IMG/VR virus record: IMGVR_UViG_3300009151_000088
Span: 1 to 55,887 of that record
DNA length: 55,887 nucleotides
DNA from: a virus
Strand: one strand, 5' to 3'
Shown here: piece after piece, positions 1-55,887 of the stretch
How positions within the stretch are numbered: position 1 is the first letter of the stretch
Layout of the letters: every line of letters begins with the position of its first letter
Notes under the pieces: model-generated
Databases searched by the model: none
Told to the model about the DNA's origin: nothing
Seen by the model: the letters and a program-made list of their open reading frames with translations, nothing else
Position numbers and translations under genes: made by a program

Positions 1-1833
1 AAATATTCCAACGCCACCACCACCACCAGCACCAGTGCCAAATGCACTTGAGCCGGCACCGCCACCACCACCACCTCCGGCGCCGGATCCACCATTCCCC
101 GAGAAGGTGTTACCACCGGCACCACCATTACCTGTATATCCGCCGGCACCGCCGCCGGCACCACCACCGCCCGTTCCTAAGCCACTGGAACTTCCGCCCG
201 AGAAGCCCGAGCCCGCTCCGCCATTGCCTCCACTGCCGCCGCCCTGAGAAGTAATAGAAGCAGCCACAAAATAGCTGCCGCCGACACCGCCAGGGGTGCC
301 AGTAGCGCTGGTACCGGTACTGCCACCAAGTGCAGAAATTACATTAGTATTGCTAAAATAGCTAGTGCCGCCGGGTGCATTAAGGAAGCCTTGGCCAACT
401 ACAACAGTATAGACTGTACCGGGTGTAACTGGAATATTATTTCCCCATGCTAGGCCGCCACCGCCGCCACCGCCTTGGGCACCAGCAAGGCCACCGCCGC
501 CACCTGCACCAACACATACTACATTTACACTAGTAACGCCCGTTGGACAGGTCCATGTAGTAGTTCCGGGAGTAGTGAATGTTGCCGCTCCTGATACTGA
601 TATTGCTGTTGCCGAAATACGTGTCCACTGATATGCATAGGTAGGTGCAGGATATCCTGTCCATGTGCCAGTGGTAACAGATAATGTCTGTCCTACATAT
701 ATAGTTCCAGTGATTGCTGGAGCCACTGTATTTGTAGGTACTGTAGAAATTTCCAGAGTTGAATTTGAAAAGGTGCTACTACTTCCTAGTCCATTAGTAG
801 CAGTTACTCTTGCTCTAATCGTAGATGCTATATCGCCTATTACTGAGACATAAGTAGAAGCAGTAGCGCCTGCAATATCAGTAGTTCCTCGTTGCCATTG
901 ATAGGTAAATGTAGGAGTAGGGTATCCTACCCATAAACCATCATATATTGATAGCGTGCCACCTAATACAATAGAACCAGATACAATTGGAGCAAACGTA
1001 TTAATAGGAGGACCTGAGATGATTCCAGTATAGTTTGACGAAGTTGTATGATATGCACCACGTGTATTAGTGGCTCTTACTAAGCAATTTAATATATATC
1101 CTGCATCGATACCTTGAATTATATAGGTACTGGCTGTTGATGTTGTTATAACAACATTGGTCCTATACCATTGATATGTAAATGTAAGTGCAGTATCAGC
1201 AGTCCATGTGCCTGTAGTTACACTCAGTGTAGATCCAATTGACTGTGTTCCACTCAATACAGGAGGTGATATGTTTATCGGAGCGCCAGCAATAACGGCT
1301 GTGCTGGTGCTTTTACTAATTGTACTTTCTGCTCCACTGCTGGCAATTACCAAACATCTTAATTTAAAGTTTTCATCTGCTGGGTCTATGTAATATGTGC
1401 TACTAGTTGCACCATCTATATTAACTGTGCCTCGTTGCCATTGATAGCTAAAACTAATACTATCTCCGTACCACGTACCTGTACTAACAGTTAGAAATTG
1501 TCCAACAAATGGAACGCCGGTAATTACAGGTAATGCTCCGTGGTTAACAAGTTCAGTAGATAGTGCGTCTGATGCTATTGAATACTCTTGGTACCAAGAT
1601 GTGGCATTGTTAATTTTTGGAGCATAGGTTACTACAGTGGTACCATCTGCTAAAGGGGCAACAACAGTGCCCGTATTAATGATCCAGGTAGATGACCCTT
1701 GATTTTCACTGTTGATTAAAATGTTTTTAAATGAGCCGCCATCAAAGCCTCGACCACTAAAATTGGAAAGAGGTGTAATAATTTGTTTGCCTAAAGGAAA
1801 GCCGGGCGCAGGAAATCGAATAGTAATGGGCAT
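1..1833 (-). CDS. Ig-repeat and glycine-rich tail adhesin, cut by left edge
   Basis: An open reading frame of 611 codons begins with ATG at 1833 and runs off the left edge without a stop. The N-terminal part (about residues 90-400) holds three to four Ig-like repeats of about 90 residues, each with a YQW core followed by GAT.STY and a TGTW strand. From about residue 420 a TWTCPTGVTSVNVVCVGAGG segment opens a very glycine-rich domain, of the type seen at the tips of phage fibres and in gp38-like adhesins. It probably sits on the virion and contacts the host surface. A TAAATA element lies 5 nt before the ATG and there is no Shine-Dalgarno site. The family call rests on composition and repeat pattern. 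The exact host receptor cannot be told. Confidence 0.75.
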   Translation of the reverse strand, partial: MPITIRFPAPGFPLGKQIITPLSNFSGRGFDGGSFKNILINSENQGSSTWIINTGTVVAPLADGTTVVTYAPKINNATSWYQEYSIASDALSTELVNHGALPVITGVPFVGQFLTVSTGTWYGDSISFSYQWQRGTVNIDGATSSTYYIDPADENFKLRCLVIASSGAESTISKSTSTAVIAGAPINISPPVLSGTQSIGSTLSVTTGTWTADTALTFTYQWYRTNVVITTSTASTYIIQGIDAGYILNCLVRATNTRGAYHTTSSNYTGIISGPPINTFAPIVSGSIVLGGTLSIYDGLWVGYPTPTFTYQWQRGTTDIAGATASTYVSVIGDIASTIRARVTATNGLGSSSTFSNSTLEISTVPTNTVAPAITGTIYVGQTLSVTTGTWTGYPAPTYAYQWTRISATAISVSGAATFTTPGTTTWTCPTGVTSVNVVCVGAGGGGGLAGAQGGGGGGGLAWGNNIPVTPGTVYTVVVGQGFLNAPGGTSYFSNTNVISALGGSTGTSATGTPGGVGGSYFVAASITSQGGGSGGNGGAGSGFSGGSSSGLGTGGGGAGGGAGGYTGNGGAGGNTFSGNGGSGAGGGGGGGAGSSAFGTGAGGGGGVGIF

Positions 1834-1838
1834 GTGAA

Positions 1839-1844
1839 TATTTA
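1839..1844 (-). promoter_or_regulatory. T4-type late promoter element (TAAATA)
   Basis: Minus strand reads GGTAAATATTCACATG: TAAATA ends 5 nt before the start codon of the Ig/glycine-rich gene, so transcription would begin at or next to the ATG. The same spacing recurs upstream of seven other genes in the window. Confidence 0.5.
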
Positions 1845-1850
1845 CCTAAA

Positions 1851-1881
1851 AAAATAGCCGCCTAAAAAGAGCGGCTATTTT
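1851..1881 (-). terminator. Rho-independent terminator
   Basis: An 11-bp perfect stem (AAAATAGCCGC with GCGGCTATTTT) around a 9-nt loop is followed on the minus strand by a run of T. It lies 15 bp past the stop of the 1,279-aa gene and separates it from the next gene. The flanking A tract makes it potentially bidirectional. Confidence 0.85.
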
Positions 1882-1896
1882 ATGTTGCTTAATTAA

Positions 1897-4800
1897 TTAA
1901 GCAGGTAAAGCCCAACGGAAGTTATTAACAAACGTACTTGCCGCACCTGATGTAGCCTGAGTGTTAGTATCTTCCAAACTTCTCCAAGACTGTTGAGGTC
2001 CTGTTGTAGCATTCTGTAAGGTAGTAAATCTGTATGTTACAACAGTTTGCTGTCCAGACAATGCACCGGCTGTTGGAGGAGTACCAATGACCCAGTGATC
2101 CTTAGCACTCTGTGTTGAATCATAGAACGAGTTACTATCAACTGTGATACTTACAGTATCCATTAATGTACCCAATGCGCTCGGTAGAACTTTCAATCCG
2201 TAAATACGTCCGCGGATATCAGGATCGTATGCTGGTCCAAGAACAACTACAGGACTAAACATGAAACGCTTGCTGTTATATACGTTAGTATACACAGGAA
2301 CAATCTGCCCCATGTGGATCTGAGGTACTGAGTTAGTTGGTTGAATTGGTAATGCATTGTTTGCCAATGTACCAGGGCTGGTATAAGAACCAGTAGCACC
2401 AAATTCAACTGTATGGCCCCAACGTCCAGTGGTAATAGTTGCCGCACTGTAAATGTGGGCATTAATACCAACTAGGTCGCCTACGGAGTTACGTACACGT
2501 GGAGTAGCAAAAATACCACCATGGATTGGATATAGAGAAGCTACTGGTAATGTAGCATTCTGCGCTGATCCAACTGGGAATCTGTTACTATTAAAGTACG
2601 CAAAGCATGGCCACGGAGCAATACCAGGAATATACTGGATTGACTGTGAGAAACCAGCCGCTGTGGTGTTAGTTGGTGCACCGGAGAAACCCTGTGCCAA
2701 CTGTGAGCCACCTACTAGTGTTGAGTAAACAATACCTGCACTAGTTCCAAGTCCACTACCAGTATCTTCTGGTTGAGCACGTTCAAACTCAATAACACCC
2801 TGCCATTGCGTTTGGATGTTTGAGTAGCTCTTACCTTGTAGTACAAAGTAACGTGGGTTAGCAAATAGATACAAGTATCCACCTGTGGTCTGTGTCAATG
2901 ACTGAATGTCAAAAACACCGTTTAGACCAAACACAGTAGTTGCACCAAGACCTGATGTATAAGACTGTGACATAGTGTATGCAGAGTTAGCTAGACCTTG
3001 TGTACCCTGAGCAGATGTTAATGCTGTAATACTGTTACCAGCAGTTCCCTGAGCTTGCATGGATGTAGTGATTGAACCAGTAATTGGGCTACCAACAGTA
3101 AATGCTGTTGTAGTTTGTGTACCAACTACCATAGTGCCACCAGACTGATCAGACATGTTAATACCAACGCCGTGTGCGCCGCCATAAGCTGCCGCCCAAC
3201 GCTCATATACTGGAGTTGCAATACCAGCAGTAGCTGCCGCAATAGTACCAGTACCTGTGGTCAACACCTGTGTGTTAGATAGCAGTGGCCAGTAACGAAT
3301 ACCAAAATACTTACGATCGTTACTGGTGTTTAATAACGGCACTGCGTCAGCACTCTTGTTAGGCGCACTGTATACATACTCAATAAAGTCTGCACTGTGA
3401 GCCATGAAGAACACCAACGGTGGGTTATTGGCTGCAACACCAGTGGAGTATACTGGATGCCTAATTGGAGTACCTAATGTGATCAAGTTACCAGTAATGG
3501 CCGCAATATATGTGTACAACGGAACACTTCTGTACAACGGTGTTGGACCAGTTACAGTTACAGCCGCATGTACTACCATACTGGTATCACTGTTAATTGC
3601 AATAACAACTAAATGTTGTCCAGCAATAATAATTTCTGCACCAATGTGTAGCTGTGTTGTAAACTGTGTGTTAAGACCAGTTAGTGTAGTGGTTGCCACA
3701 GCACTGTTAATTTGTCCAGTTAGGGCGATCGGAGCACCACCAGCGCCACTGATCTTAATAAAGTGGTTAGGTAATGCAGTGTTAGTAAACGGAACCGCTG
3801 ACACTAAAATCTGTGTAGCACCAATATCATACAACACGCTGGTTGTTGCAGTAATGCTGGTTAATTGGCTCCACTTAATACCTTGAGTGGCTGTTGACAA
3901 ACCGTAGTATGATTGGCCCGGGCCGCCTTCACGTGTACCTTCTAATACAAAACCGTGTAGTTTACGTTTCTTGTAAACTTGTAAAGCATTAGGAGTGTGT
4001 GAAAAGTCTTGTGTTAAACGGAAAGCTGTTGTGCTTGTATTAACAATCTGTGCAATAGTAACTTCAGTACCGTCAATGATCAAATCATCACCTTGACGAA
4101 TTTCAGTTTGTACCACGTTAGAAATTGTAGCAGGGAATGCACTCATTGTGATGTAAGATTCATCACGTTTGAATGATGATCCAAAATAAGTTTGACGTAA
4201 CACGTTAGTTGCAACACCGCTGTAACCAGCATAATCTGTGGTATAACCATAGTTAGTAGCCGCTGTAGGAATACTAGAACTCAATGTACCAGTAAGTGTG
4301 TTAAAGTTCAAAGTTCTTAGTTCATCACCAATCCATACTTGGTCACCTGTTTGTAGGTCCCATAGGAAGTTAGTACCAGTACCTCGAACAGCACTAACAG
4401 TGGTAGCGGAAGTAGCTATCGTTGTTGGTTGTGTGGTCAAATATGTTCCAGCACCGCCTGGTGTGTAGAAGAAGCCTGATTGAGCAACGATTGCGGTAGT
4501 AACTGTTGAGCTAATTGTAGCAGAGTTACCAACAATACCAGTGACATATGTACCAGTTTGAATACCTAGTAATGGAGCACCGTTACCAGATATTAGTTGA
4601 CCTACAACAATTGCTGTGCTTGATGACACAGAAATAGTGCTTGTACCTAGTTCAGCGTTGATCGGAGACTGTGTAATTGCAGTACCTAGACCACCAAATT
4701 CTTGTGCTGAAATAAGTGTACCGGCAGTAAGTGCTACAGTACCTTGCCAGATGTTATATATTGTTGCACCATTGGGTATAAATGCGCTTGGTGCAGTTAC

Positions 4801-5736
4801 CTGCATTCTGTTAGTACCAGTACTTAGAGCAGTAAAAGACCACTGTGTGGTAGCGTTAGTACCATTGGAAATAGTACCACGAGGGAATGTTTTGTAACGC
4901 AGGTTACTGTCAGTAAAGTCCATAGGAGTATTAACTGTCATAATTGTGTTGCTGGCAATACCAGTAACAGTACGTAGACGTCCGTTAATCTGAATCTTAC
5001 GACCAATTACACCGTTCTGTGCTTTGGCAATAGTAGCACCTGCGGCGATAGCTGTTGCTGGAGGAGTAACTAGGGTAGCCGCACCGTCACCTGTTACGGT
5101 GTTGATAATAAAATATTGTGTTCTACCGTTTAGGGTAACAGCAATAGAATCGCCTGGATATAGTCCGTTTTGTGCGCCTTGTTGTGCTACAAAACTTGTA
5201 GTAGAACCTGTTACGTTACCGGCAGTATCAATGGCCACTGTACCTGCCACAGTCTGTAATGTCACTGAGTTTGTTGCATCTGACAAGAAGAATGTACCAA
5301 CGCCTGTAACTTGTTGAGAACCAGCTACACAGTATACTCTACCGTTAGTAGCTCCCCTTATTTGGAATGTTGCGTTGGTAGCAGTAGTAATACCAGTTAA
5401 CAAGTTGTTGGTAGTATTAAGTACTTTAACAGCACTGGCAATAACAGTGGCTGTGGTATAAGCAATAGTAACTTCAAGTGCTGTATCACTAGTAACACTG
5501 GCTACAGTTTTAGGAACGCCTGCGATCATGATTACAAAACCAGCTTCTACCTGTGTGGTAAATGCGGTTCCTACACCAGTAACTGTGGTACCAGAACACG
5601 TTACAGTTCCTTGTAACGTATCATTTCTGATCCATCCGTCTAGCGCGGCTAGTGTAGGCCAAAGGTCTGCACCAGTTGTAGATGGCCCGTATGATAAGGC
5701 TGCGCTGTTTCTACCAAGTTCGTTAAGTGTTGCCAT
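1897..5736 (-). CDS. Large modular virion structural protein (1,279 aa)
   Basis: The protein is rich in Thr, Ala, Gly, Val and Ser and is built from repeats. Residues about 40-100, 125-190, 440-510 and 670-740 show the same plan: GTVT..GTTVTGVGTAFTTQ, then a hydrophobic strand with IAG, then V.SVTSDT. This beta-repeat is common in phage fibre and baseplate-associated proteins. The last 500 residues lack the repeat and may form a globular region. A GGAG Shine-Dalgarno site precedes the ATG, and a CTAAATA element lies about 50 bp upstream. A strong terminator follows the stop. Likely a late structural protein, perhaps part of the tail or neck; no exact homologue is recognised. Confidence 0.7.
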   Translation of the reverse strand: MATLNELGRNSAALSYGPSTTGADLWPTLAALDGWIRNDTLQGTVTCSGTTVTGVGTAFTTQVEAGFVIMIAGVPKTVASVTSDTALEVTIAYTTATVIASAVKVLNTTNNLLTGITTATNATFQIRGATNGRVYCVAGSQQVTGVGTFFLSDATNSVTLQTVAGTVAIDTAGNVTGSTTSFVAQQGAQNGLYPGDSIAVTLNGRTQYFIINTVTGDGAATLVTPPATAIAAGATIAKAQNGVIGRKIQINGRLRTVTGIASNTIMTVNTPMDFTDSNLRYKTFPRGTISNGTNATTQWSFTALSTGTNRMQVTAPSAFIPNGATIYNIWQGTVALTAGTLISAQEFGGLGTAITQSPINAELGTSTISVSSSTAIVVGQLISGNGAPLLGIQTGTYVTGIVGNSATISSTVTTAIVAQSGFFYTPGGAGTYLTTQPTTIATSATTVSAVRGTGTNFLWDLQTGDQVWIGDELRTLNFNTLTGTLSSSIPTAATNYGYTTDYAGYSGVATNVLRQTYFGSSFKRDESYITMSAFPATISNVVQTEIRQGDDLIIDGTEVTIAQIVNTSTTAFRLTQDFSHTPNALQVYKKRKLHGFVLEGTREGGPGQSYYGLSTATQGIKWSQLTSITATTSVLYDIGATQILVSAVPFTNTALPNHFIKISGAGGAPIALTGQINSAVATTTLTGLNTQFTTQLHIGAEIIIAGQHLVVIAINSDTSMVVHAAVTVTGPTPLYRSVPLYTYIAAITGNLITLGTPIRHPVYSTGVAANNPPLVFFMAHSADFIEYVYSAPNKSADAVPLLNTSNDRKYFGIRYWPLLSNTQVLTTGTGTIAAATAGIATPVYERWAAAYGGAHGVGINMSDQSGGTMVVGTQTTTAFTVGSPITGSITTSMQAQGTAGNSITALTSAQGTQGLANSAYTMSQSYTSGLGATTVFGLNGVFDIQSLTQTTGGYLYLFANPRYFVLQGKSYSNIQTQWQGVIEFERAQPEDTGSGLGTSAGIVYSTLVGGSQLAQGFSGAPTNTTAAGFSQSIQYIPGIAPWPCFAYFNSNRFPVGSAQNATLPVASLYPIHGGIFATPRVRNSVGDLVGINAHIYSAATITTGRWGHTVEFGATGSYTSPGTLANNALPIQPTNSVPQIHMGQIVPVYTNVYNSKRFMFSPVVVLGPAYDPDIRGRIYGLKVLPSALGTLMDTVSITVDSNSFYDSTQSAKDHWVIGTPPTAGALSGQQTVVTYRFTTLQNATTGPQQSWRSLEDTNTQATSGAASTFVNNFRWALPA

Positions 5737-5810
5737 TTATTTTTTCTCCTAATTGTCAGATCTATCTAACATGGTTTCTTGTGTTTATTTAGCTTTTTTG
5801 AATTTTTCAA

Positions 5811-6563
5811 TTAAGAATTCAGTAAAGCCAGCGTGAAATTTAACCCTGATCCCGATACTATACTTACTGCTAAGTAGTCGTCAGGAGTTATTCTAAAATT
5901 AAGTCCTGTGATTCTAGCACGAAAACTGTTTGCAGGAATTGTGTAAAAACCTAGTAACTCATTGTTTCTATACAAAGCCGCAGTTAAACTTCCGTAGCAC
6001 ATTTCACCATTTGTTAACTGAATTCCTCGAATATAATCAGTATACGAAGGCACAAAAATTGCTGTTCCTGTCAAAGGTGCATCAAAGCTGTTCAGCACAT
6101 TAAAAGTTTTAATTAAATTTGCGCCTGCTGCCGCTGTTGATTCAATTGTAACAGTATTTGTTACAGAAGAACTAGCAATAGTAACGCCCTGACCAGCAAC
6201 TAAATGAATAGTGTCGTCTTTTGCCGGAGATAAAACACTGCCGCCTATATCCCAATATCTAAATCCATAGCCGCCGCTGAACCCTACTTTAACCTCGCCG
6301 TTGTCTAGATTAGTGAGTGTAAAGCCTTCGTCTTGATTAAATTTAATTGTTGATACAGGACTAACTGTGGCTACTGTACTAGTACCAGCAACTAGTCCTA
6401 GACTTAGCTGTGATAGCACAACCATTGAAGTTGAAGTGCCCACAGTTTTGGCAAAAAACAATTTACCGTCTGTGGTGTTTAGGGCTAGTTCACCGTTTTT
6501 TAAATCAGTGGTTAACGGTACCTTTCCAGGTACATCACTGCGTTTTAATTTAAATGTTGTCAT
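5811..6563 (-). CDS. Tail fibre-like structural protein (250 aa)
   Basis: The N-terminus (FKLKRSDVPGKVP, then LKNGELALNTTDGKLFFAK) is the familiar opening of many phage tail fibre and hyaluronidase-like proteins, where this stretch forms the first trimeric strands. The centre is beta-rich, including a GQGVTIASSSVTNTVTI segment. It lies 3 bp from the next fibre-like gene upstream, whose N-terminus is related (IIRIKRSQTAGNPG), and is probably co-transcribed with it. Likely a virion fibre or fibre accessory subunit. The remaining sequence is not recognised. Confidence 0.65.
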   Translation of the reverse strand: MTTFKLKRSDVPGKVPLTTDLKNGELALNTTDGKLFFAKTVGTSTSMVVLSQLSLGLVAGTSTVATVSPVSTIKFNQDEGFTLTNLDNGEVKVGFSGGYGFRYWDIGGSVLSPAKDDTIHLVAGQGVTIASSSVTNTVTIESTAAAGANLIKTFNVLNSFDAPLTGTAIFVPSYTDYIRGIQLTNGEMCYGSLTAALYRNNELLGFYTIPANSFRARITGLNFRITPDDYLAVSIVSGSGLNFTLALLNS

Positions 6564-6566
6564 TTA

Positions 6567-8381
6567 TTAATACGAACCGCCATCTAATTCAGCCCAGTAT
6601 ACACCATTACCATTTGGATTAACTTGCAGTACTTGACCCGCTAATCCCATGGCTAATACTTGTAGAGATCCGGTAGTACCTAGTAATATATCACCATAGT
6701 TAAATGTTGTTCGTCCTGTACCACCGTAGTTTGTAGCCACGGTGTCTGCTTTCCATGTACCTTGACTGATTTCACCAACTGTAACAATGGATGTTTGACC
6801 AGTATAAGAGTTAGAAATATCTATGGCATCAGCACTGACTACAATTCTGTTGCTAGTACCAACAACTTCAAAGCTGTTACCGTTTAATACAAGTCCGCCG
6901 CCTGCAAGGAATGTACCTGCACCCGAAAACTGTTGGAATATGATTGGACTAGTACCTATATTCGTAGTAACTTCAGTTTGAACCCAACCGGTGTCACCGT
7001 TTCTAGTACCGTTGACTACGAATACGAAATCGCCGCCACTAATTTCTATAACAGTTTGGAAATCATCAGCTCGAGTTAATAATGAAGTAGCAGTTGAAGA
7101 CCATACATATATACCGTTACTAGATGTGGTTGCTTCATTTTTAACTAAAATTCTATTTTTATCTAATAGTGTATATCCGTCAAGTATGGTCAACGGGTTG
7201 CTCAATGCAATAGTGGTAGTAGTATAAGTTACTGTACCGCCAATGATCAGAGCCAATGATTGTGTAGTGGCCGCATCTGCGGTAGCATGAATGTGTAATC
7301 CACTAGCGGCGGCGTCAACATAGGCTTTAGTGGCCGCATCTGTATCATTTTTAGGAGCGGCCAATCCAGTAATTCGTGTATTGTTTACATTGACTGTGCC
7401 TAGGCCTGTTGGTACTAGATCAATTGTTGTGTCAGTACCAATTGCGCTGATTGTAGAAGCGTTGACATTGATGTTACCAACTGTGGCTTGTCCTGTAATA
7501 GTTAGTTTGTTTGTGCCATCATCAAATCTAAAATTGTTAGAATCTTTTAGAGCTCCACTGGCTCCTACATATACAATTCTAGCAGTGGTAAGATCTGTTA
7601 CTCTTAATTGTTTACCACTACTAACAACAACGGCTCCTGTGCCATTTGGAGTTAATGTTATATTTCCATCAGTATCAGTAGAGCTAATAACATTGCCATT
7701 GATATCAATATTATCAACCTGCAACTCACCGGTAATTGATACTTTACCTGTGCCTGTGTTGATTGTAAAATTACTGCTATCAACTAATAGGCCGTTGGCC
7801 CCGGCAAATGTTATCCTATTACTGGTTAAATTAGTTGCTTGTAGGTCAGCACCTTTAACTTTAGCACTAGCAATTACATTGACTGTACCTAGTGTGTTTG
7901 TGGCTGTGCTGAATGTAAGATTGGCATTGTCAGTTAATTCATTAGCCGAGCCTACAAATGGAACTCGTGTTGCTGTTAAATCTTCTACAATTAACTTGGC
8001 ACCAGTTTTTACAATTACATTACCCGATCCATTTGGATCAAGAATGATATTGCCGTTAGTGTCAGTTGAACTAATTGTATTACCTGTTAACTTTAGATTG
8101 TTAACAAATAACTCATTGATTTTCTTATCGGCATCAACTAGAATTGCACTGTCTGCGACTAATGTACCACGAGTGTGGTCCATCATATCGGTAAAATACT
8201 TACCGCCAATTACATAGTGATTTACAGCATTACCGCCAGTTTCAGTGCCTATACCAACATATAGTCTGTCACCACCATTGCTGTCATTATTGGTCAGCGC
8301 AGAATAAGCTAACTCGCCTGCACCTAACGTGCCCGGGTTACCCGCGGTCTGCGATCGCTTAATTCTAATTATTGATGCCAT
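6567..8381 (-). CDS. Repetitive tail fibre protein (604 aa)
   Basis: The opening (IIRIKRSQTAGNPGTLGAGELAYS) matches the N-terminal pattern of T4-superfamily fibre proteins. Residues about 95-330 contain three to four tandem modules of about 70 residues with the motif NGNIILDPNGSGNVIV, LTATRVPFVGSANELTD, ATVGNINVN. A junction with ITGLAAPKNDTDAATKAYVD follows at about 335-355, a common fibre motif next to a receptor or chaperone-like end. The C-terminal 250 residues are beta-rich and end in NGVYWAELDGGSY. Upstream is a ribosome site AAAGGAC. Its neighbours on both sides share the N-terminal style, suggesting a set of related fibre subunits. Confidence 0.75.
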   Translation of the reverse strand: MASIIRIKRSQTAGNPGTLGAGELAYSALTNNDSNGGDRLYVGIGTETGGNAVNHYVIGGKYFTDMMDHTRGTLVADSAILVDADKKINELFVNNLKLTGNTISSTDTNGNIILDPNGSGNVIVKTGAKLIVEDLTATRVPFVGSANELTDNANLTFSTATNTLGTVNVIASAKVKGADLQATNLTSNRITFAGANGLLVDSSNFTINTGTGKVSITGELQVDNIDINGNVISSTDTDGNITLTPNGTGAVVVSSGKQLRVTDLTTARIVYVGASGALKDSNNFRFDDGTNKLTITGQATVGNINVNASTISAIGTDTTIDLVPTGLGTVNVNNTRITGLAAPKNDTDAATKAYVDAAASGLHIHATADAATTQSLALIIGGTVTYTTTTIALSNPLTILDGYTLLDKNRILVKNEATTSSNGIYVWSSTATSLLTRADDFQTVIEISGGDFVFVVNGTRNGDTGWVQTEVTTNIGTSPIIFQQFSGAGTFLAGGGLVLNGNSFEVVGTSNRIVVSADAIDISNSYTGQTSIVTVGEISQGTWKADTVATNYGGTGRTTFNYGDILLGTTGSLQVLAMGLAGQVLQVNPNGNGVYWAELDGGSY

Positions 8382-8393
8382 GCGCTGTGTCCT

Positions 8394-9092
8394 TTAAAAT
8401 TCACCGCCGTCTATAACTTGTATAGACAACTCTCTTTTTGTATCCCACCTGCTAGCGCCTTCATTATAAACCAGCAAAGAACCATTTGACAGTGTAGTAC
8501 TATTAACATCGGGAATGTCTATAACTTTATTTATTACAGCCCCTTGCGTTACGGAGATGGTACCATCTGGCGTGATATTAATATTGTTGCCAGGTTTTAC
8601 ACCACCTAATGTAGCAGTAGTAGCAGGTAATACTGAAAAAGTAACTGTTTGCGTAGAAGCATTAGGGTCTGTGGTAATCCCAATGCCTGATCCTGCGGCA
8701 AGTTTTACATGATCAATGCCTTCCGCAGTTAAATGTTCTTGTCCATCAACGTGCCAGTACTTGAACGTTGAGTTCATGCTGATCTTGACTTCGCCGCTGC
8801 CTAGGTCAACGACATCAAAGCCTGCATCTGAATCAAATCTTAGTTTTGTAACATTGGTTACGATGTTACTCAGTGTGTAATCTGGACCGATTAAACTAAC
8901 TGTAAGTGGTATGCTAGTACCAGTACTGCCTCCACCACCTGAAAATGTTAATTGACGACCGCCCGGAGTAACGTCATCTCCAATGCGGAGATCCCCCAGT
9001 GTTTCATCATACCAAATTGTACCGTATGGACCTACCCAATTGTTTGAAGCAACTGTAATTACCCTACCAGCTTCTATTTTTCTAATAGGCAT
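8394..9092 (-). CDS. Fibre-like virion protein (232 aa)
   Basis: The N-terminus reads IRKIEAGRVITVASNNWVGPYGTIWYDETLGDLRIGDD, resembling short structural proteins that precede fibre genes in marine T4-like phages. A glycine run (SGGGGSTGTS) lies near residue 80 and a GSGIGITTDPNAST segment near 140. It ends 12 bp before the 604-aa fibre gene and has a CGGAGAG ribosome site. Probably a fibre, fibre hinge or adaptor subunit; function is inferred from context. Confidence 0.55.
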   Translation of the reverse strand: MPIRKIEAGRVITVASNNWVGPYGTIWYDETLGDLRIGDDVTPGGRQLTFSGGGGSTGTSIPLTVSLIGPDYTLSNIVTNVTKLRFDSDAGFDVVDLGSGEVKISMNSTFKYWHVDGQEHLTAEGIDHVKLAAGSGIGITTDPNASTQTVTFSVLPATTATLGGVKPGNNINITPDGTISVTQGAVINKVIDIPDVNSTTLSNGSLLVYNEGASRWDTKRELSIQVIDGGEF

Positions 9093-9111
9093 CTAGTTCT
9101 CTCCGGTGCCT

Positions 9112-9357
9112 TTACGGCAATTCTTTGGTTTCTGGGTCTACCTCATCTTGAGTAAGATCGTGAATTATAGGACTATTTTTGCCTACTTCTGCTTTTTGCA
9201 ATTCAATCTGTTGCTGTAATGGAGGAACCATTACAGGATCTTCTTTGGGTTTAGAAGGATCAATGGGTGCATCATTGCCCATGTCAATTTCAGGCTGGCC
9301 GTCACCATTAATACGGATATTAATGGGTATGTTTATTGTAAATTCTCTGGCTCTCAT
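9112..9357 (-). CDS. Small acidic protein of unknown function (81 aa)
   Basis: The protein begins MRAREFTINIPINIRINGDGQ and then becomes acidic, proline-rich and glutamine-rich, with no membrane segment or cysteine. The MRA.EF start also appears in the basic protein at 19,962-20,252. It heads the fibre gene run, and a CTAAATA element ends 7 nt before the ATG with no Shine-Dalgarno site, so it may be the first, leaderless gene of a late operon. No function can be assigned. Confidence 0.6.
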   Translation of the reverse strand: MRAREFTINIPINIRINGDGQPEIDMGNDAPIDPSKPKEDPVMVPPLQQQIELQKAEVGKNSPIIHDLTQDEVDPETKELP

Positions 9358-9364
9358 AGTTTAG

Positions 9365-9370
9365 TATTTA
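9365..9370 (-). promoter_or_regulatory. T4-type late promoter element (TAAATA)
   Basis: Minus strand CTAAATACTAAACTATG places TAAATA 7 nt before the start codon at 9357. No ribosome site fits in between. Confidence 0.45.
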
Positions 9371-9465
9371 GTTCCGCTTACTTTATACGGAGTCAAGTAC
9401 GCCTGACAGTTCAATTGCGCGGACGCCTGTAGCGAGCGAGCTCGCTTCCGTGACGACAACGGATC

Positions 9466-9606
9466 CTAAGGTGGATTCTTTTCAAAGTATTCTGGGTAGG
9501 GTATACCTACCATACCCCATCCAAATTTAGCCAATCCTTCAAGCAGGGCTGTAGGGATTGCGAGGACGGTCTGTGCCATCATCTTCTGGATAAACTGGAT
9601 ATTCAT
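9466..9606 (-). CDS. Short hypothetical protein (46 aa)
   Basis: A 47-codon frame starts 2 bp after the stop of the nuclease gene. The product begins MNIQFIQKMMAQTVLAIPT and continues with an amphipathic, moderately hydrophobic stretch and a GIPYPEYFEK tail. There is no clear ribosome site, but translation could couple to the nuclease stop. It could be a small membrane-associated peptide or chance coding. Downstream of its stop lies a short inverted repeat (AGCGAG with CTCGCT, 9431-9446). Confidence 0.4.
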   Translation of the reverse strand: MNIQFIQKMMAQTVLAIPTALLEGLAKFGWGMVGIPYPEYFEKNPP

Positions 9607-9608
9607 TA

Positions 9609-10424
9609 TCAGTCGGCTGATTTGCATCGGGCTCGTTTCGCATTAGTTAGTGCTCCAAAATCTACGGGCCATTCCTGTCCCGGTGCAAGTTCAACAGCAC
9701 CAGTTGGGAAAACATACTTAACACCAGCTTCTTGCATGATGTTAGCAACTGGTTGACGGAATACTGTTAGGTCATTGCCCAAATTTACATAAGGTTTAGT
9801 ATGTGGGAATCTCCAACCTGCAATTTGTTTCGTATTGTTATTAATGACAATTTTGTAATATCCATGAGGAATGATAATACCGTTACCAATTGTGGGATCA
9901 CCAGCGCCATACATAGCTCCAACGAATATAGTATAGCTTTGGTTCGTTTGTACTGCCCACCCACGTATAGAAGTTTCCAGTAATTTCCAAATTCCACGAT
10001 TCAGGCTTCCATGCTGGGGATACATGTTTGTCATTAAAAAACTTTCGTACTCTACTTGCTGGCTCCATGACAAGTCGCCATCAGGAGCCGCATGTCCTTT
10101 GTCATAGCCTGTGCCAGCATAATCATCTGGACGAGCACCTGTACCACCTAGGCTTTGATCAGCAACAAAGGCATTGGTACGTGGAAAACATCCTAGAGCA
10201 TTTTGTGGCAGTAGTGTGTAGGCAACATACACCGGAATCTTTACCGGAGCATCATATGCCACTAGATATGCTTCACGGCAAATGGGTTGGGCTGTACGTT
10301 GAGTTTGAGCAAAGCCGTAAGGGCTGTGTATTCGACATGCTTCTGCTGGTAGTGGAGCACGTTGGTCCCAAGCGTTGGCTAGACTTGTGGCCGCTAGCAG
10401 TAGCGCAAATAAAATCTTTTTCAT
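9609..10424 (-). CDS. Secreted DNA/RNA non-specific endonuclease (NUC family)
   Basis: This is a 271-aa beta-beta-alpha-metal nuclease of the NucA/Serratia nuclease family. Residues 1-18 form a classical signal peptide (KK, hydrophobic core, AxA-type site before WDQ). The catalytic DRGH signature is present as DKGH (108-111, H111 the general base) followed by AAPDGD. The Mg2+ site region NMYPQ.GSLNRGIWK.LE (133-150) supplies the conserved Asn (142) and Glu (150). The family cuts single- and double-stranded DNA and RNA. Export suggests action in the periplasm or outside the cell, unusual for a phage gene flanked by structural genes. It may clear extracellular DNA, degrade competitor DNA, or be virion-borne. 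Cysteines at 30, 49 and 79 may form disulfides after export. Confidence 0.88.
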   Translation of the reverse strand: MKKILFALLLAATSLANAWDQRAPLPAEACRIHSPYGFAQTQRTAQPICREAYLVAYDAPVKIPVYVAYTLLPQNALGCFPRTNAFVADQSLGGTGARPDDYAGTGYDKGHAAPDGDLSWSQQVEYESFLMTNMYPQHGSLNRGIWKLLETSIRGWAVQTNQSYTIFVGAMYGAGDPTIGNGIIIPHGYYKIVINNNTKQIAGWRFPHTKPYVNLGNDLTVFRQPVANIMQEAGVKYVFPTGAVELAPGQEWPVDFGALTNAKRARCKSAD

Positions 10425-10445
10425 AGATATCCTATTAAGTATGTA

Positions 10446-10451
10446 TATTTA
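10446..10451 (-). promoter_or_regulatory. Possible late promoter element for nuclease
   Basis: Minus strand AATAAATATACATAC lies about 21 bp upstream of the nuclease ATG and touches the stop of the upstream gene. It matches TAAATA but its distance differs from the 5-7 nt seen elsewhere. Confidence 0.25.
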
Positions 10452-11408
10452 TTAAGTTAGTTCTTTAATGGTAAAGGCAAACCATACATCTAATTTAGTA
10501 GCGTTGTCCACTCGCCGTAAACATAAAGTAAGCATATTAGGAGAATTTCCACCAATCAATGTTACAGGCCCTTCATCGCCTTGAGTATTTTTACCAATGA
10601 TAATGCCGCTGTGTCTTAATTTGGCGCCGTTGGTTGAAAAGGTATTGCCAGTATTACCTGAGTATTTGTCTTGATAAACTCTGTATTGTATTTTAGTACC
10701 TAGTGTTGTCCAACTGGGAATGGCAGCATCTGATATAGTTAAGTTTCCTTCATACCATTCGTAGACAATAGTGCTTTGATTAGCATTATTATTGCCAATT
10801 TCATACTCAACTATTTTTACTAAATCTGCAACAGTAGTTCCAGTAGTATTAACACGAAAACTAACCATTGGGCGCATCGTGTCATCCATGGTCCAACCGC
10901 GATTGGCATTAATAGAGGCATTGTTAAATGCATACACCTCTCCAGGTTCAGACCCTGTGATAACTGTGACAATATTGGCAATAGTTGCTGTTACAGTACC
11001 GGTAATTGCTGGCAAACTGCTAATGGCAACAGTACCAGTTATTGCTGGCATTGAACTAACTCGTACAGTGCTGGTAAAGTTGCTTACTGTAACTGTGCCA
11101 GTTATTGCTGGCATTGAGCTAATTCTTACAGTGCTGGTAAAGTTACTGGCAAACACTGTACTAGTAAAGTTATTGACAAATACAGTAGCAGTTTGCGTAA
11201 GGAATACGGGAACGGGATTAGTTAGGGTATTGTTAATTCTAATATTATCAAGGACGTTTATGTTGCCTGTAACAGTAATATTATCACTACCTAGGTCAAC
11301 ACGCAAATGCGGTTCACCGTCGCGATAAACCATTGCCTTGTGTAGGCTTAACAGGTTAGGCTCGTTAGGATGAACGTAACCTGTACTGTTAGGATTTAGA
11401 ACGCCCAT
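10452..11408 (-). CDS. Virion structural protein with short tandem repeats (318 aa)
   Basis: The N-terminus holds HPNEPNLLSLHKAMVYRDGEPHLRVDLG, then a Thr/Val-rich zone (residues about 75-140) made of repeating units FTSTVRVSSMPAITGTVTVSN. The C-terminal half is a non-repetitive beta-rich domain ending DVWFAFTIKELT. The repeat zone resembles the extended beta-structures of fibre shafts. It lies 7 bp downstream of a 94-aa structural-type gene and is probably co-transcribed. Likely a tail or head decoration component; the family is not recognised. Confidence 0.6.
   Translation of the reverse strand: MGVLNPNSTGYVHPNEPNLLSLHKAMVYRDGEPHLRVDLGSDNITVTGNINVLDNIRINNTLTNPVPVFLTQTATVFVNNFTSTVFASNFTSTVRISSMPAITGTVTVSNFTSTVRVSSMPAITGTVAISSLPAITGTVTATIANIVTVITGSEPGEVYAFNNASINANRGWTMDDTMRPMVSFRVNTTGTTVADLVKIVEYEIGNNNANQSTIVYEWYEGNLTISDAAIPSWTTLGTKIQYRVYQDKYSGNTGNTFSTNGAKLRHSGIIIGKNTQGDEGPVTLIGGNSPNMLTLCLRRVDNATKLDVWFAFTIKELT
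11030..11152. repeat. Tandem DNA repeat inside structural gene
   Basis: Two near-identical copies of about 62 bp share GTTATTGCTGGCATTGA followed by CTTACAGTGCTGGTAAAGTT-type sequence. They encode the AITGTVTV/FTSTVRVSSM units and are a likely site of slippage or recombination. Confidence 0.6.
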
Positions 11409-11415
11409 TTAAGAA

Positions 11416-11700
11416 TTAGTCAGCGTCAATTACAGTAACAGTAGCATTACCACTGGCCGCAATAAAGGCCACGTGTGTTCCTGTTGTAAAGTTAAAATCT
11501 AATACGGTGTTTGCAGGAATAACACAACTACTAGTAGTTGCGGCTATTGTGCTAGTACCAAATGCCATAAAGTGTGCAGTGGCATTGGTAAGAACTGTGA
11601 GCCTACGGCTGGTAATTGCTGTGCTAGTGCTGATTGCGCCTGTGACCATTGTTATAAATTTAGGAGCACCGGCGTTGTAAAGTGTATGATATCTACTCAT
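11416..11700 (-). CDS. Small Ala/Thr-rich structural protein (94 aa)
   Basis: The sequence starts MSRYHTLYNAGAPKF and continues as alternating Thr/Ala/Ile beta strands without charged clusters, like a small decoration or fibre-associated protein. It has an AAAGGA ribosome site and sits between two structural-type genes with gaps of 7 and 3 bp. Function is inferred only from composition and position. Confidence 0.5.
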   Translation of the reverse strand: MSRYHTLYNAGAPKFITMVTGAISTSTAITSRRLTVLTNATAHFMAFGTSTIAATTSSCVIPANTVLDFNFTTGTHVAFIAASGNATVTVIDAD

Positions 11701-11703
11701 TTG

Positions 11704-12033
11704 TTATTGTCCTTTGTTTTCTGCTTGATAGGTTGGGTACATTGATACAGAGTTTGCTCTTATATCAGCAGGGTTTTTAGGACCATTCCATCCACCACCT
11801 GCGTGTGTAGTCACTGACTCAATACCTGCCACAACTTCTGCAGGACTGTTGTCATACATCTGTGCTCGTTCTGCACTTAATATATCAAATATCTGTTTGA
11901 ATCTGTTGGTGTCAACACCTGTTTGAACAATGTCAAGTTCAGGCATGGCAACAACTTCCGGTTGTGGTTCTTGGGCGCAGTCTACTTGATCAATTAAGTC
12001 AAGTACTCCGCGGATGATGTCAGTGGCTTTCAT
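11704..12033 (-). CDS. Conserved-type phage protein of unknown function (109 aa)
   Basis: The protein opens MKATDIIRGVLDLIDQVDCA and ends with a GGGWNGPKNPADIRANSVSMYP segment, giving a helical start and a loop-rich end. The opening style (MKA/MRA followed by a short helix) recurs in small genes of marine T4-like phages. A GTAAATA element ends 7 nt before the ATG and no Shine-Dalgarno site is present, so it may be the leaderless first gene of the unit that includes 11,416-11,700 and 10,452-11,408. Confidence 0.6.
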   Translation of the reverse strand: MKATDIIRGVLDLIDQVDCAQEPQPEVVAMPELDIVQTGVDTNRFKQIFDILSAERAQMYDNSPAEVVAGIESVTTHAGGGWNGPKNPADIRANSVSMYPTYQAENKGQ

Positions 12034-12040
12034 AGTATGT

Positions 12041-12046
12041 TATTTA
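12041..12046 (-). promoter_or_regulatory. T4-type late promoter element (TAAATA)
   Basis: Minus strand GTAAATAACATACTATG: TAAATA ends 7 nt before the start codon at 12033. Confidence 0.45.
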
Positions 12047-12048
12047 CA

Positions 12049-14805
12049 TTAAAATGTAGCACCGGCAAATCTTAGCCAACTGTTGGTAGCAACACAGACG
12101 TACATGCTAGTACTGTTCACAGCAATCTGTCCTTTTACTCCAGTGGATGTGCTAGATGCTGGCACTGTCACTGTGTTAATTGCAGAAGCATAGGCCACTG
12201 TGCCTGTGTTGGTAACAGCGTTCCAAGGAGTCTGATACCATATTGCACCAGGACTTGGATTGGTCATTGTAAATGCTGTGCCCGTGCTAATATTATATGT
12301 ACCACTACCGAGGCCACTTACTACTATAGACCAAGTAGTGCCTTGATCAGTTACTGTTATAATAGTCCAAGTAGAGAATGATGCGTATAGTGTCCAGCCT
12401 GCTTGTGGGGTTGGACCGCTAGGATTCTTAGCAAATATTATGGTAGCAGTTGGATTGGTAAAATCATTTTGTCCATATGAATTTAATGTTGTCACTGCTG
12501 GATAATAAGTTCCACTGCAATAATAAAAATAATTGCTGTCAACTGCTATGTCGCCAAGTTTATTAGTTGATGTACCCAATAATGAAGTAGGAGCACTTAC
12601 TATTCTTAGATTAGTTAGTTGTGTAGCAGTTACAGCATATCCAACAAACGCTGTAGAAGTATTAGCCAATGTAACGGCTGTGCTTACCAATGTAGAAGTA
12701 TTGAATGTAGAACCGCTGGTTGCCGCTGGGCCATATGTTACTTCTTTAGTAGTAGCATTATAATATATTGAAGTAGCAGTATTTGCACCATCGCTTCTAA
12801 TCGGAGCAATGTATAATCCGTTTGTAGCTGTGCTGTTTAATACCGATCCAGAAGCATTTAAAATTATTGTGTTAAGATGCTGATTGTTAGTACCGGCAAG
12901 ATGTCCAATTGCAATAGCATTTTCGCCCTGACTGTAGCGTCCTGCTTCTGTACCAATGGCAATTGCAGTTTGAGTCTGTGTATTCTCGCCCGCATTAGTT
13001 CCAATAGCAATGCTGTTTAAACCTTGTCCTCTATTGCCAGCAGTATCACCAATTGCAATAGCTTGTATGCCTTGGCTATATTGTCCCGAGCCCCAACCAA
13101 TAGCGATAGCACTACTGGCCTGTTGGCCGCCTGCGTGTGTACCAATGGCAATAGCATCGTAGTCCTGTGTGTTACCAGCATCAACTCCTATAGCAATGGC
13201 TAAGTTTGTAGAATCTTTAATTATAACACCGTGCGGCAATCTAACAGATCCAGTTGATGATACTGTCATTGTCCATGTACCTGAAACTAGAGCAGCCGCA
13301 GTGGTAGCATTAACTGCATTGGCTACCAATGTACCCGTATTAAAACTGTATGCATATCCTGCATTAGTTGATGTGGTAGCATTGACTGCATTAGCTACCA
13401 ATGTACCTGTATTAAATGATGTTGCATAGGTAGCTGTTACCGCATTGGCTACTAATGTACCTGTATTAAATGATGTTGCATATGATGCAGTAGTAGCATT
13501 GACTGCATTGGCTACCAATGTACCTGTATTAAATGATGTTGCATATGATGCAGTCGTGGCATTAACTGCATTAGTCATCAGTGTAGCAGTATTTAAACTT
13601 AGAGTAACTGTGCTTGTTCCATATACAGCGATTAAACCTGTTCCTGTAGTTATTGTCGGTGTTGCAGTTGCTTGTATACTACCATTTGGATATACTATGC
13701 TTCCGCTGGTTGTAATACTAAATGTCCAAGTACCATTTGAAATAGTAGATGTTGAATTTAATCCATTTGCACCATCTATGCCTGGTAGTCCTCGTAATCC
13801 TTGAGGACCGGATATTGGTCCAGCATTTTGCCAACTGGTAGTTAATGTGCTCCAAAACCAAACTTGATTAGTAGTTGTTACAATATATGCCTGTCCGTAG
13901 GTTCCTGACACTGGCAGTCCTGCGCTGGTGCTAGTACTACCTATTAAAGTAACTGGACTACCTACACCACCTACTACTGGCAGTCCATTTACTAGTAAGT
14001 TACCTGTGGTTGTGGCCACTGTTAAAGGTATGTTGTTTAGATAGATAGTACCAGATGTATAAATGTTAGCCCATTGGTTGGACGTAGATCCTAAATTAAT
14101 GCCGGGCCCAGAATTTGGAATTATATTTGAAACAAGTATTATATCGTCTGAAGTTATAGTTGCAGTCTGGGTTGATAATGAAGATAGTCGATTAACGCTA
14201 AACGTTCCCGAAGAGGAGATTTCAGCATGAGTAGTAATTGTACTAGTAGTACCATTATTACCTGTAAATCTTAACCTTATAGGAACTATTCCTGTACGAA
14301 CAGTTTGATCTACAACCGGAGTAATAATAAATCCAACTGTTGAAGTAGTACCGTCATGTCCCATAAAATGAATATCTACTATTTCGTCACCTTGTTGTAC
14401 CGCAGTTGGAGCTCGGGAGCTGCCTCTGCTTCTATAGAATTGAAAATTATTGGCATCGAATGTGTTATGGCTCTGAGCAAATAAGAAACCACAAGCAAAC
14501 CCGTTATTGTAAAATCCGTTTTCTATTACTAATGTGTTAAATGAGCCAGTGGTAACGGACTTGTTACCAATTGATAATGTTCCATTATTATATTCAATTC
14601 TGGGTATTGGCGCCAATGTTTGTGGAGAAATATAATATGCCAGTGTTGATGTAAAGGATGATGTAGTAATAACTCCACTGCCCCCTGAGTTAGTTACCGT
14701 ACTTAGATAAGCAAATGTACTGTTAACTTTATTAAATGCCGCACGAACACTATCACCATCACCTGCGTTTGGCCCACTACCTGTATTAATATATTGGATT
14801 GGCAT
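12049..14805 (-). CDS. Long fibre/adhesin with YadA-like head repeats (918 aa)
   Basis: The N-terminus (PIQYINTGSGPNAGDGDSVRAAFNKVN) is a common start of T4-like fibre proteins. A short collagen-like stretch (GPQGLRGLPGIDGANG) lies near residue 335. Residues about 400-505 hold four to five copies of a unit ATASYATSFNTGTLVANAVN. Residues about 530-640 hold seven AIAIG..AG repeats of 14-16 residues, the left-handed beta-roll seen in the heads of trimeric autotransporter adhesins such as YadA. The C-terminus is a beta-rich domain ending SWLRFAGATF. It probably forms a trimeric fibre that contacts the host. Its start overlaps the stop of the upstream gene by 1 bp. Confidence 0.78.
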   Translation of the reverse strand: MPIQYINTGSGPNAGDGDSVRAAFNKVNSTFAYLSTVTNSGGSGVITTSSFTSTLAYYISPQTLAPIPRIEYNNGTLSIGNKSVTTGSFNTLVIENGFYNNGFACGFLFAQSHNTFDANNFQFYRSRGSSRAPTAVQQGDEIVDIHFMGHDGTTSTVGFIITPVVDQTVRTGIVPIRLRFTGNNGTTSTITTHAEISSSGTFSVNRLSSLSTQTATITSDDIILVSNIIPNSGPGINLGSTSNQWANIYTSGTIYLNNIPLTVATTTGNLLVNGLPVVGGVGSPVTLIGSTSTSAGLPVSGTYGQAYIVTTTNQVWFWSTLTTSWQNAGPISGPQGLRGLPGIDGANGLNSTSTISNGTWTFSITTSGSIVYPNGSIQATATPTITTGTGLIAVYGTSTVTLSLNTATLMTNAVNATTASYATSFNTGTLVANAVNATTASYATSFNTGTLVANAVTATYATSFNTGTLVANAVNATTSTNAGYAYSFNTGTLVANAVNATTAAALVSGTWTMTVSSTGSVRLPHGVIIKDSTNLAIAIGVDAGNTQDYDAIAIGTHAGGQQASSAIAIGWGSGQYSQGIQAIAIGDTAGNRGQGLNSIAIGTNAGENTQTQTAIAIGTEAGRYSQGENAIAIGHLAGTNNQHLNTIILNASGSVLNSTATNGLYIAPIRSDGANTATSIYYNATTKEVTYGPAATSGSTFNTSTLVSTAVTLANTSTAFVGYAVTATQLTNLRIVSAPTSLLGTSTNKLGDIAVDSNYFYYCSGTYYPAVTTLNSYGQNDFTNPTATIIFAKNPSGPTPQAGWTLYASFSTWTIITVTDQGTTWSIVVSGLGSGTYNISTGTAFTMTNPSPGAIWYQTPWNAVTNTGTVAYASAINTVTVPASSTSTGVKGQIAVNSTSMYVCVATNSWLRFAGATF
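12850..13215. repeat. Array encoding YadA-type AIAIG repeats
   Basis: Seven repeats of 42-48 bp encode AIAIG..AG units. Copies diverge at the DNA level but keep the core CCAATAGCAATAGC-type sequence. Confidence 0.7.
13295..13610. repeat. Tandem repeat of about 63 bp inside fibre gene
   Basis: Four to five copies share GCATTGGCTACCAATGTACC followed by TGTATTAAATGATGTTGCAT; the two copies between about 13,440 and 13,560 are almost identical. Recent duplication is likely, so copy number may vary between relatives. Confidence 0.75.
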
Positions 14806-15131
14806 TATCTAATTCCCGCTAGTTTTCTTATCGATTCTAATTCCATATTTGATTTATATGGCATTTGACCGTGGTCCGGACCTTGATGAGCACTGGCGAT
14901 CTTTTCATATTGGTCCATTGAGAGAATACCCAAATTCTTTAAACTTAGTATACGTTCAACCAAATTATGCAGATCTTCATCAGTTTTAATATCTTCTCGA
15001 ACTAATTCAAATAATCGAATCATTAAAGGAACATCAAGAGACACATAGTCCTGCTTGTCTTGCATTTCTTTGATATTCTGCGGTTTTGCTGGATTTACCA
15101 GACTAGAATGGATAGTAGTATTGCGGTTCAT
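14805..15131 (-). CDS. Phage protein of unknown function (108 aa)
   Basis: The start is placed at the ATG giving MNRNTTIHSSLVNPAK because a CTAAATA element ends 5 nt before it. Longer frames reach back to ATG codons at 15,149 and 15,215, the last overlapping the divergent HNH gene. The product is mostly helical and charged (DVPLMIRLFELVREDIKTDEDLHNLVERIL) and ends ELESIRKLAGIR. It overlaps the fibre gene by one base, so the two are likely translationally coupled. It may be a small virion or assembly protein. Function unknown. Confidence 0.6.
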   Translation of the reverse strand: MNRNTTIHSSLVNPAKPQNIKEMQDKQDYVSLDVPLMIRLFELVREDIKTDEDLHNLVERILSLKNLGILSMDQYEKIASAHQGPDHGQMPYKSNMELESIRKLAGIR

Positions 15132-15136
15132 ACGAC

Positions 15137-15142
15137 TATTTA
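15137..15142 (-). promoter_or_regulatory. T4-type late promoter element (TAAATA)
   Basis: Minus strand CTAAATAGTCGTATG: TAAATA ends 5 nt before the chosen start at 15,131. It lies inside the longer alternative frame. Confidence 0.4.
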
Positions 15143-15207
15143 GTTGCATTTTTTTGATTTCGATGTTATAATTAATGTTGTTCTTATTTTGATTAAATAG
15201 TAGTATA

Positions 15208-15717
15208 ATGAGCACTTTAATGTTAAACGCAGACGGAAGCCCAATCTCCTATCTGCCATTGTCAGTAATTTCTTGGGAAGATGCTATTAAGTATATTGTA
15301 CTTGAGAAGGCCACCGTTTTGGAATTTTACGAAGATTGGACTGTACACAGCGCAAATTGGGAAACTGCGGTTCCTGCCGTAATGATCCTGCGTGACTATG
15401 AAAAAAGAAAAACATCAGTGAGATTCTCTAAACTCAATGTTTTCTTGCGTGATGGCTACGAATGTCAGTATTGCGGGGAAGATGTTAGCCGTAAAACAGC
15501 TACATTAGATCACGTACTGCCAGTATCACATGGCGGTAAGACCACGTTTGAAAACTGCTGTACTGCCTGTGCTAACTGTAACGCAACCAAAGGAAATAAC
15601 AAAAAGATTATTCCCAAGGTCAAGCCATTTAAGCCTAGTTACTATCAGTTGGTAGACAAACGTAAGAAACTAAAGTGGGATTTACAACATCCAAGCTGGG
15701 CTAACTACCTAGCATAA
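15208..15717 (+). CDS. HNH endonuclease
   Basis: This 169-aa protein carries a full HNH zinc-finger nuclease domain: a NVFLRDGYECQYCG knuckle (about residues 75-90), then TLDHVLPVSHGGKTTFENC with the catalytic DH, and CTACANCNATKGN. The four CxxC cysteines that bind zinc are all present. The N-terminus LNADGSPISYLPLSVISWEDA is typical of this stand-alone phage and bacterial HNH group. It may be a homing-type or DNA-processing nuclease. An in-frame ATG at 15,220 is an alternative start; TATAAT at 15,204-15,209 overlaps the first ATG, which would favour the second. A strong terminator follows. Confidence 0.9.
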   Translation: MSTLMLNADGSPISYLPLSVISWEDAIKYIVLEKATVLEFYEDWTVHSANWETAVPAVMILRDYEKRKTSVRFSKLNVFLRDGYECQYCGEDVSRKTATLDHVLPVSHGGKTTFENCCTACANCNATKGNNKKIIPKVKPFKPSYYQLVDKRKKLKWDLQHPSWANYLA

Positions 15718-15718
15718 G

Positions 15719-15741
15719 AAAAGCCGCTCTAAGCGGCTTTT
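15719..15741. terminator. Bidirectional rho-independent terminator
   Basis: A 10-bp stem (AAAAGCCGCT with AGCGGCTTTT) around a 3-nt loop with A and T tracts on both sides. It lies between the convergent HNH and IF-1 genes. Confidence 0.9.
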
Positions 15742-15748
15742 TTATTGA

Positions 15749-15967
15749 TTATTTTGTACGATATACGATACGACATTTGGTTAAGTCGTATGGACTCATT
15801 TCTACTTTGACCTTATCCCCTTGCAGGATTTGGATTCTATTCTGGCGCATCTTGCCGGAAATATGCCCTAGCACGGTAGAGCCTTGCTCTAAAATTACCC
15901 TAAACATTGCGTTGGGCAGTACTTCTTCAACCCTACCTTCAAGGCTGATCATTTCTTCTTTTGACAC
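15749..15967 (-). CDS. infA: Translation initiation factor IF-1
   Basis: The 72-aa product covers the entire IF-1 OB fold. It begins [20 protein letters not shown], has the hallmark MFRV strand, LGHISGKMR (residues 33-41), the [13 protein letters not shown] strand and the basic RIVYRTK end. IF-1 binds the A site of the 30S subunit during initiation. The start is GTG, directly after the stop of the upstream gene, with AAAGGAG 11 nt before it. LGHISGKMR is how I recall beta-proteobacterial IF-1, hinting at host origin. A phage-borne IF-1 is rare. It might support initiation on the phage's own mRNAs, many of which look leaderless here; that link is inference. Confidence 0.95.
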
Positions 15968-16210
15968 TTAAACAGTTTCTCCTTTTAAACCTTTAATTAC
16001 CAATTCTTTGGCACGGTTATTTAACGACAGATCTTCTGCGGTATGCATCTGCTTGGTCATTGACTTTACAAAATCTAGCATAACGATGCTGCCTTTCTCA
16101 GTCCAATGACTATAATCAGCACCAACACTACTGCGATAATAAAAATCTTTATTATTCATCAACTCTGTTAGACCTCCGTACATAAGATCCTTTATTACGA
16201 TTTTTTCCAT
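15968..16210 (-). CDS. Hypothetical protein (80 aa)
   Basis: The start at 16,210 is preferred because GAGAAG lies 8 nt upstream and the ligase stop is one base away; a longer frame would overlap the ligase by 92 bp. The product starts MEKIVIKDLMYGGLTELMNN and is a mixed helical, charged protein with no recognisable domain. It sits between ligase and IF-1 with no gaps, so the three form one operon. Function unknown. Confidence 0.65.
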   Translation of the reverse strand: MEKIVIKDLMYGGLTELMNNKDFYYRSSVGADYSHWTEKGSIVMLDFVKSMTKQMHTAEDLSLNNRAKELVIKGLKGETV

Positions 16211-16211
16211 A

Positions 16212-17525
16212 TCAAATCTTCTCGCCAGCCGCAAAGCCGCGGAATCGGAGAAAACGCGGAAAGCGCAACGAATAAGTGCCATCTTGATTTTGTGTAACAG
16301 CATCTGCTCTTACTTCCACAATTTGACGAGGCAAACTATCACGGTTATTCCAAAACTCAATTCGATCATCATCGCTAAAGCCACTACCAACATTGACTCG
16401 TATGTCTCTGTCATCATCGTTGCCGGAGCAAACAAAAGCCCCAAGTCGTCCTTCATTTTTACCAGTACCTTCTTCAACATTTGTAATCTCCAGTGATACT
16501 TCAATAAACGGCTTCATCTTGAGCCAATTGGCACTCCGCTTGCATTGATAAGTGGCGTTGATATCTTTGATCATGATACCTTCAAAGCCTGCTTCAATGG
16601 CGTCCTTGTTGTATTGTTTGAATTGTAGTTCGCCTACGTATTCAGCAAGATCAATTTCAATTTGAGGGATGATGTCAATACTGCCAATTTTATCAAACAC
16701 AGCTTTCATACTGCGTAGGAGATTGCTACGCCGGCGCTGTCCCATAACACTTTCGCCTGCTTGGAATTCACTGAGTGGAAGGATATCAAAAAGCATAAGA
16801 CGAGCGTCTTCGCTTTGCACATCTGTTTTACGATGTACCTGTTTCATTAATGCTTGGAAACTGCTACTAACCATTTCGCCGTCAAGAACAGTACTACGTT
16901 CAAATAGGTCAATATTAGCTTCGATGGCTCGAGTAATGTGTCCAAAATTTTCTAGTTCTTTGCCGTTACGACTGTACATAGTTACAGTCTTGTTTTCAGC
17001 ATTGATAATTGTGATTACACGAACTCCATCAAGTTTGGGCTCAAGAAGTTTTTTACCTATGATTTTCTTTTCGTGATTGGCACCGTCATGTGCTAACATA
17101 CACTCAAATACAGGCACAGATTTAATACTGGAAAAGTCTTTAAGAACTTTGTTTACAGTCTTTTCACTGACGCCACAGCGTAGGTCTTTGATAAGGATAC
17201 GACGATACCAGTCGTTCCATTGACTCTGTGTACTTGCACTCAATGCCAGTTCAATAGCATCACGAGCATCATGTCCAGTAAGTTGTCTGGTATACAACAA
17301 ATGAGCCAATTCTTTAAATGCAGTCCAGGGCAATCCTTGTCCATCCGGGCCTCCATGTGTGGGTACTTTCTTTACTCCAAAGGTATAAAGATTGTCTAGA
17401 GCCATACGCATACCCTCAAACAATTCTTGATTGTTACTAGTTGCTTCTGATTCTAGGATACCTTCTTTGTTTAAACGACTAGGATGATCTTCTAGAATTC
17501 GGATAATACTGGCACAATTGCTCAT
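16212..17525 (-). CDS. ATP-dependent DNA ligase, T4 type
   Basis: This 437-aa enzyme seals nicks using ATP through a lysine-AMP intermediate. The nucleotidyl transferase motifs are in order: motif I EPKLDG with the acceptor K164, RNGKE (motif Ia/II), LDGE (III), GFEGIMIKD (IV) and RSANWLKMKP (V), followed by an OB domain. An all-helical N-terminal domain fills the first 150 residues, as in T4 gp30, and the length is near that family's usual size. A sigma-70-like promoter lies just upstream, and a nine-codon leader frame overlaps its ATG. Downstream genes follow without gaps, so expression of IF-1 may depend on this promoter. Confidence 0.95.
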   Translation of the reverse strand: MSNCASIIRILEDHPSRLNKEGILESEATSNNQELFEGMRMALDNLYTFGVKKVPTHGGPDGQGLPWTAFKELAHLLYTRQLTGHDARDAIELALSASTQSQWNDWYRRILIKDLRCGVSEKTVNKVLKDFSSIKSVPVFECMLAHDGANHEKKIIGKKLLEPKLDGVRVITIINAENKTVTMYSRNGKELENFGHITRAIEANIDLFERSTVLDGEMVSSSFQALMKQVHRKTDVQSEDARLMLFDILPLSEFQAGESVMGQRRRSNLLRSMKAVFDKIGSIDIIPQIEIDLAEYVGELQFKQYNKDAIEAGFEGIMIKDINATYQCKRSANWLKMKPFIEVSLEITNVEEGTGKNEGRLGAFVCSGNDDDRDIRVNVGSGFSDDDRIEFWNNRDSLPRQIVEVRADAVTQNQDGTYSLRFPRFLRFRGFAAGEKI

Positions 17526-17551
17526 AATGTGATAGATGAATGGTTGAACAT
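17522..17551 (-). CDS. Possible nine-residue leader peptide before ligase
   Basis: An ATG 7 nt after the TATAAT opens a frame encoding MFNHSSITL whose TGA overlaps the ligase ATG (ATGA). The ligase itself has no Shine-Dalgarno site, so leaderless translation of this frame followed by reinitiation could be how the ligase is translated. Chance cannot be excluded. Confidence 0.35.
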   Translation of the reverse strand: MFNHSSITL

Positions 17552-17557
17552 GTGTAT

Positions 17558-17586
17558 ATTATACAACCATTTTACCAAGAAGTCAA
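17558..17586 (-). promoter_or_regulatory. Sigma-70-type promoter for ligase operon
   Basis: Minus strand TTGACT, 17 bp, TATAAT. The spacer holds GGTAAAA at the same place as in the early promoters at 49,627-55,566, marking it as the same promoter class although far from them. Confidence 0.8.
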
Positions 17587-17602
17587 CTGCAATTTTACCA
17601 TT

Positions 17603-17926
17603 TCAAACGGAAAAGGACGAGCCACAACCGCATGTTGATGTAGCCTGCGGGTTCTTAATTGAAAAGCTACTTCCGGATAAGTCTTCTTTGTAGTCAATTT
17701 CGGCGCCCTGCAAATATTGCATACTCATTGCATCAACCAGCATTTTAAATTCGCCCACTGGAAACTCAAAATCATCTTCGTTTATTTCTTCGTCAAAGGT
17801 AAAGCCATAACTGAATCCACTGCACCCGCCGCCCTGTACAAATGTACGTAGTGCGAGTTTTGGATTATTTTCCTCTAACAACAGGTCTGCGATTTTGGTT
17901 TGAGCGTTGGATGTAATATTGATCAT
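17603..17926 (-). CDS. erpA: A-type Fe-S cluster carrier, ErpA-like
   Basis: The 107-aa product matches the A-type carrier family along its length. The three cluster-binding cysteines are present: C35 in [11 protein letters not shown] and C99/C101 in STCGCGSSF. The [22 protein letters not shown] and [17 protein letters not shown] stretches fit the ErpA branch rather than IscA. ErpA accepts Fe-S clusters from the scaffold and passes them to target enzymes. It is divergent from the iscU operon with 54 bp between the two starts. A GATAAATA element ends 5 nt before the ATG. Six radical SAM enzymes encoded in this window would be natural clients (inference). Confidence 0.93.
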
Positions 17927-17931
17927 GACAA

Positions 17932-17937
17932 TATTTA
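17932..17937 (-). promoter_or_regulatory. T4-type late promoter element for erpA
   Basis: Minus strand GATAAATATTGTCATG: TAAATA ends 5 nt before the erpA start codon. Confidence 0.45.
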
Positions 17938-17942
17938 TCAGG

Positions 17943-17948
17943 TAAATA
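17943..17948 (+). promoter_or_regulatory. Possible late promoter element for iscU operon
   Basis: GGTAAATATC faces the iscU operon 32 bp before its ATG. Here a normal leader with AAAGGAAC ribosome site follows, unlike the leaderless cases. Confidence 0.35.
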
Positions 17949-17980
17949 TCAAGTACAGTAAAAACTTCAAAGGAACAAAC

Positions 17981-18358
17981 ATGGCATATTCAGAAAAAGT
18001 AGTAGATCATTATGAAAACCCTCGTAATGTTGGTAAATTTGACATAGATGAATCCATTGGTACCGGAATGGTGGGTGCGCCGGCCTGCGGTGATGTAATG
18101 AAGTTGCAAATAAAAGTAGTAGATGGTATTATCCAAGATGCACGGTTTAAAACATATGGTTGCGGCTCAGCGATTGCGTCGAGTTCGCTTGTTACTGAAT
18201 GGGTCAAAGGACGGACACTTGACGAAGCGGGACAGATTAAAAATAGTGACATTGCTAGCGAGCTTGCCCTCCCCCCAGTTAAGATTCATTGCTCAATACT
18301 TGCGGAAGATGCGATCAAAGCGGCCATAGAAGACTATCGAAAAAAACAGCTGGCATGA
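17981..18358 (+). CDS. iscU: Fe-S cluster assembly scaffold IscU
   Basis: The 125-aa product is a full-length IscU. All scaffold residues are present: C36 and D38 in [10 protein letters not shown]61 in [12 protein letters not shown], and H103-C104 in [15 protein letters not shown], the last stretch also being the HscA chaperone recognition motif. IscU receives sulfur from the cysteine desulfurase IscS and builds [2Fe-2S] clusters. The start at 17,981 is set by AAAGGAAC 6 nt upstream and by the [16 protein letters not shown] family N-terminus; a longer frame to 17,900 would overlap erpA. The next gene's ATG overlaps its stop. No IscS is seen in the window, so the host enzyme is presumably used. 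Confidence 0.96.
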
Positions 18359-19050
18359 GCAAAGTAATTGTTGTAATTGGCGAGGCTAGAACTGGTAGCA
18401 GTTTCCTCATCGAAGCATTAAATTCATACGATCCTATTATGAACTTGTATGAATATTTTCCAAGAAGTGATATAGATTTTGCTCAAGGCCCTGATTACTC
18501 TAATGCAAAAAATGCAGTGCATTTAATGAAAAACTTAGAAATGGAAGATACTATAGTCTGTATGAAAATTCAAAGCTATCAACTATTAAATTTAATGACC
18601 AATGACATTGATAAAATTCTAAGTTTACCGCATGTAGAAATTATATTACTTGAACGACTTAAACTATCGCAATGGGTTAGCAGTGAACAAGCTAAAAAAA
18701 CTTTACAATATTCTAAATTTAACACCAACGAAGTGATGGTAGAATTTGATCCGCACAAGTTTTTAGAGTTCTATAAAAAATCTACAATATTTTATAAATT
18801 TATTCGTAAAAAATTATCAGACCTAAATAAAAACTATTTAGAAATATCGTATGAAAAAGATCTTGAAGAATTTTCATATAACAAATTACACAGTTTAATA
18901 GATCCCTGGTTAGAAAGTAATAGTATAGTGTTGGGCAAAAAACATCACGAAATGACTTTTACCAAACAACGTAATGTGCCAATTGAGCAGTGCATTAGCA
19001 ATTACGCTGAATATAAAACATTAGTAGACCATTTTAAAAACAAATTATGA
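18355..19050 (+). CDS. Sulfotransferase-like P-loop protein
   Basis: A 231-aa protein starts inside the iscU stop (ATGA overlap). Residues 2-18 carry the sulfotransferase 5'-phosphosulfate-binding loop (VIVVIGEARTGSSFL), and the segment IILLERLKLSQWVSSEQAKKT around residue 100 resembles the 3'-phosphate-binding motif with R and S. This points to PAPS-dependent transfer of sulfate to a sugar, lipid or other acceptor. Its codon use is much more AT-rich than iscU and iscA, which suggests it was inserted between them. The link to Fe-S genes may be only co-transcription. The acceptor is unknown. Confidence 0.7.
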   Translation: MSKVIVVIGEARTGSSFLIEALNSYDPIMNLYEYFPRSDIDFAQGPDYSNAKNAVHLMKNLEMEDTIVCMKIQSYQLLNLMTNDIDKILSLPHVEIILLERLKLSQWVSSEQAKKTLQYSKFNTNEVMVEFDPHKFLEFYKKSTIFYKFIRKKLSDLNKNYLEISYEKDLEEFSYNKLHSLIDPWLESNSIVLGKKHHEMTFTKQRNVPIEQCISNYAEYKTLVDHFKNKL

Positions 19051-19373
19051 TTACCTTATCTGAACTAGCCGCAAAAAAAATTAAACAAAATTTAGACAAG
19101 CGTGGAAAAGGCATAGGTATCCGTATTGGGGTAAAGACCACAGGGTGTAGTGGTTTGGCCTATGTATTAGAATATGTAGATCATGCTCCTGTTACTAGAG
19201 ATCAGTTTGTCTACGAAAGCCACGGAGTAACGGTGTGGATAGACGGAAAGAGTGCTGTTTATATAAACGGACTTGAAATGGATTGGGTTCGTAATGGACT
19301 CAACGAAGGCTTTGATTTTAAAAATCCCAACGAACGTGACCGCTGTGGCTGCGGTGAAAGTTTTAGAATATGA
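19047..19373 (+). CDS. iscA: A-type Fe-S carrier IscA
   Basis: The 108-aa product has the three IscA cysteines, C34 (TTGCSGLAYVLEYVD) and C100/C102 (DRCGCGESFRI), and the GLNEGFDFKNPN signature specific to IscA. It overlaps the sulfotransferase stop by 4 bp (ATGA) and the next start by 4 bp, so the operon is tightly coupled. IscA carries iron or clusters and helps mature [4Fe-4S] proteins together with ErpA. Having both A-type carriers plus the scaffold in one phage is striking. Confidence 0.95.
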   Translation: MITLSELAAKKIKQNLDKRGKGIGIRIGVKTTGCSGLAYVLEYVDHAPVTRDQFVYESHGVTVWIDGKSAVYINGLEMDWVRNGLNEGFDFKNPNERDRCGCGESFRI

Positions 19374-19726
19374 AATATTGGTCAAGAGACGATACAAAAG
19401 AATGGATTATTCAACTAGAACATCGCATACAGGACATAGATTATTATCTTAATAAGACCATTGAGTGGTGCGAAGAGTATGGCATTGACAATAACAATCT
19501 AGTATTCATGTGCAGTTTCCTAACTTGTATATGGGTTAGTAATATGCGAGGTGAACCAATTACGTTCACTGAACTAATGGAACTATTAGGTGTTGAAGAA
19601 TGGGACCAAGACGAGGAAAAAGTCTACGAACTTGATGATCGTTGGGGGAACTTAGATTTTCACGAGTTTCTTGAGCAGGTAGTAGAAACTTACTCAAAAG
19701 ACGATGACGACGAAGATTATGAGTAA
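19370..19726 (+). CDS. Acidic hypothetical protein (118 aa)
   Basis: The last gene of the isc operon, overlapping iscA by 4 bp. The product is helical, rich in Trp, Glu and Asp, with a DDDDEDYE tail and three cysteines (in EWCEEYG and VFMCSFLTCIW). No known domain is recognised. Position suggests a partner in Fe-S work, but the strongly acidic end could also mean DNA mimicry or a simple regulator. It converges with and overlaps the next minus-strand gene by 10 bp. Confidence 0.6.
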   Translation: MKYWSRDDTKEWIIQLEHRIQDIDYYLNKTIEWCEEYGIDNNNLVFMCSFLTCIWVSNMRGEPITFTELMELLGVEEWDQDEEKVYELDDRWGNLDFHEFLEQVVETYSKDDDDEDYE

Positions 19727-19962
19727 TCTTTAACAGAGCCGCCGTGCTTTTCACTTTTAGCTTTACGGCCTTTTAGGCTACGTCCGCTACCTTTAACACC
19801 TTGCTTGCCCGTACCATCCGTATGGCTAGTATCATGCTTTAACATTCCATTACTAACGCACTGTGCATAACGAACATTACTTAGACGACTATGTCCTACA
19901 GAACATTGGGTTGCTGTAGGGGTAGCTAGGTTCTTTTCTGAGAGAAGTTCTGTGATTCGCAT
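19717..19962 (-). CDS. Small basic phage protein (81 aa)
   Basis: The start giving MRITELLSEKNLATPT is preferred; its ATG overlaps the upstream stop as TAATG. The C-terminal half is Gly/Lys/Ser-rich and basic (GKQGVKGSGRSLKGRKAKSEKHGG), which suggests nucleic acid binding or a disordered tail. It is paired with another Lys-rich small protein. Function unknown. Confidence 0.55.
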   Translation of the reverse strand: MRITELLSEKNLATPTATQCSVGHSRLSNVRYAQCVSNGMLKHDTSHTDGTGKQGVKGSGRSLKGRKAKSEKHGGSVKDYS

Positions 19963-20252
19963 TAGCAATTCCACTTACGTAATGCTAATGCTTTGCGAGT
20001 AGGATCACCATTAGGTTTCTTCATTGGTCCATCAACACCGCCCATTCTAGCACAGAATGATTTGCGGCGTTTAGCATCTTTGCTACCTGCTTTAAGTTTG
20101 CTAGGTTTAGTAGTCACTGCTGTTTGCAGTTTGCTACCAGGATGTTCTCTACGGTAAGAAGCAACTCCTTTGGCATTTAGGCCGCCAGATTTGCTTTTAC
20201 CTGCTTTGCGGTGCCAGGCCGCTGATTCGTCAATAAATTCGTGTGCTCGCAT
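19962..20252 (-). CDS. Lys-rich conserved phage protein (DUF6321-like)
   Basis: The 96-aa protein begins MRAHEFIDE and contains GGLNAKGVASYRREHPG, KRRKSFCARMGG and GPMKKPNGDPTRKALALRKWNC. I recall this set of motifs from a conserved family in T4-like aquatic phages (DUF6321); the family name is from memory. It is basic and likely binds nucleic acid, but its role is not known. TATAAATA, the exact T4 late consensus, ends 3 nt before the ATG and there is no ribosome site. Confidence 0.75.
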   Translation of the reverse strand: MRAHEFIDESAAWHRKAGKSKSGGLNAKGVASYRREHPGSKLQTAVTTKPSKLKAGSKDAKRRKSFCARMGGVDGPMKKPNGDPTRKALALRKWNC

Positions 20253-20257
20253 TCAAG

Positions 20258-20265
20258 TATTTATA
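20258..20265 (-). promoter_or_regulatory. Consensus T4 late promoter TATAAATA
   Basis: The minus strand reads TATAAATACTTGAATG. The octamer equals the T4 late promoter consensus and TAAATA ends 5 nt before the start codon of the Lys-rich gene. Confidence 0.6.
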
Positions 20266-20586
20266 TTACTTGAATACAATCATTCCCAGCATTACAACTT
20301 GACCAATGAAACCCACACAAATTGTAGAAACATATAGAAAGTTCTTCTCAATCAAACTCTTGAAGAACAGAGTAGTCAGCGCGGCCCAAACAAAGATCAT
20401 AAGATCATAGGGAGGTAACTTGTCGCTCTGTGCTAGAATCATTGCTAACAGTGTAGGCACAGCCGCAAAGTGCAGTAACACAATAGTAATCCAACCCAAG
20501 GTATGAGCACTTAAATGACCCAAATGATTCTTAAAAAACATGTAAACAAAGTCAATTAATTTAGCGATAGATACAAAGAATTTCAT
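20266..20586 (-). CDS. Small membrane protein, holin candidate (106 aa)
   Basis: Three hydrophobic segments are visible at about residues 28-52, 60-76 and 82-104, with a basic/aromatic N-terminus (MKFFVSIAKLIDFVYMFFKNHLGH). It lies 9 bp downstream of the SleB-type hydrolase gene in the same direction. This pairing is typical of holin-endolysin cassettes, so a holin role is plausible. An inner-membrane protein of other function cannot be excluded. Confidence 0.6.
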   Translation of the reverse strand: MKFFVSIAKLIDFVYMFFKNHLGHLSAHTLGWITIVLLHFAAVPTLLAMILAQSDKLPPYDLMIFVWAALTTLFFKSLIEKNFLYVSTICVGFIGQVVMLGMIVFK

Positions 20587-20595
20587 TTTAAGTCC

Positions 20596-21171
20596 TTACT
20601 TGTAAAAGATGTGATGGCCAATTTTAGTGATCTTTTCACGTTTCCAGCCGGGATTGATATAGTCTGCGTGATAGTACATTGCCTCTTTTAGGCCGGGCAA
20701 CCTAAATTCTTCTAGGAGAACTTTCTTTGCTACTTCCTCGCTTTCTCGATAGTTTGAATTATTAGGTGGACGACTTCCAGAATCCCTGTCACAGGTCCAC
20801 GAAAATTGGCAAATGACCTTTTCATAGAAGATATTCTTTTGATAGATTGTTTTGCAAACGTCGTTGGGAAATTGGCCGCTGTTTACACGGTTTAATGTTA
20901 CTTGGGCAACTGCTACCTTGCCTTCGAAAGGTTCGCTGCCTGCTTCGTAATAGATATTTTTGGATAGACAAGCTAGTTGTCTTTCTCTCATTGCTGTAGT
21001 GATCTGAGAACTGCCAGCGGATTCATATTTGTCGAGCTTGTCAACAACAACCCACTTTAGCATAAACATTGATAGGATCAATGTTAGCACCATTAATGTA
21101 AGTTTTACTGCGGCCAGTGCCGTTTCAGAAACTTCAGGTGCTTGTTCCCTGTCTAGCGTTAACTCAGTCAT
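20596..21171 (-). CDS. SleB/CwlJ-type cell wall hydrolase with signal anchor
   Basis: The 191-aa protein has a hydrophobic segment at about residues 22-46 that would anchor it in or export it across the inner membrane. The Hydrolase_2 domain follows: CLSKNIYYEAGSEPFEGKVAVAQV.LNRVNSG.FP with the conserved Glu residues, then CQFSWTCD. Enzymes of this family cut peptidoglycan. It is probably the phage endolysin of the SAR or anchored type. A strong AAAGGAGG site and its own sigma-70-type promoter precede it; a holin candidate follows. Confidence 0.88.
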   Translation of the reverse strand: MTELTLDREQAPEVSETALAAVKLTLMVLTLILSMFMLKWVVVDKLDKYESAGSSQITTAMRERQLACLSKNIYYEAGSEPFEGKVAVAQVTLNRVNSGQFPNDVCKTIYQKNIFYEKVICQFSWTCDRDSGSRPPNNSNYRESEEVAKKVLLEEFRLPGLKEAMYYHADYINPGWKREKITKIGHHIFYK

Positions 21172-21221
21172 TGAAGACCTCCTTTTTCGTTAGTTGGTAA
21201 AATAATTAGTACACAATGACT

Positions 21222-21250
21222 ATTATACTGTCAAAGTTGGTAAAAATCAA
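21222..21250 (-). promoter_or_regulatory. Sigma-70-type promoter for lysis genes
   Basis: Minus strand TTGATT, 17 bp, TATAAT, about 50 bp before the hydrolase ATG. No TAAATA element is placed here, so the lysis gene may not be purely late. Confidence 0.65.
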
Positions 21251-21271
21251 CCAGTTTGGTAGGATGTGACG

Positions 21272-21823
21272 TTACTTGACGCCAATTAACATGAATCTGG
21301 TAAATTTCCAAGTTGGATATTCAAATTCACGCTGGCCTCGATATAGGATCGTGCTTAGAGGGAACTCTCTAGCAAAATCTTCCAGGCTATCACTGTGTAC
21401 AAAGTGATCAGTGTGCGGCATATTGTTTCCCTGTAACGCAACTGTGGTTCCTTTGGGGATTCTATGCCACCAATCAAAACTATCAAAATGCTCTGTACTA
21501 GTATTAATTATCAAGTCTGGTGGATTGGATTTAGTATCCAGTTTATTGCAGTCCTCAGTTAGTGCTTTGAATTGCCAGTTTTGATAAACCCAGTTCTCGT
21601 TGATCATGTCTGCAACTTGTTCGCAGTGAGAGTCTTTGTCGTAGCTTCTTATTGATTGAATCCGCAGATTGCCTCGACTCCTCAATAGGAAAGCCGATAC
21701 TCCATACCAACCTCCGTAAATCCATATAGAGTCAATGCTGTCAAATAGCGTTTCTAGTTCTTCGCAGAGCCAAATCTTGCTGCCAATCTGGCCACTACTA
21801 AAAGCATCTTTGTCCACATGCAT
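21272..21823 (-). CDS. Class I SAM methyltransferase-like protein (183 aa)
   Basis: A segment SIWIYGGWYGVSAFLLRSR (about residues 32-50) resembles the glycine-rich motif I of class I methyltransferases, followed by SIRSYDKDSHCEQVADMIN, a motif II-like acidic strand end. The rest fits a Rossmann-type core with PPDLIINTSTEHF as motif IV. The substrate is unknown; neighbours point to sugars or lipids. It starts directly after the stop of the next gene upstream, so the two are co-transcribed. Confidence 0.55.
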   Translation of the reverse strand: MHVDKDAFSSGQIGSKIWLCEELETLFDSIDSIWIYGGWYGVSAFLLRSRGNLRIQSIRSYDKDSHCEQVADMINENWVYQNWQFKALTEDCNKLDTKSNPPDLIINTSTEHFDSFDWWHRIPKGTTVALQGNNMPHTDHFVHSDSLEDFAREFPLSTILYRGQREFEYPTWKFTRFMLIGVK

Positions 21824-22972
21824 TTACAAAATACCTAATTTTTTAAATTCCGGGCTCCAGGGGTCAGTAGTTTTTAATTTGACTAACCGATGAAAATTGT
21901 ATTCTGTAATCTCCTTACAATTTTTTATTAATTCTAAAAACTCATGTTGGGGCAACTCGGATATACGTTTCATTTCTGCAATGATCATAGTTTTTCTTAG
22001 TTCATTATTCAACACAGCATCATATGATTCGTCAATGAAAGGATGGAATGTTTTGTAACCGTCTAACTCTTTTAATTTGTGTAGTGAAAAAGCATCACTA
22101 TATAATATAAAAGGTTTCATGGCAGCTATTGCTTTATAAGTCTTTTCAGTCATAGGATAAGTGGGAAATTGATGTTCAATACTTGTTTCAAGTACAACAT
22201 GTATATAAGATTGTCGTATTAGGTCAAATAATTTATTTGACGTCATTCCAAATATATTTCCTGAGATTTCATAGGGCATGCCATTGATCCATTCTTTGAT
22301 ACCTAATTCAAATAATTGCTGGTCGGATTTGTTATTATATCTTGCCCAAAAAACTAGCATAGAAAACATAGTTTCAGGATCAATAATAGTTATAGGAGAA
22401 GTATATGGGACTACATTACTAAAACTATATATGCAATCATTCATTAATCCCTTGTTAAACAGATCAAAAAAGAATTCTAATCTCCAATTTTTGAAAGTTC
22501 TAGATAGTATGCTAAACTTTTTTATTGGTTCTCTTGGATATAAGGGATACAACTTAGTAAATTCAAGGAGCAGTTGATTCCTGCTTTCAAGTTGAATTTT
22601 AATATTACGTTTGGATAGTTCAAGAGCCACTGCATCAACTTCTGCCCAATGCATTAACAATAAAACTATTTGAGATTGATCTATCTTATATTTTTCTATA
22701 AATGGCAAGACCATTTTGTCTACAATAGTAAAAGCATCCACAATTGGTGAATGGTCATGTATTATTAATACCTTGCTAGTAGGATCTTTTTGTAAGTGTT
22801 CAACATGTTGGTATTGAAAATCATGTTCAATCTTATATGCAAATAAGAAAAATACAGCGCCGTCAATAAACGACCTTTGATTTAATATACCCGCTGGATT
22901 CTTGTCTGTCCAAGGATGAGAAGGTTGGTTTTCGCTTGCATAAAATGGCGTTGGCATACATGTAATTATCAT
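21824..22972 (-). CDS. Glycosyltransferase-like protein (382 aa)
   Basis: No clean domain is recognised in the first half. The segment around residues 255-325 (VVLETSIEHQFPTYPMTEKTYKAIAAMKPFILYSDA, then LKELDGYKTFHPFIDESYD) is typical of fucosyltransferase/exostosin-like enzymes, where the conserved E.T.K...A...PFI region binds the nucleotide sugar. The gene belongs to the AT-rich sugar island and shares an operon with the methyltransferase-like gene. Likely transfers a sugar to a phage or host glycan; the donor is unknown. Confidence 0.55.
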   Translation of the reverse strand: MIITCMPTPFYASENQPSHPWTDKNPAGILNQRSFIDGAVFFLFAYKIEHDFQYQHVEHLQKDPTSKVLIIHDHSPIVDAFTIVDKMVLPFIEKYKIDQSQIVLLLMHWAEVDAVALELSKRNIKIQLESRNQLLLEFTKLYPLYPREPIKKFSILSRTFKNWRLEFFFDLFNKGLMNDCIYSFSNVVPYTSPITIIDPETMFSMLVFWARYNNKSDQQLFELGIKEWINGMPYEISGNIFGMTSNKLFDLIRQSYIHVVLETSIEHQFPTYPMTEKTYKAIAAMKPFILYSDAFSLHKLKELDGYKTFHPFIDESYDAVLNNELRKTMIIAEMKRISELPQHEFLELIKNCKEITEYNFHRLVKLKTTDPWSPEFKKLGIL

Positions 22973-22993
22973 TCAGTAGGTACATTACTCAAA

Positions 22994-22999
22994 TAAATA
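22994..22999 (+). promoter_or_regulatory. T4-type late promoter element (TAAATA)
   Basis: AATAAATAGAATAAATG: TAAATA ends 6 nt before the start at 23,006, with no ribosome site. Confidence 0.4.
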
Positions 23000-23005
23000 G
23001 AATAA

Positions 23006-24217
23006 ATGTCCTGCGTTCAAACTCATCAATGTCTGGCCTGTGGCCAATCAAATTTACAGCCAATACTTGATTTAAAGGATCAGCCATTAGCCAACGATTA
23101 TCAACTTATTCCTATAAATGGAAAAACATACCCACTGCTGGTTAATCTATGCAGAACTTGTTTTCATCTTCAATTAAGCCATAGTGTTGCACAGGAAATA
23201 ATCTATAAGAATTACCTATACAAAAGCGGAACTAACCGAACCATCAAAGAATACTGTGATTGGTTTGCTGGGTATGTAACCAGTCTTGTAGAGCATACAA
23301 ACAAGAGCATTCTAGACATTGGGTGCAATGATGGTGTGCAATTAGACAGCTTTAAAAAACTAGGGTGGAATACATTTGGTATAGATCCAGCAGAAAACTT
23401 ATATTCAGCAAGTTCAACTAATCATAAAGTAAGCTGTACATTTTTTAACGGTGATTATGTATCTAAAATACAACAGCAATTTGATATAATTGTTGCCCAA
23501 AACGTCATGGCACATAATCCTAATCCGTTTGAATTTCTAAATAATTGTAAAAATTTAATGAGTGATACTAGTTTATTGTTTATTCAAACTAGTCAAGCGA
23601 ATATGATATTGAACAACGAGTTTGACACTATATATCATGAACATGTTAATTTCTTTAATGTCCGCAGTATGAAACAACTAGCCGATAGAGCAGGTATAAA
23701 TTTAATCGATGTAATTAAAAGTCCAATACATGGAATTAGTTATATATTTGTTTTTAGCAAAACAATATCTAAAAATTACAACATAGAAAACATTATTAAC
23801 ACAGAATCACAATTAGGTCTTTACTCGTTAGATACATATAAGAAATGGAGAACTAACATTATTCAAAATACAAAGTTATTAAAAGATATGTTAGTTCATT
23901 ATAAAGAAAAACATTATCAATTGATTGGCTATGGTGCGGCTGCTAAGGGAAATACATTGTTAAACTACATGGATATTAAATTAGATTTAATAGTTGATGA
24001 CAATCCGTTAAAACATAATTTGTTTACGCCTGGTACTAATATTATTATTAAAGATTCCATTGTACTAAAAGATATACCCTACGACCAACCTGTATTGTTT
24101 ATTCCTCTAGCATGGAATTTCTTTGAAGAAATACGAGAAAAGATATTATTAATTCGACATAATAAAAATGATATGTTTGTAAAATATTTTCCTACTGTAG
24201 AGGTGTTCAATGTTTAA
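23006..24217 (+). CDS. Sugar C-methyltransferase family protein (403 aa)
   Basis: Three parts match the NovU/TylC3-type methyltransferases: an N-terminal zinc-binding part with C8, C11, C49 and C52 (CLACGQ and LCRTC), a central SAM-binding core with ILDIGCNDGVQLDSFK (about 102-117), and a C-terminal domain with YGAAAKGNTLLNY and LIVDDNPLKHN. Characterised members add a methyl to a keto group of nucleotide-linked deoxysugars, or act on related substrates. The TYHEH-like stretch YHEHVNFFN is the catalytic region of the family. It is the first gene of a two-gene plus-strand operon within a minus-strand island. Confidence 0.85.
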   Translation: MSCVQTHQCLACGQSNLQPILDLKDQPLANDYQLIPINGKTYPLLVNLCRTCFHLQLSHSVAQEIIYKNYLYKSGTNRTIKEYCDWFAGYVTSLVEHTNKSILDIGCNDGVQLDSFKKLGWNTFGIDPAENLYSASSTNHKVSCTFFNGDYVSKIQQQFDIIVAQNVMAHNPNPFEFLNNCKNLMSDTSLLFIQTSQANMILNNEFDTIYHEHVNFFNVRSMKQLADRAGINLIDVIKSPIHGISYIFVFSKTISKNYNIENIINTESQLGLYSLDTYKKWRTNIIQNTKLLKDMLVHYKEKHYQLIGYGAAAKGNTLLNYMDIKLDLIVDDNPLKHNLFTPGTNIIIKDSIVLKDIPYDQPVLFIPLAWNFFEEIREKILLIRHNKNDMFVKYFPTVEVFNV

Positions 24218-24560
24218 GTTTCCAATTATAGAATTAGTAGATAGATATTGCATTGCAAAGTTAAAATTTGAAAAATTAGGCAATAATAAACCAGAACTTG
24301 ATTTCTACACAGATCAGTTATCGCAGATTGGTATAGATAACATCCAAGAAGAATTAATCCAACTAACTGATATCCACAGAAGGATATGGAGCATGGAGGA
24401 TGACTTTAAAAAATACACGGTTGAGCTTCAATACAGCTTGGAAGAAGTTGGACGCAGGGCTATAGAAATTAGAAACATTAACGGTGAACGATATATAATA
24501 AAAAATAGGATAGCAGATAAACTCAACGATCCTATTAAAGAAATAAAAAGCTACGGTTAA
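24210..24560 (+). CDS. DUF6165-like helical protein (116 aa)
   Basis: The product (FPIIELVDRYCIAKLKFEKLG) is all-helical and resembles the protein at 47,172-47,546 (SVGELVDKITILEIKLDRI), which I recall as a DUF6165-type family near sugar genes. It overlaps the methyltransferase by 8 bp and is likely co-translated. It may be a small adaptor or regulator of the enzyme; function unproven. Confidence 0.5.
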   Translation: MFKFPIIELVDRYCIAKLKFEKLGNNKPELDFYTDQLSQIGIDNIQEELIQLTDIHRRIWSMEDDFKKYTVELQYSLEEVGRRAIEIRNINGERYIIKNRIADKLNDPIKEIKSYG

Positions 24561-25313
24561 TTATCGTCGTTCAATATCTTCTTCATCACAAGCTGACCCG
24601 TACTGTATTTCAACGATCCTGCAAGGAACATCATAGGGATTAGTAAGTTGATGCCAATCGCCCTTATGTACGTTATAGGTTTCGTGTGTTGCCAATTCAG
24701 TTAATGGTAACGCATATCCGTTTGGCATCATAGAATTAACAATACATTTTCCTTCTGACACTAACCAATATTCTGCCCTGTGTGCATGTCGTTGCATACT
24801 TAATTTTTGTCCAGGCTCAACTGTTAATTCTTTGACCTTGGTTCCGTTGACATCGTGTAAGACTCTATAATACCCCCAGACCCGTGCAGTCTTTGGTGCT
24901 TTCCATTCTTGAAGTATCCAACTACTGCTGTTTGCTTTATCTTCACCGCCAACACCAAATTCAAAAGTAACATCCGTTACAGCCATTTCCGGAATGTTGT
25001 CTGCCGTACGGTCACCACCGTTGGCAAATATGATCTGATGGCCTGGATAATTCTGTTTTACTTTCTCTAATAAATTGCAAGCGGAGCCATCTCCATCGTC
25101 AAACTCAATGACTTCATCTACAGCTTTCATGTTACTTACCACAGCCCTGCGTTCGTCGTATGGCATGAATGCGCGGCCTTTCTTGCGTTCAAGCCATGCA
25201 TCACTATTAACACCTACAATAAGATAATCACCATAAGTTTTTGCAGAATTCATTAATAATACATGACCACTGTGGATAGGGTCGAACCCTCCTGACACTA
25301 CAACTATTTTCAT
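24561..25313 (-). CDS. Cytidylyltransferase-cupin fusion protein
   Basis: Residues 1-140 form a nucleotidyltransferase of the RfaE/TagD superfamily: SGGFDPIHSGH holds the HxGH nucleotide-binding motif and GVNSDAWLERKKGR the second site. Residues about 145-245 form a cupin barrel like that of mannose-6-phosphate isomerase/GDP-mannose pyrophosphorylase tails, with PGQKLSMQRHAHRAEYWLV and GDWHQLTNP (metal-binding H and E). The enzyme may activate a sugar phosphate with a nucleotide and isomerise or bind the product. It converges with the plus-strand pair with no gap. Confidence 0.82.
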   Translation of the reverse strand: MKIVVVSGGFDPIHSGHVLLMNSAKTYGDYLIVGVNSDAWLERKKGRAFMPYDERRAVVSNMKAVDEVIEFDDGDGSACNLLEKVKQNYPGHQIIFANGGDRTADNIPEMAVTDVTFEFGVGGEDKANSSSWILQEWKAPKTARVWGYYRVLHDVNGTKVKELTVEPGQKLSMQRHAHRAEYWLVSEGKCIVNSMMPNGYALPLTELATHETYNVHKGDWHQLTNPYDVPCRIVEIQYGSACDEEDIERR

Positions 25314-25326
25314 ATTAATACTTATT

Positions 25327-26262
25327 TTAAGTTAATCTCTCAACAAATTTTACAGGAACTTTGCCGCCAAACTTAATTTCACGTTGGGTGGCCATAATTA
25401 GTTCTCGTTCAAAGTCAGTTAATTTCAAAGAATGGTATTGGTTAACTTCAAGGCCGGGAATTTTAAATTCGCGGAGGTCAGTGGTTACCTCAACAAATGT
25501 TTCTCGAAATACTCTATTATTCCCATTATTGTTTTTTAAATCGTTTAAAATATTTTGAAAGTGAACAGGAGTCCAAGTAAGCAATTCTTCAGCCGAATTT
25601 AAAAAATAGGTAGTTGAATCTAAATGTAAAAAATGACAAATCAAACTAGGAGTATGCCATGGTAACATTATTACTGGAACTTTTAATAGGTGGGCCAAAT
25701 GAGCAATTCCCCCCTCGTAGCCAATAACAACATCGCATAATTCATTCAACATAAAAATTTTAGTTTCTATGTCTATTTTTCTACTATCAAATGTAATTAC
25801 ATCGTAGCCCATTTTTTTAGCAAATTGAAATACTTCTGTCCAGTATTCAACAGGATACCATCTATTCTTTGGATACAGGTAAGTTCCTTTTTCAAAGTTA
25901 CTGCTGTCAAACACTTCATTTGAATCGTTGTAACAGGCTAAACCAATACAAGGTTTATTAGGTTTGCCTACTTTAAGTTTTTGACCAAATAATTTAATTA
26001 TATCAACTTTGGGGTAAGAATTAAAAATTTTTGATAAATCACCGATTAACGGTATTTTATCATTTTCAAGTTTATCTTTTTCTATGACTGCTAAAGTTGG
26101 TACATCAAATACATCTTTCATAGTTTTAAACCATCGAGATCCGTGATACTCTGTGGTAACAGTTACAGGTATTGCAGAGTTTGCAAACACTGAAAAAATA
26201 GTAACGTTTGTGCCCAAACCTCTCAGAGAAGTTTCAACATTAATTGAACCGTTTTCAAACAT
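25327..26262 (-). CDS. Glycosyltransferase family 9-like protein (311 aa)
   Basis: The second half contains the nucleotide-binding half of a GT-B fold: CDVVIGYEGGIAHLAHLLKVPVIML (about residues 180-204), the pattern of heptosyltransferase-like enzymes (a surface-polysaccharide family). The first half is short and begins with ENGSINVETSLRGLGTN, so it may be a shortened version. It overlaps the next upstream gene by 8 bp and is probably part of the long island operon. The sugar transferred is unknown. Confidence 0.6.
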   Translation of the reverse strand: MFENGSINVETSLRGLGTNVTIFSVFANSAIPVTVTTEYHGSRWFKTMKDVFDVPTLAVIEKDKLENDKIPLIGDLSKIFNSYPKVDIIKLFGQKLKVGKPNKPCIGLACYNDSNEVFDSSNFEKGTYLYPKNRWYPVEYWTEVFQFAKKMGYDVITFDSRKIDIETKIFMLNELCDVVIGYEGGIAHLAHLLKVPVIMLPWHTPSLICHFLHLDSTTYFLNSAEELLTWTPVHFQNILNDLKNNNGNNRVFRETFVEVTTDLREFKIPGLEVNQYHSLKLTDFERELIMATQREIKFGGKVPVKFVERLT

Positions 26263-28033
26263 TCTTTTCCTCAGTTAACTTTTTATACACATAGTCTGTA
26301 AATTGTTTATAGAATTCCATACGTGGATGATACAGGCCATGTGTATCATTATCCCAGTGTATGTAATTTCCCATACAGTAATCGGAATCAATGATGGAAT
26401 CAAAAGAATTAGCTTCTTCTAATATGTTAACAAAGTTTGGATTGATTGGTTTCTTAGTCCATCTTTTGTAATCATCATATCTTCCATGAATGTATTGTTG
26501 TACCAATCGTCCGTTCAGTCTATCCGCCAGCAAATCTAAAAATTTTACTGAAATGTACCAATGATACAAATTGAAATAATCATTAGCAACATTTACAACA
26601 AACTCATTGTATAATTCAATAGACGGCCAAAATATATTATCAGAAAGCATTACACGTTGTGTGTTGCCTTCGGGTGTAAAAAACATCCATCTATCTGGTC
26701 CGGGTATTCCTACTATGATAAAATCTAAGTCGGTTAAAAATCCAGACTTTAAATCTTTTTCAATTTCAAATACAACATTTTCCATAGAGTTTCCGCTGTT
26801 GGCTCTATTTGCAAAATCTACACCAAATTTATTTGCTAATTGTTTAGCCCATGACAAATTTTGTTGTATACTTTTTAAGTCGGGAGCAATATCTTTATAA
26901 TGTTTATAGCTTTCGTAAAAATTAAATTTTTCTTCACGTTTTCTACGATCTAATTCTTCTATAGGTAGTCTAGGATCGATTAAGTAATCGGCAAGTTCTG
27001 CTCCTTCTGTGAAACTGCAACCATAGGCAACAATTCTATTAAATTTAATAGTCTGCCCGTTGCGTTGTATTTCTTTAGGTTTCCATTTTGGTTCTAAGAA
27101 TTCAATTACTTGCGGTCGTAATGTATGTAAATTTTCTAAAAAGGTTTTTTTATAAAATGCAATATCTTGATCATTAACTATCCATCTACCTTTTAAGAAA
27201 CTACTAATCATAGAAAATGCCGCGGGAGTTGTATGAAAACGATGCATAGTCAGCATTCTTATTTTGCTGTTAACTAATTTGATTATTTCTTTTTGTAAAT
27301 CTTCAATGTCTAGACAAAATTCATCAGCGCACCCGCCATACTGGCCAACTGCCATTGGACTATAGTCATTCTCCCAAGCTAGTTTAGTTTGTGCGTAACA
27401 CCAATATAATACGGCTTCGCTAATAATCATAGGAACTTGATATATATCGTAGTTGTTAAACTTGAGTATTGTAATTAAGTTTCGCACCAGTTGATTTTTC
27501 CATATAAATGGAGTAATATTATATGATTCTGTTAACGTGTTAACATCTAAGCCTAGCACAGAGCAAGCCATTTTTTGATCATCACTAGGAGGATTAGGAT
27601 TTGGACGGTCGTTAAACAAATGAACTAGCAATTTGCCATCTTTGAAGTAATCTTCAAATCTTGTAGGTCGAATTAAGAAATTTTTACAATCAAATAATAT
27701 AGACCATGTTCTGTCTGATCGGCTGGCGGCCCATAATTTAGCTACCTGTTGTCTATGCCAACCATCTGTGGCAGCAATTGTAGGGGCATCTACTACTTCT
27801 ATATTCCAGTTCCACATCAATGGTACTATATTATCTACGCACCATTTATGTGTATATCCGGGATCTACCGGAGGCTGTTGTCTGCCTTGTGTAACACAAT
27901 CTTCAACTACAATAGTCCATTTATACTTCTCTGGATTATGGTCGACCCAATACTTTCTTAAACTAAGTGCATGATAATACAGGTTGGCTAGGTCGCCCGC
28001 ATACACTACTGTTATTAACTCAATGGTCTCCAT
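26255..28033 (-). CDS. Glycosyltransferase-like plus SGNH hydrolase fusion (592 aa)
   Basis: Residues 1-310 start ELITVVYAGDLANLYYHALSLRKYW and carry WSILFDCKNFLI (a DxD-like acidic strand), in the manner of GT-A-type glycosyltransferases (DUF6492-like, from memory). Residues about 330-590 are an SGNH/GDSL hydrolase: block I YGCSFTEG (S in block), N in NSGNSME (block II/III), IVGIPGPDR, and D..HGLYHPRMEFY (catalytic D and H). SGNH enzymes are esterases or acyltransferases on sugars and lipids. One chain may thus add a sugar and edit acyl groups. Confidence 0.68.
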   Translation of the reverse strand: METIELITVVYAGDLANLYYHALSLRKYWVDHNPEKYKWTIVVEDCVTQGRQQPPVDPGYTHKWCVDNIVPLMWNWNIEVVDAPTIAATDGWHRQQVAKLWAASRSDRTWSILFDCKNFLIRPTRFEDYFKDGKLLVHLFNDRPNPNPPSDDQKMACSVLGLDVNTLTESYNITPFIWKNQLVRNLITILKFNNYDIYQVPMIISEAVLYWCYAQTKLAWENDYSPMAVGQYGGCADEFCLDIEDLQKEIIKLVNSKIRMLTMHRFHTTPAAFSMISSFLKGRWIVNDQDIAFYKKTFLENLHTLRPQVIEFLEPKWKPKEIQRNGQTIKFNRIVAYGCSFTEGAELADYLIDPRLPIEELDRRKREEKFNFYESYKHYKDIAPDLKSIQQNLSWAKQLANKFGVDFANRANSGNSMENVVFEIEKDLKSGFLTDLDFIIVGIPGPDRWMFFTPEGNTQRVMLSDNIFWPSIELYNEFVVNVANDYFNLYHWYISVKFLDLLADRLNGRLVQQYIHGRYDDYKRWTKKPINPNFVNILEEANSFDSIIDSDYCMGNYIHWDNDTHGLYHPRMEFYKQFTDYVYKKLTEEKNV

Positions 28034-28685
28034 TTTTAAATTCCTGTTCTATTTTAATTCTATATGTATTTAAATAATTTTCAAGTATGTGGTAATCAGA
28101 TTTTTCATAGTGCTTGCCACAAGGGTCATCATAAACATCTCTCGACGATGCACCATTGCGATGTAAGTGTATATTACCTACAAATTGCAAATCTACAATA
28201 TTTTGATTTTGTTTTATTAGTTCTATCTTTGGTTTTAGATAATAATATCTGCTAAGGTCAGTTAAATTATATCGCTCGCACATATTAACAAATAAATGTG
28301 GAATTGAACGACTACGCAAAAAGCCACTTAACATAATAATGTTAGTAAACAACTTATCAACTTTTGATAGTCGATCTTCAATTACCAAAGAGTCTGTTAA
28401 AATTGCTTTGTAATCTACAGGTGTATTTTCTAACATGGTAGGAGAATATTTACAATACTCTGTACCTTTATTCCAGAACACCATTTCGTCTCGGGTATCG
28501 TAGGTTAACCCAATTATCACAAAATCTGGATTTCCGTTGTTAGCTATCCATTCAATGGTAGTTCTAAATGTTCGCTGATTACTGCCGCCAAACTCTGCAA
28601 GATTGACTATATCATGTTCTGCAAACCACTCTTTGGGATTCCAGCCATGTATAAAACTACATCCATTTAATAACAGAGTTTTCAT
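28020..28685 (-). CDS. SGNH/GDSL hydrolase-like protein (221 aa)
   Basis: Block I is LLLNGCSFIHGW (residues 3-14, catalytic Ser 10), block II AEFGGSNQRTFRT (Gly, Asn), block III IIGLTYDTRDE. The expected D..H near the C-terminus may be YEKSDYHILENY. A member of the SGNH family, probably acting as an esterase or acyltransferase on a carbohydrate. It overlaps the genes on both sides (14 and 29 bp), so it is translated from the same mRNA. Three adjacent SGNH domains here suggest paralogues with different substrates. Confidence 0.65.
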   Translation of the reverse strand: MKTLLLNGCSFIHGWNPKEWFAEHDIVNLAEFGGSNQRTFRTTIEWIANNGNPDFVIIGLTYDTRDEMVFWNKGTEYCKYSPTMLENTPVDYKAILTDSLVIEDRLSKVDKLFTNIIMLSGFLRSRSIPHLFVNMCERYNLTDLSRYYYLKPKIELIKQNQNIVDLQFVGNIHLHRNGASSRDVYDDPCGKHYEKSDYHILENYLNTYRIKIEQEFKNGDH

Positions 28686-29430
28686 TTATTATATTATTGA
28701 TCCACCATGTAGCTATTTTTTTGTGGCCTTCTATGCTAGGATGTTTTATGTTAGTGTATAGATGTTCGTATCCTGGATTAACAATTAACTTATCATGGTA
28801 TGGATAACTGGTGGCTTGTCCCCATGTATCGTTCAATATATCGATTAGTGTGTTGCCTTCTTCTGTTAGACAAATGCTGTCTACAGATTTATATATCTGT
28901 TTTGTTTTTGCAGACTCTCCTGCTAGTGCATTGGTAAACAGATTAAATTTTATTATCTTAACATTGTAAGCTGTGCTTAATTTTTCTAAGATTGCCAACA
29001 AATAGAATAAATCTATCTTAGAAATTTTATCTATGTCCCATTCATTTATTAAATTTCTATCTATCAACGAAGGGCCACTACTGCCGTCTGTAATTTTTTC
29101 AAACTGATGTAATGTTATTCTATCTCGTAACAACGACGTTATTCCAAATAACACTATATCACCTGGAAGAATTTCCTTAGATGCAAGAGCTACTTTAAGT
29201 TTATCTAATTGTGGATAGTTGCCGGAGCCTCGTTCTGCTCTGTTAATTAATTCTACATTTAAATGTTTGGCAATCAAAGATACAAAACTAACATTGTATT
29301 TTAAGTATTCTAATCGTTGATTGTATGTCATGCCATGTGTAGGAGGATTAGTCTTACTAGTATTTGGGTCATCATAGAAATCATCCTGGTCTCCTACAAC
29401 AAAACTATCTCCAAACGCATAAATTTTCAT
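28657..29430 (-). CDS. SGNH/GDSL hydrolase-like protein (257 aa)
   Basis: Block I is YAFGDSFVVGDQDD (catalytic Ser 9), block II ELINRAERGSGNYPQ, block III VLFGITSLLRDR (G and S/N positions), and the C-terminal KHPSIEGHKKIA supplies the HPS..GH motif. All four SGNH positions are recognisable, so it is likely active. The substrate is unknown. Starts one base after the stop of the radical SAM gene upstream and overlaps the next downstream gene by 29 bp. Confidence 0.72.
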   Translation of the reverse strand: MKIYAFGDSFVVGDQDDFYDDPNTSKTNPPTHGMTYNQRLEYLKYNVSFVSLIAKHLNVELINRAERGSGNYPQLDKLKVALASKEILPGDIVLFGITSLLRDRITLHQFEKITDGSSGPSLIDRNLINEWDIDKISKIDLFYLLAILEKLSTAYNVKIIKFNLFTNALAGESAKTKQIYKSVDSICLTEEGNTLIDILNDTWGQATSYPYHDKLIVNPGYEHLYTNIKHPSIEGHKKIATWWINNIINENSVIKWM

Positions 29431-31503
29431 TTACCAAGTTCCTTTGATTATATCGTTATATTCAAAACTTAGATCCATTTTTCTACGTTGATCATTTCTA
29501 GCCAGTTCTTCGTCATAGAGTTGGAAAGTAAAATTAGTTTCACCTTTACTTCCTGGTAGTGCAAGGGCACGGGCTCTCTTAGCCGCAGTCGAATCTGCTC
29601 TAGAATATTCTTGATAGGTCCATGGATTATCTGATTGTACAAATTTAAAATCTAAGCCGGCTGTCCAATTTCCGTTGCTGTCAATGTCAAACAAGATCCT
29701 AGCATTAAAATTACAGCCCATTCTGTTGCCAAACTCATTCATGTCCTTGTCTGCATCAAATACTAAATCAATTTTGTATGCACCACGAGTCCTCCAAAAT
29801 AATCTTAACAATGGCCATATTTCGTTGATCAATGAATCGGCGAATGAACTTATATTAGGCTTACAAATGTTAAAATCAAACTTTTCAAATTCAATTTCCT
29901 TTGGTATCGGATCAGCAATAGACAATTTATAATGGCTTTCTATGCTATGCCTATTGCTGAAATCGTTGTCATTCTCGTTGATCAGATTGTTTAATAGTAT
30001 ATTAAAAGTCTTTAGTCTAATCAAACGATGAACTTTACTATTATCATATTTGGTAGAAATCCAATTACCTTCAAAGAAACTTTTGGCAATTCCGTACTTG
30101 TCTACATCTTGTGCTATGATAGTATCAGGAGGGATTGTAAATCCGTGTCCTGCTGATATCTGCATTAGGTAATTCCTATTGCGCCATATCAGCATCATTG
30201 TTTCGTAGAAATCCTGTGGCTGTTCTGTAGGGAATCCTACAATCCAGTTACTAAACGCATCTACACCTACACTAGCGCCATCTCTAAGATTCTGTTCGAT
30301 TTCATCAACAGTTACACCCTTATCCATATCTTCTAATACTTTGTTGGATCCGGACTCAATTCCGTAGCTGAGACTTAGGCAACCGCTGTTTGCTAAATCT
30401 TTATAATATTCCAAGTCCATGCGCTTGTCATGCCTTGCGTAACCTGTCCAGTGTATCTTCATCTCACGGGCAATAACACCTTTACAGAAAGCTCGTAGTT
30501 CATTTAAGTTACCGTTGACTAAACTGTCAAGGAACCAAATAACATCAACTCCTTTATTATAGTAAAGATCTGCAACTTCATCAAGTATGCTACGAGCCGC
30601 ACGACCTCTATACTTCCAAAAATGTGTTTCACTACAGAATACACATTTTGCTGTGCATCCTCGACTAATTTCTGCATTAACTCCATTGGGCATAGAGTAA
30701 TCAGTAAAATCAAAATGACTGTAATCGGGTGCAGGAAGTTTATCTAAATCTAGACGCTGGCCTTCTTCTTGTTTCAACCAACGCTGTTCAGTATGCCTAA
30801 CACCGGATTCAATTTCTTCTAAGGCTTCTAGCAATAGTTCTTCACCTTCACCCCTAATAACATAATCATATTCAGTGATAGGAGTCCAGTAGCTTTGATG
30901 GCATTGTGGGCCGCCTACCATGATAATAACATTGGGCAATCTCTTTTTTAATTCTCGAGCCATCCACTTGGTAGGTTCTTCATTACAGTAATAAAGTGTA
31001 AATCCAATCACTGTTGGATTTATTTCTACCAGCTTTTCTATGTATGATTCCATAAACGGTTTGACAAACTGATGTAAGTCAGTGTGGTAAGAATCACCTA
31101 TCCATTTCCATTCGCGGGCACCATCCCACGGGTTAAAGTCTAAGCCTTCCCAGTTCTTGTAATCCTTAGAAGCTTTGGCATTCAAATCAAATGCATAAGT
31201 TTTATAGCCAGCAGTTTTTGTAACTGCGGCTAATCTAGCTACGTTATATGGAGGGAAGTTAATTGCCCATTCAGGTAATACTAAAAATGCTATGCTCGAC
31301 TTACGAGTGACATAGTCAATTTTAACTTCAGTTAAATTACTTTGAGGTTTTGCTCGGGCATAAGGCTTTAATGCATCTAATACCTTTTGGTGTTTTGCAT
31401 CATAATCTTCTTCTTTAATTGGTTTGGGATTTATCTTTTTTAAAGTATAAATCTTATTCCAACCATGATTCTTTTTAAGCTGGGAGACGACGGGGTTTTT
31501 CAT
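29431..31503 (-). CDS. B12-binding-type radical SAM enzyme (690 aa)
   Basis: Residues about 70-235 are a cobalamin-binding-like Rossmann domain (FPPYNVARLAAVTKTAGYKTYAFDLN, TVIGFTLYYC, NVIIMVGGPQCHQSY). The usual DxHxxG base-off ligand motif is not clear. Residues 280-460 are the radical SAM core with C283, C287 and C290 in SRGCTAKCVFCSE and the GIESGS strand. The last 180 residues are of unknown type. Radical SAM enzymes use a [4Fe-4S] cluster and SAM to make a 5'-deoxyadenosyl radical; B12-type members often methylate unactivated carbons. It stands between SGNH and twitch-type radical SAM genes and overlaps the next gene by 29 bp. Confidence 0.88.
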   Translation of the reverse strand: MKNPVVSQLKKNHGWNKIYTLKKINPKPIKEEDYDAKHQKVLDALKPYARAKPQSNLTEVKIDYVTRKSSIAFLVLPEWAINFPPYNVARLAAVTKTAGYKTYAFDLNAKASKDYKNWEGLDFNPWDGAREWKWIGDSYHTDLHQFVKPFMESYIEKLVEINPTVIGFTLYYCNEEPTKWMARELKKRLPNVIIMVGGPQCHQSYWTPITEYDYVIRGEGEELLLEALEEIESGVRHTEQRWLKQEEGQRLDLDKLPAPDYSHFDFTDYSMPNGVNAEISRGCTAKCVFCSETHFWKYRGRAARSILDEVADLYYNKGVDVIWFLDSLVNGNLNELRAFCKGVIAREMKIHWTGYARHDKRMDLEYYKDLANSGCLSLSYGIESGSNKVLEDMDKGVTVDEIEQNLRDGASVGVDAFSNWIVGFPTEQPQDFYETMMLIWRNRNYLMQISAGHGFTIPPDTIIAQDVDKYGIAKSFFEGNWISTKYDNSKVHRLIRLKTFNILLNNLINENDNDFSNRHSIESHYKLSIADPIPKEIEFEKFDFNICKPNISSFADSLINEIWPLLRLFWRTRGAYKIDLVFDADKDMNEFGNRMGCNFNARILFDIDSNGNWTAGLDFKFVQSDNPWTYQEYSRADSTAAKRARALALPGSKGETNFTFQLYDEELARNDQRRKMDLSFEYNDIIKGTW

Positions 31504-32671
31504 TAATTAATTCTGCATAAAGGGCTGGCCATAAATCTTCAAAAGAATGTGTTTTATCAGTTAGGTATTGCATTTCAACAGTATCTATCCACATTAAAAA
31601 CGAAGTTCGATCTCTGTAATTTGCATCAATAATACCCTCCGGAGCTTCATCTGGTCTGCTAGTTATTAGTGAATTGTACAGGTTTTTTCTAATTTCTTCA
31701 AGAGCTGACATGTCAAATCGAGTGTTTTTAAATTTTGATATGCATCGATCAAGTTCATCAAGAGCTTTAATTTTTAATCCATCTGGTAATGTAAAAACAT
31801 TTAGACCGGGAATATTTTGTATCACACACCAATATGATTGAGTAAAAATATCATTGCTTGTTAAGAAATCATAATATTCGCATAAGTCAAATGCAGAATA
31901 TGCACAATACAACGGGTGTGCATTTATTTCTTTTGGATTAGTATCTTTAACATACTGTAGGTTAGCAGTTAGTGTTTTCCAATCTGCACCGTGCCGTACA
32001 TATTCAAACTTATCTCCGATGTTTTCAAAACTAACACCCCAGGATACATTCTTATTAGCTAACAATTTTTTAGCAATTGGATTATTTGGAACATCAACTG
32101 ATAGGTTAGTTAATATATAATACCTCTTATCGTGCATCAAATCCAGCAAGTGGTTGTTCTGTTTCTGCAACAAGGGCTCGCCACCTAATAGGTACAACTC
32201 TTCGATAGTATCTTTTGAACGTTCAATTAATGTAAACATCGAATCTTCTGCTGATGCTTTGTTAGCGTTAACTTTAATGCCTTTAAGTGTAGCCCATTTA
32301 GAACTAAAATACTCATAGCAATAGTTACAAGATAGATTACAGGTATTGCTCCATCTTAGATCTAACTTTTGCAGTTTAAATGTATCTTTGGTTGCGTCTT
32401 TAAACTCTCCAAACTTGTGCAATACACCTGTACGTTCTGTGCGGGCACCGTATTGTTCTAACCTTTCACATTGATCACAGCTTGGATGCCATTTGCCTTC
32501 AACAATAGACTGTCGAATCTCAGTGAGCATTTTTCCATGTACAATCTCATCTACTGTTAGTTCATTAATGTTGCCCAATCGTGCGCCAGAAGAACAGCAT
32601 GGTTTAATATCACCATCCGCACCTAGAAACAGCGTGTTAAAAGGGTAAGCACAAAATGTAGTTTCATTCAT
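31475..32671 (-). CDS. Radical SAM protein with N-terminal twitch-like domain (398 aa)
   Basis: The radical SAM signature is at C111, C115 and C118 (SNTCNLSCNYCYEYFSSKW), followed by YLLGGEPLL (GGE motif). The first 70 residues hold Cys 7, 25, 26, 65 and 68 (FCAYP, KPCCSS, SCDQCER), a SPASM/twitch-like auxiliary cluster domain placed before the core. Auxiliary clusters in this family usually help bind a peptide or small substrate. It shares this plan with the 409-, 454- and 478-aa proteins, but sequence identity between them is low outside the motifs. An AGGA ribosome site precedes it. Confidence 0.88.
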   Translation of the reverse strand: MNETTFCAYPFNTLFLGADGDIKPCCSSGARLGNINELTVDEIVHGKMLTEIRQSIVEGKWHPSCDQCERLEQYGARTERTGVLHKFGEFKDATKDTFKLQKLDLRWSNTCNLSCNYCYEYFSSKWATLKGIKVNANKASAEDSMFTLIERSKDTIEELYLLGGEPLLQKQNNHLLDLMHDKRYYILTNLSVDVPNNPIAKKLLANKNVSWGVSFENIGDKFEYVRHGADWKTLTANLQYVKDTNPKEINAHPLYCAYSAFDLCEYYDFLTSNDIFTQSYWCVIQNIPGLNVFTLPDGLKIKALDELDRCISKFKNTRFDMSALEEIRKNLYNSLITSRPDEAPEGIIDANYRDRTSFLMWIDTVEMQYLTDKTHSFEDLWPALYAELINEKPRRLPA

Positions 32672-32695
32672 TGTTATTTCCTATTATATTTTTCT

Positions 32696-33958
32696 TCATT
32701 TAACTTTTTTAAATGTAGAGTTTCCATCATTTAATTCATGTGAAAATATCTTATCAATACTAGATACTTGACCGCAAGTATCTGCACAATATGATAATTT
32801 ACCTTTTGCTACAGATTCTTTGGTCCAAGAATCAGCAAATACTCTGTCCAGATGCTCTGCATCTAATATTTCTTCTAAAGTATGTTTTTCCAAACTAAAA
32901 TGGTCCCAGTCGTAGTCATTCATATGTTTATGTAACTGCAATGTTCTAGTGTCCGTGTACACTCCGTTAAGGTGTGTACCAATATAACAGCAAGGCATTA
33001 CTCTACCAGATTGATCTACAAATATTTCCTTGCCCCACTTGCCCATTTTAGATTTGCATTTAATCTCGCACTTATCGTACTTAGAGTTATCTTCGTTTAA
33101 TATTCTATCTTCATAAACTGTGTTAACCTGTTCTTGAAAATGGTTTAATGTTGATTTAGTTTCTTTAGCCTTACGATAATCTGCAGGGTCAAAAGGATAG
33201 TAAGTTAATGTATCTGAAAAACTGCCTTGTGGATTTTCTAAGTTCCTGTTTTTTGGATCTGTGGGGGCTTCAATAACATACTCTACCTTACCTTCTTTAT
33301 TCAATACACCCATAGGTGTTAGTTCTCTACCATTGTCTACACCTAACGCTTTCTTAGGTACAAACTCGTGGAAACCAAATTGTTCTGCAAGATATTTTGC
33401 TTCTTCAATTTGATGTTCGTTATGTTTAAAAATCAAATAGTCCCAATTGGCAAGACCCCCCGCAGATATAAATGCTGTAAAGTTATCTTTTAAGTTTTTC
33501 CAATTAACATTGCGTCTATATATGTGGTTAGTATCTTCTAGGCCATCAATACTAAATGTTACTTGCCAATAATTAAATCCAGACTCTTTGTTTCTTTTAG
33601 AGAACAACTCTCCTAGTTTCTTCCACCAATCGGGCTTACGCATACCTCCATTGGTATTCATACGAACAGCAGTCTTGCTAGATGACTGCATGATATATTC
33701 GCAGATTTCTAATGTGTCTCTAGCCACGCACGGATCTCCGTGAACTCCACAGAATAATATTAAATTACATTTTTGAAGTATATGAGGAGGAAAGTATTTC
33801 TTAAACTTATCAATAGTAATCTGTCCTATCTCTAAGTCAGGACGAGTTAACGGACTGTTATTATGAAACCTAACACACATCGGGCAAGCCGCATTACAGC
33901 CGTTGGTTAGCTCAATGTGCATTTGACTTAGTTCGTGTTTATTCCAAAATGCTGTCAT
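32696..33958 (-). CDS. Radical SAM protein with C-terminal SPASM-like cysteines (420 aa)
   Basis: The cluster motif lies close to the N-terminus at C21, C25 and C28 (TNGCNAACPMCVRF). GVHGDPCVA replaces the usual GGEP and is a variant. The C-terminal third has additional cysteines (CEIKC, MPCCYIG, YCADTCGQ), typical of SPASM auxiliary Fe-S domains. It differs from the other cluster members by lacking the N-terminal twitch-like part. SPASM enzymes often modify peptides, but some act on sugars. It overlaps the upstream gene by 20 bp. Confidence 0.88.
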   Translation of the reverse strand: MTAFWNKHELSQMHIELTNGCNAACPMCVRFHNNSPLTRPDLEIGQITIDKFKKYFPPHILQKCNLILFCGVHGDPCVARDTLEICEYIMQSSSKTAVRMNTNGGMRKPDWWKKLGELFSKRNKESGFNYWQVTFSIDGLEDTNHIYRRNVNWKNLKDNFTAFISAGGLANWDYLIFKHNEHQIEEAKYLAEQFGFHEFVPKKALGVDNGRELTPMGVLNKEGKVEYVIEAPTDPKNRNLENPQGSFSDTLTYYPFDPADYRKAKETKSTLNHFQEQVNTVYEDRILNEDNSKYDKCEIKCKSKMGKWGKEIFVDQSGRVMPCCYIGTHLNGVYTDTRTLQLHKHMNDYDWDHFSLEKHTLEEILDAEHLDRVFADSWTKESVAKGKLSYCADTCGQVSSIDKIFSHELNDGNSTFKKVK

Positions 33959-35168
33959 TGATTAGTTCTCCATATTCTTTAAATGTTTTAAAAAAGTCCT
34001 GCTCTCTATAAACATCATGTTTTTTAATTGTTTCTAAGAAGGTTTTCCATATCTTTAAATTAGGAGTACCATTTTGTATGAATCCAATGATGCCAGGTAG
34101 CTGGTACCATGCATGAGTGTAATCCTTGTTAATGGACTCTAACTTAGCAATAATCTTTTCTTTGATACCTTTTGGAATATAACTTATATTATAATGCTCA
34201 GGTCCGTGTACTAGATTAAGGTATAGACCAAAGTCTGTAAATTCTTTATAGTAGGCATCAATAATCTCTGGAAGATAATAAATGTTAGCTGTACTGAGTG
34301 TAACACACCAGCTCAGGCTTAGATTGCCATAGGTCTTTTTAAAGTCTAAAGCCTTGCCCATGTTAACACGTACCTCATTCCAAATAGCTAGGTGACGCAT
34401 ATACTCAAACTGGTCTTCTGTGCCGTCTATGCTAAAACTTAGATTCACACTTTTAAAGTTCTTCCAAAGTTCTGTAGCATCCGGCCAAGTTGTTCCGTTG
34501 GTATTATAGTGTAGTTCAATGTCTTTGGCATATCCACGATCAACACATATCTTTAATACTTCCCACATCTTCTTACTTAGGAAAGGCTCGCCACCATAAA
34601 AGTCAAACTGTTTAATAGTGCTAAGGTTATCAATTAGGTCGTCCCAAAAAGGACTCTCGTCATCATACTGTTGATGAAATGGTTTCATCATCACAGAGTA
34701 TTCTTTGTAGGTCTTTGATGTGCTATGATCTAAATCGTAGGCTTCCTTCATCCACTGACTGCTAATAGTAGGATGGCAAGTACGACATTTGATATTGCAG
34801 GTGTTTCCTAGGTTTAATTCCAACTTGGCAAGGCCTGAATAGGGAGTGCGCTCTTGCCACTGTAACTCATGTAGATATCTTTCGTTATCTCGCATACGTT
34901 TGCTCTTACGGCCACCTTCTTCTTCTTGCCAACAGTTAGTGCAGGCTTCATCACGTATACCATTGTCAAGATTTTCTCTAATTGAAACAGCCAAAGGATT
35001 GTCAAAATTATTTTGTATAGAAACTTTACCAATTGAATAATCAGTAGAGCCCATTCTGCGATACTCTTTGGATATCATACAGCACATCTTAGTGCTACCA
35101 TCATTGTTGGCGCTCATGCCATGGAAAGCATTGACACACCATGAGTGTTCATTTTGTTCAGTTATCAT
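33939..35168 (-). CDS. Radical SAM protein with N-terminal twitch-like domain (409 aa)
   Basis: Radical SAM motif C124, C128, C131 (GNTCNIKCRTCHPTISSQW) and FYGGEPFLSKK. The N-terminal domain holds C11, C29, C30, C76 and C79 (SWCVNAF, KMCCMI, ACTNCWQ). The C.P..SSQW tail after the third Cys is shared with the 454- and 478-aa proteins (CPQSSTQW, CSPHLSTEW), so these three form a subfamily. It overlaps both neighbours by 4 to 20 bp, in line with one long mRNA. Confidence 0.9.
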   Translation of the reverse strand: MITEQNEHSWCVNAFHGMSANNDGSTKMCCMISKEYRRMGSTDYSIGKVSIQNNFDNPLAVSIRENLDNGIRDEACTNCWQEEEGGRKSKRMRDNERYLHELQWQERTPYSGLAKLELNLGNTCNIKCRTCHPTISSQWMKEAYDLDHSTSKTYKEYSVMMKPFHQQYDDESPFWDDLIDNLSTIKQFDFYGGEPFLSKKMWEVLKICVDRGYAKDIELHYNTNGTTWPDATELWKNFKSVNLSFSIDGTEDQFEYMRHLAIWNEVRVNMGKALDFKKTYGNLSLSWCVTLSTANIYYLPEIIDAYYKEFTDFGLYLNLVHGPEHYNISYIPKGIKEKIIAKLESINKDYTHAWYQLPGIIGFIQNGTPNLKIWKTFLETIKKHDVYREQDFFKTFKEYGELINDSILE

Positions 35169-35947
35169 AATGTTTTATATCTAATTCCTCTATTAATCCC
35201 TCTCCAAGGATAATCTTCAAACGTAACTTTTCCTACTGCTGAATATACTTCTCTAATCTGAGAATCAGCAGATTTAACAAATTTATCGTCCAGCGGAGCA
35301 AATTCTGGCAATACTTGTTTAATATAAACTAAATGATCCGATGGTACTCTATGAGAATCATTTAGTGTAACATAATTTGTTAAAAGGAAAGGTTTAGGTA
35401 CTTGTCCTAGAACAGAATAAAAACTAGGTTGAATAGTTTCTAATACATCTTTATACAGATCTATTACATCAGAAGATGTTTTGCTAAGTTCAAATTGTGT
35501 ATCATCGAGATTAATATTTAACGATAATCCCACACCACACATTGATATAAAATAAAATTTGCAACCTATTTTTTCTAGAAGATCTTTAGCGGCCTTGATC
35601 ATCGCAATATCTCTAATAAAAAATCCTCGCATATCAAAATAATTTTTAATATATTCTGCAGGATAATAATTAGGTAATCCACCCTTAGTAATCCATTTTT
35701 TATCTATGTACCTATCTTCTCTTAATATGCTAGACCATTGAATAATTACTAAATCATTTTTGGTAATTTTATGTATTTGATCTGCTTGCATAAGCATATT
35801 AAAAATGTATATGTTTCCTGCACCAGACATTCCATAATTATAATAATTGTTGTTATATGACTGTCCTATAATATCTGCCCAGGTTGGCCATTTATATAGA
35901 GTATAACTACATCCAAATGCAAAAAATCTATTTTTTATAGTTTTCAT
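35165..35947 (-). CDS. SGNH/GDSL hydrolase-like protein (260 aa)
   Basis: The ATG at 35,947 giving MKTIKNRFFAFGCSYTLYKW is chosen, since the family's block I sits close to the N-terminus; a frame from 35,968 is also possible. Block I AFGCSYT supplies Ser, block II YGMSGAGNIYIF Gly and Asn, block III VIIQWSS. A DSHRVPSDHLVYI segment near the C-terminus may give the Asp-His pair. Fourth SGNH domain of the island; it lies between two twitch-type radical SAM genes and overlaps both. Confidence 0.65.
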   Translation of the reverse strand: MKTIKNRFFAFGCSYTLYKWPTWADIIGQSYNNNYYNYGMSGAGNIYIFNMLMQADQIHKITKNDLVIIQWSSILREDRYIDKKWITKGGLPNYYPAEYIKNYFDMRGFFIRDIAMIKAAKDLLEKIGCKFYFISMCGVGLSLNINLDDTQFELSKTSSDVIDLYKDVLETIQPSFYSVLGQVPKPFLLTNYVTLNDSHRVPSDHLVYIKQVLPEFAPLDDKFVKSADSQIREVYSAVGKVTFEDYPWRGINRGIRYKTL

Positions 35948-37292
35948 ATATATCTTTGCACAGGGCATAGAACTCAGCGTATTCAGGAAATGTCTTTAGC
36001 AGGGCTGTACCTGTGCGTTTATCGTTTTCAGTAAAGAATACATAAAAGTCTCTACGACCTGCACGAATCTTATCTTCGCTGATATCATGCTCTTTCATAA
36101 AGTTTGTCACACGTTTAAACTTTTCATATTCAACACCAGTAAACCATTCTGGATTGTCTTGAATAAACTTTAAAGTATTATCCATATAAGGAATAAAGTC
36201 TGGTGTAAGGATTTTAATCATCCAGTGTGGTGGTTCTTTTAGGTAAGGTGTATCAAATGCCACACACTTCATACCACGTTCCTTGCGCCATTCAATTACT
36301 TTTTCTAATAGCTGTTGGAAATTAGTAACACATAGAACATTAAATGTACACATTAGATTAACTGTAGCACCTGTATCCATAACGGCTTTAGCGTTACGTT
36401 CCCAATGGCTACATTCTAAACCTGTACGCATATACTCTGCTTGCTCGCCCCAACTATCGATACTAGTAAAGAAACTAAACTTACGGATCTTCTTTTGGTC
36501 TAGTAGGCTTTTAACACGAGCTAACAGTCTATCAATTTTACCGTAGGCAACACCTAGATTACTGTTTAATGTAATTTCTAGATTAGGAGCTGGTTCGTCT
36601 TCTAGCAGGTCAAAGAAGTGCATGGCCGCTGGATTCATCAATGGTTCACCGCCAGTAATGCGTAGTGTGTGCAGATCTTCTTTAAGACTTGGCCACCATT
36701 TCCAAAACGCATCAATGTAGGGATTTTGTTCTTTGGCTGTATAATATGTGCCGTTGTCTAAGAACTCTATACCATATTGATTGTAGGTTAAATCATAGTT
36801 ACCATATTCTTTGATCTCATTGACCCATTGCGTACTAGACTGTGGACAGCAATAGCCACAACGGAAATTGCAGTTATTACCAAAGCTGACTTCCAAATAT
36901 TTTGGATTAATGTTTTGATCCCAAGGAAGTTCTGCTAGTTTTTCAATTAAAGGTTCAGCATAGTCACTGCTACTGTGCAACATACGGTCGCTTAGGTGAT
37001 CGCCTTCTAGATCTTCAATGTTCCAACAATAGTAACACTCGTCTGGACGCTCGCCCTCTAACATTTTTTTACGTTGTTCTTTTTTCCATTTTGTATTATG
37101 TAATGCGCTGGGGTCTGCGGCAATCTCGTCTAAAGGAATGTGTTGTGGTCGAGGATGATAACAACTATGGTTGTCTCCGGTGTGTAGATACAGGGTTTCA
37201 TGTAACCACTTTTGTGTGCAGAAGCTAGGGCTTACTGCATTTAATCTATCTCTAACATTTTTTACAAATTGTACTCTATGATCATCAGCCAT
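35928..37292 (-). CDS. Radical SAM protein with N-terminal twitch-like domain (454 aa)
   Basis: The motif C141, C145, C148 (FGNNCNFRCGYCCPQSSTQW) and the GGEPLMNPA strand mark the core. N-terminal cysteines C25, C44, C86 and C89 (PSFCTQKW, HSCYHP, CYYCWN) mark the auxiliary cluster part. The beginning (LNAVSPSFC.QKWL) is nearly shared with the 478-aa neighbour (LNAVSPSFCLAKWF), so the two arose by duplication. Both also share CYHP and IPL.EI. The product likely carries two [4Fe-4S] clusters. Confidence 0.9.
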   Translation of the reverse strand: MADDHRVQFVKNVRDRLNAVSPSFCTQKWLHETLYLHTGDNHSCYHPRPQHIPLDEIAADPSALHNTKWKKEQRKKMLEGERPDECYYCWNIEDLEGDHLSDRMLHSSSDYAEPLIEKLAELPWDQNINPKYLEVSFGNNCNFRCGYCCPQSSTQWVNEIKEYGNYDLTYNQYGIEFLDNGTYYTAKEQNPYIDAFWKWWPSLKEDLHTLRITGGEPLMNPAAMHFFDLLEDEPAPNLEITLNSNLGVAYGKIDRLLARVKSLLDQKKIRKFSFFTSIDSWGEQAEYMRTGLECSHWERNAKAVMDTGATVNLMCTFNVLCVTNFQQLLEKVIEWRKERGMKCVAFDTPYLKEPPHWMIKILTPDFIPYMDNTLKFIQDNPEWFTGVEYEKFKRVTNFMKEHDISEDKIRAGRRDFYVFFTENDKRTGTALLKTFPEYAEFYALCKDIYENYKK

Positions 37293-38721
37293 GTGTTTCC
37301 TTACATTGTGTCCAGAATGTATTTAACTCTGGGAAAGTTTCTAAAAAATTAGTTTGGTTTCTACGATCGCCCTCTTCAATAAATGCTAGGAAGTTTCGTA
37401 TTGCCGCGTCTCTATCAAATTCTACAGGACTCTTAATCCAATCAACAAGGCGTTGTACTTTACTAATTTCATAATCTTTGAATCCTTTGAATGCTGTTTC
37501 CATTGTTTCTTTGTTAGCTTCCATGAACTTAATACTATCTTCTAAGACAGTAACCATCTCCGGCATTAGTTTTGGGTTAAGCCACTCCGGGTAATGTAAT
37601 TGTGGAACATCAAACCAAATCAGCTGTCGTGTTTTGTTAAACTCTTGTCTAAGTTTAAGAATATTTTGAATATATGTCATCCAACCAGGATAGCTTAATA
37701 AATTGAATGTGCAAATAAAAGACATGCTGTGTTTGTCATTGCCTTTGACTAAGAATTCTTTGATGTTTTTGTACAATGTATCAAAATGCAGGCCTGTACG
37801 GATATATTCAGCCTGTGGTCCCCAGCTATCTAAACTACAGAACAACATAAAGTGATCAATGGATCCTGGATTGGTTAATTCTTCTAAGCTGGTCATGAAC
37901 TTGGCCCATTGATTGCCAGGCGGACAACAATTGCTAGTAATGCTTAGGTGCAATTGTTTACTGGGATTCTGTTTGACATAGTCAAATACCTTAAACGTAC
38001 TCTTATCCATTAGTGGCTCACCACCAGTCATACGGAACGTTTTTAATGTAGGATATACTTTAGGAAACCACTCCCAAAAGGCCAGTAAGTAAGGATTGTC
38101 GGGACTGTTGTTGGGCCACACATTGTTGTCAGTCATCCAGCTTAGGTCATTGTGCCAACGATCAGTTAATATGTATGCACCGTTACGCTCAATGTCCTTC
38201 ATCCACTCTGTGCTTAGGTGTGGACTGCAATATCTACATTTGAGATTACAGGCTTGGTTAAAATTTACTTCAACATACCGAGGGCTGGCATTACCTGTTG
38301 ACCCTAGCTCAAGGGCTTCTTGTATAATACCTTCTTCCCAAACATCCTTACTACGATAAGCACGGTCGCTGAGTTGATTTCCACTATCTTCTATTTCCCA
38401 ACAGAAGTGGCATTCACTAGGTCTATCTCCTTTGATCATCAAAGCACGTTGCTCTTTTTTGTAAGAAGTATTATGTAATGCACTAACATCTATCTTTATT
38501 TCCTTTAATGGAATATGATGACTGTTGGGATGATAGCAACTGTGTGTCTGCCCTGTGGGGATATGTATACTAACATTAAACCATTTAGCTAAACAGAAGC
38601 TAGGGCTAACTGCATTTAGTTTAGTATAGATATCCTGTGTATCAACAAAGTATTTTGTAGCATTCTTACCCTTAACCGTAAGTATCTCGTTGCCTCGGAT
38701 GTTTGTTTTATCGTCACTCAT
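37285..38721 (-). CDS. Radical SAM protein with N-terminal twitch-like domain (478 aa)
   Basis: Core motif C158, C162, C165 (NQACNLKCRYCSPHLSTEW) and MTGGEPLMDKS. Auxiliary cysteines C43, C62, C104 and C107 (SFCLAKW, HSCYHPNSHH, ECHFCWE). Paralogue of the 454-aa protein next door, as their N-termini and spacing of motifs agree. It overlaps the upstream repeat/glycosyltransferase-like gene and the downstream paralogue by 8 bp each. Substrate unknown; the duplication suggests two related positions of the same substrate. Confidence 0.9.
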   Translation of the reverse strand: MSDDKTNIRGNEILTVKGKNATKYFVDTQDIYTKLNAVSPSFCLAKWFNVSIHIPTGQTHSCYHPNSHHIPLKEIKIDVSALHNTSYKKEQRALMIKGDRPSECHFCWEIEDSGNQLSDRAYRSKDVWEEGIIQEALELGSTGNASPRYVEVNFNQACNLKCRYCSPHLSTEWMKDIERNGAYILTDRWHNDLSWMTDNNVWPNNSPDNPYLLAFWEWFPKVYPTLKTFRMTGGEPLMDKSTFKVFDYVKQNPSKQLHLSITSNCCPPGNQWAKFMTSLEELTNPGSIDHFMLFCSLDSWGPQAEYIRTGLHFDTLYKNIKEFLVKGNDKHSMSFICTFNLLSYPGWMTYIQNILKLRQEFNKTRQLIWFDVPQLHYPEWLNPKLMPEMVTVLEDSIKFMEANKETMETAFKGFKDYEISKVQRLVDWIKSPVEFDRDAAIRNFLAFIEEGDRRNQTNFLETFPELNTFWTQCKETHG

Positions 38722-40909
38722 TTATAGTTTTAAATTGTTGTTCTAACCATTCATAATCATTAACACGATTAATAGTAGGATTTTTAAGAGCATAGTCTCT
38801 ACCCTGCATTGCACCCTTCTTTGCCCAATCTGTAAAGTCCGCATCCATATTAATTGTTAACCATTTTGATAACCTATGTTTAGATTCATTGTCTGTTTTA
38901 ACAGCAAGTTTAGCACACTCTCTAAATGCACTTCTCCAGGTATCAAACTCCGACGCATTAAATCTTGTTTCATTACTAATCTGATCTATTATTTTAAATT
39001 TATTACTAACAGACGTAGTAAGGTCTGTACCCCATTTAGTAGTTCTTTTTAATAGGGATGTAGGAAATAGTTTAACACCTCCGTAGCCGTATGTCAAGCT
39101 ATTAATAGGATTAATACTGTTCCAAACATAAACACAATCTCTGTCATATAAACTGGGTTGGAAGTCAAATGTCCAATTGTCGACTAACCATGCATCACCG
39201 TCTACTACATAAAACATATCCGTTGTTGCTAATTTGGCTGCGGCTTTGTGTGCATTTAATATACCCGTTACTCCAGCAATCCTTTTAGCATTTGGAGCAA
39301 AGGTTAGTAGGCGTTGCCAGTTTTCTTCTGCATTAGGCTCCTTATAGGAAATAAAGACTACATCTAATTGCCTAGGTATTATAGGTTCAATCATTCCCAT
39401 TTCTTTAATGCCAGTAGGTTTTTTAACAGCCCTAAGTTTTGCAGACCATACCTGTTCGCCATTAATCATTGTATACCAAATATGCTCATACATTCGATCA
39501 TGGACAGGTATTTTATATTCTATCTCAATATATAAATTTGTCAATGCTAGATTGAACTCTATGAATTGGTCGGGCTCAAGTGCTTCTACCTGTTTTGAAC
39601 CTTTAGTTTTATTAACATAGGTTTGCTTCACTGCCCACATAGATTTATCAAATTGTTGATAGTCAGAATCTAACATCCAAATGTGTTCATAACCTAGGTC
39701 ATACCAAGCGGGCAAATGATCTGTGTTAAAATTGAAACCTTTTAGTGCAGGATTAATTTTAAATTTAGAACTAGGGCTAACATAGTCAATAAATTTAGAT
39801 CCAATTGGTTCTTTAACCGCACTAGCAGTTAACGCCCATATTTCTTCTTCACCATGTTTTAAATGATTATTATCTAACATCCAAACTTGTTCATACCCTA
39901 AATCGTACCATGGCACCGCATAATCAATATCATATTTTAAATCAGGAAGAACTGGATTAAGTGTTACTTTAAAGGTAGGGCTAATATAATCAATAATCTT
40001 ACTTCCATCTAGTTCGTTAGATACTTGAATAGTAAACGCCCATATATCATCTTTACCGTTAGCTAAATGTTTTCTATCTAGCATCCATACATGCTCAAAT
40101 GCAAAATCATGCCAAGGTATCAGATATTCTAAATCGTAGTCTAATTCTGGCAGTTCAGGATTAAACACGATTGTGAGTTCCGGAGTTACGATCCCTAGCC
40201 ACTTCCACTCTTTAGGTTTACGCCACATAGGAGTAAACTTAACAACCCAAAGTCTTTCATTGTTTGTTTGATGTATAGGATCCAACTCGTAGGCACATTC
40301 ATGTGCTAGGTCATAAAAAGCGGGACAACAATCATTTGCATCAACGCCTAGGTCAGGTAAGTGATCATTAAACTGCACAGCTACATCGGGTACAACATAT
40401 CCCATATCTTTTGTGCCAAGTATCTCTTTGCCTATTGGTTGGCAACTAAAAGCCCATACTTTATCTTCTAAAGGATTGAATCTCTCGTCCATGTACCAAA
40501 CTAGTTTGTAATCTCTATCCCACTTGCTGGGATTAAATGAGCCAAACGGATCATCTTCATAGGTTATTAGTTTATCAATATCTGGATTACGTGTCCACGC
40601 TAGTTCAGTTTTGATAATTTCAACTGTTTCATATCCATGATAAGGATACCATCCATCTTTAAATATTTTAACTATCCAATCGTTGTTGTAAGTTACTACT
40701 ATGCATTTTCTAGTGTTAGGTACTTCTTCCACATAATACTTAAGATCAACACGCCATTGTTCGGGATAATCATTATTTGGATTTACCACATAAAACTCTA
40801 AATGGCCTGCACCTAGCTCATATAATTGTAGATCGTAATAAAGATCGTTGCCAAGCCAATCTACTTGGGATACTCTTTCAGTTGGTATTTGATGTATTCT
40901 ATCGAACAT
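38714..40909 (-). CDS. Repeat-rich protein with C-terminal glycosyltransferase-like domain (731 aa)
   Basis: Residues about 185-520 comprise five modules of 65-75 residues with the core YDLGYEHIWMLD....WA.......GSK.IDYV.P...FNP.LP.L.YD. Residues about 525-700 start RQLDVVFISYKEPNAEENWQRLL and contain HKAAAKLATTDMFYVVDGDAWLVDNW, where DGDAW is a DxD-type motif of GT-A glycosyltransferases. The repeats may measure or bind a glycan. It is the first gene of the radical SAM run, with a strong hairpin right before its ATG. Its role could be to hand a substrate to the radical SAM enzymes (inference). Confidence 0.6.
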   Translation of the reverse strand: MFDRIHQIPTERVSQVDWLGNDLYYDLQLYELGAGHLEFYVVNPNNDYPEQWRVDLKYYVEEVPNTRKCIVVTYNNDWIVKIFKDGWYPYHGYETVEIIKTELAWTRNPDIDKLITYEDDPFGSFNPSKWDRDYKLVWYMDERFNPLEDKVWAFSCQPIGKEILGTKDMGYVVPDVAVQFNDHLPDLGVDANDCCPAFYDLAHECAYELDPIHQTNNERLWVVKFTPMWRKPKEWKWLGIVTPELTIVFNPELPELDYDLEYLIPWHDFAFEHVWMLDRKHLANGKDDIWAFTIQVSNELDGSKIIDYISPTFKVTLNPVLPDLKYDIDYAVPWYDLGYEQVWMLDNNHLKHGEEEIWALTASAVKEPIGSKFIDYVSPSSKFKINPALKGFNFNTDHLPAWYDLGYEHIWMLDSDYQQFDKSMWAVKQTYVNKTKGSKQVEALEPDQFIEFNLALTNLYIEIEYKIPVHDRMYEHIWYTMINGEQVWSAKLRAVKKPTGIKEMGMIEPIIPRQLDVVFISYKEPNAEENWQRLLTFAPNAKRIAGVTGILNAHKAAAKLATTDMFYVVDGDAWLVDNWTFDFQPSLYDRDCVYVWNSINPINSLTYGYGGVKLFPTSLLKRTTKWGTDLTTSVSNKFKIIDQISNETRFNASEFDTWRSAFRECAKLAVKTDNESKHRLSKWLTINMDADFTDWAKKGAMQGRDYALKNPTINRVNDYEWLEQQFKTINE

Positions 40910-40930
40910 ACTACTAATTATCTTAGTAGT
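40910..40930 (-). promoter_or_regulatory. Hairpin adjacent to start codon
   Basis: ACTACTAA and TTAGTAGT pair perfectly (8 bp) around a 5-nt loop and end one base before the ATG at 40,909. No ribosome site is visible. It may control translation of the radical SAM island or end transcription from the upstream adhesin gene, although no T tract follows. Confidence 0.4.
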
Positions 40931-40947
40931 TAATCAATCAAAATATA

Positions 40948-42561
40948 TTATGCTGTTGGAATAGGAACAGTAGTTACATCTACTGAGAATGTTGGTTTGC
41001 CTGTGATTGGATCATATGTTGATATGAATCCCCTAAACAAATGAGTTAACGAACCGTCAACCACTGGTGCTTCAAGTTGATAATATCTTGGAGGATTTTC
41101 AACATTAGAATAATAATAAAATGCTTTGGTTATATTTTGCAATGTTGTGTCAAACTCAGTATCACCAGATGTTTCTCTTAGATTGTTTATTTCAATAGTA
41201 ATATTGCCGCCGCCGTCATGTTCCACTAAAAATATAGATCCTTGACTTTGTTCAAATCCAAAATAATCCGCGTAATTAAATCCTTCTGTAGATTTAACTT
41301 GATACAACGAGTTTCCGTTTTCGTCTAATGCTCCGCTTATATACGAAGTTGCTGTATTGCTTAACACGAAACTGTATACATTGGCCCAATACGGATAAGG
41401 TTGATCAATGGTTGCCGCATCATAGATTAAATCTCTAAGTTCTGCAAATGGTGCTCCGCCATAGCCATACTGCGGTGTTCCATCGCCGCCTGTGCCCAAT
41501 GCAATGGTTAACACAGTTGATGTATTTGCCGCACCTGTGGAGTCAACAACTAACTCTTGATCCAGACTTATACCAACAACAGCATTATAAGGAGCTGCCG
41601 CACTAATCCACTGTGCCTGTGTTTTATAATTTCTATAGTCAATGTTTATATAAGCAGTATTAACAATGTCATGACTGATATAATTAGAAGTTACGGTTAC
41701 TGTAGAATAATATGTACCTGTGGTATTTTGTTGTAGGTCAGGATCAAATATCAGCGTAAATTCATTTATTCCTGGCCTTATCGACCATCCTGCATTACCA
41801 ACGATAGATGTAGTATATGGTGCTGAATATTCTGGATCATAGAATCCGTTTCGAATAGGAGTAATTGTAATATTTGTGATTGCCTGCTGACCTAATACTG
41901 TGGTTGTTGTAATCACAGTAGTAGTGCTTAAATTAAAGTCATAGGTCTCTACTCCTACTAACTGTGAAGTATATACTGTTACTGGTCCGGAACCTGCATT
42001 TGATTCAATACTAACCAGACTCGAAAAGTCTCCGGTGTCAGTGCCATAATATGCAATTTCTACATTGGTAGTTTGTCCTATTCCTAGTGTATAAGAATTA
42101 AGTGAAGCAACACCATTAATAAATCTAGTATCAGTTCCACCTACTGAATGTAGCACAGGAAATACTCCCGGAGTTTCTGGTGCAGAAAACAAAGGTCTAT
42201 ATGGAGGATTAGGAAACATCACAACGTCAGCATTACCGAGATTTGTTATTGTTATTGTTTTCTTATATCCTTCAGTCCATGATTTTAAGTAGTCGTTATA
42301 ATATGTAGGATGTAAAGCAAGTAATGTATTAGTGGATGTTTGTCCGGCTGGAAATATAAAATCATCAGGAGTGCTAACAGAAATAATTTTTGAATCTCTA
42401 TTTGCTCTAGTTCCTACAATGGTTATTAAAGAATCCATTTCTTTAATAGTTTCTTGTATAGGTAACGGTGCACCGGCTTGCAAGGGATTGGCAGGATTCT
42501 TAGCCCGCTTGAATCCAAATGCACTGCCTAATGGTAAATTTACAACCTGTGATATTGGCAT
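40948..42561 (-). CDS. Beta-rich adhesin/structural protein (537 aa)
   Basis: The protein is rich in Thr, Tyr, Asn and Ser. A segment KTITITNLGNADVVMFPNPPYRP followed by Ig-like strands suggests ASPM-SPD-2-Hydin or similar Ig-like folds near residues 100-230; later regions include VVGISLDQELVVD and a C-terminal strand SVDVTTVPIP. Likely a virion surface protein. Its ATG follows a 20-codon frame by a 5-nt overlap, and further upstream genes join without gaps, so it belongs to the operon of the Hint-domain protein. Confidence 0.5.
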   Translation of the reverse strand: MPISQVVNLPLGSAFGFKRAKNPANPLQAGAPLPIQETIKEMDSLITIVGTRANRDSKIISVSTPDDFIFPAGQTSTNTLLALHPTYYNDYLKSWTEGYKKTITITNLGNADVVMFPNPPYRPLFSAPETPGVFPVLHSVGGTDTRFINGVASLNSYTLGIGQTTNVEIAYYGTDTGDFSSLVSIESNAGSGPVTVYTSQLVGVETYDFNLSTTTVITTTTVLGQQAITNITITPIRNGFYDPEYSAPYTTSIVGNAGWSIRPGINEFTLIFDPDLQQNTTGTYYSTVTVTSNYISHDIVNTAYINIDYRNYKTQAQWISAAAPYNAVVGISLDQELVVDSTGAANTSTVLTIALGTGGDGTPQYGYGGAPFAELRDLIYDAATIDQPYPYWANVYSFVLSNTATSYISGALDENGNSLYQVKSTEGFNYADYFGFEQSQGSIFLVEHDGGGNITIEINNLRETSGDTEFDTTLQNITKAFYYYSNVENPPRYYQLEAPVVDGSLTHLFRGFISTYDPITGKPTFSVDVTTVPIPTA

Positions 42562-42562
42562 A

Positions 42563-42625
42563 TTATCTTAATTGTCCAGTGGCCGCATATCTTCTTTTTT
42601 CATCTAATGTCACTCTATTAAACAT
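42563..42625 (-). CDS. Very short frame with strong ribosome site (20 aa)
   Basis: AAAGGAG lies 6 nt before an ATG that opens a 20-codon frame (MFNRVTLDEKRRYAATGQLR). It stops one base before the next ATG, which has no ribosome site of its own. It may be a coupling or leader frame for the 537-aa gene, or a true small protein. Confidence 0.45.
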   Translation of the reverse strand: MFNRVTLDEKRRYAATGQLR

Positions 42626-42636
42626 ATTAATCTCCT

Positions 42637-42816
42637 TTATTTGTGTGAAAATTCTTTTCTTAATTCTACAAACCATTGAATAAAAATATCATCTGGAAAC
42701 ATTTTTATTAATAAGTCGGCCGCTGGTATCGAAACACCAGTCAATAATAACATTTTTTCTTCGTAGGTCAGTAGTCTAATTTTTTCAACTACTTGTTCTG
42801 GGGTATAACTAAACAT
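42637..42816 (-). CDS. Small hypothetical protein (59 aa)
   Basis: The ATG lies inside the last codons of the Hint-domain gene (8-bp overlap), with AAGGAAC upstream. The product reads MFSYTPEQVVEKIRLLTYEEK, then a hydrophobic helix (MLLLTGVSIPAADLLIKMF) and a FIQWFVELRKEF end. It is helical and could be membrane-associated or a small chaperone. Not recognised. Confidence 0.55.
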   Translation of the reverse strand: MFSYTPEQVVEKIRLLTYEEKMLLLTGVSIPAADLLIKMFPDDIFIQWFVELRKEFSHK

Positions 42817-43945
42817 TTTTGTTCCTTATCATCTGTTTTAATTTAAGTACTGGAAGGACAACAATACCTAATAGTTTTAATAAACTCATAGAAACTTTTT
42901 GTATTGTCGGGGACGATCCTACTTTGAATACCTTTGCATTTATCTTGTTTATTGCATTTATGTTCATCCAGCCTAGAAATATATTATACAGGTATCCACC
43001 ATAGACTGCATTATTTCCATTTTCAATGAACAAGCGTCTAATTGCCAACACTTCGTCTTTGGTCAATAATTGTTTTCTGTAACCTTCAAGAAGACCGCCG
43101 CCATCACCAAATATACTATGTGTTCCATATCCGTTGACTCTAAATGTATGATCACCATCAACCCATAGACTATAAACACGTTGACCGCTTGCAGGTATTA
43201 CCTTATCAGGAGTTAATAACTTGTTCTTACCCAGCCAAGGATACATTTGATAATTTATTTCTGGATATACTGCATACATTTCTCCATTGATAATCAAAGG
43301 ATGATTAACTGTGGCAAATGGCGCATATTCAGGTGTGGGTGAATACAAGGCTCGATATGTATCATCTGTGTCATATTCAGTGAATGTCACTGTGTTAACG
43401 GCACTACGGTTATGATTATAAACTTGTTCACCCTCTTGTACATCTACTATACGTTTTGTAGTTCCGTCGGCCATGTCAACTAGGGTATCAGCAGTAAAGC
43501 ATTCGGAAATTACACTAAGGATAATCAGTAAGGGAATAATATCCCATCCGCCACCTCCACCTCCTCCACCACCTCCACCGGTGCCAGGACCACCAATAAC
43601 ATATTTGGTAGGATCGGGCACAGGCAGTTGAGAAATAATCACTGTGTTGGTCACAGTCATTGGATTTGATATACCACGCAAAGACGCACTTATAGCCACG
43701 GTACCTGTATATACTCCAAACACTGCGGTATTGGTACCATACCAAGAAGTAAAGTTAGTTGAACTGTTAGGCTGTATAGTTGTATTAGTAGCAGTAGTTG
43801 TACCTAAAAATATACCAGGAACCCCAAAGTTAGTTAAAGTAGATCTATGATAGATACTGGCGGTAGTAGTAAATGCAAAGCCCGTGACTGTGGCTGCTGT
43901 ACTACTGTTATTATATATTGTATAGGTAATTGGAGGATATGCCAT
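42809..43945 (-). CDS. Structural protein with Hint (intein-like) domain (378 aa)
   Basis: Residues 1-117 are a Thr/Ser-rich beta domain, followed by a poly-Gly run (about 119-132) and a hydrophobic stretch (WDIIPLLIILSVIS). A Hint domain begins at C148 (ECFTADTLVDMADGTTKRIVDVQEGEQVYNH, intein block A), with block B TVNHPL (211-216) and block F VYSLWVDGDHTFRVNGYGTHS (257-276). The final HN of inteins is HS here, and no C-terminal extein nucleophile is seen, so full splicing is unlikely; N-terminal cleavage or thioester ligation at C148 is possible. The last 100 residues are basic and helical. Likely a self-processing virion surface protein. Confidence 0.8.
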   Translation of the reverse strand: MAYPPITYTIYNNSSTAATVTGFAFTTTASIYHRSTLTNFGVPGIFLGTTTATNTTIQPNSSTNFTSWYGTNTAVFGVYTGTVAISASLRGISNPMTVTNTVIISQLPVPDPTKYVIGGPGTGGGGGGGGGGGWDIIPLLIILSVISECFTADTLVDMADGTTKRIVDVQEGEQVYNHNRSAVNTVTFTEYDTDDTYRALYSPTPEYAPFATVNHPLIINGEMYAVYPEINYQMYPWLGKNKLLTPDKVIPASGQRVYSLWVDGDHTFRVNGYGTHSIFGDGGGLLEGYRKQLLTKDEVLAIRRLFIENGNNAVYGGYLYNIFLGWMNINAINKINAKVFKVGSSPTIQKVSMSLLKLLGIVVLPVLKLKQMIRNKNV

Positions 43946-44154
43946 TAATTAAATGCCTCGTCTCTGTATCTAGAAATTGTACCATCTGCATATACTATAG
44001 TCACAGTATGTTCAATGATAGTAACTGTAACTTCTTCGTCGGTACAGCAACTACTTTTACCGGTAAATTGAATATCCTGTAAGGTGCCTAGATACTTGTA
44101 CATTTTGTATAGGATCTCTGCTTCATTTTCACAGGTGCATGTTTTTGTAGTCAT
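43945..44154 (-). CDS. Small Cys-containing protein (69 aa)
   Basis: The product begins MTTKTCTCENEAEILYKMYKYLG and has a second pair of cysteines (SSCCTDEEV), then strands VTVTIIEHTVTIVYADG. The four cysteines could bind a metal or form disulfides. A GGTAAATA element ends 5 nt before the ATG with no ribosome site, making it the first gene of the Hint operon. Its stop overlaps the next ATG by one base (TAATG). Function unknown. Confidence 0.6.
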   Translation of the reverse strand: MTTKTCTCENEAEILYKMYKYLGTLQDIQFTGKSSCCTDEEVTVTIIEHTVTIVYADGTISRYRDEAFN

Positions 44155-44159
44155 ATTAA

Positions 44160-44165
44160 TATTTA
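44160..44165 (-). promoter_or_regulatory. T4-type late promoter element (TAAATA)
   Basis: Minus strand GGTAAATATTAATATG: TAAATA ends 5 nt before the ATG at 44,154. Sequence is almost the same as at 1839-1844. Confidence 0.5.
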
Positions 44166-44172
44166 CCGGTAA

Positions 44173-46302
44173 TTATGTCCAAGTAAATGTACCTGTACCC
44201 AAGGTCCAGTCAGTGAGCATATTACCATCACCGTCATAGGTAGGAGGTGTGCCGCCCCATAATAATTGCATATTGCTCCACCAATTGTATATACTAATAC
44301 TCGATCCGTTGTCTCCAGTACCCCATGCCGTAGGATAAGTCCTAATGCTCATTGAAGTAGCACTGGTTTTGGTAATTCTATATGTGTAGGCGACACGTGA
44401 ATATGGACCATTAACACCACTAGGTATCTGATAATCAACTACCTGACTAGTAGTTAACGCAGTTAAATTCACAGAACCAACCATGGTCCAAAATGGTCTT
44501 AGGTTATTCTGATATCTATACAGGTTACTTTCAGTCTGAGCACTACCTATCAGGCCATTGCCGTTAAATGCCAACCACTCCCAATTACAGGTTTGGCAGT
44601 TTGGGGGGTCTGTGGGCCATACCCCCATATATAGCCAAACATTGCCCTGCACTCTATCCAGTGAGAAACCGCCCTGTGCTGAATAACAGCCTGCCACACT
44701 CTGAGATCCGGATATGTGATTTGTGTTAGGAGCACTGGCATAGTATTCCCAAGGACCGTAGTTCCAATATCCTGATATAGGATCTACTAATAGATCTGCC
44801 ACACCGTCATTACGGAATGTAGCTGTTAGATCAATACGTTTGGACAGACTAACATCACTGTTGTCGCGCACCGCTAGTATGTTCACACTCAGCGTACCAC
44901 TGCTGTATGTAGTTGATGTAGTAGTTGTTCCTGCATTAAGGAAGTTGTCTCTGGTATATTTCCAATTACCATTGTCATAAAGATAATCTGCAAACTGGGC
45001 CCAGGCTACATCTAAATCATTGCCTTGTGCTGTGGTATTGTAATAGGGAAACCAAGTTAGCTGGCCGCCTGTGTTAAAGAAATAACGGGCCATTTTATTG
45101 GTAGGAAAATCTACCCTAACCTTGTGACTGATTTCACGACTCCATACCGCGGTTCTAGTACTGGTCCCGTAGCCAATGTCAATGTAGCTGTTATTACTGT
45201 ATAGATATTGATTAGGGTGGCATTCATATCGGTGTGCGTCTAGCCAATTTATAGTATTGGATAGAGTATTATGCATACCAATGGTAATTGGAGTACCTAC
45301 CAAGGGTGTAAGGGTAGTTGTTGAAGTGTTGGTAACATGTATATGAGCATAGTTAATATCAGTGATTAACCTATTCCACTGTGTGCGTGTAATTCTATTT
45401 CTACGACTTGCAGGGCGACTGTTAATTCCGCCAAAACCGTAGCCATTGTTTCCTAGACCTAGTATGTCACTGATCTTGGCCTGTATGCTGTTATATGCTT
45501 CCAAAGGAATAATACTGCTGGGCAAATCAACACTGACTGTAAATGTTTGGTTTCCGCTAGCACCCGCGCTGTCAACAGCCCGCATAACCAACACTACTTC
45601 GGTGCCTGCGACTGTAGGGGTTCCGCTAATTGATCCAGTGGCGCTATTTAAGGTTAGACCAGTGGGTAATGTGCCGCTGATTATTGAGTATGTATAAGGA
45701 GCTGTACCGCCTGCGGCCGCAACAGGTTGGAAATCTGTGGGAACATTAATACGTAGTCGTTGATTGGCAATCAGTAGGACCTTAAAGGCTGAGGCTACAT
45801 TGGCCACAGGCGGCTCGGCGGCTACCACACCTGTATTACCATTTATATAGGCCGCGTATTCTTCCTGTGTTAGAATACGTCCATCAGTTTGCCCATATAC
45901 CACTTCATTGTTGCCAGAATATGGGCTGTTGAAGTCTATGCGATATAATAGTGTCCAACCAGCATAGGTAGTACCCGGAGTATAACTCGCAGCCTGTCCA
46001 GGAAAGCTCATGGTAAACTGTACACTGGCATAGGTAAGTTCAACTCCTGTGGTAGTTGCGGCAAAGTTAATTGGTATAGCTGTTATTGGACTAGGTGTAC
46101 AGTGATTATATCCGTAAAACGTCATCGTTCCGCTGACGGGAGTGGGAAAGCTGGAGCTCAAGGTCCAGTTGGCTGTGATCGTGGTGTTTTCTATTTGAGC
46201 ACCCGTGAGATCTGTGCCTGGATAGAAGTTTACTCGATCAAAGGCAGTGCTGGCTCTACCTCCAGTGCTAGGATCATTAGGGTCGTATATAATTATTGCC
46301 AT
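44173..46302 (-). CDS. Large virion protein with putative-Ig domain (709 aa)
   Basis: Residues about 195-260 form a He_PIG/Ig-like module (FQPVAAAGGTAPYTYSIISG, LPTGLTLNSATGSISGTPTVAGT). The N-terminus has beta strands with TFDRVNFY-like opening, and residues about 290-700 hold aromatic, Asn-rich strands including a CYSAQGGFSLDR and NCQTCNWEW cysteine zone. It is typical of phage adhesins and baseplate-linked proteins. A TAAATA element at 46,327-46,332 lies 24 bp upstream. The family is not recognised beyond the Ig module. Confidence 0.65.
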   Translation of the reverse strand: MAIIIYDPNDPSTGGRASTAFDRVNFYPGTDLTGAQIENTTITANWTLSSSFPTPVSGTMTFYGYNHCTPSPITAIPINFAATTTGVELTYASVQFTMSFPGQAASYTPGTTYAGWTLLYRIDFNSPYSGNNEVVYGQTDGRILTQEEYAAYINGNTGVVAAEPPVANVASAFKVLLIANQRLRINVPTDFQPVAAAGGTAPYTYSIISGTLPTGLTLNSATGSISGTPTVAGTEVVLVMRAVDSAGASGNQTFTVSVDLPSSIIPLEAYNSIQAKISDILGLGNNGYGFGGINSRPASRRNRITRTQWNRLITDINYAHIHVTNTSTTTLTPLVGTPITIGMHNTLSNTINWLDAHRYECHPNQYLYSNNSYIDIGYGTSTRTAVWSREISHKVRVDFPTNKMARYFFNTGGQLTWFPYYNTTAQGNDLDVAWAQFADYLYDNGNWKYTRDNFLNAGTTTTSTTYSSGTLSVNILAVRDNSDVSLSKRIDLTATFRNDGVADLLVDPISGYWNYGPWEYYASAPNTNHISGSQSVAGCYSAQGGFSLDRVQGNVWLYMGVWPTDPPNCQTCNWEWLAFNGNGLIGSAQTESNLYRYQNNLRPFWTMVGSVNLTALTTSQVVDYQIPSGVNGPYSRVAYTYRITKTSATSMSIRTYPTAWGTGDNGSSISIYNWWSNMQLLWGGTPPTYDGDGNMLTDWTLGTGTFTWT

Positions 46303-46326
46303 ATTTGGGTTTGGGTCTCAGTAGGG

Positions 46327-46332
46327 TATTTA
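46327..46332 (-). promoter_or_regulatory. Possible late promoter element
   Basis: GCTAAATACCC on the minus strand, 24 nt before the ATG at 46,302. It matches the element but at a larger distance than the other cases. Confidence 0.3.
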
Positions 46333-46352
46333 GCCCTTTTTCTCTAAGGCCA

Positions 46353-46381
46353 TTGTACTAGACGTTAAATACGTATATAAT
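46353..46381 (+). promoter_or_regulatory. Sigma-70-type promoter for GT9/oxygenase operon
   Basis: TTGTAC, 17 bp, TATAAT, 24 bp before the ATG at 46,406, which has an AAAGGAAC ribosome site. The spacer holds GTTAAATACG. Confidence 0.65.
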
Positions 46382-46405
46382 GATACGATATCTAAAGGAA
46401 CAAGT

Positions 46406-47170
46406 ATGCGTAAAAAACTAGGAATAATTCAAAGCCGAGGGCTGGGCGACATAGTCATAGCCCTGCCCATAGCCCTGCACTATCATCAAGAAGAAAACAT
46501 GGAAGTGTTTTGGCCCGTGGAAGAACAGTGGGTCAACCAACTCAGCAAGTATGTGCCCTGGGTCACATGGATTCCCCTACAGCGTGATGCTGGGGCATTC
46601 TTCTTTGACACACCAATGACATTGTTACAGCAATTGGGCTGTGATCAAACTCTATGCTTGTATCAAGCACTGACAGGACACCCTGAGTTCACCGAAGTAC
46701 CTTGGTTCCAACACGTGGCCTTTGATCGCTACAAGTACATAGCCGCAGGCCTGCCATTCACAGACAAACTACGTTTAACAGAGTGTATTAGCCGGGACTA
46801 CGAAGCTGAAGCCCGTATGTTTGAGCGCATGGTGGGCACTGACCACCCACCCTATGTGGTCACACACCTAAGCAGTAGCGAGCAGACTGTGCGTATTGAT
46901 GCCAGCATGATACCCGAGGGTTGGATGACCATACCTATCACACAGGAAGGATCAATCTTTGAATGGCTCACAGTCATTGAGGGTGCAGAAGCCCTAATCA
47001 TGACGGACTCAGTGATGGCCAACCTAGTTGATGGGTTAAACGTCCAGGGTCCAGAACGCTACTTTATACCTCAGCATCACATACAGTTGACTCCCACACT
47101 GCTAGGTGATTGGACTTGGTTGCACAACCCAGATCTCAAAGCCCATGCTTCTATATTCAGGGCCAGCTAA
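46406..47170 (+). CDS. GT9/ADP-heptosyltransferase-like protein (254 aa)
   Basis: The opening KLGIIQSRGLGDIVIALPIALHYHQE is the N-terminal half of the GT9 fold, where GLGDI binds the acceptor side. The C-terminal half (VIEGAEALIMTDSVMANLVDGLN) matches the second nucleotide-binding half with GAEA..TDS in place of the usual DTG. It probably transfers a sugar to LPS-type or phage glycan. It is the first gene of a three-gene operon with a DUF6165-like and a 2OG-oxygenase gene, a set that repeats the theme of the AT-rich island. Confidence 0.72.
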   Translation: MRKKLGIIQSRGLGDIVIALPIALHYHQEENMEVFWPVEEQWVNQLSKYVPWVTWIPLQRDAGAFFFDTPMTLLQQLGCDQTLCLYQALTGHPEFTEVPWFQHVAFDRYKYIAAGLPFTDKLRLTECISRDYEAEARMFERMVGTDHPPYVVTHLSSSEQTVRIDASMIPEGWMTIPITQEGSIFEWLTVIEGAEALIMTDSVMANLVDGLNVQGPERYFIPQHHIQLTPTLLGDWTWLHNPDLKAHASIFRAS

Positions 47171-47171
47171 G

Positions 47172-47546
47172 ATGTTGGTTTCTGCACCCATATCAGTGGG
47201 CGAGCTAGTGGATAAGATTACCATATTGGAAATCAAACTGGATCGCATCAACGAAGCCGCTAAACTCACTAACATAGCCCTGGAACTAGGCCATTTAACC
47301 AGCATACTTGAAGGCTTGGATCTCAAGAACACAGAAGCCCTGCTTAGGTCAGATCTAAAAGCGATAAATGCAGAGCTTTGGGACATTGAAAACTTCAAAC
47401 GACACTGTGAAAGCACACAGGATTTTGGCCCAGAATTCACTGAAGCCGCTCGCAGTGTCTACTTGAAAAACGATCAACGTGCGGCTCTAAAACGTGCCAT
47501 AAATGTGCTAGCGGGTTCAACGATCATAGAAGAAAAGAGCTATTAA
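47172..47546 (+). CDS. DUF6165-like protein (124 aa)
   Basis: The start at 47,172 (MLVSAPISVGELVDKITILEIKLDRI) is chosen one base after the GT9 stop; a longer frame would overlap the GT9 end by 65 bp. The all-helical, charged product matches my memory of DUF6165, often next to glycan genes. It resembles the protein at 24,210-24,560. Its stop overlaps the next start by 1 bp. Function unknown. Confidence 0.65.
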   Translation: MLVSAPISVGELVDKITILEIKLDRINEAAKLTNIALELGHLTSILEGLDLKNTEALLRSDLKAINAELWDIENFKRHCESTQDFGPEFTEAARSVYLKNDQRAALKRAINVLAGSTIIEEKSY

Positions 47547-48127
47547 TGCTAGAGGACAAGAACACAGCCTTAGAAGCTTATATACAGGTTTTTGAAGATA
47601 TCCTGAGTCTCGATGTTATAGATGCACTCCTGGGCGAATATCTGCACAGCGACGAGTGGCAGGCCACCAAAGTGGGCTCACACAATGTCATAGACCGAAG
47701 TACTCGCAACTGTGACGTCATAAGCATGAGTCAGCCCGGGGTCATAGAGCACAAGAACTCTGAGTTGAGATCTCAGTTAGATCAAGCAGTGTTCAAGTCA
47801 GCTAGTTCAGCAATCACAGCCTACAATATGCGCTTTCCCTTGGCCCAGATCAGCAACGACACGGGCTATGAAATACTGAGATATGAAACCGGGCAGTTTT
47901 ACATAGAACATGTGGACAGCTACACACAGCAACCCCGAGCAGTGAGCTGTAGTTGGATACTCAATGATGACTACGAGGGCGGTGAGTTCAGCTTTTTCAA
48001 TGATCAAATCCGCTACAAACTACCCAAAGGTAGCTGTATAATGTTTCCCAGTACATTTATGTATCCACATCAGATCATGCCTGTGACTCAGGGCACACGC
48101 TTGAGCATAGTCACTTGGTTTATCTAA
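47546..48127 (+). CDS. 2-oxoglutarate/Fe(II)-dependent oxygenase
   Basis: The facial triad and substrate Arg are in order: H122 and D124 (FYIEHVDSY), H175 (MYPHQIMPV) and R185 (TRLSIVTWF), with SCSWILNDDYEGGEFSF as the conserved core, as in prolyl-4-hydroxylase-type oxygenases. Such enzymes hydroxylate protein prolines, sugars or lipids using 2OG and O2. In T4-type phages related genes often sit near structural genes and may hydroxylate virion or glycan targets. The stop overlaps the convergent small gene by 4 bp. Confidence 0.85.
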   Translation: MLEDKNTALEAYIQVFEDILSLDVIDALLGEYLHSDEWQATKVGSHNVIDRSTRNCDVISMSQPGVIEHKNSELRSQLDQAVFKSASSAITAYNMRFPLAQISNDTGYEILRYETGQFYIEHVDSYTQQPRAVSCSWILNDDYEGGEFSFFNDQIRYKLPKGSCIMFPSTFMYPHQIMPVTQGTRLSIVTWFI

Positions 48128-48297
48128 GAGATTTTCAGTAACAATAACAGATACAGTTTGGGATCTAACCAGTAAAAGTCATAGCCTAGACTGCGCCATT
48201 GACTTTGAGGACTAGCATGTACAAGCTTCTGTATGCTAGTATCCGCAACAATCCATATATCGGGACCTCTGTGACTTGAATGTATTCTTCTTGACAT
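48124..48297 (-). CDS. Small hypothetical protein (57 aa)
   Basis: The ATG at 48,297 has a GTAGG ribosome site and a sigma-70-like promoter (TTGCTG-17-TATACT) just upstream. The product (MSRRIHSSHRGPDIWIVADT, later YDFYWLDPKLYLLLLL) ends in a hydrophobic helix. It converges with the oxygenase gene. It could be real, but small size leaves doubt. Confidence 0.45.
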   Translation of the reverse strand: MSRRIHSSHRGPDIWIVADTSIQKLVHASPQSQWRSLGYDFYWLDPKLYLLLLLKIS

Positions 48298-48307
48298 TAT
48301 ACCTACA

Positions 48308-48336
48308 AGTATACTAGATGCGAAGCATAACAGCAA
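48308..48336 (-). promoter_or_regulatory. Sigma-70-type promoter (TTGCTG-17-TATACT)
   Basis: Elements on the minus strand with a 17-bp spacer, 11 nt before the small ATG at 48,297. Confidence 0.5.
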
Positions 48337-48383
48337 GAATTTTTTAACCAGAGAACTATGACTGTATAGACCATACAGTATAG

Positions 48384-48507
48384 AATACCCCGCTGTAGCC
48401 TACAGTGGTCTACAAATACCCCGCTGTAGCACCAAGCACATAATCACAGTAGACTACAGTGACTACACTATGTACACAGTATGCACTATTGACAAATACC
48501 CCGCTGT
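48384..48507. repeat. Three iterons AATACCCCGCTGT
   Basis: Copies at 48,384-48,396, 48,415-48,427 and 48,495-48,507, spaced 31 and 80 bp, all in the same direction and preceded by A or GA. Confidence 0.7.
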
Positions 48508-48517
48508 GCGGTCTGAG

Positions 48518-48569
48518 CACTGCGTCGGCTCGCAGTTCAGAGGTGGGAACATCTGAACTGAAAGCAGTG
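48518..48569. other. Cruciform/stem-loop pair
   Basis: Outer stem CACTGC (48,518) with GCAGTG (48,564) encloses an inner 9-bp stem CAGTTCAGA/TCTGAACTG (48,533-48,560) with a 10-nt loop. Could be a DNA cruciform or RNA hairpin. Confidence 0.6.
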
Positions 48570-48578
48570 TGAGCCCGT

Positions 48579-48606
48579 GGGAAAATGGGGAGAGAACTGG
48601 GAGGGG
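48579..48606 (+). other. G-quadruplex candidate
   Basis: Four G tracts on the plus strand (GGG, GGGG, GGG, GGGG) with loops of 5, 8 and 1 nt lie in a purine-rich stretch that continues to about 48,640. Confidence 0.4.
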
Positions 48607-48795
48607 ACTGTGAGAAATGTGGAGAGGGAAGTGGAAAACCATTTGACTATTACCCCTCATCCCCACTGTGGTCTCGCAATTTCTACTATAAAAATCCTAG
48701 GAAACGGTGCTCAAAGTGGCCAAAAATCTGCCAAAATCTGCCAAATATTCATAGATTCTGTGACATTTTTGCCACAATATCTACCAGGATTTCAC

Positions 48796-48824
48796 TTGCC
48801 CAAAGTCCAGGATCAGTGTATAAT
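48796..48824 (+). promoter_or_regulatory. Sigma-70-type promoter for tRNA
   Basis: TTGCCC, 17 bp, TATAAT, 19 nt before the tRNA. A CTGTAG site (48,834-48,839) lies between promoter and tRNA. Confidence 0.65.
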
Positions 48825-48843
48825 AAGTATATACTGTAGTATA

Positions 48844-48921
48844 GGGCCGTTAGCTCATGTTGGTTAGAGCAGTGGACTCATAATCCATTGGTGCTGTGTT
48901 CGACTCACAGACGGCCCACCA
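48844..48921 (+). tRNA. tRNA with CAU anticodon (tRNA-Ile2 likely, or Met)
   Basis: A full cloverleaf is visible: acceptor GGGCCGT/ACGGCCC, D arm GCTC/GAGC with a 10-nt loop, anticodon stem GTGGA/TCCAT with loop CTCATAA, T arm CTGTG/CACAG with TTCGACT loop, A73 and encoded CCA. The anticodon is CAU. C4-G69 and C5-G68 are the acceptor pairs favoured by the lysidine synthetase TilS, and elongator tRNA-Met of E. coli has U4-A69 and A5-U68, so an Ile (AUA) tRNA is more likely. G48 and T15 are unusual. An AUA-reading tRNA would suit AT-rich genes. Confidence 0.9.
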
Positions 48922-49176
48922 AAATTTTAAACCCGAGGATGCAGGATATATGCTATACAAAGAGATCAGGAGCTAGAAGTCTGGGATCTCAGCGTATAGT
49001 TGAGGCTAGTTGTAAACGAACCGTTACTGCGCCAAACCAATAACCAATTACTTCTAGTGGTTAGGGCTCATTATCGAGAGATAGTAGGAATAAGTTGGCG
49101 GGGTCTATATAACGACACCTGCGTATATATAGAACTGACGATAGGGATAATGCGTAATAGCATTATCCCTATTTTC
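48922..49176 (+). ncRNA. Structured RNA candidate downstream of the tRNA
   Basis: About 250 nt between the tRNA and a terminator with no plausible gene. It can form a two-step stem CTATAC-GAGATC/GATCTC-GTATAG (48,953-48,999), a TAACCA/TGGTTA hairpin near 49,045 and a TCTATATA/TATATAGA hairpin (49,104-49,133). It would be made from the tRNA promoter. It may be an RNA regulator or only a spacer released by tRNA processing. No known RNA class was recognised. Confidence 0.4.
49141..49176 (+). terminator. Terminator of tRNA transcript
   Basis: A 13-bp perfect stem (ATAGGGATAATGC with its complement), 6-nt loop and TTTTCTTATT tail. Confidence 0.75.
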
Positions 49177-49224
49177 TTATTGGATTATCTCTTATGCATT
49201 GTTAATATTATACAGTGTTAATGA

Positions 49225-49485
49225 TTAAACAAATTCGATATTATTAGTACGCAATTGCTTTTTAGCAGTTTCTGTTAAGCGATTAACTTCTGCTTGTAGT
49301 TCCTCATATATAATATCTCCGCTAACATAAGCGCATTTTGCTTGTGTTGGGAATATATGCACAATATCTCCATTATCCTTTTGCTTAGTATGTACATTAA
49401 AAGCGACAACTAGTTTATACAGTTCTCTTTTTTTGTTATATACTAGTTTAGCTTTAGCTAGTGTATTAAATGCATTGCTTAACAT
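49225..49485 (-). CDS. Small early protein of unknown function (86 aa)
   Basis: MLSNAFNTLAKAKLVYNKKRELYKLVVAFNVHTKQK, then a beta strand and a helical, charged end (EELQAEVNRLTETAKKQLRTNN). AAAAAGGAGC 6 nt upstream and a TTGACA-17-TATAAT promoter show a genuine gene of the early class, but on the minus strand, divergent from the rest. No domain is recognised. Confidence 0.75.
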   Translation of the reverse strand: MLSNAFNTLAKAKLVYNKKRELYKLVVAFNVHTKQKDNGDIVHIFPTQAKCAYVSGDIIYEELQAEVNRLTETAKKQLRTNNIEFV

Positions 49486-49512
49486 GGGAGCTCCTTTTTA
49501 GTGTATGCGTGT

Positions 49513-49541
49513 ATTATAGCGCAGTTTGGGCTCTCTGTCAA
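49513..49541 (-). promoter_or_regulatory. Early promoter, TTGACA-17-TATAAT
   Basis: Minus strand, spacer ends in CGC, followed by the class-typical leader ACACGCATACACTAAAAAGGAGC for the 86-aa gene. Confidence 0.9.
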
Positions 49542-49542
49542 A

Positions 49543-49612
49543 TGTGGCAGTTTATACACACAAGGTTTGGCGGGACATTGGAGTGCCGGAAGTGTGGCAG
49601 TTTATACACACA
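49543..49612. repeat. Direct repeat with DnaA-box-like TTATACACA
   Basis: TGTGGCAGTTTATACACACA occurs at 49,543-49,562 and 49,593-49,612, exactly 50 bp apart. Each contains TTATACACA, a perfect match to the bacterial DnaA-box consensus. The pair lies between two divergent early promoters. Confidence 0.65.
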
Positions 49613-49626
49613 CGGCTTGTAAGGAC

Positions 49627-49655
49627 TTGACACTATGGTAAAACCGTGTTACAAT
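49627..49655 (+). promoter_or_regulatory. Early promoter, TTGACA-17-TACAAT
   Basis: Spacer contains GGTAAAACCGTGT. It precedes the 100-aa early gene, whose ribosome site is AAAGGAAA. Confidence 0.9.
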
Positions 49656-49681
49656 ACACACTTGTTTAAAGGAAATATACA

Positions 49682-49984
49682 ATGCGTAAAGTTACTAAGT
49701 CTCATGCTCTAGCTATTAATAAATTAATGTTGCCATTAATATGCAGTGTCTCGCATCCCTCTTATGTGTGTGAGGATGCAGACATGGGCTATTATAATAT
49801 GCTAGTGGGAGATATTGCACATAATGTCTCAGCATTAAGTGTGTTTAATAGTACATTAGATGCTGGTGTATTACATAATAGCATTATGCTACAAGATACC
49901 TCACCCAGAGAGCATTTTTTTACTGTGCTAAAGTATATTGAAGATAATGCATTAATTAATGCTAATAAATTCTGTTGCAGTTGA
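49682..49984 (+). CDS. Early protein of unknown function (100 aa)
   Basis: The product (MRKVTKSHALAINKLMLPL...) contains a CEDADMGYYNML segment, and ends ALINANKFCCS. It is AT-rich, mostly helical and has no known domain; five cysteines are spread along it. It is the first gene of the plus-strand early array and may act early in host takeover (inference from position). Confidence 0.7.
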   Translation: MRKVTKSHALAINKLMLPLICSVSHPSYVCEDADMGYYNMLVGDIAHNVSALSVFNSTLDAGVLHNSIMLQDTSPREHFFTVLKYIEDNALINANKFCCS

Positions 49985-49992
49985 GCAACACT

Positions 49993-50023
49993 GTAAAGAC
50001 CCTGCTTGTTGTAGGGTCTTTAC
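49993..50023 (+). terminator. Stem-loop after early gene
   Basis: An 11-bp perfect stem (GTAAAGACCCT/AGGGTCTTTAC) with 9-nt loop lies 9 bp past the stop. No T tract follows, so it may terminate weakly or stabilise the 3' end. Confidence 0.55.
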
Positions 50024-50032
50024 TGATAGGAG

Positions 50033-50061
50033 TTGACAGTCTGCTAAAAGTTTGCTACAAT
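50033..50061 (+). promoter_or_regulatory. Early promoter, TTGACA-17-TACAAT
   Basis: Extended TGC before the -10; leader ACACACATACACTAAAAAGGAG leads to the gene at 50,090. Confidence 0.9.
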
Positions 50062-50089
50062 ACACACATACACTAAAAAGGAGTTAAAA

Positions 50090-50335
50090 ATGGGTCAATA
50101 CGCTAATACAGTTAACGCATACGCTATGTCTGCCGCTCGTGCTAAAGTATACACTATGCAAAACACTATGCAAAGCTACGGACAAACCGCTTACATGCTT
50201 AATGTAAGTACAGCAAAGTTCCGCAGGGATATCGAAGCTAAAAAAGTAAAATTTATTGCAAAGCTAGAAAAAGAAAAACTTGCTAAAATGCAAGCAGAGA
50301 TTGCTCACTTGCAAGCAAAGCACAGTGTTGCATAA
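50090..50335 (+). CDS. Basic coiled-coil early protein (81 aa)
   Basis: MGQYANTVNAYAMSAARAKVYTMQ, then FRRDIEAKKVKFIAKLEKEKLAKMQAEIAHLQAKHSVA, a Lys/Glu heptad pattern that should form a coiled coil at residues about 45-80. It is likely a small oligomeric protein, perhaps an antagonist of a host factor. Not recognised. Followed by a GACCC TACG GGGTC hairpin (50,342-50,355). Confidence 0.75.
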   Translation: MGQYANTVNAYAMSAARAKVYTMQNTMQSYGQTAYMLNVSTAKFRRDIEAKKVKFIAKLEKEKLAKMQAEIAHLQAKHSVA

Positions 50336-50368
50336 AAACAACGACCCTACGGGGTCCAGGGTCTTTGG

Positions 50369-50397
50369 TTGACAGAGTGGTAAAACCGTGCTATAAT
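50369..50397 (+). promoter_or_regulatory. Early promoter, TTGACA-17-TATAAT
   Basis: Spacer GAGTGGTAAAACCGTGC; the ATG of the next gene begins 7 nt after the -10, so the transcript is predicted to be leaderless. Confidence 0.9.
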
Positions 50398-50403
50398 ACA
50401 CAC

Positions 50404-50754
50404 ATGAACAAAGAAACTGTAGCCCGTAAGAAGCGAGTCGATCGCAATCATATCATCTATGAGCTCGTGGTCAATGGCAAGAACTACATCGGCGTCACTG
50501 CTAAGACAGAAAGTACAGTGAACAAATCGGTGCTGTCACGTGCGGCCAAACACTTCTATCGTGCTAAGACAGAGACCAAGAACTGGCTCTTGTGTGCAGA
50601 ACTTCGTAAGCTCAATGACAAGTCAGAGATCGAAGTCTATGTACACGAAGTGATCCGCGGCAAGGCAGAAGCTCACAAGCGCGAAGTAGAGATCCGCAGA
50701 ATGGTCAAGCCCGTGCTGAACACAGATGTCCGCGGTGACTTGACAGCAGGCTAA
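50404..50754 (+). CDS. GIY-YIG-like endonuclease-fold protein (116 aa)
   Basis: The start at 50,404 lies 7 nt past the TATAAT, giving MNKETVARKKRVDRNHIIYELVV; a longer frame to 50,365 would begin inside the promoter. HIIYELVVNGKNYIGVT is a GIY-YIG-type strand pair (first Gly replaced by Ile), SRAAKHFYRA offers the conserved Arg region and HKREVEIRRMVKPVLNTD the Glu and Asn region. It is short and the GIY motif is degenerate, so it may bind DNA without cutting. The -35 of the next promoter lies inside its end. Confidence 0.62.
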   Translation: MNKETVARKKRVDRNHIIYELVVNGKNYIGVTAKTESTVNKSVLSRAAKHFYRAKTETKNWLLCAELRKLNDKSEIEVYVHEVIRGKAEAHKREVEIRRMVKPVLNTDVRGDLTAG

Positions 50755-50768
50755 GAACCTGCTATAAT
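50740..50768 (+). promoter_or_regulatory. Early promoter, TTGACA-17-TATAAT
   Basis: Spacer holds an inverted repeat GCAGG/CCTGC. The -35 overlaps the end of the GIY-YIG-like gene; the spacer contains its stop codon. Confidence 0.9.
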
Positions 50769-50795
50769 ACACACATACACTAAAAAGGAGCTAAG

Positions 50796-51080
50796 ATGTT
50801 TTCAACAGACAATCAACGATCACTCAAAGCAGAGTTAGATCAGATGTACGCAGATCAGGGCGCGGCATTTACGTCGGGCTACCTGAACAGCATGGCACAG
50901 GAGATGCTGAACCTCATGCCCAAGCGTCAGCAGAAGGCATTTATCAAACAGGTGGCTACCTTCAACGGTCGTCAGCTGATCACAGTGAAGAACTGCCTAA
51001 CAGGCGTAGAGGTTGAGATCCGCAGAGAAGACCGTGGCGGACCCTGCGATCCCAGCACAGAGCGATTCCACTCAATGTAA
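50796..51080 (+). CDS. Early protein of unknown function (94 aa)
   Basis: Product MFSTDNQRSLKAELDQMYADQGAAFTSGYL and then MPKRQQKAFIKQVATFNGRQ, followed by LTGVEVEIRREDRGGPC. A helical N-half and beta C-half. The ribosome site AAAAAGGAGC is strong. No domain recognised. Confidence 0.75.
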   Translation: MFSTDNQRSLKAELDQMYADQGAAFTSGYLNSMAQEMLNLMPKRQQKAFIKQVATFNGRQLITVKNCLTGVEVEIRREDRGGPCDPSTERFHSM

Positions 51081-51083
51081 TGG

Positions 51084-51112
51084 TTGACAGGCACCCGAAA
51101 GGGTGCTATAAT
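51084..51112 (+). promoter_or_regulatory. Early promoter, TTGACA-17-TATAAT
   Basis: The spacer is almost entirely a hairpin: GCACCC-GAAA-GGGTGC with a GNRA tetraloop. Confidence 0.9.
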
Positions 51113-51140
51113 ACACACATAGACAACAAAGGAGCTTGAT

Positions 51141-51347
51141 ATGCGTACACAGACAACCAAACTGCTGGCAATGATGGACGAGGGCTTGATCAGCGCCGAA
51201 ATGGTTGCTGAGATGTGCCTTGCGTACATGAGCGAGGACGAAGTAGCGGACATGATGCGCTCAAACGACATCTTAGACGAAGAAGACGAGTACGATGGTC
51301 AGCCCGACGAAGCCCAAGAGTGGGCAGACTTTGATCCGGAGTGCTGA
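51141..51347 (+). CDS. Acidic early protein (68 aa)
   Basis: MRTQTTKLLAMMDEGLISAEMVAEMCLAYMSEDEVADMM followed by an acidic tail (DEEDEYDGQPDEAQEWADFDPEC). Helical N-half and very acidic C-half, as in DNA-mimic or host-factor-binding peptides. AAAGGAGC ribosome site. Shares an mRNA with the next gene (TGATATG spacing). Confidence 0.75.
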   Translation: MRTQTTKLLAMMDEGLISAEMVAEMCLAYMSEDEVADMMRSNDILDEEDEYDGQPDEAQEWADFDPEC

Positions 51348-51348
51348 T

Positions 51349-51513
51349 ATGATTGACCAAAAGTTCAAAGAGGTAGAGCGGGCGGCACAAGAGTTCAAAG
51401 ACGCCCTGTTGAAGTTCCGAAGCTTCTACGATCCGGAGACTGTGGGCATTGATGAGTTTTGCGAGCAGATCGACGAAGTATTGTTTGACATTGACCAAGA
51501 GTTGCAGGAATGA
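51349..51513 (+). CDS. Acidic coiled early protein (54 aa)
   Basis: ATG lies 1 bp after the previous stop. Product MIDQKFKEVERAAQEFKDAL...CEQIDEVLFDIDQELQE is one or two charged helices. Longer frames upstream would overlap the previous gene. Function unknown. Confidence 0.7.
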   Translation: MIDQKFKEVERAAQEFKDALLKFRSFYDPETVGIDEFCEQIDEVLFDIDQELQE

Positions 51514-51517
51514 TTGG

Positions 51518-51546
51518 TTGACAGACTGGTAAAATCACGTTATAAT
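51518..51546 (+). promoter_or_regulatory. Early promoter, TTGACA-17-TATAAT
   Basis: Spacer with GGTAAAATCACGT. The leader ends in CACTGGAGC. Confidence 0.85.
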
Positions 51547-51573
51547 TAACACTTACACACACTGGAGCACACT

Positions 51574-51861
51574 ATGAACATCATGCAAATCAACACTGCC
51601 ATCCTGCAAGGCGGCTTCACTAACACCGAGCTGTCCAGCATCATCGATGCAGTCAAGTTCGCTCGCGCACGTCTTACAGAGATGAATAAGCGAAGCCTGC
51701 GTCTGGGAGACACTGTAGAGTTCACCAGCACCAAGACAGGGCGTACCATGCAGGGCACTGTACAGAAGATCGCTATTAAGTATGTCACAGTGGCAACTAC
51801 AACGGGTCTGTGGAGAGTGCCTGCTAACATGTTGACAATGGTTGAAAAGGAATTCGCATAA
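51574..51861 (+). CDS. Small protein with SH3-like beta core (95 aa)
   Basis: The N-half is helical (LQGGFTNTELSSIIDAVKFARARL); the C-half (SLRLGDTVEFTSTKTGRTMQGTVQKIAIKYVTV) resembles a small beta-barrel like KOW/SH3, often nucleic-acid binding. The stop and next start overlap as TAATG. Function unknown. Confidence 0.75.
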   Translation: MNIMQINTAILQGGFTNTELSSIIDAVKFARARLTEMNKRSLRLGDTVEFTSTKTGRTMQGTVQKIAIKYVTVATTTGLWRVPANMLTMVEKEFA

Positions 51862-52247
51862 TGACACGCTATTACGACACTTTGGCTGAATACGAACGAG
51901 ACGGCTACACAATTATCGTAGACAAGACCTATGAAGACATACACCCCAGTGACCTCTTTGACGATAGCGAGCATGACGTCAAACAACTATGCCAGGACAT
52001 CGAGTGCGGGAATCTTGACTGGTTCATGCTCCGGGTTCGTGTACTGGTCGAAGGACTCGAGTTGGCTGAAGAGTTCCTCGGCGGATGCTTATACACAGAT
52101 GCCCGCGAAGTCCTTAGTGACGGGTGTGCCGAAGACATCATTGACCAGGCTATGACCCATGCTCAAGGGCGGGTCTATGCATTGAGCCGTAAGTTCACAG
52201 AGTTGAGCTACGCACATGACGCGGTGCCTGCCAATGAGCAATATTAA
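51861..52247 (+). CDS. Acidic early protein of unknown function (128 aa)
   Basis: Product begins MTRYYDTLAEYERDGYTIIVDKTYEDIHP and is Asp/Glu-rich, with a helical middle (RVRVLVEGLELAEEFLGG). It is coupled to the preceding gene by a 1-bp overlap and overlaps the next membrane protein gene by 14 bp. No domain recognised. Confidence 0.7.
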   Translation: MTRYYDTLAEYERDGYTIIVDKTYEDIHPSDLFDDSEHDVKQLCQDIECGNLDWFMLRVRVLVEGLELAEEFLGGCLYTDAREVLSDGCAEDIIDQAMTHAQGRVYALSRKFTELSYAHDAVPANEQY

Positions 52248-52476
52248 CAAAGACGAAGTACTACAATGGACAGGGGCTTTCTTTATCACAGCAGGGCACG
52301 TACTCAACACCATGGGCAGTGCCTATCACAAGGACGTTTGGAACATTGCGGCCTTTGCTGTGGGAACTTTGCTGTTTCTAACGTGGACGATCCGTGTGGC
52401 AAATAAGCCACAGATGGCAGTCAACGTTGCGGCTTTAGCCACAATGGCAGTAGGGTTATACAAAGCCTTTGGTTGA
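52234..52476 (+). CDS. Small membrane protein (80 aa)
   Basis: The ATG at 52,234 gives MSNINKDEVLQWTGAFFITAG. Three hydrophobic segments are seen (about 8-28, 35-52 and 58-80), with few charges. Likely an inner membrane protein with three helices. A longer frame to 52,216 is less likely. It may alter host membrane or act in superinfection exclusion; unproven. Confidence 0.68.
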   Translation: MSNINKDEVLQWTGAFFITAGHVLNTMGSAYHKDVWNIAAFAVGTLLFLTWTIRVANKPQMAVNVAALATMAVGLYKAFG

Positions 52477-52501
52477 CTGAATGGTAAAACCTTGCTATAA
52501 T
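52473..52501 (+). promoter_or_regulatory. Early promoter, TTGACT-17-TATAAT
   Basis: Spacer GAATGGTAAAACCTTGC is nearly the same as that of the promoter at 52,696. An ATG begins 7 nt after the -10. Confidence 0.9.
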
Positions 52502-52531
52502 TAGAACATGAAACAAACAAAGGAACAAACA

Positions 52532-52672
52532 ATGTCAAAAGAGATGTACGAAATATTGGCCGCGCTGGACAAAGCCGCAGAGCTCATGTTTGCATATGGA
52601 CTCAATGGCTATGCTGAAGATGTTGGCATGATGATGGGCGAGTTGGAAGCAGAAGTCCAAGAAGTAGAGTAA
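52532..52672 (+). CDS. Small acidic early protein (46 aa)
   Basis: MSKEMYEILAALDKAAELMFAYGL, ending MMGELEAEVQEVE. A start at 52,532 has AAAGGAAC 7 nt upstream; an in-frame ATG at 52,508 would make a leaderless 54-aa form. It is a short helical peptide. Function unknown. Confidence 0.7.
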   Translation: MSKEMYEILAALDKAAELMFAYGLNGYAEDVGMMMGELEAEVQEVE

Positions 52673-52695
52673 ATTGTAGGGCTATTATAGCAAGG

Positions 52696-52724
52696 TTGAC
52701 TAAATGGTAAAACCTTGCTATAAT
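52696..52724 (+). promoter_or_regulatory. Promoter of non-coding transcript
   Basis: TTGACT-17-TATAAT; spacer AAATGGTAAAACCTTGC. The downstream sequence contains no gene until 52,999. Confidence 0.88.
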
Positions 52725-52730
52725 AGAAGC

Positions 52731-52942
52731 ATAGTAAGTAATTAGGGGTTACCAACTCCGGTAGGTGGCCTAGATAGTGAGTAACCAGTTGACGGACTGG
52801 CACTACTAGGTTACACGAAAGCAGACCCGCAAGGGCGAGGCACGCCGGATCAAGTTGGCTCGTAATGTGGCTGACAGACAAGTCCGTGGACGGCACGGTA
52901 GGGCAGGATCAAAACTGCGTTCGCTGATCAGACATCCCCTGG
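52731..52942 (+). ncRNA. Promoter-driven structured RNA candidate
   Basis: About 210 nt with a class-typical early promoter but no reading frame with a ribosome site. Several stems can form: GGTTAC (52,747) with GTAACC (52,781), CCTAG (52,769) with CTAGG (52,806), CCAGT/ACTGG (52,785-52,800), and CCC-GCAA-GGG with a GNRA loop (52,826-52,835), GTCC-GT-GGAC near 52,881. A second GGTTAC (52,809) competes for GTAACC, so two exclusive folds exist. It may be a regulatory RNA or RNA decoy. It does not match any RNA class I know. Confidence 0.5.
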
Positions 52943-52971
52943 TTGACAAGACCAAAATTACCTGCTATAAT
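52943..52971 (+). promoter_or_regulatory. Early promoter, TTGACA-17-TATAAT
   Basis: Spacer AGACCAAAATTACCTGC. The leader TACACTAACAAGGAGC precedes the 52,999 gene. Confidence 0.9.
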
Positions 52972-52998
52972 ACACACATACACTAACAAGGAGCAGAG

Positions 52999-53265
52999 AT
53001 GAACATTCAAACTATCGAAGCCTATGTGGCACAGAAGAACAAGTGGGCCGCGATCTTCAAAGGTCGTCAAGTGAGCCTGCTCAACAAGGCAGATCGTCAA
53101 AGCATTGCCAACAGCCTAGACGCAGACCTTAGCCCAGAGAACTTGACCTGCGATGGCGAGTTGCGTGGTGCAGAGGTTCGCCAGAAGCAGGCCTACCTGA
53201 TGCGTTGCGTAGAGGAACTGATCAGCATCGATCCTACTGTGTCTTTTTACTCTTTGGAGATCTAA
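52999..53265 (+). CDS. Early protein of unknown function (88 aa)
   Basis: MNIQTIEAYVAQKNKWAAIFKGRQVSL, then LNKADRQSIANSLDADLSPENLTCDGELRGAEVRQKQ. Helical, charged, two cysteines. GGAGC ribosome site. The next small membrane-protein gene follows with no gap. Not recognised. Confidence 0.75.
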   Translation: MNIQTIEAYVAQKNKWAAIFKGRQVSLLNKADRQSIANSLDADLSPENLTCDGELRGAEVRQKQAYLMRCVEELISIDPTVSFYSLEI

Positions 53266-53445
53266 ATGAAGTACCTTTTTGTGATTGCCTTTGTGATCTT
53301 CTTGATCATCATTGGACCCATTGTAACCATTTGGGCATTGAACACACTGTTCCCTGTATTGGCCATTCCTTACACTATGGAGACCTGGGCGGCTGTGATC
53401 TTGATCAAGGGTCTACTCACTGTACAAGTAACAAAGAAGGATTGA
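53266..53445 (+). CDS. Small membrane protein (59 aa)
   Basis: The ATG lies directly after the TAA of the previous gene. Product MKYLFVIAFVIFLIIIGPIV, then TIWALNTLFPVLAIPYTMET, then a hydrophobic stretch and VTKKD. Two membrane helices. I recall very similar IWALNTLFP..IPYT.ETW sequences as a small conserved protein of T4-type phages. Function is unknown. Confidence 0.78.
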   Translation: MKYLFVIAFVIFLIIIGPIVTIWALNTLFPVLAIPYTMETWAAVILIKGLLTVQVTKKD

Positions 53446-53446
53446 T

Positions 53447-53659
53447 ATGAAAGCCTATGTAACAACTATCCTGCGACAAGAGATCGAAGTGCCGGAAGGC
53501 ACCAGTCGTGAAGATGTGCTAGAGTTCCTAGCAGAGAACCAAAGCTTCGGTGATGCGTTCTTAGGTGTTAGCGATATGACACAACGGTTCCGCATCGTTG
53601 GCATTACTGTGGTAGAAGAAGAGATTACAGAACTTGGAGAGGAGAGCTACGATGCCTAA
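53447..53659 (+). CDS. Early protein of unknown function (70 aa)
   Basis: MKAYVTTILRQEIEVPEGTSREDVLEFLAEN, then SDMTQRFRIVGITVVEEEITELGEE. Beta strand-helix-strand plan of about 60 residues. It begins 1 bp after the previous TGA and ends 8 bp inside the next gene. No domain recognised. Confidence 0.7.
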   Translation: MKAYVTTILRQEIEVPEGTSREDVLEFLAENQSFGDAFLGVSDMTQRFRIVGITVVEEEITELGEESYDA

Positions 53660-54230
53660 TTGGTGCAACAACACTGTCACGCTGGAACACGCAGATCCAG
53701 CAATGATTGCTCGTGCTAAGGCCGCGTTCATTAAAGGAGAGTTCCTTGCGGAGTTCATTCCGGTGCCAGAGAGCCTACATATCGTAGCAGGACGAGTGGG
53801 TGACCCGGACGAGCAGAAGAAGCTGGAAGAGGACACAGCCCGCAACCTTGCCACACACGGCTACGGCAACTGGTATGATTTTGCTGTCAACGAATGGGGT
53901 ACCAAGTGGGATGTTGGCGGTGGTGATGGAACCTACAATGATATCGAAGGCGGTATCATACTGGGCTTTGACAGTGCATGGGCTCCTCCTATTCAAGCCT
54001 ATGAGAAACTGTTCTACATGGGCTTCAAGATCCGTGCCATGTATTACGAGCCAGGCATGGCTTTTGCAGGCATCTTTGAAGATGGGCAAGACGAATACTA
54101 CGAGTATGGTAACATGAACAGTGATCAGATTGCTGAAGAACTGCCGCCTGAGTTAGATGAGGCGTTTGGTATCAGCGAGTCAGTCGCTGAGTACGAAGCA
54201 GAGCAGGAGAACGAGGAAGATACCGAATAA
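53652..54230 (+). CDS. Api92/YubB-type ferredoxin-like-fold protein (192 aa)
   Basis: The ATG at 53,652 is chosen since MPNWCNNTVTLEHAD is the family N-terminus. YDFAVNEWGTKWDVGGGD and the later beta-rich core match the DUF1281/YubB-like ferredoxin-like family found in plasmids and phages. The biochemical role of this family is not known to me. It overlaps the preceding gene by 8 bp. The tail is very acidic (AEQENEEDTE). Confidence 0.8.
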   Translation: MPNWCNNTVTLEHADPAMIARAKAAFIKGEFLAEFIPVPESLHIVAGRVGDPDEQKKLEEDTARNLATHGYGNWYDFAVNEWGTKWDVGGGDGTYNDIEGGIILGFDSAWAPPIQAYEKLFYMGFKIRAMYYEPGMAFAGIFEDGQDEYYEYGNMNSDQIAEELPPELDEAFGISESVAEYEAEQENEEDTE

Positions 54231-54250
54231 CCCTTCGGTTGACAGGGTTA
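54228..54250. other. Inverted repeat around -35 element
   Basis: TAACCC and GGGTTA pair around a loop that contains the -35 of the promoter below. The first arm holds the stop codon of the previous gene. Confidence 0.5.
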
Positions 54251-54267
54251 TTGAGTTGTGCTATAAT
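54239..54267 (+). promoter_or_regulatory. Early promoter, TTGACA-17-TATAAT
   Basis: Spacer GGGTTATTGAGTTGTGC; leader ACATGCTTATACACTAAGGAGC. Confidence 0.9.
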
Positions 54268-54293
54268 ACATGCTTATACACTAAGGAGCAGAG

Positions 54294-54632
54294 ATGTACA
54301 AAGTAAATGCAACGCTAAACACAGGCGGTGGCGGCTATTGGAGCAACACTAAAACAGCAGTAGAGGTCACCCGCCTGCAACTTGCATACACTAACGACGA
54401 ACTAGACTTCGGCGAGTTGCGTGTTTATTTTAACACAGACACATGGGATGTCGATGAGCTGGGTCTCATATACACAGACAAGCAGTTTATGCGAGAGCTT
54501 GTAGAGCTGTTAGCCGCTAAGGGCTTTGACGCTAGCGATGTAAGCTACAGCGAGCAGGGAATGCAAGGGGACAACTATGTGTCCTGCGATGTAGGCGAGT
54601 GCTTTATTAACACGTTTATGCAGAACGCATAA
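54294..54632 (+). CDS. Early protein of unknown function (112 aa)
   Basis: MYKVNATLNTGGGGYWSNTKTAVEVTRLQLAYTNDELDF, then RVYFNTDTWDVDELGLIYTDKQFMRELVELL and a Cys pair (VSCDVGECF). Beta strands then helix. TAAGGAGC ribosome site. It resembles phage orphan families but no domain name can be given. Confidence 0.72.
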   Translation: MYKVNATLNTGGGGYWSNTKTAVEVTRLQLAYTNDELDFGELRVYFNTDTWDVDELGLIYTDKQFMRELVELLAAKGFDASDVSYSEQGMQGDNYVSCDVGECFINTFMQNA

Positions 54633-54639
54633 CCTTAGA

Positions 54640-54670
54640 GGGCAAAGGGTCTTTGGTTGACACTTTGCCC
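54640..54670. other. Inverted repeat around -35 element
   Basis: GGGCAAAG and CTTTGCCC (8 bp, perfect) flank GGTCTTTGGTTGACA, so the -35 lies in the loop. Confidence 0.6.
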
Positions 54671-54685
54671 AAACAGTGCTATAAT
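54657..54685 (+). promoter_or_regulatory. Early promoter, TTGACA-17-TATAAT
   Basis: Spacer CTTTGCCCAAACAGTGC, itself ending CACT..AGTG. Leader as in the class. Confidence 0.9.
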
Positions 54686-54712
54686 ACACACATACACTAA
54701 ACAGGAGCAACA

Positions 54713-54982
54713 ATGTTAGACATTAGCAAAATCGTAAAAACCTATAGCGGAAAAATCGGCTGTATGTGCGGGTGCCTCGGCAAGTACAGCTACACACAAG
54801 ACGGCGCTACAAATCACGGGCCCGGCTACAATGTACAAAACAGCGTTAACGAGCGGTCTGTGAAGATCATCGCAAAGAAAGTGCTTGCTAACCCCAACGT
54901 ACAATGGGACGGCGATATTGCATACGTAGAGGATCGCGTAGGCAATCGTATGCAGGCAATTTACTTTAAGGAGACCGTATGA
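54713..54982 (+). CDS. Conserved phage protein with CMCGC motif (89 aa)
   Basis: Contains GKIGCMCGCLGKYSYTQ (cysteines at residues 17, 19 and 21) and NERSVKIIAKKVLANP. This small Cys-rich protein recurs in aquatic T4-like phages as I recall it. The CxCxC cluster may bind zinc or another metal. The next gene's ATG overlaps its end (4 bp). Role unknown. Confidence 0.78.
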   Translation: MLDISKIVKTYSGKIGCMCGCLGKYSYTQDGATNHGPGYNVQNSVNERSVKIIAKKVLANPNVQWDGDIAYVEDRVGNRMQAIYFKETV

Positions 54983-55239
54983 TCACAGCAGAGAAACTTA
55001 AATGGGGTAGTTCACTGGATGCAGTCACTCTCACTGCACTGGTACACGGTGGCCCTACTAAACGCAAGGATCGATACACGGGCGTCAAGTTTCTGGGTGT
55101 AACCAATGGCGGCGAGTTCTGCTATACTGTAACCTTCCAAGTCAAAGGCGGCACCGACAGTGGCAAAGTGTTTGTCAAACAAGACCCTGTCACTAGTAAG
55201 GTTATTGCAACACCAGAGTTGACAGTCTGGGAAAACTAG
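54979..55239 (+). CDS. Early protein of unknown function (86 aa)
   Basis: MITAEKLKWGSSLDAVTLTAL, then RKDRYTGVKFLGVTNGGEFCYTVTFQVKGG and FVKQDPVTSKVIATPELTVWEN. Mostly beta strands, small barrel-like. It overlaps the CMCGC gene by 4 bp (ATGA). Its end contains the -35 of the next promoter. Not recognised. Confidence 0.7.
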   Translation: MITAEKLKWGSSLDAVTLTALVHGGPTKRKDRYTGVKFLGVTNGGEFCYTVTFQVKGGTDSGKVFVKQDPVTSKVIATPELTVWEN

Positions 55240-55247
55240 TATATAAT
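55219..55247 (+). promoter_or_regulatory. Early promoter, TTGACA-17-TATAAT
   Basis: Spacer GTCTGGGAAAACTAGTA lacks the TG of the extended -10. The -35 lies within the end of the preceding gene. Confidence 0.85.
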
Positions 55248-55278
55248 ACACTTACACTGAAACACTAAGGAGCACAGC

Positions 55279-55533
55279 ATGAAAGTATCGCAACTCATCG
55301 AGCAACTAGGCTACATGGACAAGGACGCAGAGGTCCACTTCAGCTACAACTATGGTGACCACTGGCGCACAGAGGTTGCCCCTGCTGTGGGCCGCATCGA
55401 CGAAGGTGCAGTAGTGTACAGCGACTACCACCGCATGGACAAGCTCGTAGAAAACGATGACGAGAGCGAGTTTGACGACGAGGGCCGAGAGATTGTTGAT
55501 GAAACCCTACGCCGTGTAGTGGTATTGAGTTGA
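55279..55533 (+). CDS. Early phage protein (84 aa)
   Basis: MKVSQLIEQLGYMDKDAEVHFSYNYGDHWRTEVAPAVG, followed by VVYSDYHRMDKLVEN and an acidic stretch. I recall close relatives (VHFSYNYGD.WRT, YHRMDK) in many T4-like aquatic phages, without known function. AAGGAGC ribosome site. Confidence 0.75.
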   Translation: MKVSQLIEQLGYMDKDAEVHFSYNYGDHWRTEVAPAVGRIDEGAVVYSDYHRMDKLVENDDESEFDDEGREIVDETLRRVVVLS

Positions 55534-55537
55534 TTGG

Positions 55538-55566
55538 TTGACAAGTTGGTAAAACCGTGCTATAAT
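55538..55566 (+). promoter_or_regulatory. Early promoter, TTGACA-17-TATAAT
   Basis: Spacer AGTTGGTAAAACCGTGC; the leader has TAGGAGC. Confidence 0.9.
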
Positions 55567-55598
55567 AAGCACATACACTGAAACACTAGGAGCACATA

Positions 55599-55887
55599 AT
55601 GGGAACACGAAGCACTATTGCATTGGAATTCGCAGACGGCACAGTCCAGCAAGTGTATTGCCACTGGGACGGCTATCTCGAGCACAACGGCAAAATCCTT
55701 GCTGAACACTATAGCGACCCGTTCAAACTGCGTGACTTGATTGATCAAGGCAGCATCAGTTCGCTGGGCAAGGTTGTTGGCAATACACATCCTTTCAGCC
55801 CATTCGAAGGCGAGACACAGAAAGCACAGTACGAAGCGGCAATGGCAGCGGGTGCAACTACATTCTACGCACGAGATCGTGGCGAGG
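55599..55887 (+). CDS. Early phage protein, cut by right edge
   Basis: At least 96 codons from the ATG at 55,599 run off the right edge. MGTRSTIALEFADGTVQQVY, CHWDGYLEHNGKILAEHYSD and LRDLIDQGSISSLG match a family common in tailed phages (the MGTRS...CHWDGY pattern), of unknown function. TAGGAGC ribosome site. Confidence 0.78.
   Translation, partial: MGTRSTIALEFADGTVQQVYCHWDGYLEHNGKILAEHYSDPFKLRDLIDQGSISSLGKVVGNTHPFSPFEGETQKAQYEAAMAAGATTFYARDRGE

Follow-up and report, generated by a model that had tools for sequence, protein, structure and literature searches.

As far as we know, no role has been assigned to most of the non-splicing Hint domains that occur outside animals. In human SHH, the Hog domain consists of a Hint domain followed by a helical region of ~97 aa, the SRR, which is said to have no homologues in the PDB (PMC7906309). 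Hedgehog residues D303 and C400 are not found in inteins, and the D303A mutant retains DTT cleavage and loses cholesteroylation (PMC9163320). Bacterial intein-like (BIL) domains of type A end in His-Asn, and Vint domains are known from eukaryotic VWA–Vint proteins.

Here we analyzed a 55,887-base IMG/VR virus record over its whole length (the window) and describe a Hint cassette at the C-terminal end of one of its proteins. We place this cassette in the HINT superfamily as a new subfamily that is carried by phages and Hog-like in its architecture, outside the Hedgehog, BIL type A, intein, Vint and PT-HINT families.

A Hint domain in a phage protein

The Hint protein and its immediate neighbors are encoded on the minus strand, with the following layout.

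42809–43945, minus strand: open reading frame of the 378-aa Hint cassette protein
43616–43945, minus strand: residues 1–110, beta-rich (Ig-like) N-terminal domain, presumed cargo; predicted strands at 2–104, pLDDT 45–74
43502–43615, minus strand: residues 111–148, poly-Gly linker and hydrophobic WDIIPLLIILSVISE, conserved in the window clade
43115–43501, minus strand: Hint domain, residues 149–277; pLDDT mostly 92–98, Z 15.7 to BIL2 6y75
43499–43501, minus strand: Cys149, block A nucleophile, with the predicted scissile bond at E148–C149; Cys in 49/49 rows
43376–43378, minus strand: Glu190, invariant acid (49/49) at the Hedgehog D303 position by alignment
43301–43312, minus strand: block B T212-x-x-H215 (T212-V-N-H215); Thr and His in 49/49
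43115–43177, minus strand: block F VYSLWVDGDHTFRVNGYGTHS, residues 257–277, ending HS and not HN; N at 277 in 0/49
42812–43114, minus strand: C-tail, residues 278–378, five helices, cationic; present in all 49 rows, pLDDT 86.6 when predicted alone
42637–42816, minus strand: 59-aa partner ORF, from translation; its start codon overlaps the Hint stop (ATGTTTAG)
43945–44154, minus strand: 69-aa Cys-rich ORF upstream; its stop overlaps the Hint start
44173–46302, minus strand: 709-aa He_PIG/Ig protein, upstream neighbor (Pfam He_PIG E 1e-14), syntenic in L041–L044 and L077
40948–42561, minus strand: 537-aa downstream neighbor, syntenic in L041–L044, L062, L077 and L095, with weaker similarity in L080

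The initial annotation of this DNA proposed a Hint domain built from three motifs, and all three are present: block A reads CFTADTLV from residue 149, block B reads ATVNHPL, and block F closes the domain. Its numbering of the nucleophile as C148 was off by one, as the Cys is residue 149. The same annotation described a final HN replaced by HS and the absence of a C-extein nucleophile, both borne out here, with Ile278 as the +1 residue. It also placed a poly-Gly stretch, a hydrophobic segment and a beta-rich domain ahead of the Hint, and we locate these at residues 123–133, 134–147 and 1–104. The pattern GGGGWDIIP(L/I)L is common to the window protein, L001, L041 and L077.

Single-sequence Pfam matches of the window protein fall under the curated cut-offs (Hint E 0.0016, Vint E 0.0027). 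Across the family described below, Pfam Hint is matched by 44 of 49 members (best 2.6e-6) and Hom_end_hint by 41 of 49 (best 2.5e-9), and at the sequence level the family profile retrieves solved Hint domains (6y75, E 2e-5). An AlphaFold model of the full 378-aa protein, built from a 50-row alignment, has pLDDT values mostly of 92–98 in the Hint domain, about 87 in the C-tail and 45–74 in the N-terminal domain, with residues 105–146 below 50. VIA-align Z scores were highest for BIL2 of T. thermophila (6y75, 15.7; 6TMM, 14.9), followed by the gp41-1 intein (6riz, 13.0; 6qaz, 12.9), the C. thermocellum BIL (2lwy, 12.8), Vint (8r2c, 11.9) and Hedgehog (1at0, 10.9), so that the closest folds by Z are BIL2 and inteins, ahead of Hedgehog. 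The top Foldseek match was Vint 8R2C (E 3.9e-7). Judged from this model, residues 149–277 almost certainly adopt a Hint fold, and not the non-Hint fold that the initial annotation had named as the contrary outcome. Structurally aligned ranges end with residue 277 on gp41-1 residue 125 and residue 278 on Hedgehog residue 401; read from these range ends, Ser277 would stand both at the terminal-Asn position and at Hedgehog C400.

A conserved helical C-tail follows the Hint domain

The initial annotation gave residues 278–378 no special role. We find that this region, the C-tail, follows the Hint domain in every row of the 49-row family alignment, and that when predicted alone it forms five helices. 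Compared with 223 control pieces of neighboring proteins, C-tails have a median net charge of +5 versus −2 and hydrophobic peaks of 1.24 versus 0.82, a comparison whose p values are indicative only because homologous sequences do not count as independent. Among the 4 PDB chains compared, none matched the fold of the C-tail on its own with Z of at least 2, and its best Foldseek E was 7.7, a result that does not show a new fold. Because no solved fold matches convincingly, the likeness of the C-tail to the SRR is one of position, size and helicity only.

Between the window and L001, a virus contig with a homologue 93% identical to the window protein, dN/dS is 0.05 in the Hint domain and 0.12 in the C-tail; both are under purifying selection. 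DNA identity between the two is mostly 90–97% in the surroundings, falls to 77–86% over 43501–43950, which encodes the N-terminal part, and recovers at the Cys149 codon. This pattern suggests that the cargo domain was exchanged or diverged fast while the cassette stayed.

The cassette family

Besides L001, homologues of 372–375 aa are encoded in L041–L044 and L077. More distant relatives were gathered with a Hint-only query and a pattern scan, and their alignment, then used as the query, returned 80 virus loci, from 88 confirmed. We retained 65 loci, 49 of them non-redundant at 90%, among which the HN-type L102 is kept outside the residue counts. All residue counts come from the 49-row alignment A4, which includes the window and leaves out L102.

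Relatives are 27–96% identical. Invariant across A4 are Cys149, Phe150, Ile166, Val186, Glu190, Phe210, Thr212, His215, Trp237, Tyr258, Trp261, Asp265, Asn271, Thr275 and Gly316. Gly precedes Cys149 in 30 of 49 non-redundant loci; the window has Glu (E148) there. At the terminal-Asn position, 277, the family has Ser in 43 rows, Thr in 4, Cys in 1, Asp in 1 and Asn in none; the position before it is Thr in 34 and His in 8, and the +1 residue is usually Ile. With Asn in 0 of 49 rows, the HS ending of the window is therefore a family property and not decay. L102 and L104 are related virus proteins, and L102 retains HN, with Lys at the Glu190 position. Position 190 is variable (E, D, L, K, H, R, I and S) in the other Hint domains that these loci encode.

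A single Hint match was found in 28 of 31 records, which gives no support to a general tag that would sort many proteins of one virus; extra Hint matches lie upstream in the same protein in L071, L073 and L082. These three phage proteins, L073 (1838 aa, seven Hint matches), L082 (1786 aa) and L071 (786 aa, 5′ open), carry tandem Hint domains in which the earlier ones are HN-type and the last is one non-Asn Hint with a C-tail.

A genome scan for a bacterial origin gave no match with the full window protein as query. With the profile as query, L119 was the only match across the whole cassette; it is a 3,960-base contig binned as an Erysipelotrichaceae MAG and would fit a phage fragment. In isolate phages, the cassettes of the window, L047, L086 and L088 had no match at E 1e-3, and those of L035 and L020 had only partial matches of 24–32% to Vibrio phage proteins (E 0.002–0.004). 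Nothing matched the window protein in PHROGs or among 50,697 phage records, and representative cassette queries likewise found no full-cassette match among the 50,697. We found no description of the cassette family in the open-access literature; apparently, uncultivated phages bear a so far undescribed family of such cassettes on their tail and baseplate proteins.

Carriers and gene neighborhood

The N-terminal parts of cassette proteins fall into several unrelated clusters, and the cassette is always C-terminal on these virion proteins, usually behind a Gly-, Pro- or Ala-rich linker. DUF4815 proteins (Pfam E 5e-55 to 8e-58; PHROG 358) belong to the largest carrier cluster; in isolates, their homologues are VrlC or virion structural proteins encoded directly behind a baseplate wedge gene. 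The N-terminus of L086 is a gp5-type baseplate hub (PHROG E 7e-30). DUF4815/VrlC-type proteins and the gp5 hub of T4-like phages (Kyanoviridae) are homologous to the N-terminal parts of many carriers, but the isolate homologues examined (HTVC008M, ACG-2014f, S-SZBM1) are free of the cassette: the VrlC, virion structural and gp5 proteins examined had no Hint match at E 10. Downstream gene order is common to L079, L086, L087 and L093, where genes for 125-aa and ~605-aa proteins look, by eye, like gp25 and gp6. The window clade (L001, L041–L044, L077) carries a small Ig-like cargo. Carrier switches of the cassette cannot be counted, because the cassette gene tree is poorly resolved. From the virion, tail and baseplate neighbors and carriers of its relatives, the assignment of the window protein as a phage surface protein in the initial annotation is plausible.

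Homologues of the 59-aa partner ORF, detected with a profile, directly follow the cassette in the window clade as well as in L079, L086, L087, L089, L093 and L094. Hence, two unrelated carrier types share cassette and partner. The profile found no homologue elsewhere in the collected loci, the DUF4815-carrier clade included.

The wider neighborhood holds several further genes. The 69-aa Cys-rich ORF, which separates the Hint gene from that of the Ig protein, recurs in L001 only among the loci examined. A 731-aa protein (38714–40909, minus strand) has tandem repeats (WYDLGYEHVWMLD) whose number differs from that in L001; its C-terminal part looks glycosyltransferase-like by eye (DGDAW). The protein has no Pfam or PHROG match and is syntenic with the cassette in L041–L044, L051, L077 and L095. 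Two adjoining radical SAM proteins (35928–38721, minus strand), one with a twitch domain (N_Twi_rSAM, E 3e-89), are encoded near the virion genes, and relatives lie beside the cassette in several related loci. A 2OG-Fe(II) oxygenase gene (47546–48127, plus strand; PF13640 E 1.7e-16) is situated near the virion cluster, and a tRNA-Met (CAT) gene occupies 48844–48921 on the plus strand.

Comparison with known Hint systems

The cassette shares with the Hedgehog Hog domain (1AT0, PF01079) the Hint fold, the Cys nucleophile, the TxxH motif, the missing terminal Asn and a helical region of ~100 aa behind the Hint, as well as, in most members, the Gly before the Cys. It differs in having Glu190, likewise an acid, at the position that sequence alignment gives to Asp (D303) of Hedgehog, and Ser277 in the window, with the family spread given above, at the position aligned with C400 of the SCYA motif. 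For the cassette C-tail, neither sequence nor fold shows detectable similarity to any known region, and the carriers are phage virion proteins whereas Hedgehog proteins are secreted signalling proteins. Glu190 falls on D303 in all three MAFFT runs, a sequence register for which the Hedgehog Hint sequence was checked against 1at0; when the family profile was compared with Hedgehog by hhalign, the alignment covered no more than the first 30 residues, the block A region.

BIL domains (T. thermophila BIL2, 6Y75/6TMM; C. thermocellum, 2LWY) are the best structural matches and share the block A and B chemistry. Type A members differ at the His-Asn end, where the cassette has Ser or Thr for Asn and continues into the conserved C-tail, and with terminal Asn in 0/49 rows we ruled out BIL type A. 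The initial annotation had drawn its parallel with bacterial intein-like domains; because the conserved helical C-tail trails the Hint in all 49 rows, that is not the best label, and a Hint domain with a C-terminal recognition region, as in Hog, fits closer. The VIA alignment to Vint (8R2C, PF14623) extends to residue 318, inside the C-tail; the cassette differs in its Pfam Vint score, which is under the cut-off, and the window protein has no VWA match among Pfam results at E 1. A class 1 splicing intein was ruled out by the HS end followed by Ile278, the family-wide absence of Asn and the conserved C-tail that ends the protein. A PT-HINT polymorphic toxin was ruled out as well, the C-tail being one conserved family in 49/49 rows and not a variable toxin domain.

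Discussion

The window Hint is, with near certainty, not a splicing intein; on its sequence, splicing and Asn-driven C-terminal cleavage are excluded. The initial annotation had likewise expected no full splicing, and its reading in terms of N-terminal bond cleavage or thioester chemistry fits the invariant Cys149 and TxxH, the family-wide loss of Asn, the missing +1 nucleophile, the confidently predicted Hint fold and the purifying selection on Hint and C-tail. By analogy with Hedgehog and BIL chemistry, an N–S acyl shift or cleavage at 148/149 is probable. The Hint fold would activate Cys149 and shift the backbone from amide to thioester at E148–C149 (Gly-Cys in most relatives), and an outside nucleophile would resolve the thioester because the terminal Asn and the +1 nucleophile are gone. 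The invariant Glu190 may serve as base or gate, as D303 does in Hedgehog, and the cationic helical C-tail, joined in the window clade by the 59-aa partner, would select or admit the acceptor. The predicted product is the N-terminal virion domain off the cassette, with an adduct or, if water wins, with a plain C-terminus. That the thioester is passed to a specific acceptor rather than to water has somewhat less than an even chance. Whether the whole acts like the Hedgehog Hog domain, as a cassette through which phage virion proteins process themselves at the C-terminal end, is an evenly balanced question. In its favor stand the predicted fold, the invariant catalytic columns, the alignment of Glu190 with D303, the Hint-plus-helical-region layout shared with human SHH, the purifying selection, and the occurrence of mostly one Hint match per record on unrelated virion carriers, two types of which lack the cassette in the isolate homologues examined. 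Against it count the Glu at position −1 of the window, in place of the family-usual Gly, the closer fold match to BIL2 and inteins than to Hedgehog, the short profile alignment with Hedgehog and the C-tail that has no convincing match among solved folds.

A serious rival to acceptor-directed resolution is simple release of a C-terminal assembly domain. The C-tail could serve assembly or folding, like the intramolecular chaperones of tail-spike proteins, a possibility we hold as tentative; equally tentative is the corresponding role for the Hint part, in which hydrolysis of the 148/149 bond after folding would free the mature N-terminal virion protein. The constant C-terminal placement on virion proteins, usually behind a Gly-, Pro- or Ala-rich linker, agrees with release, as do the hydrolysis of thioesters that lack an acceptor and the retention of the cassette while the N-terminal part diverges. 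By itself, however, release leaves the invariant Glu190 and the strongly cationic C-tail unexplained, and a chaperone of 230 aa seems more than an Ig-like domain of 110 aa would require. We slightly favor acceptor-directed resolution because the acid at the D303 position and the dedicated C-terminal domain are invariant.

Covalent cross-linking, in which the thioester would be attacked by an amine or hydroxyl belonging either to a second virion protein or to the 59-aa partner, so that the N-terminal domain becomes fixed to the particle, is improbable. The virion context suits it, and the partner ORF overlaps the cassette gene and adjoins the cassette on two unrelated carriers, but no candidate acceptor residue was identified, and the partner cannot be a general acceptor because it was not detected in the DUF4815-carrier clade. 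Loss of the terminal HN might also point to a catalytically dead structural domain; this is very unlikely, as the N-side catalytic residues are invariant across the whole identity range of the family, only the C-side ones are lost, and the Hint dN/dS is so low. A splicing intein, or a BIL type A domain with C-terminal cleavage, shares the fold, but it is least probable of all given the missing Asn, a +1 residue that is usually Ile and the absence of any host-protein C-extein, since the conserved C-tail ends the protein.

Taken together, these loci describe a coherent phage family. Its cassettes have a C-terminal domain of their own and keep the catalytic residues invariant; the virion cargo is interchangeable, and two clades add a coupled small ORF. 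Possibly, though doubtfully, the cassette is a phage Hog-type acyl-transfer device in which the Hint thioester would covalently join tail-tip, baseplate or adhesin proteins, by their C-terminus, to an acceptor; that a new helical recognition domain would choose this acceptor, be it a lipid, a sugar or a protein, is a similarly speculative part of the reading. If acyl transfer holds, the cassette would be a viral counterpart of Hedgehog autoprocessing. With this family, the origin and function of Hog-type architectures become testable outside eukaryotes. The family suggests that tail and baseplate proteins in uncultivated phages process themselves or are covalently decorated, and may be a source of new thioester-generating protein tools.
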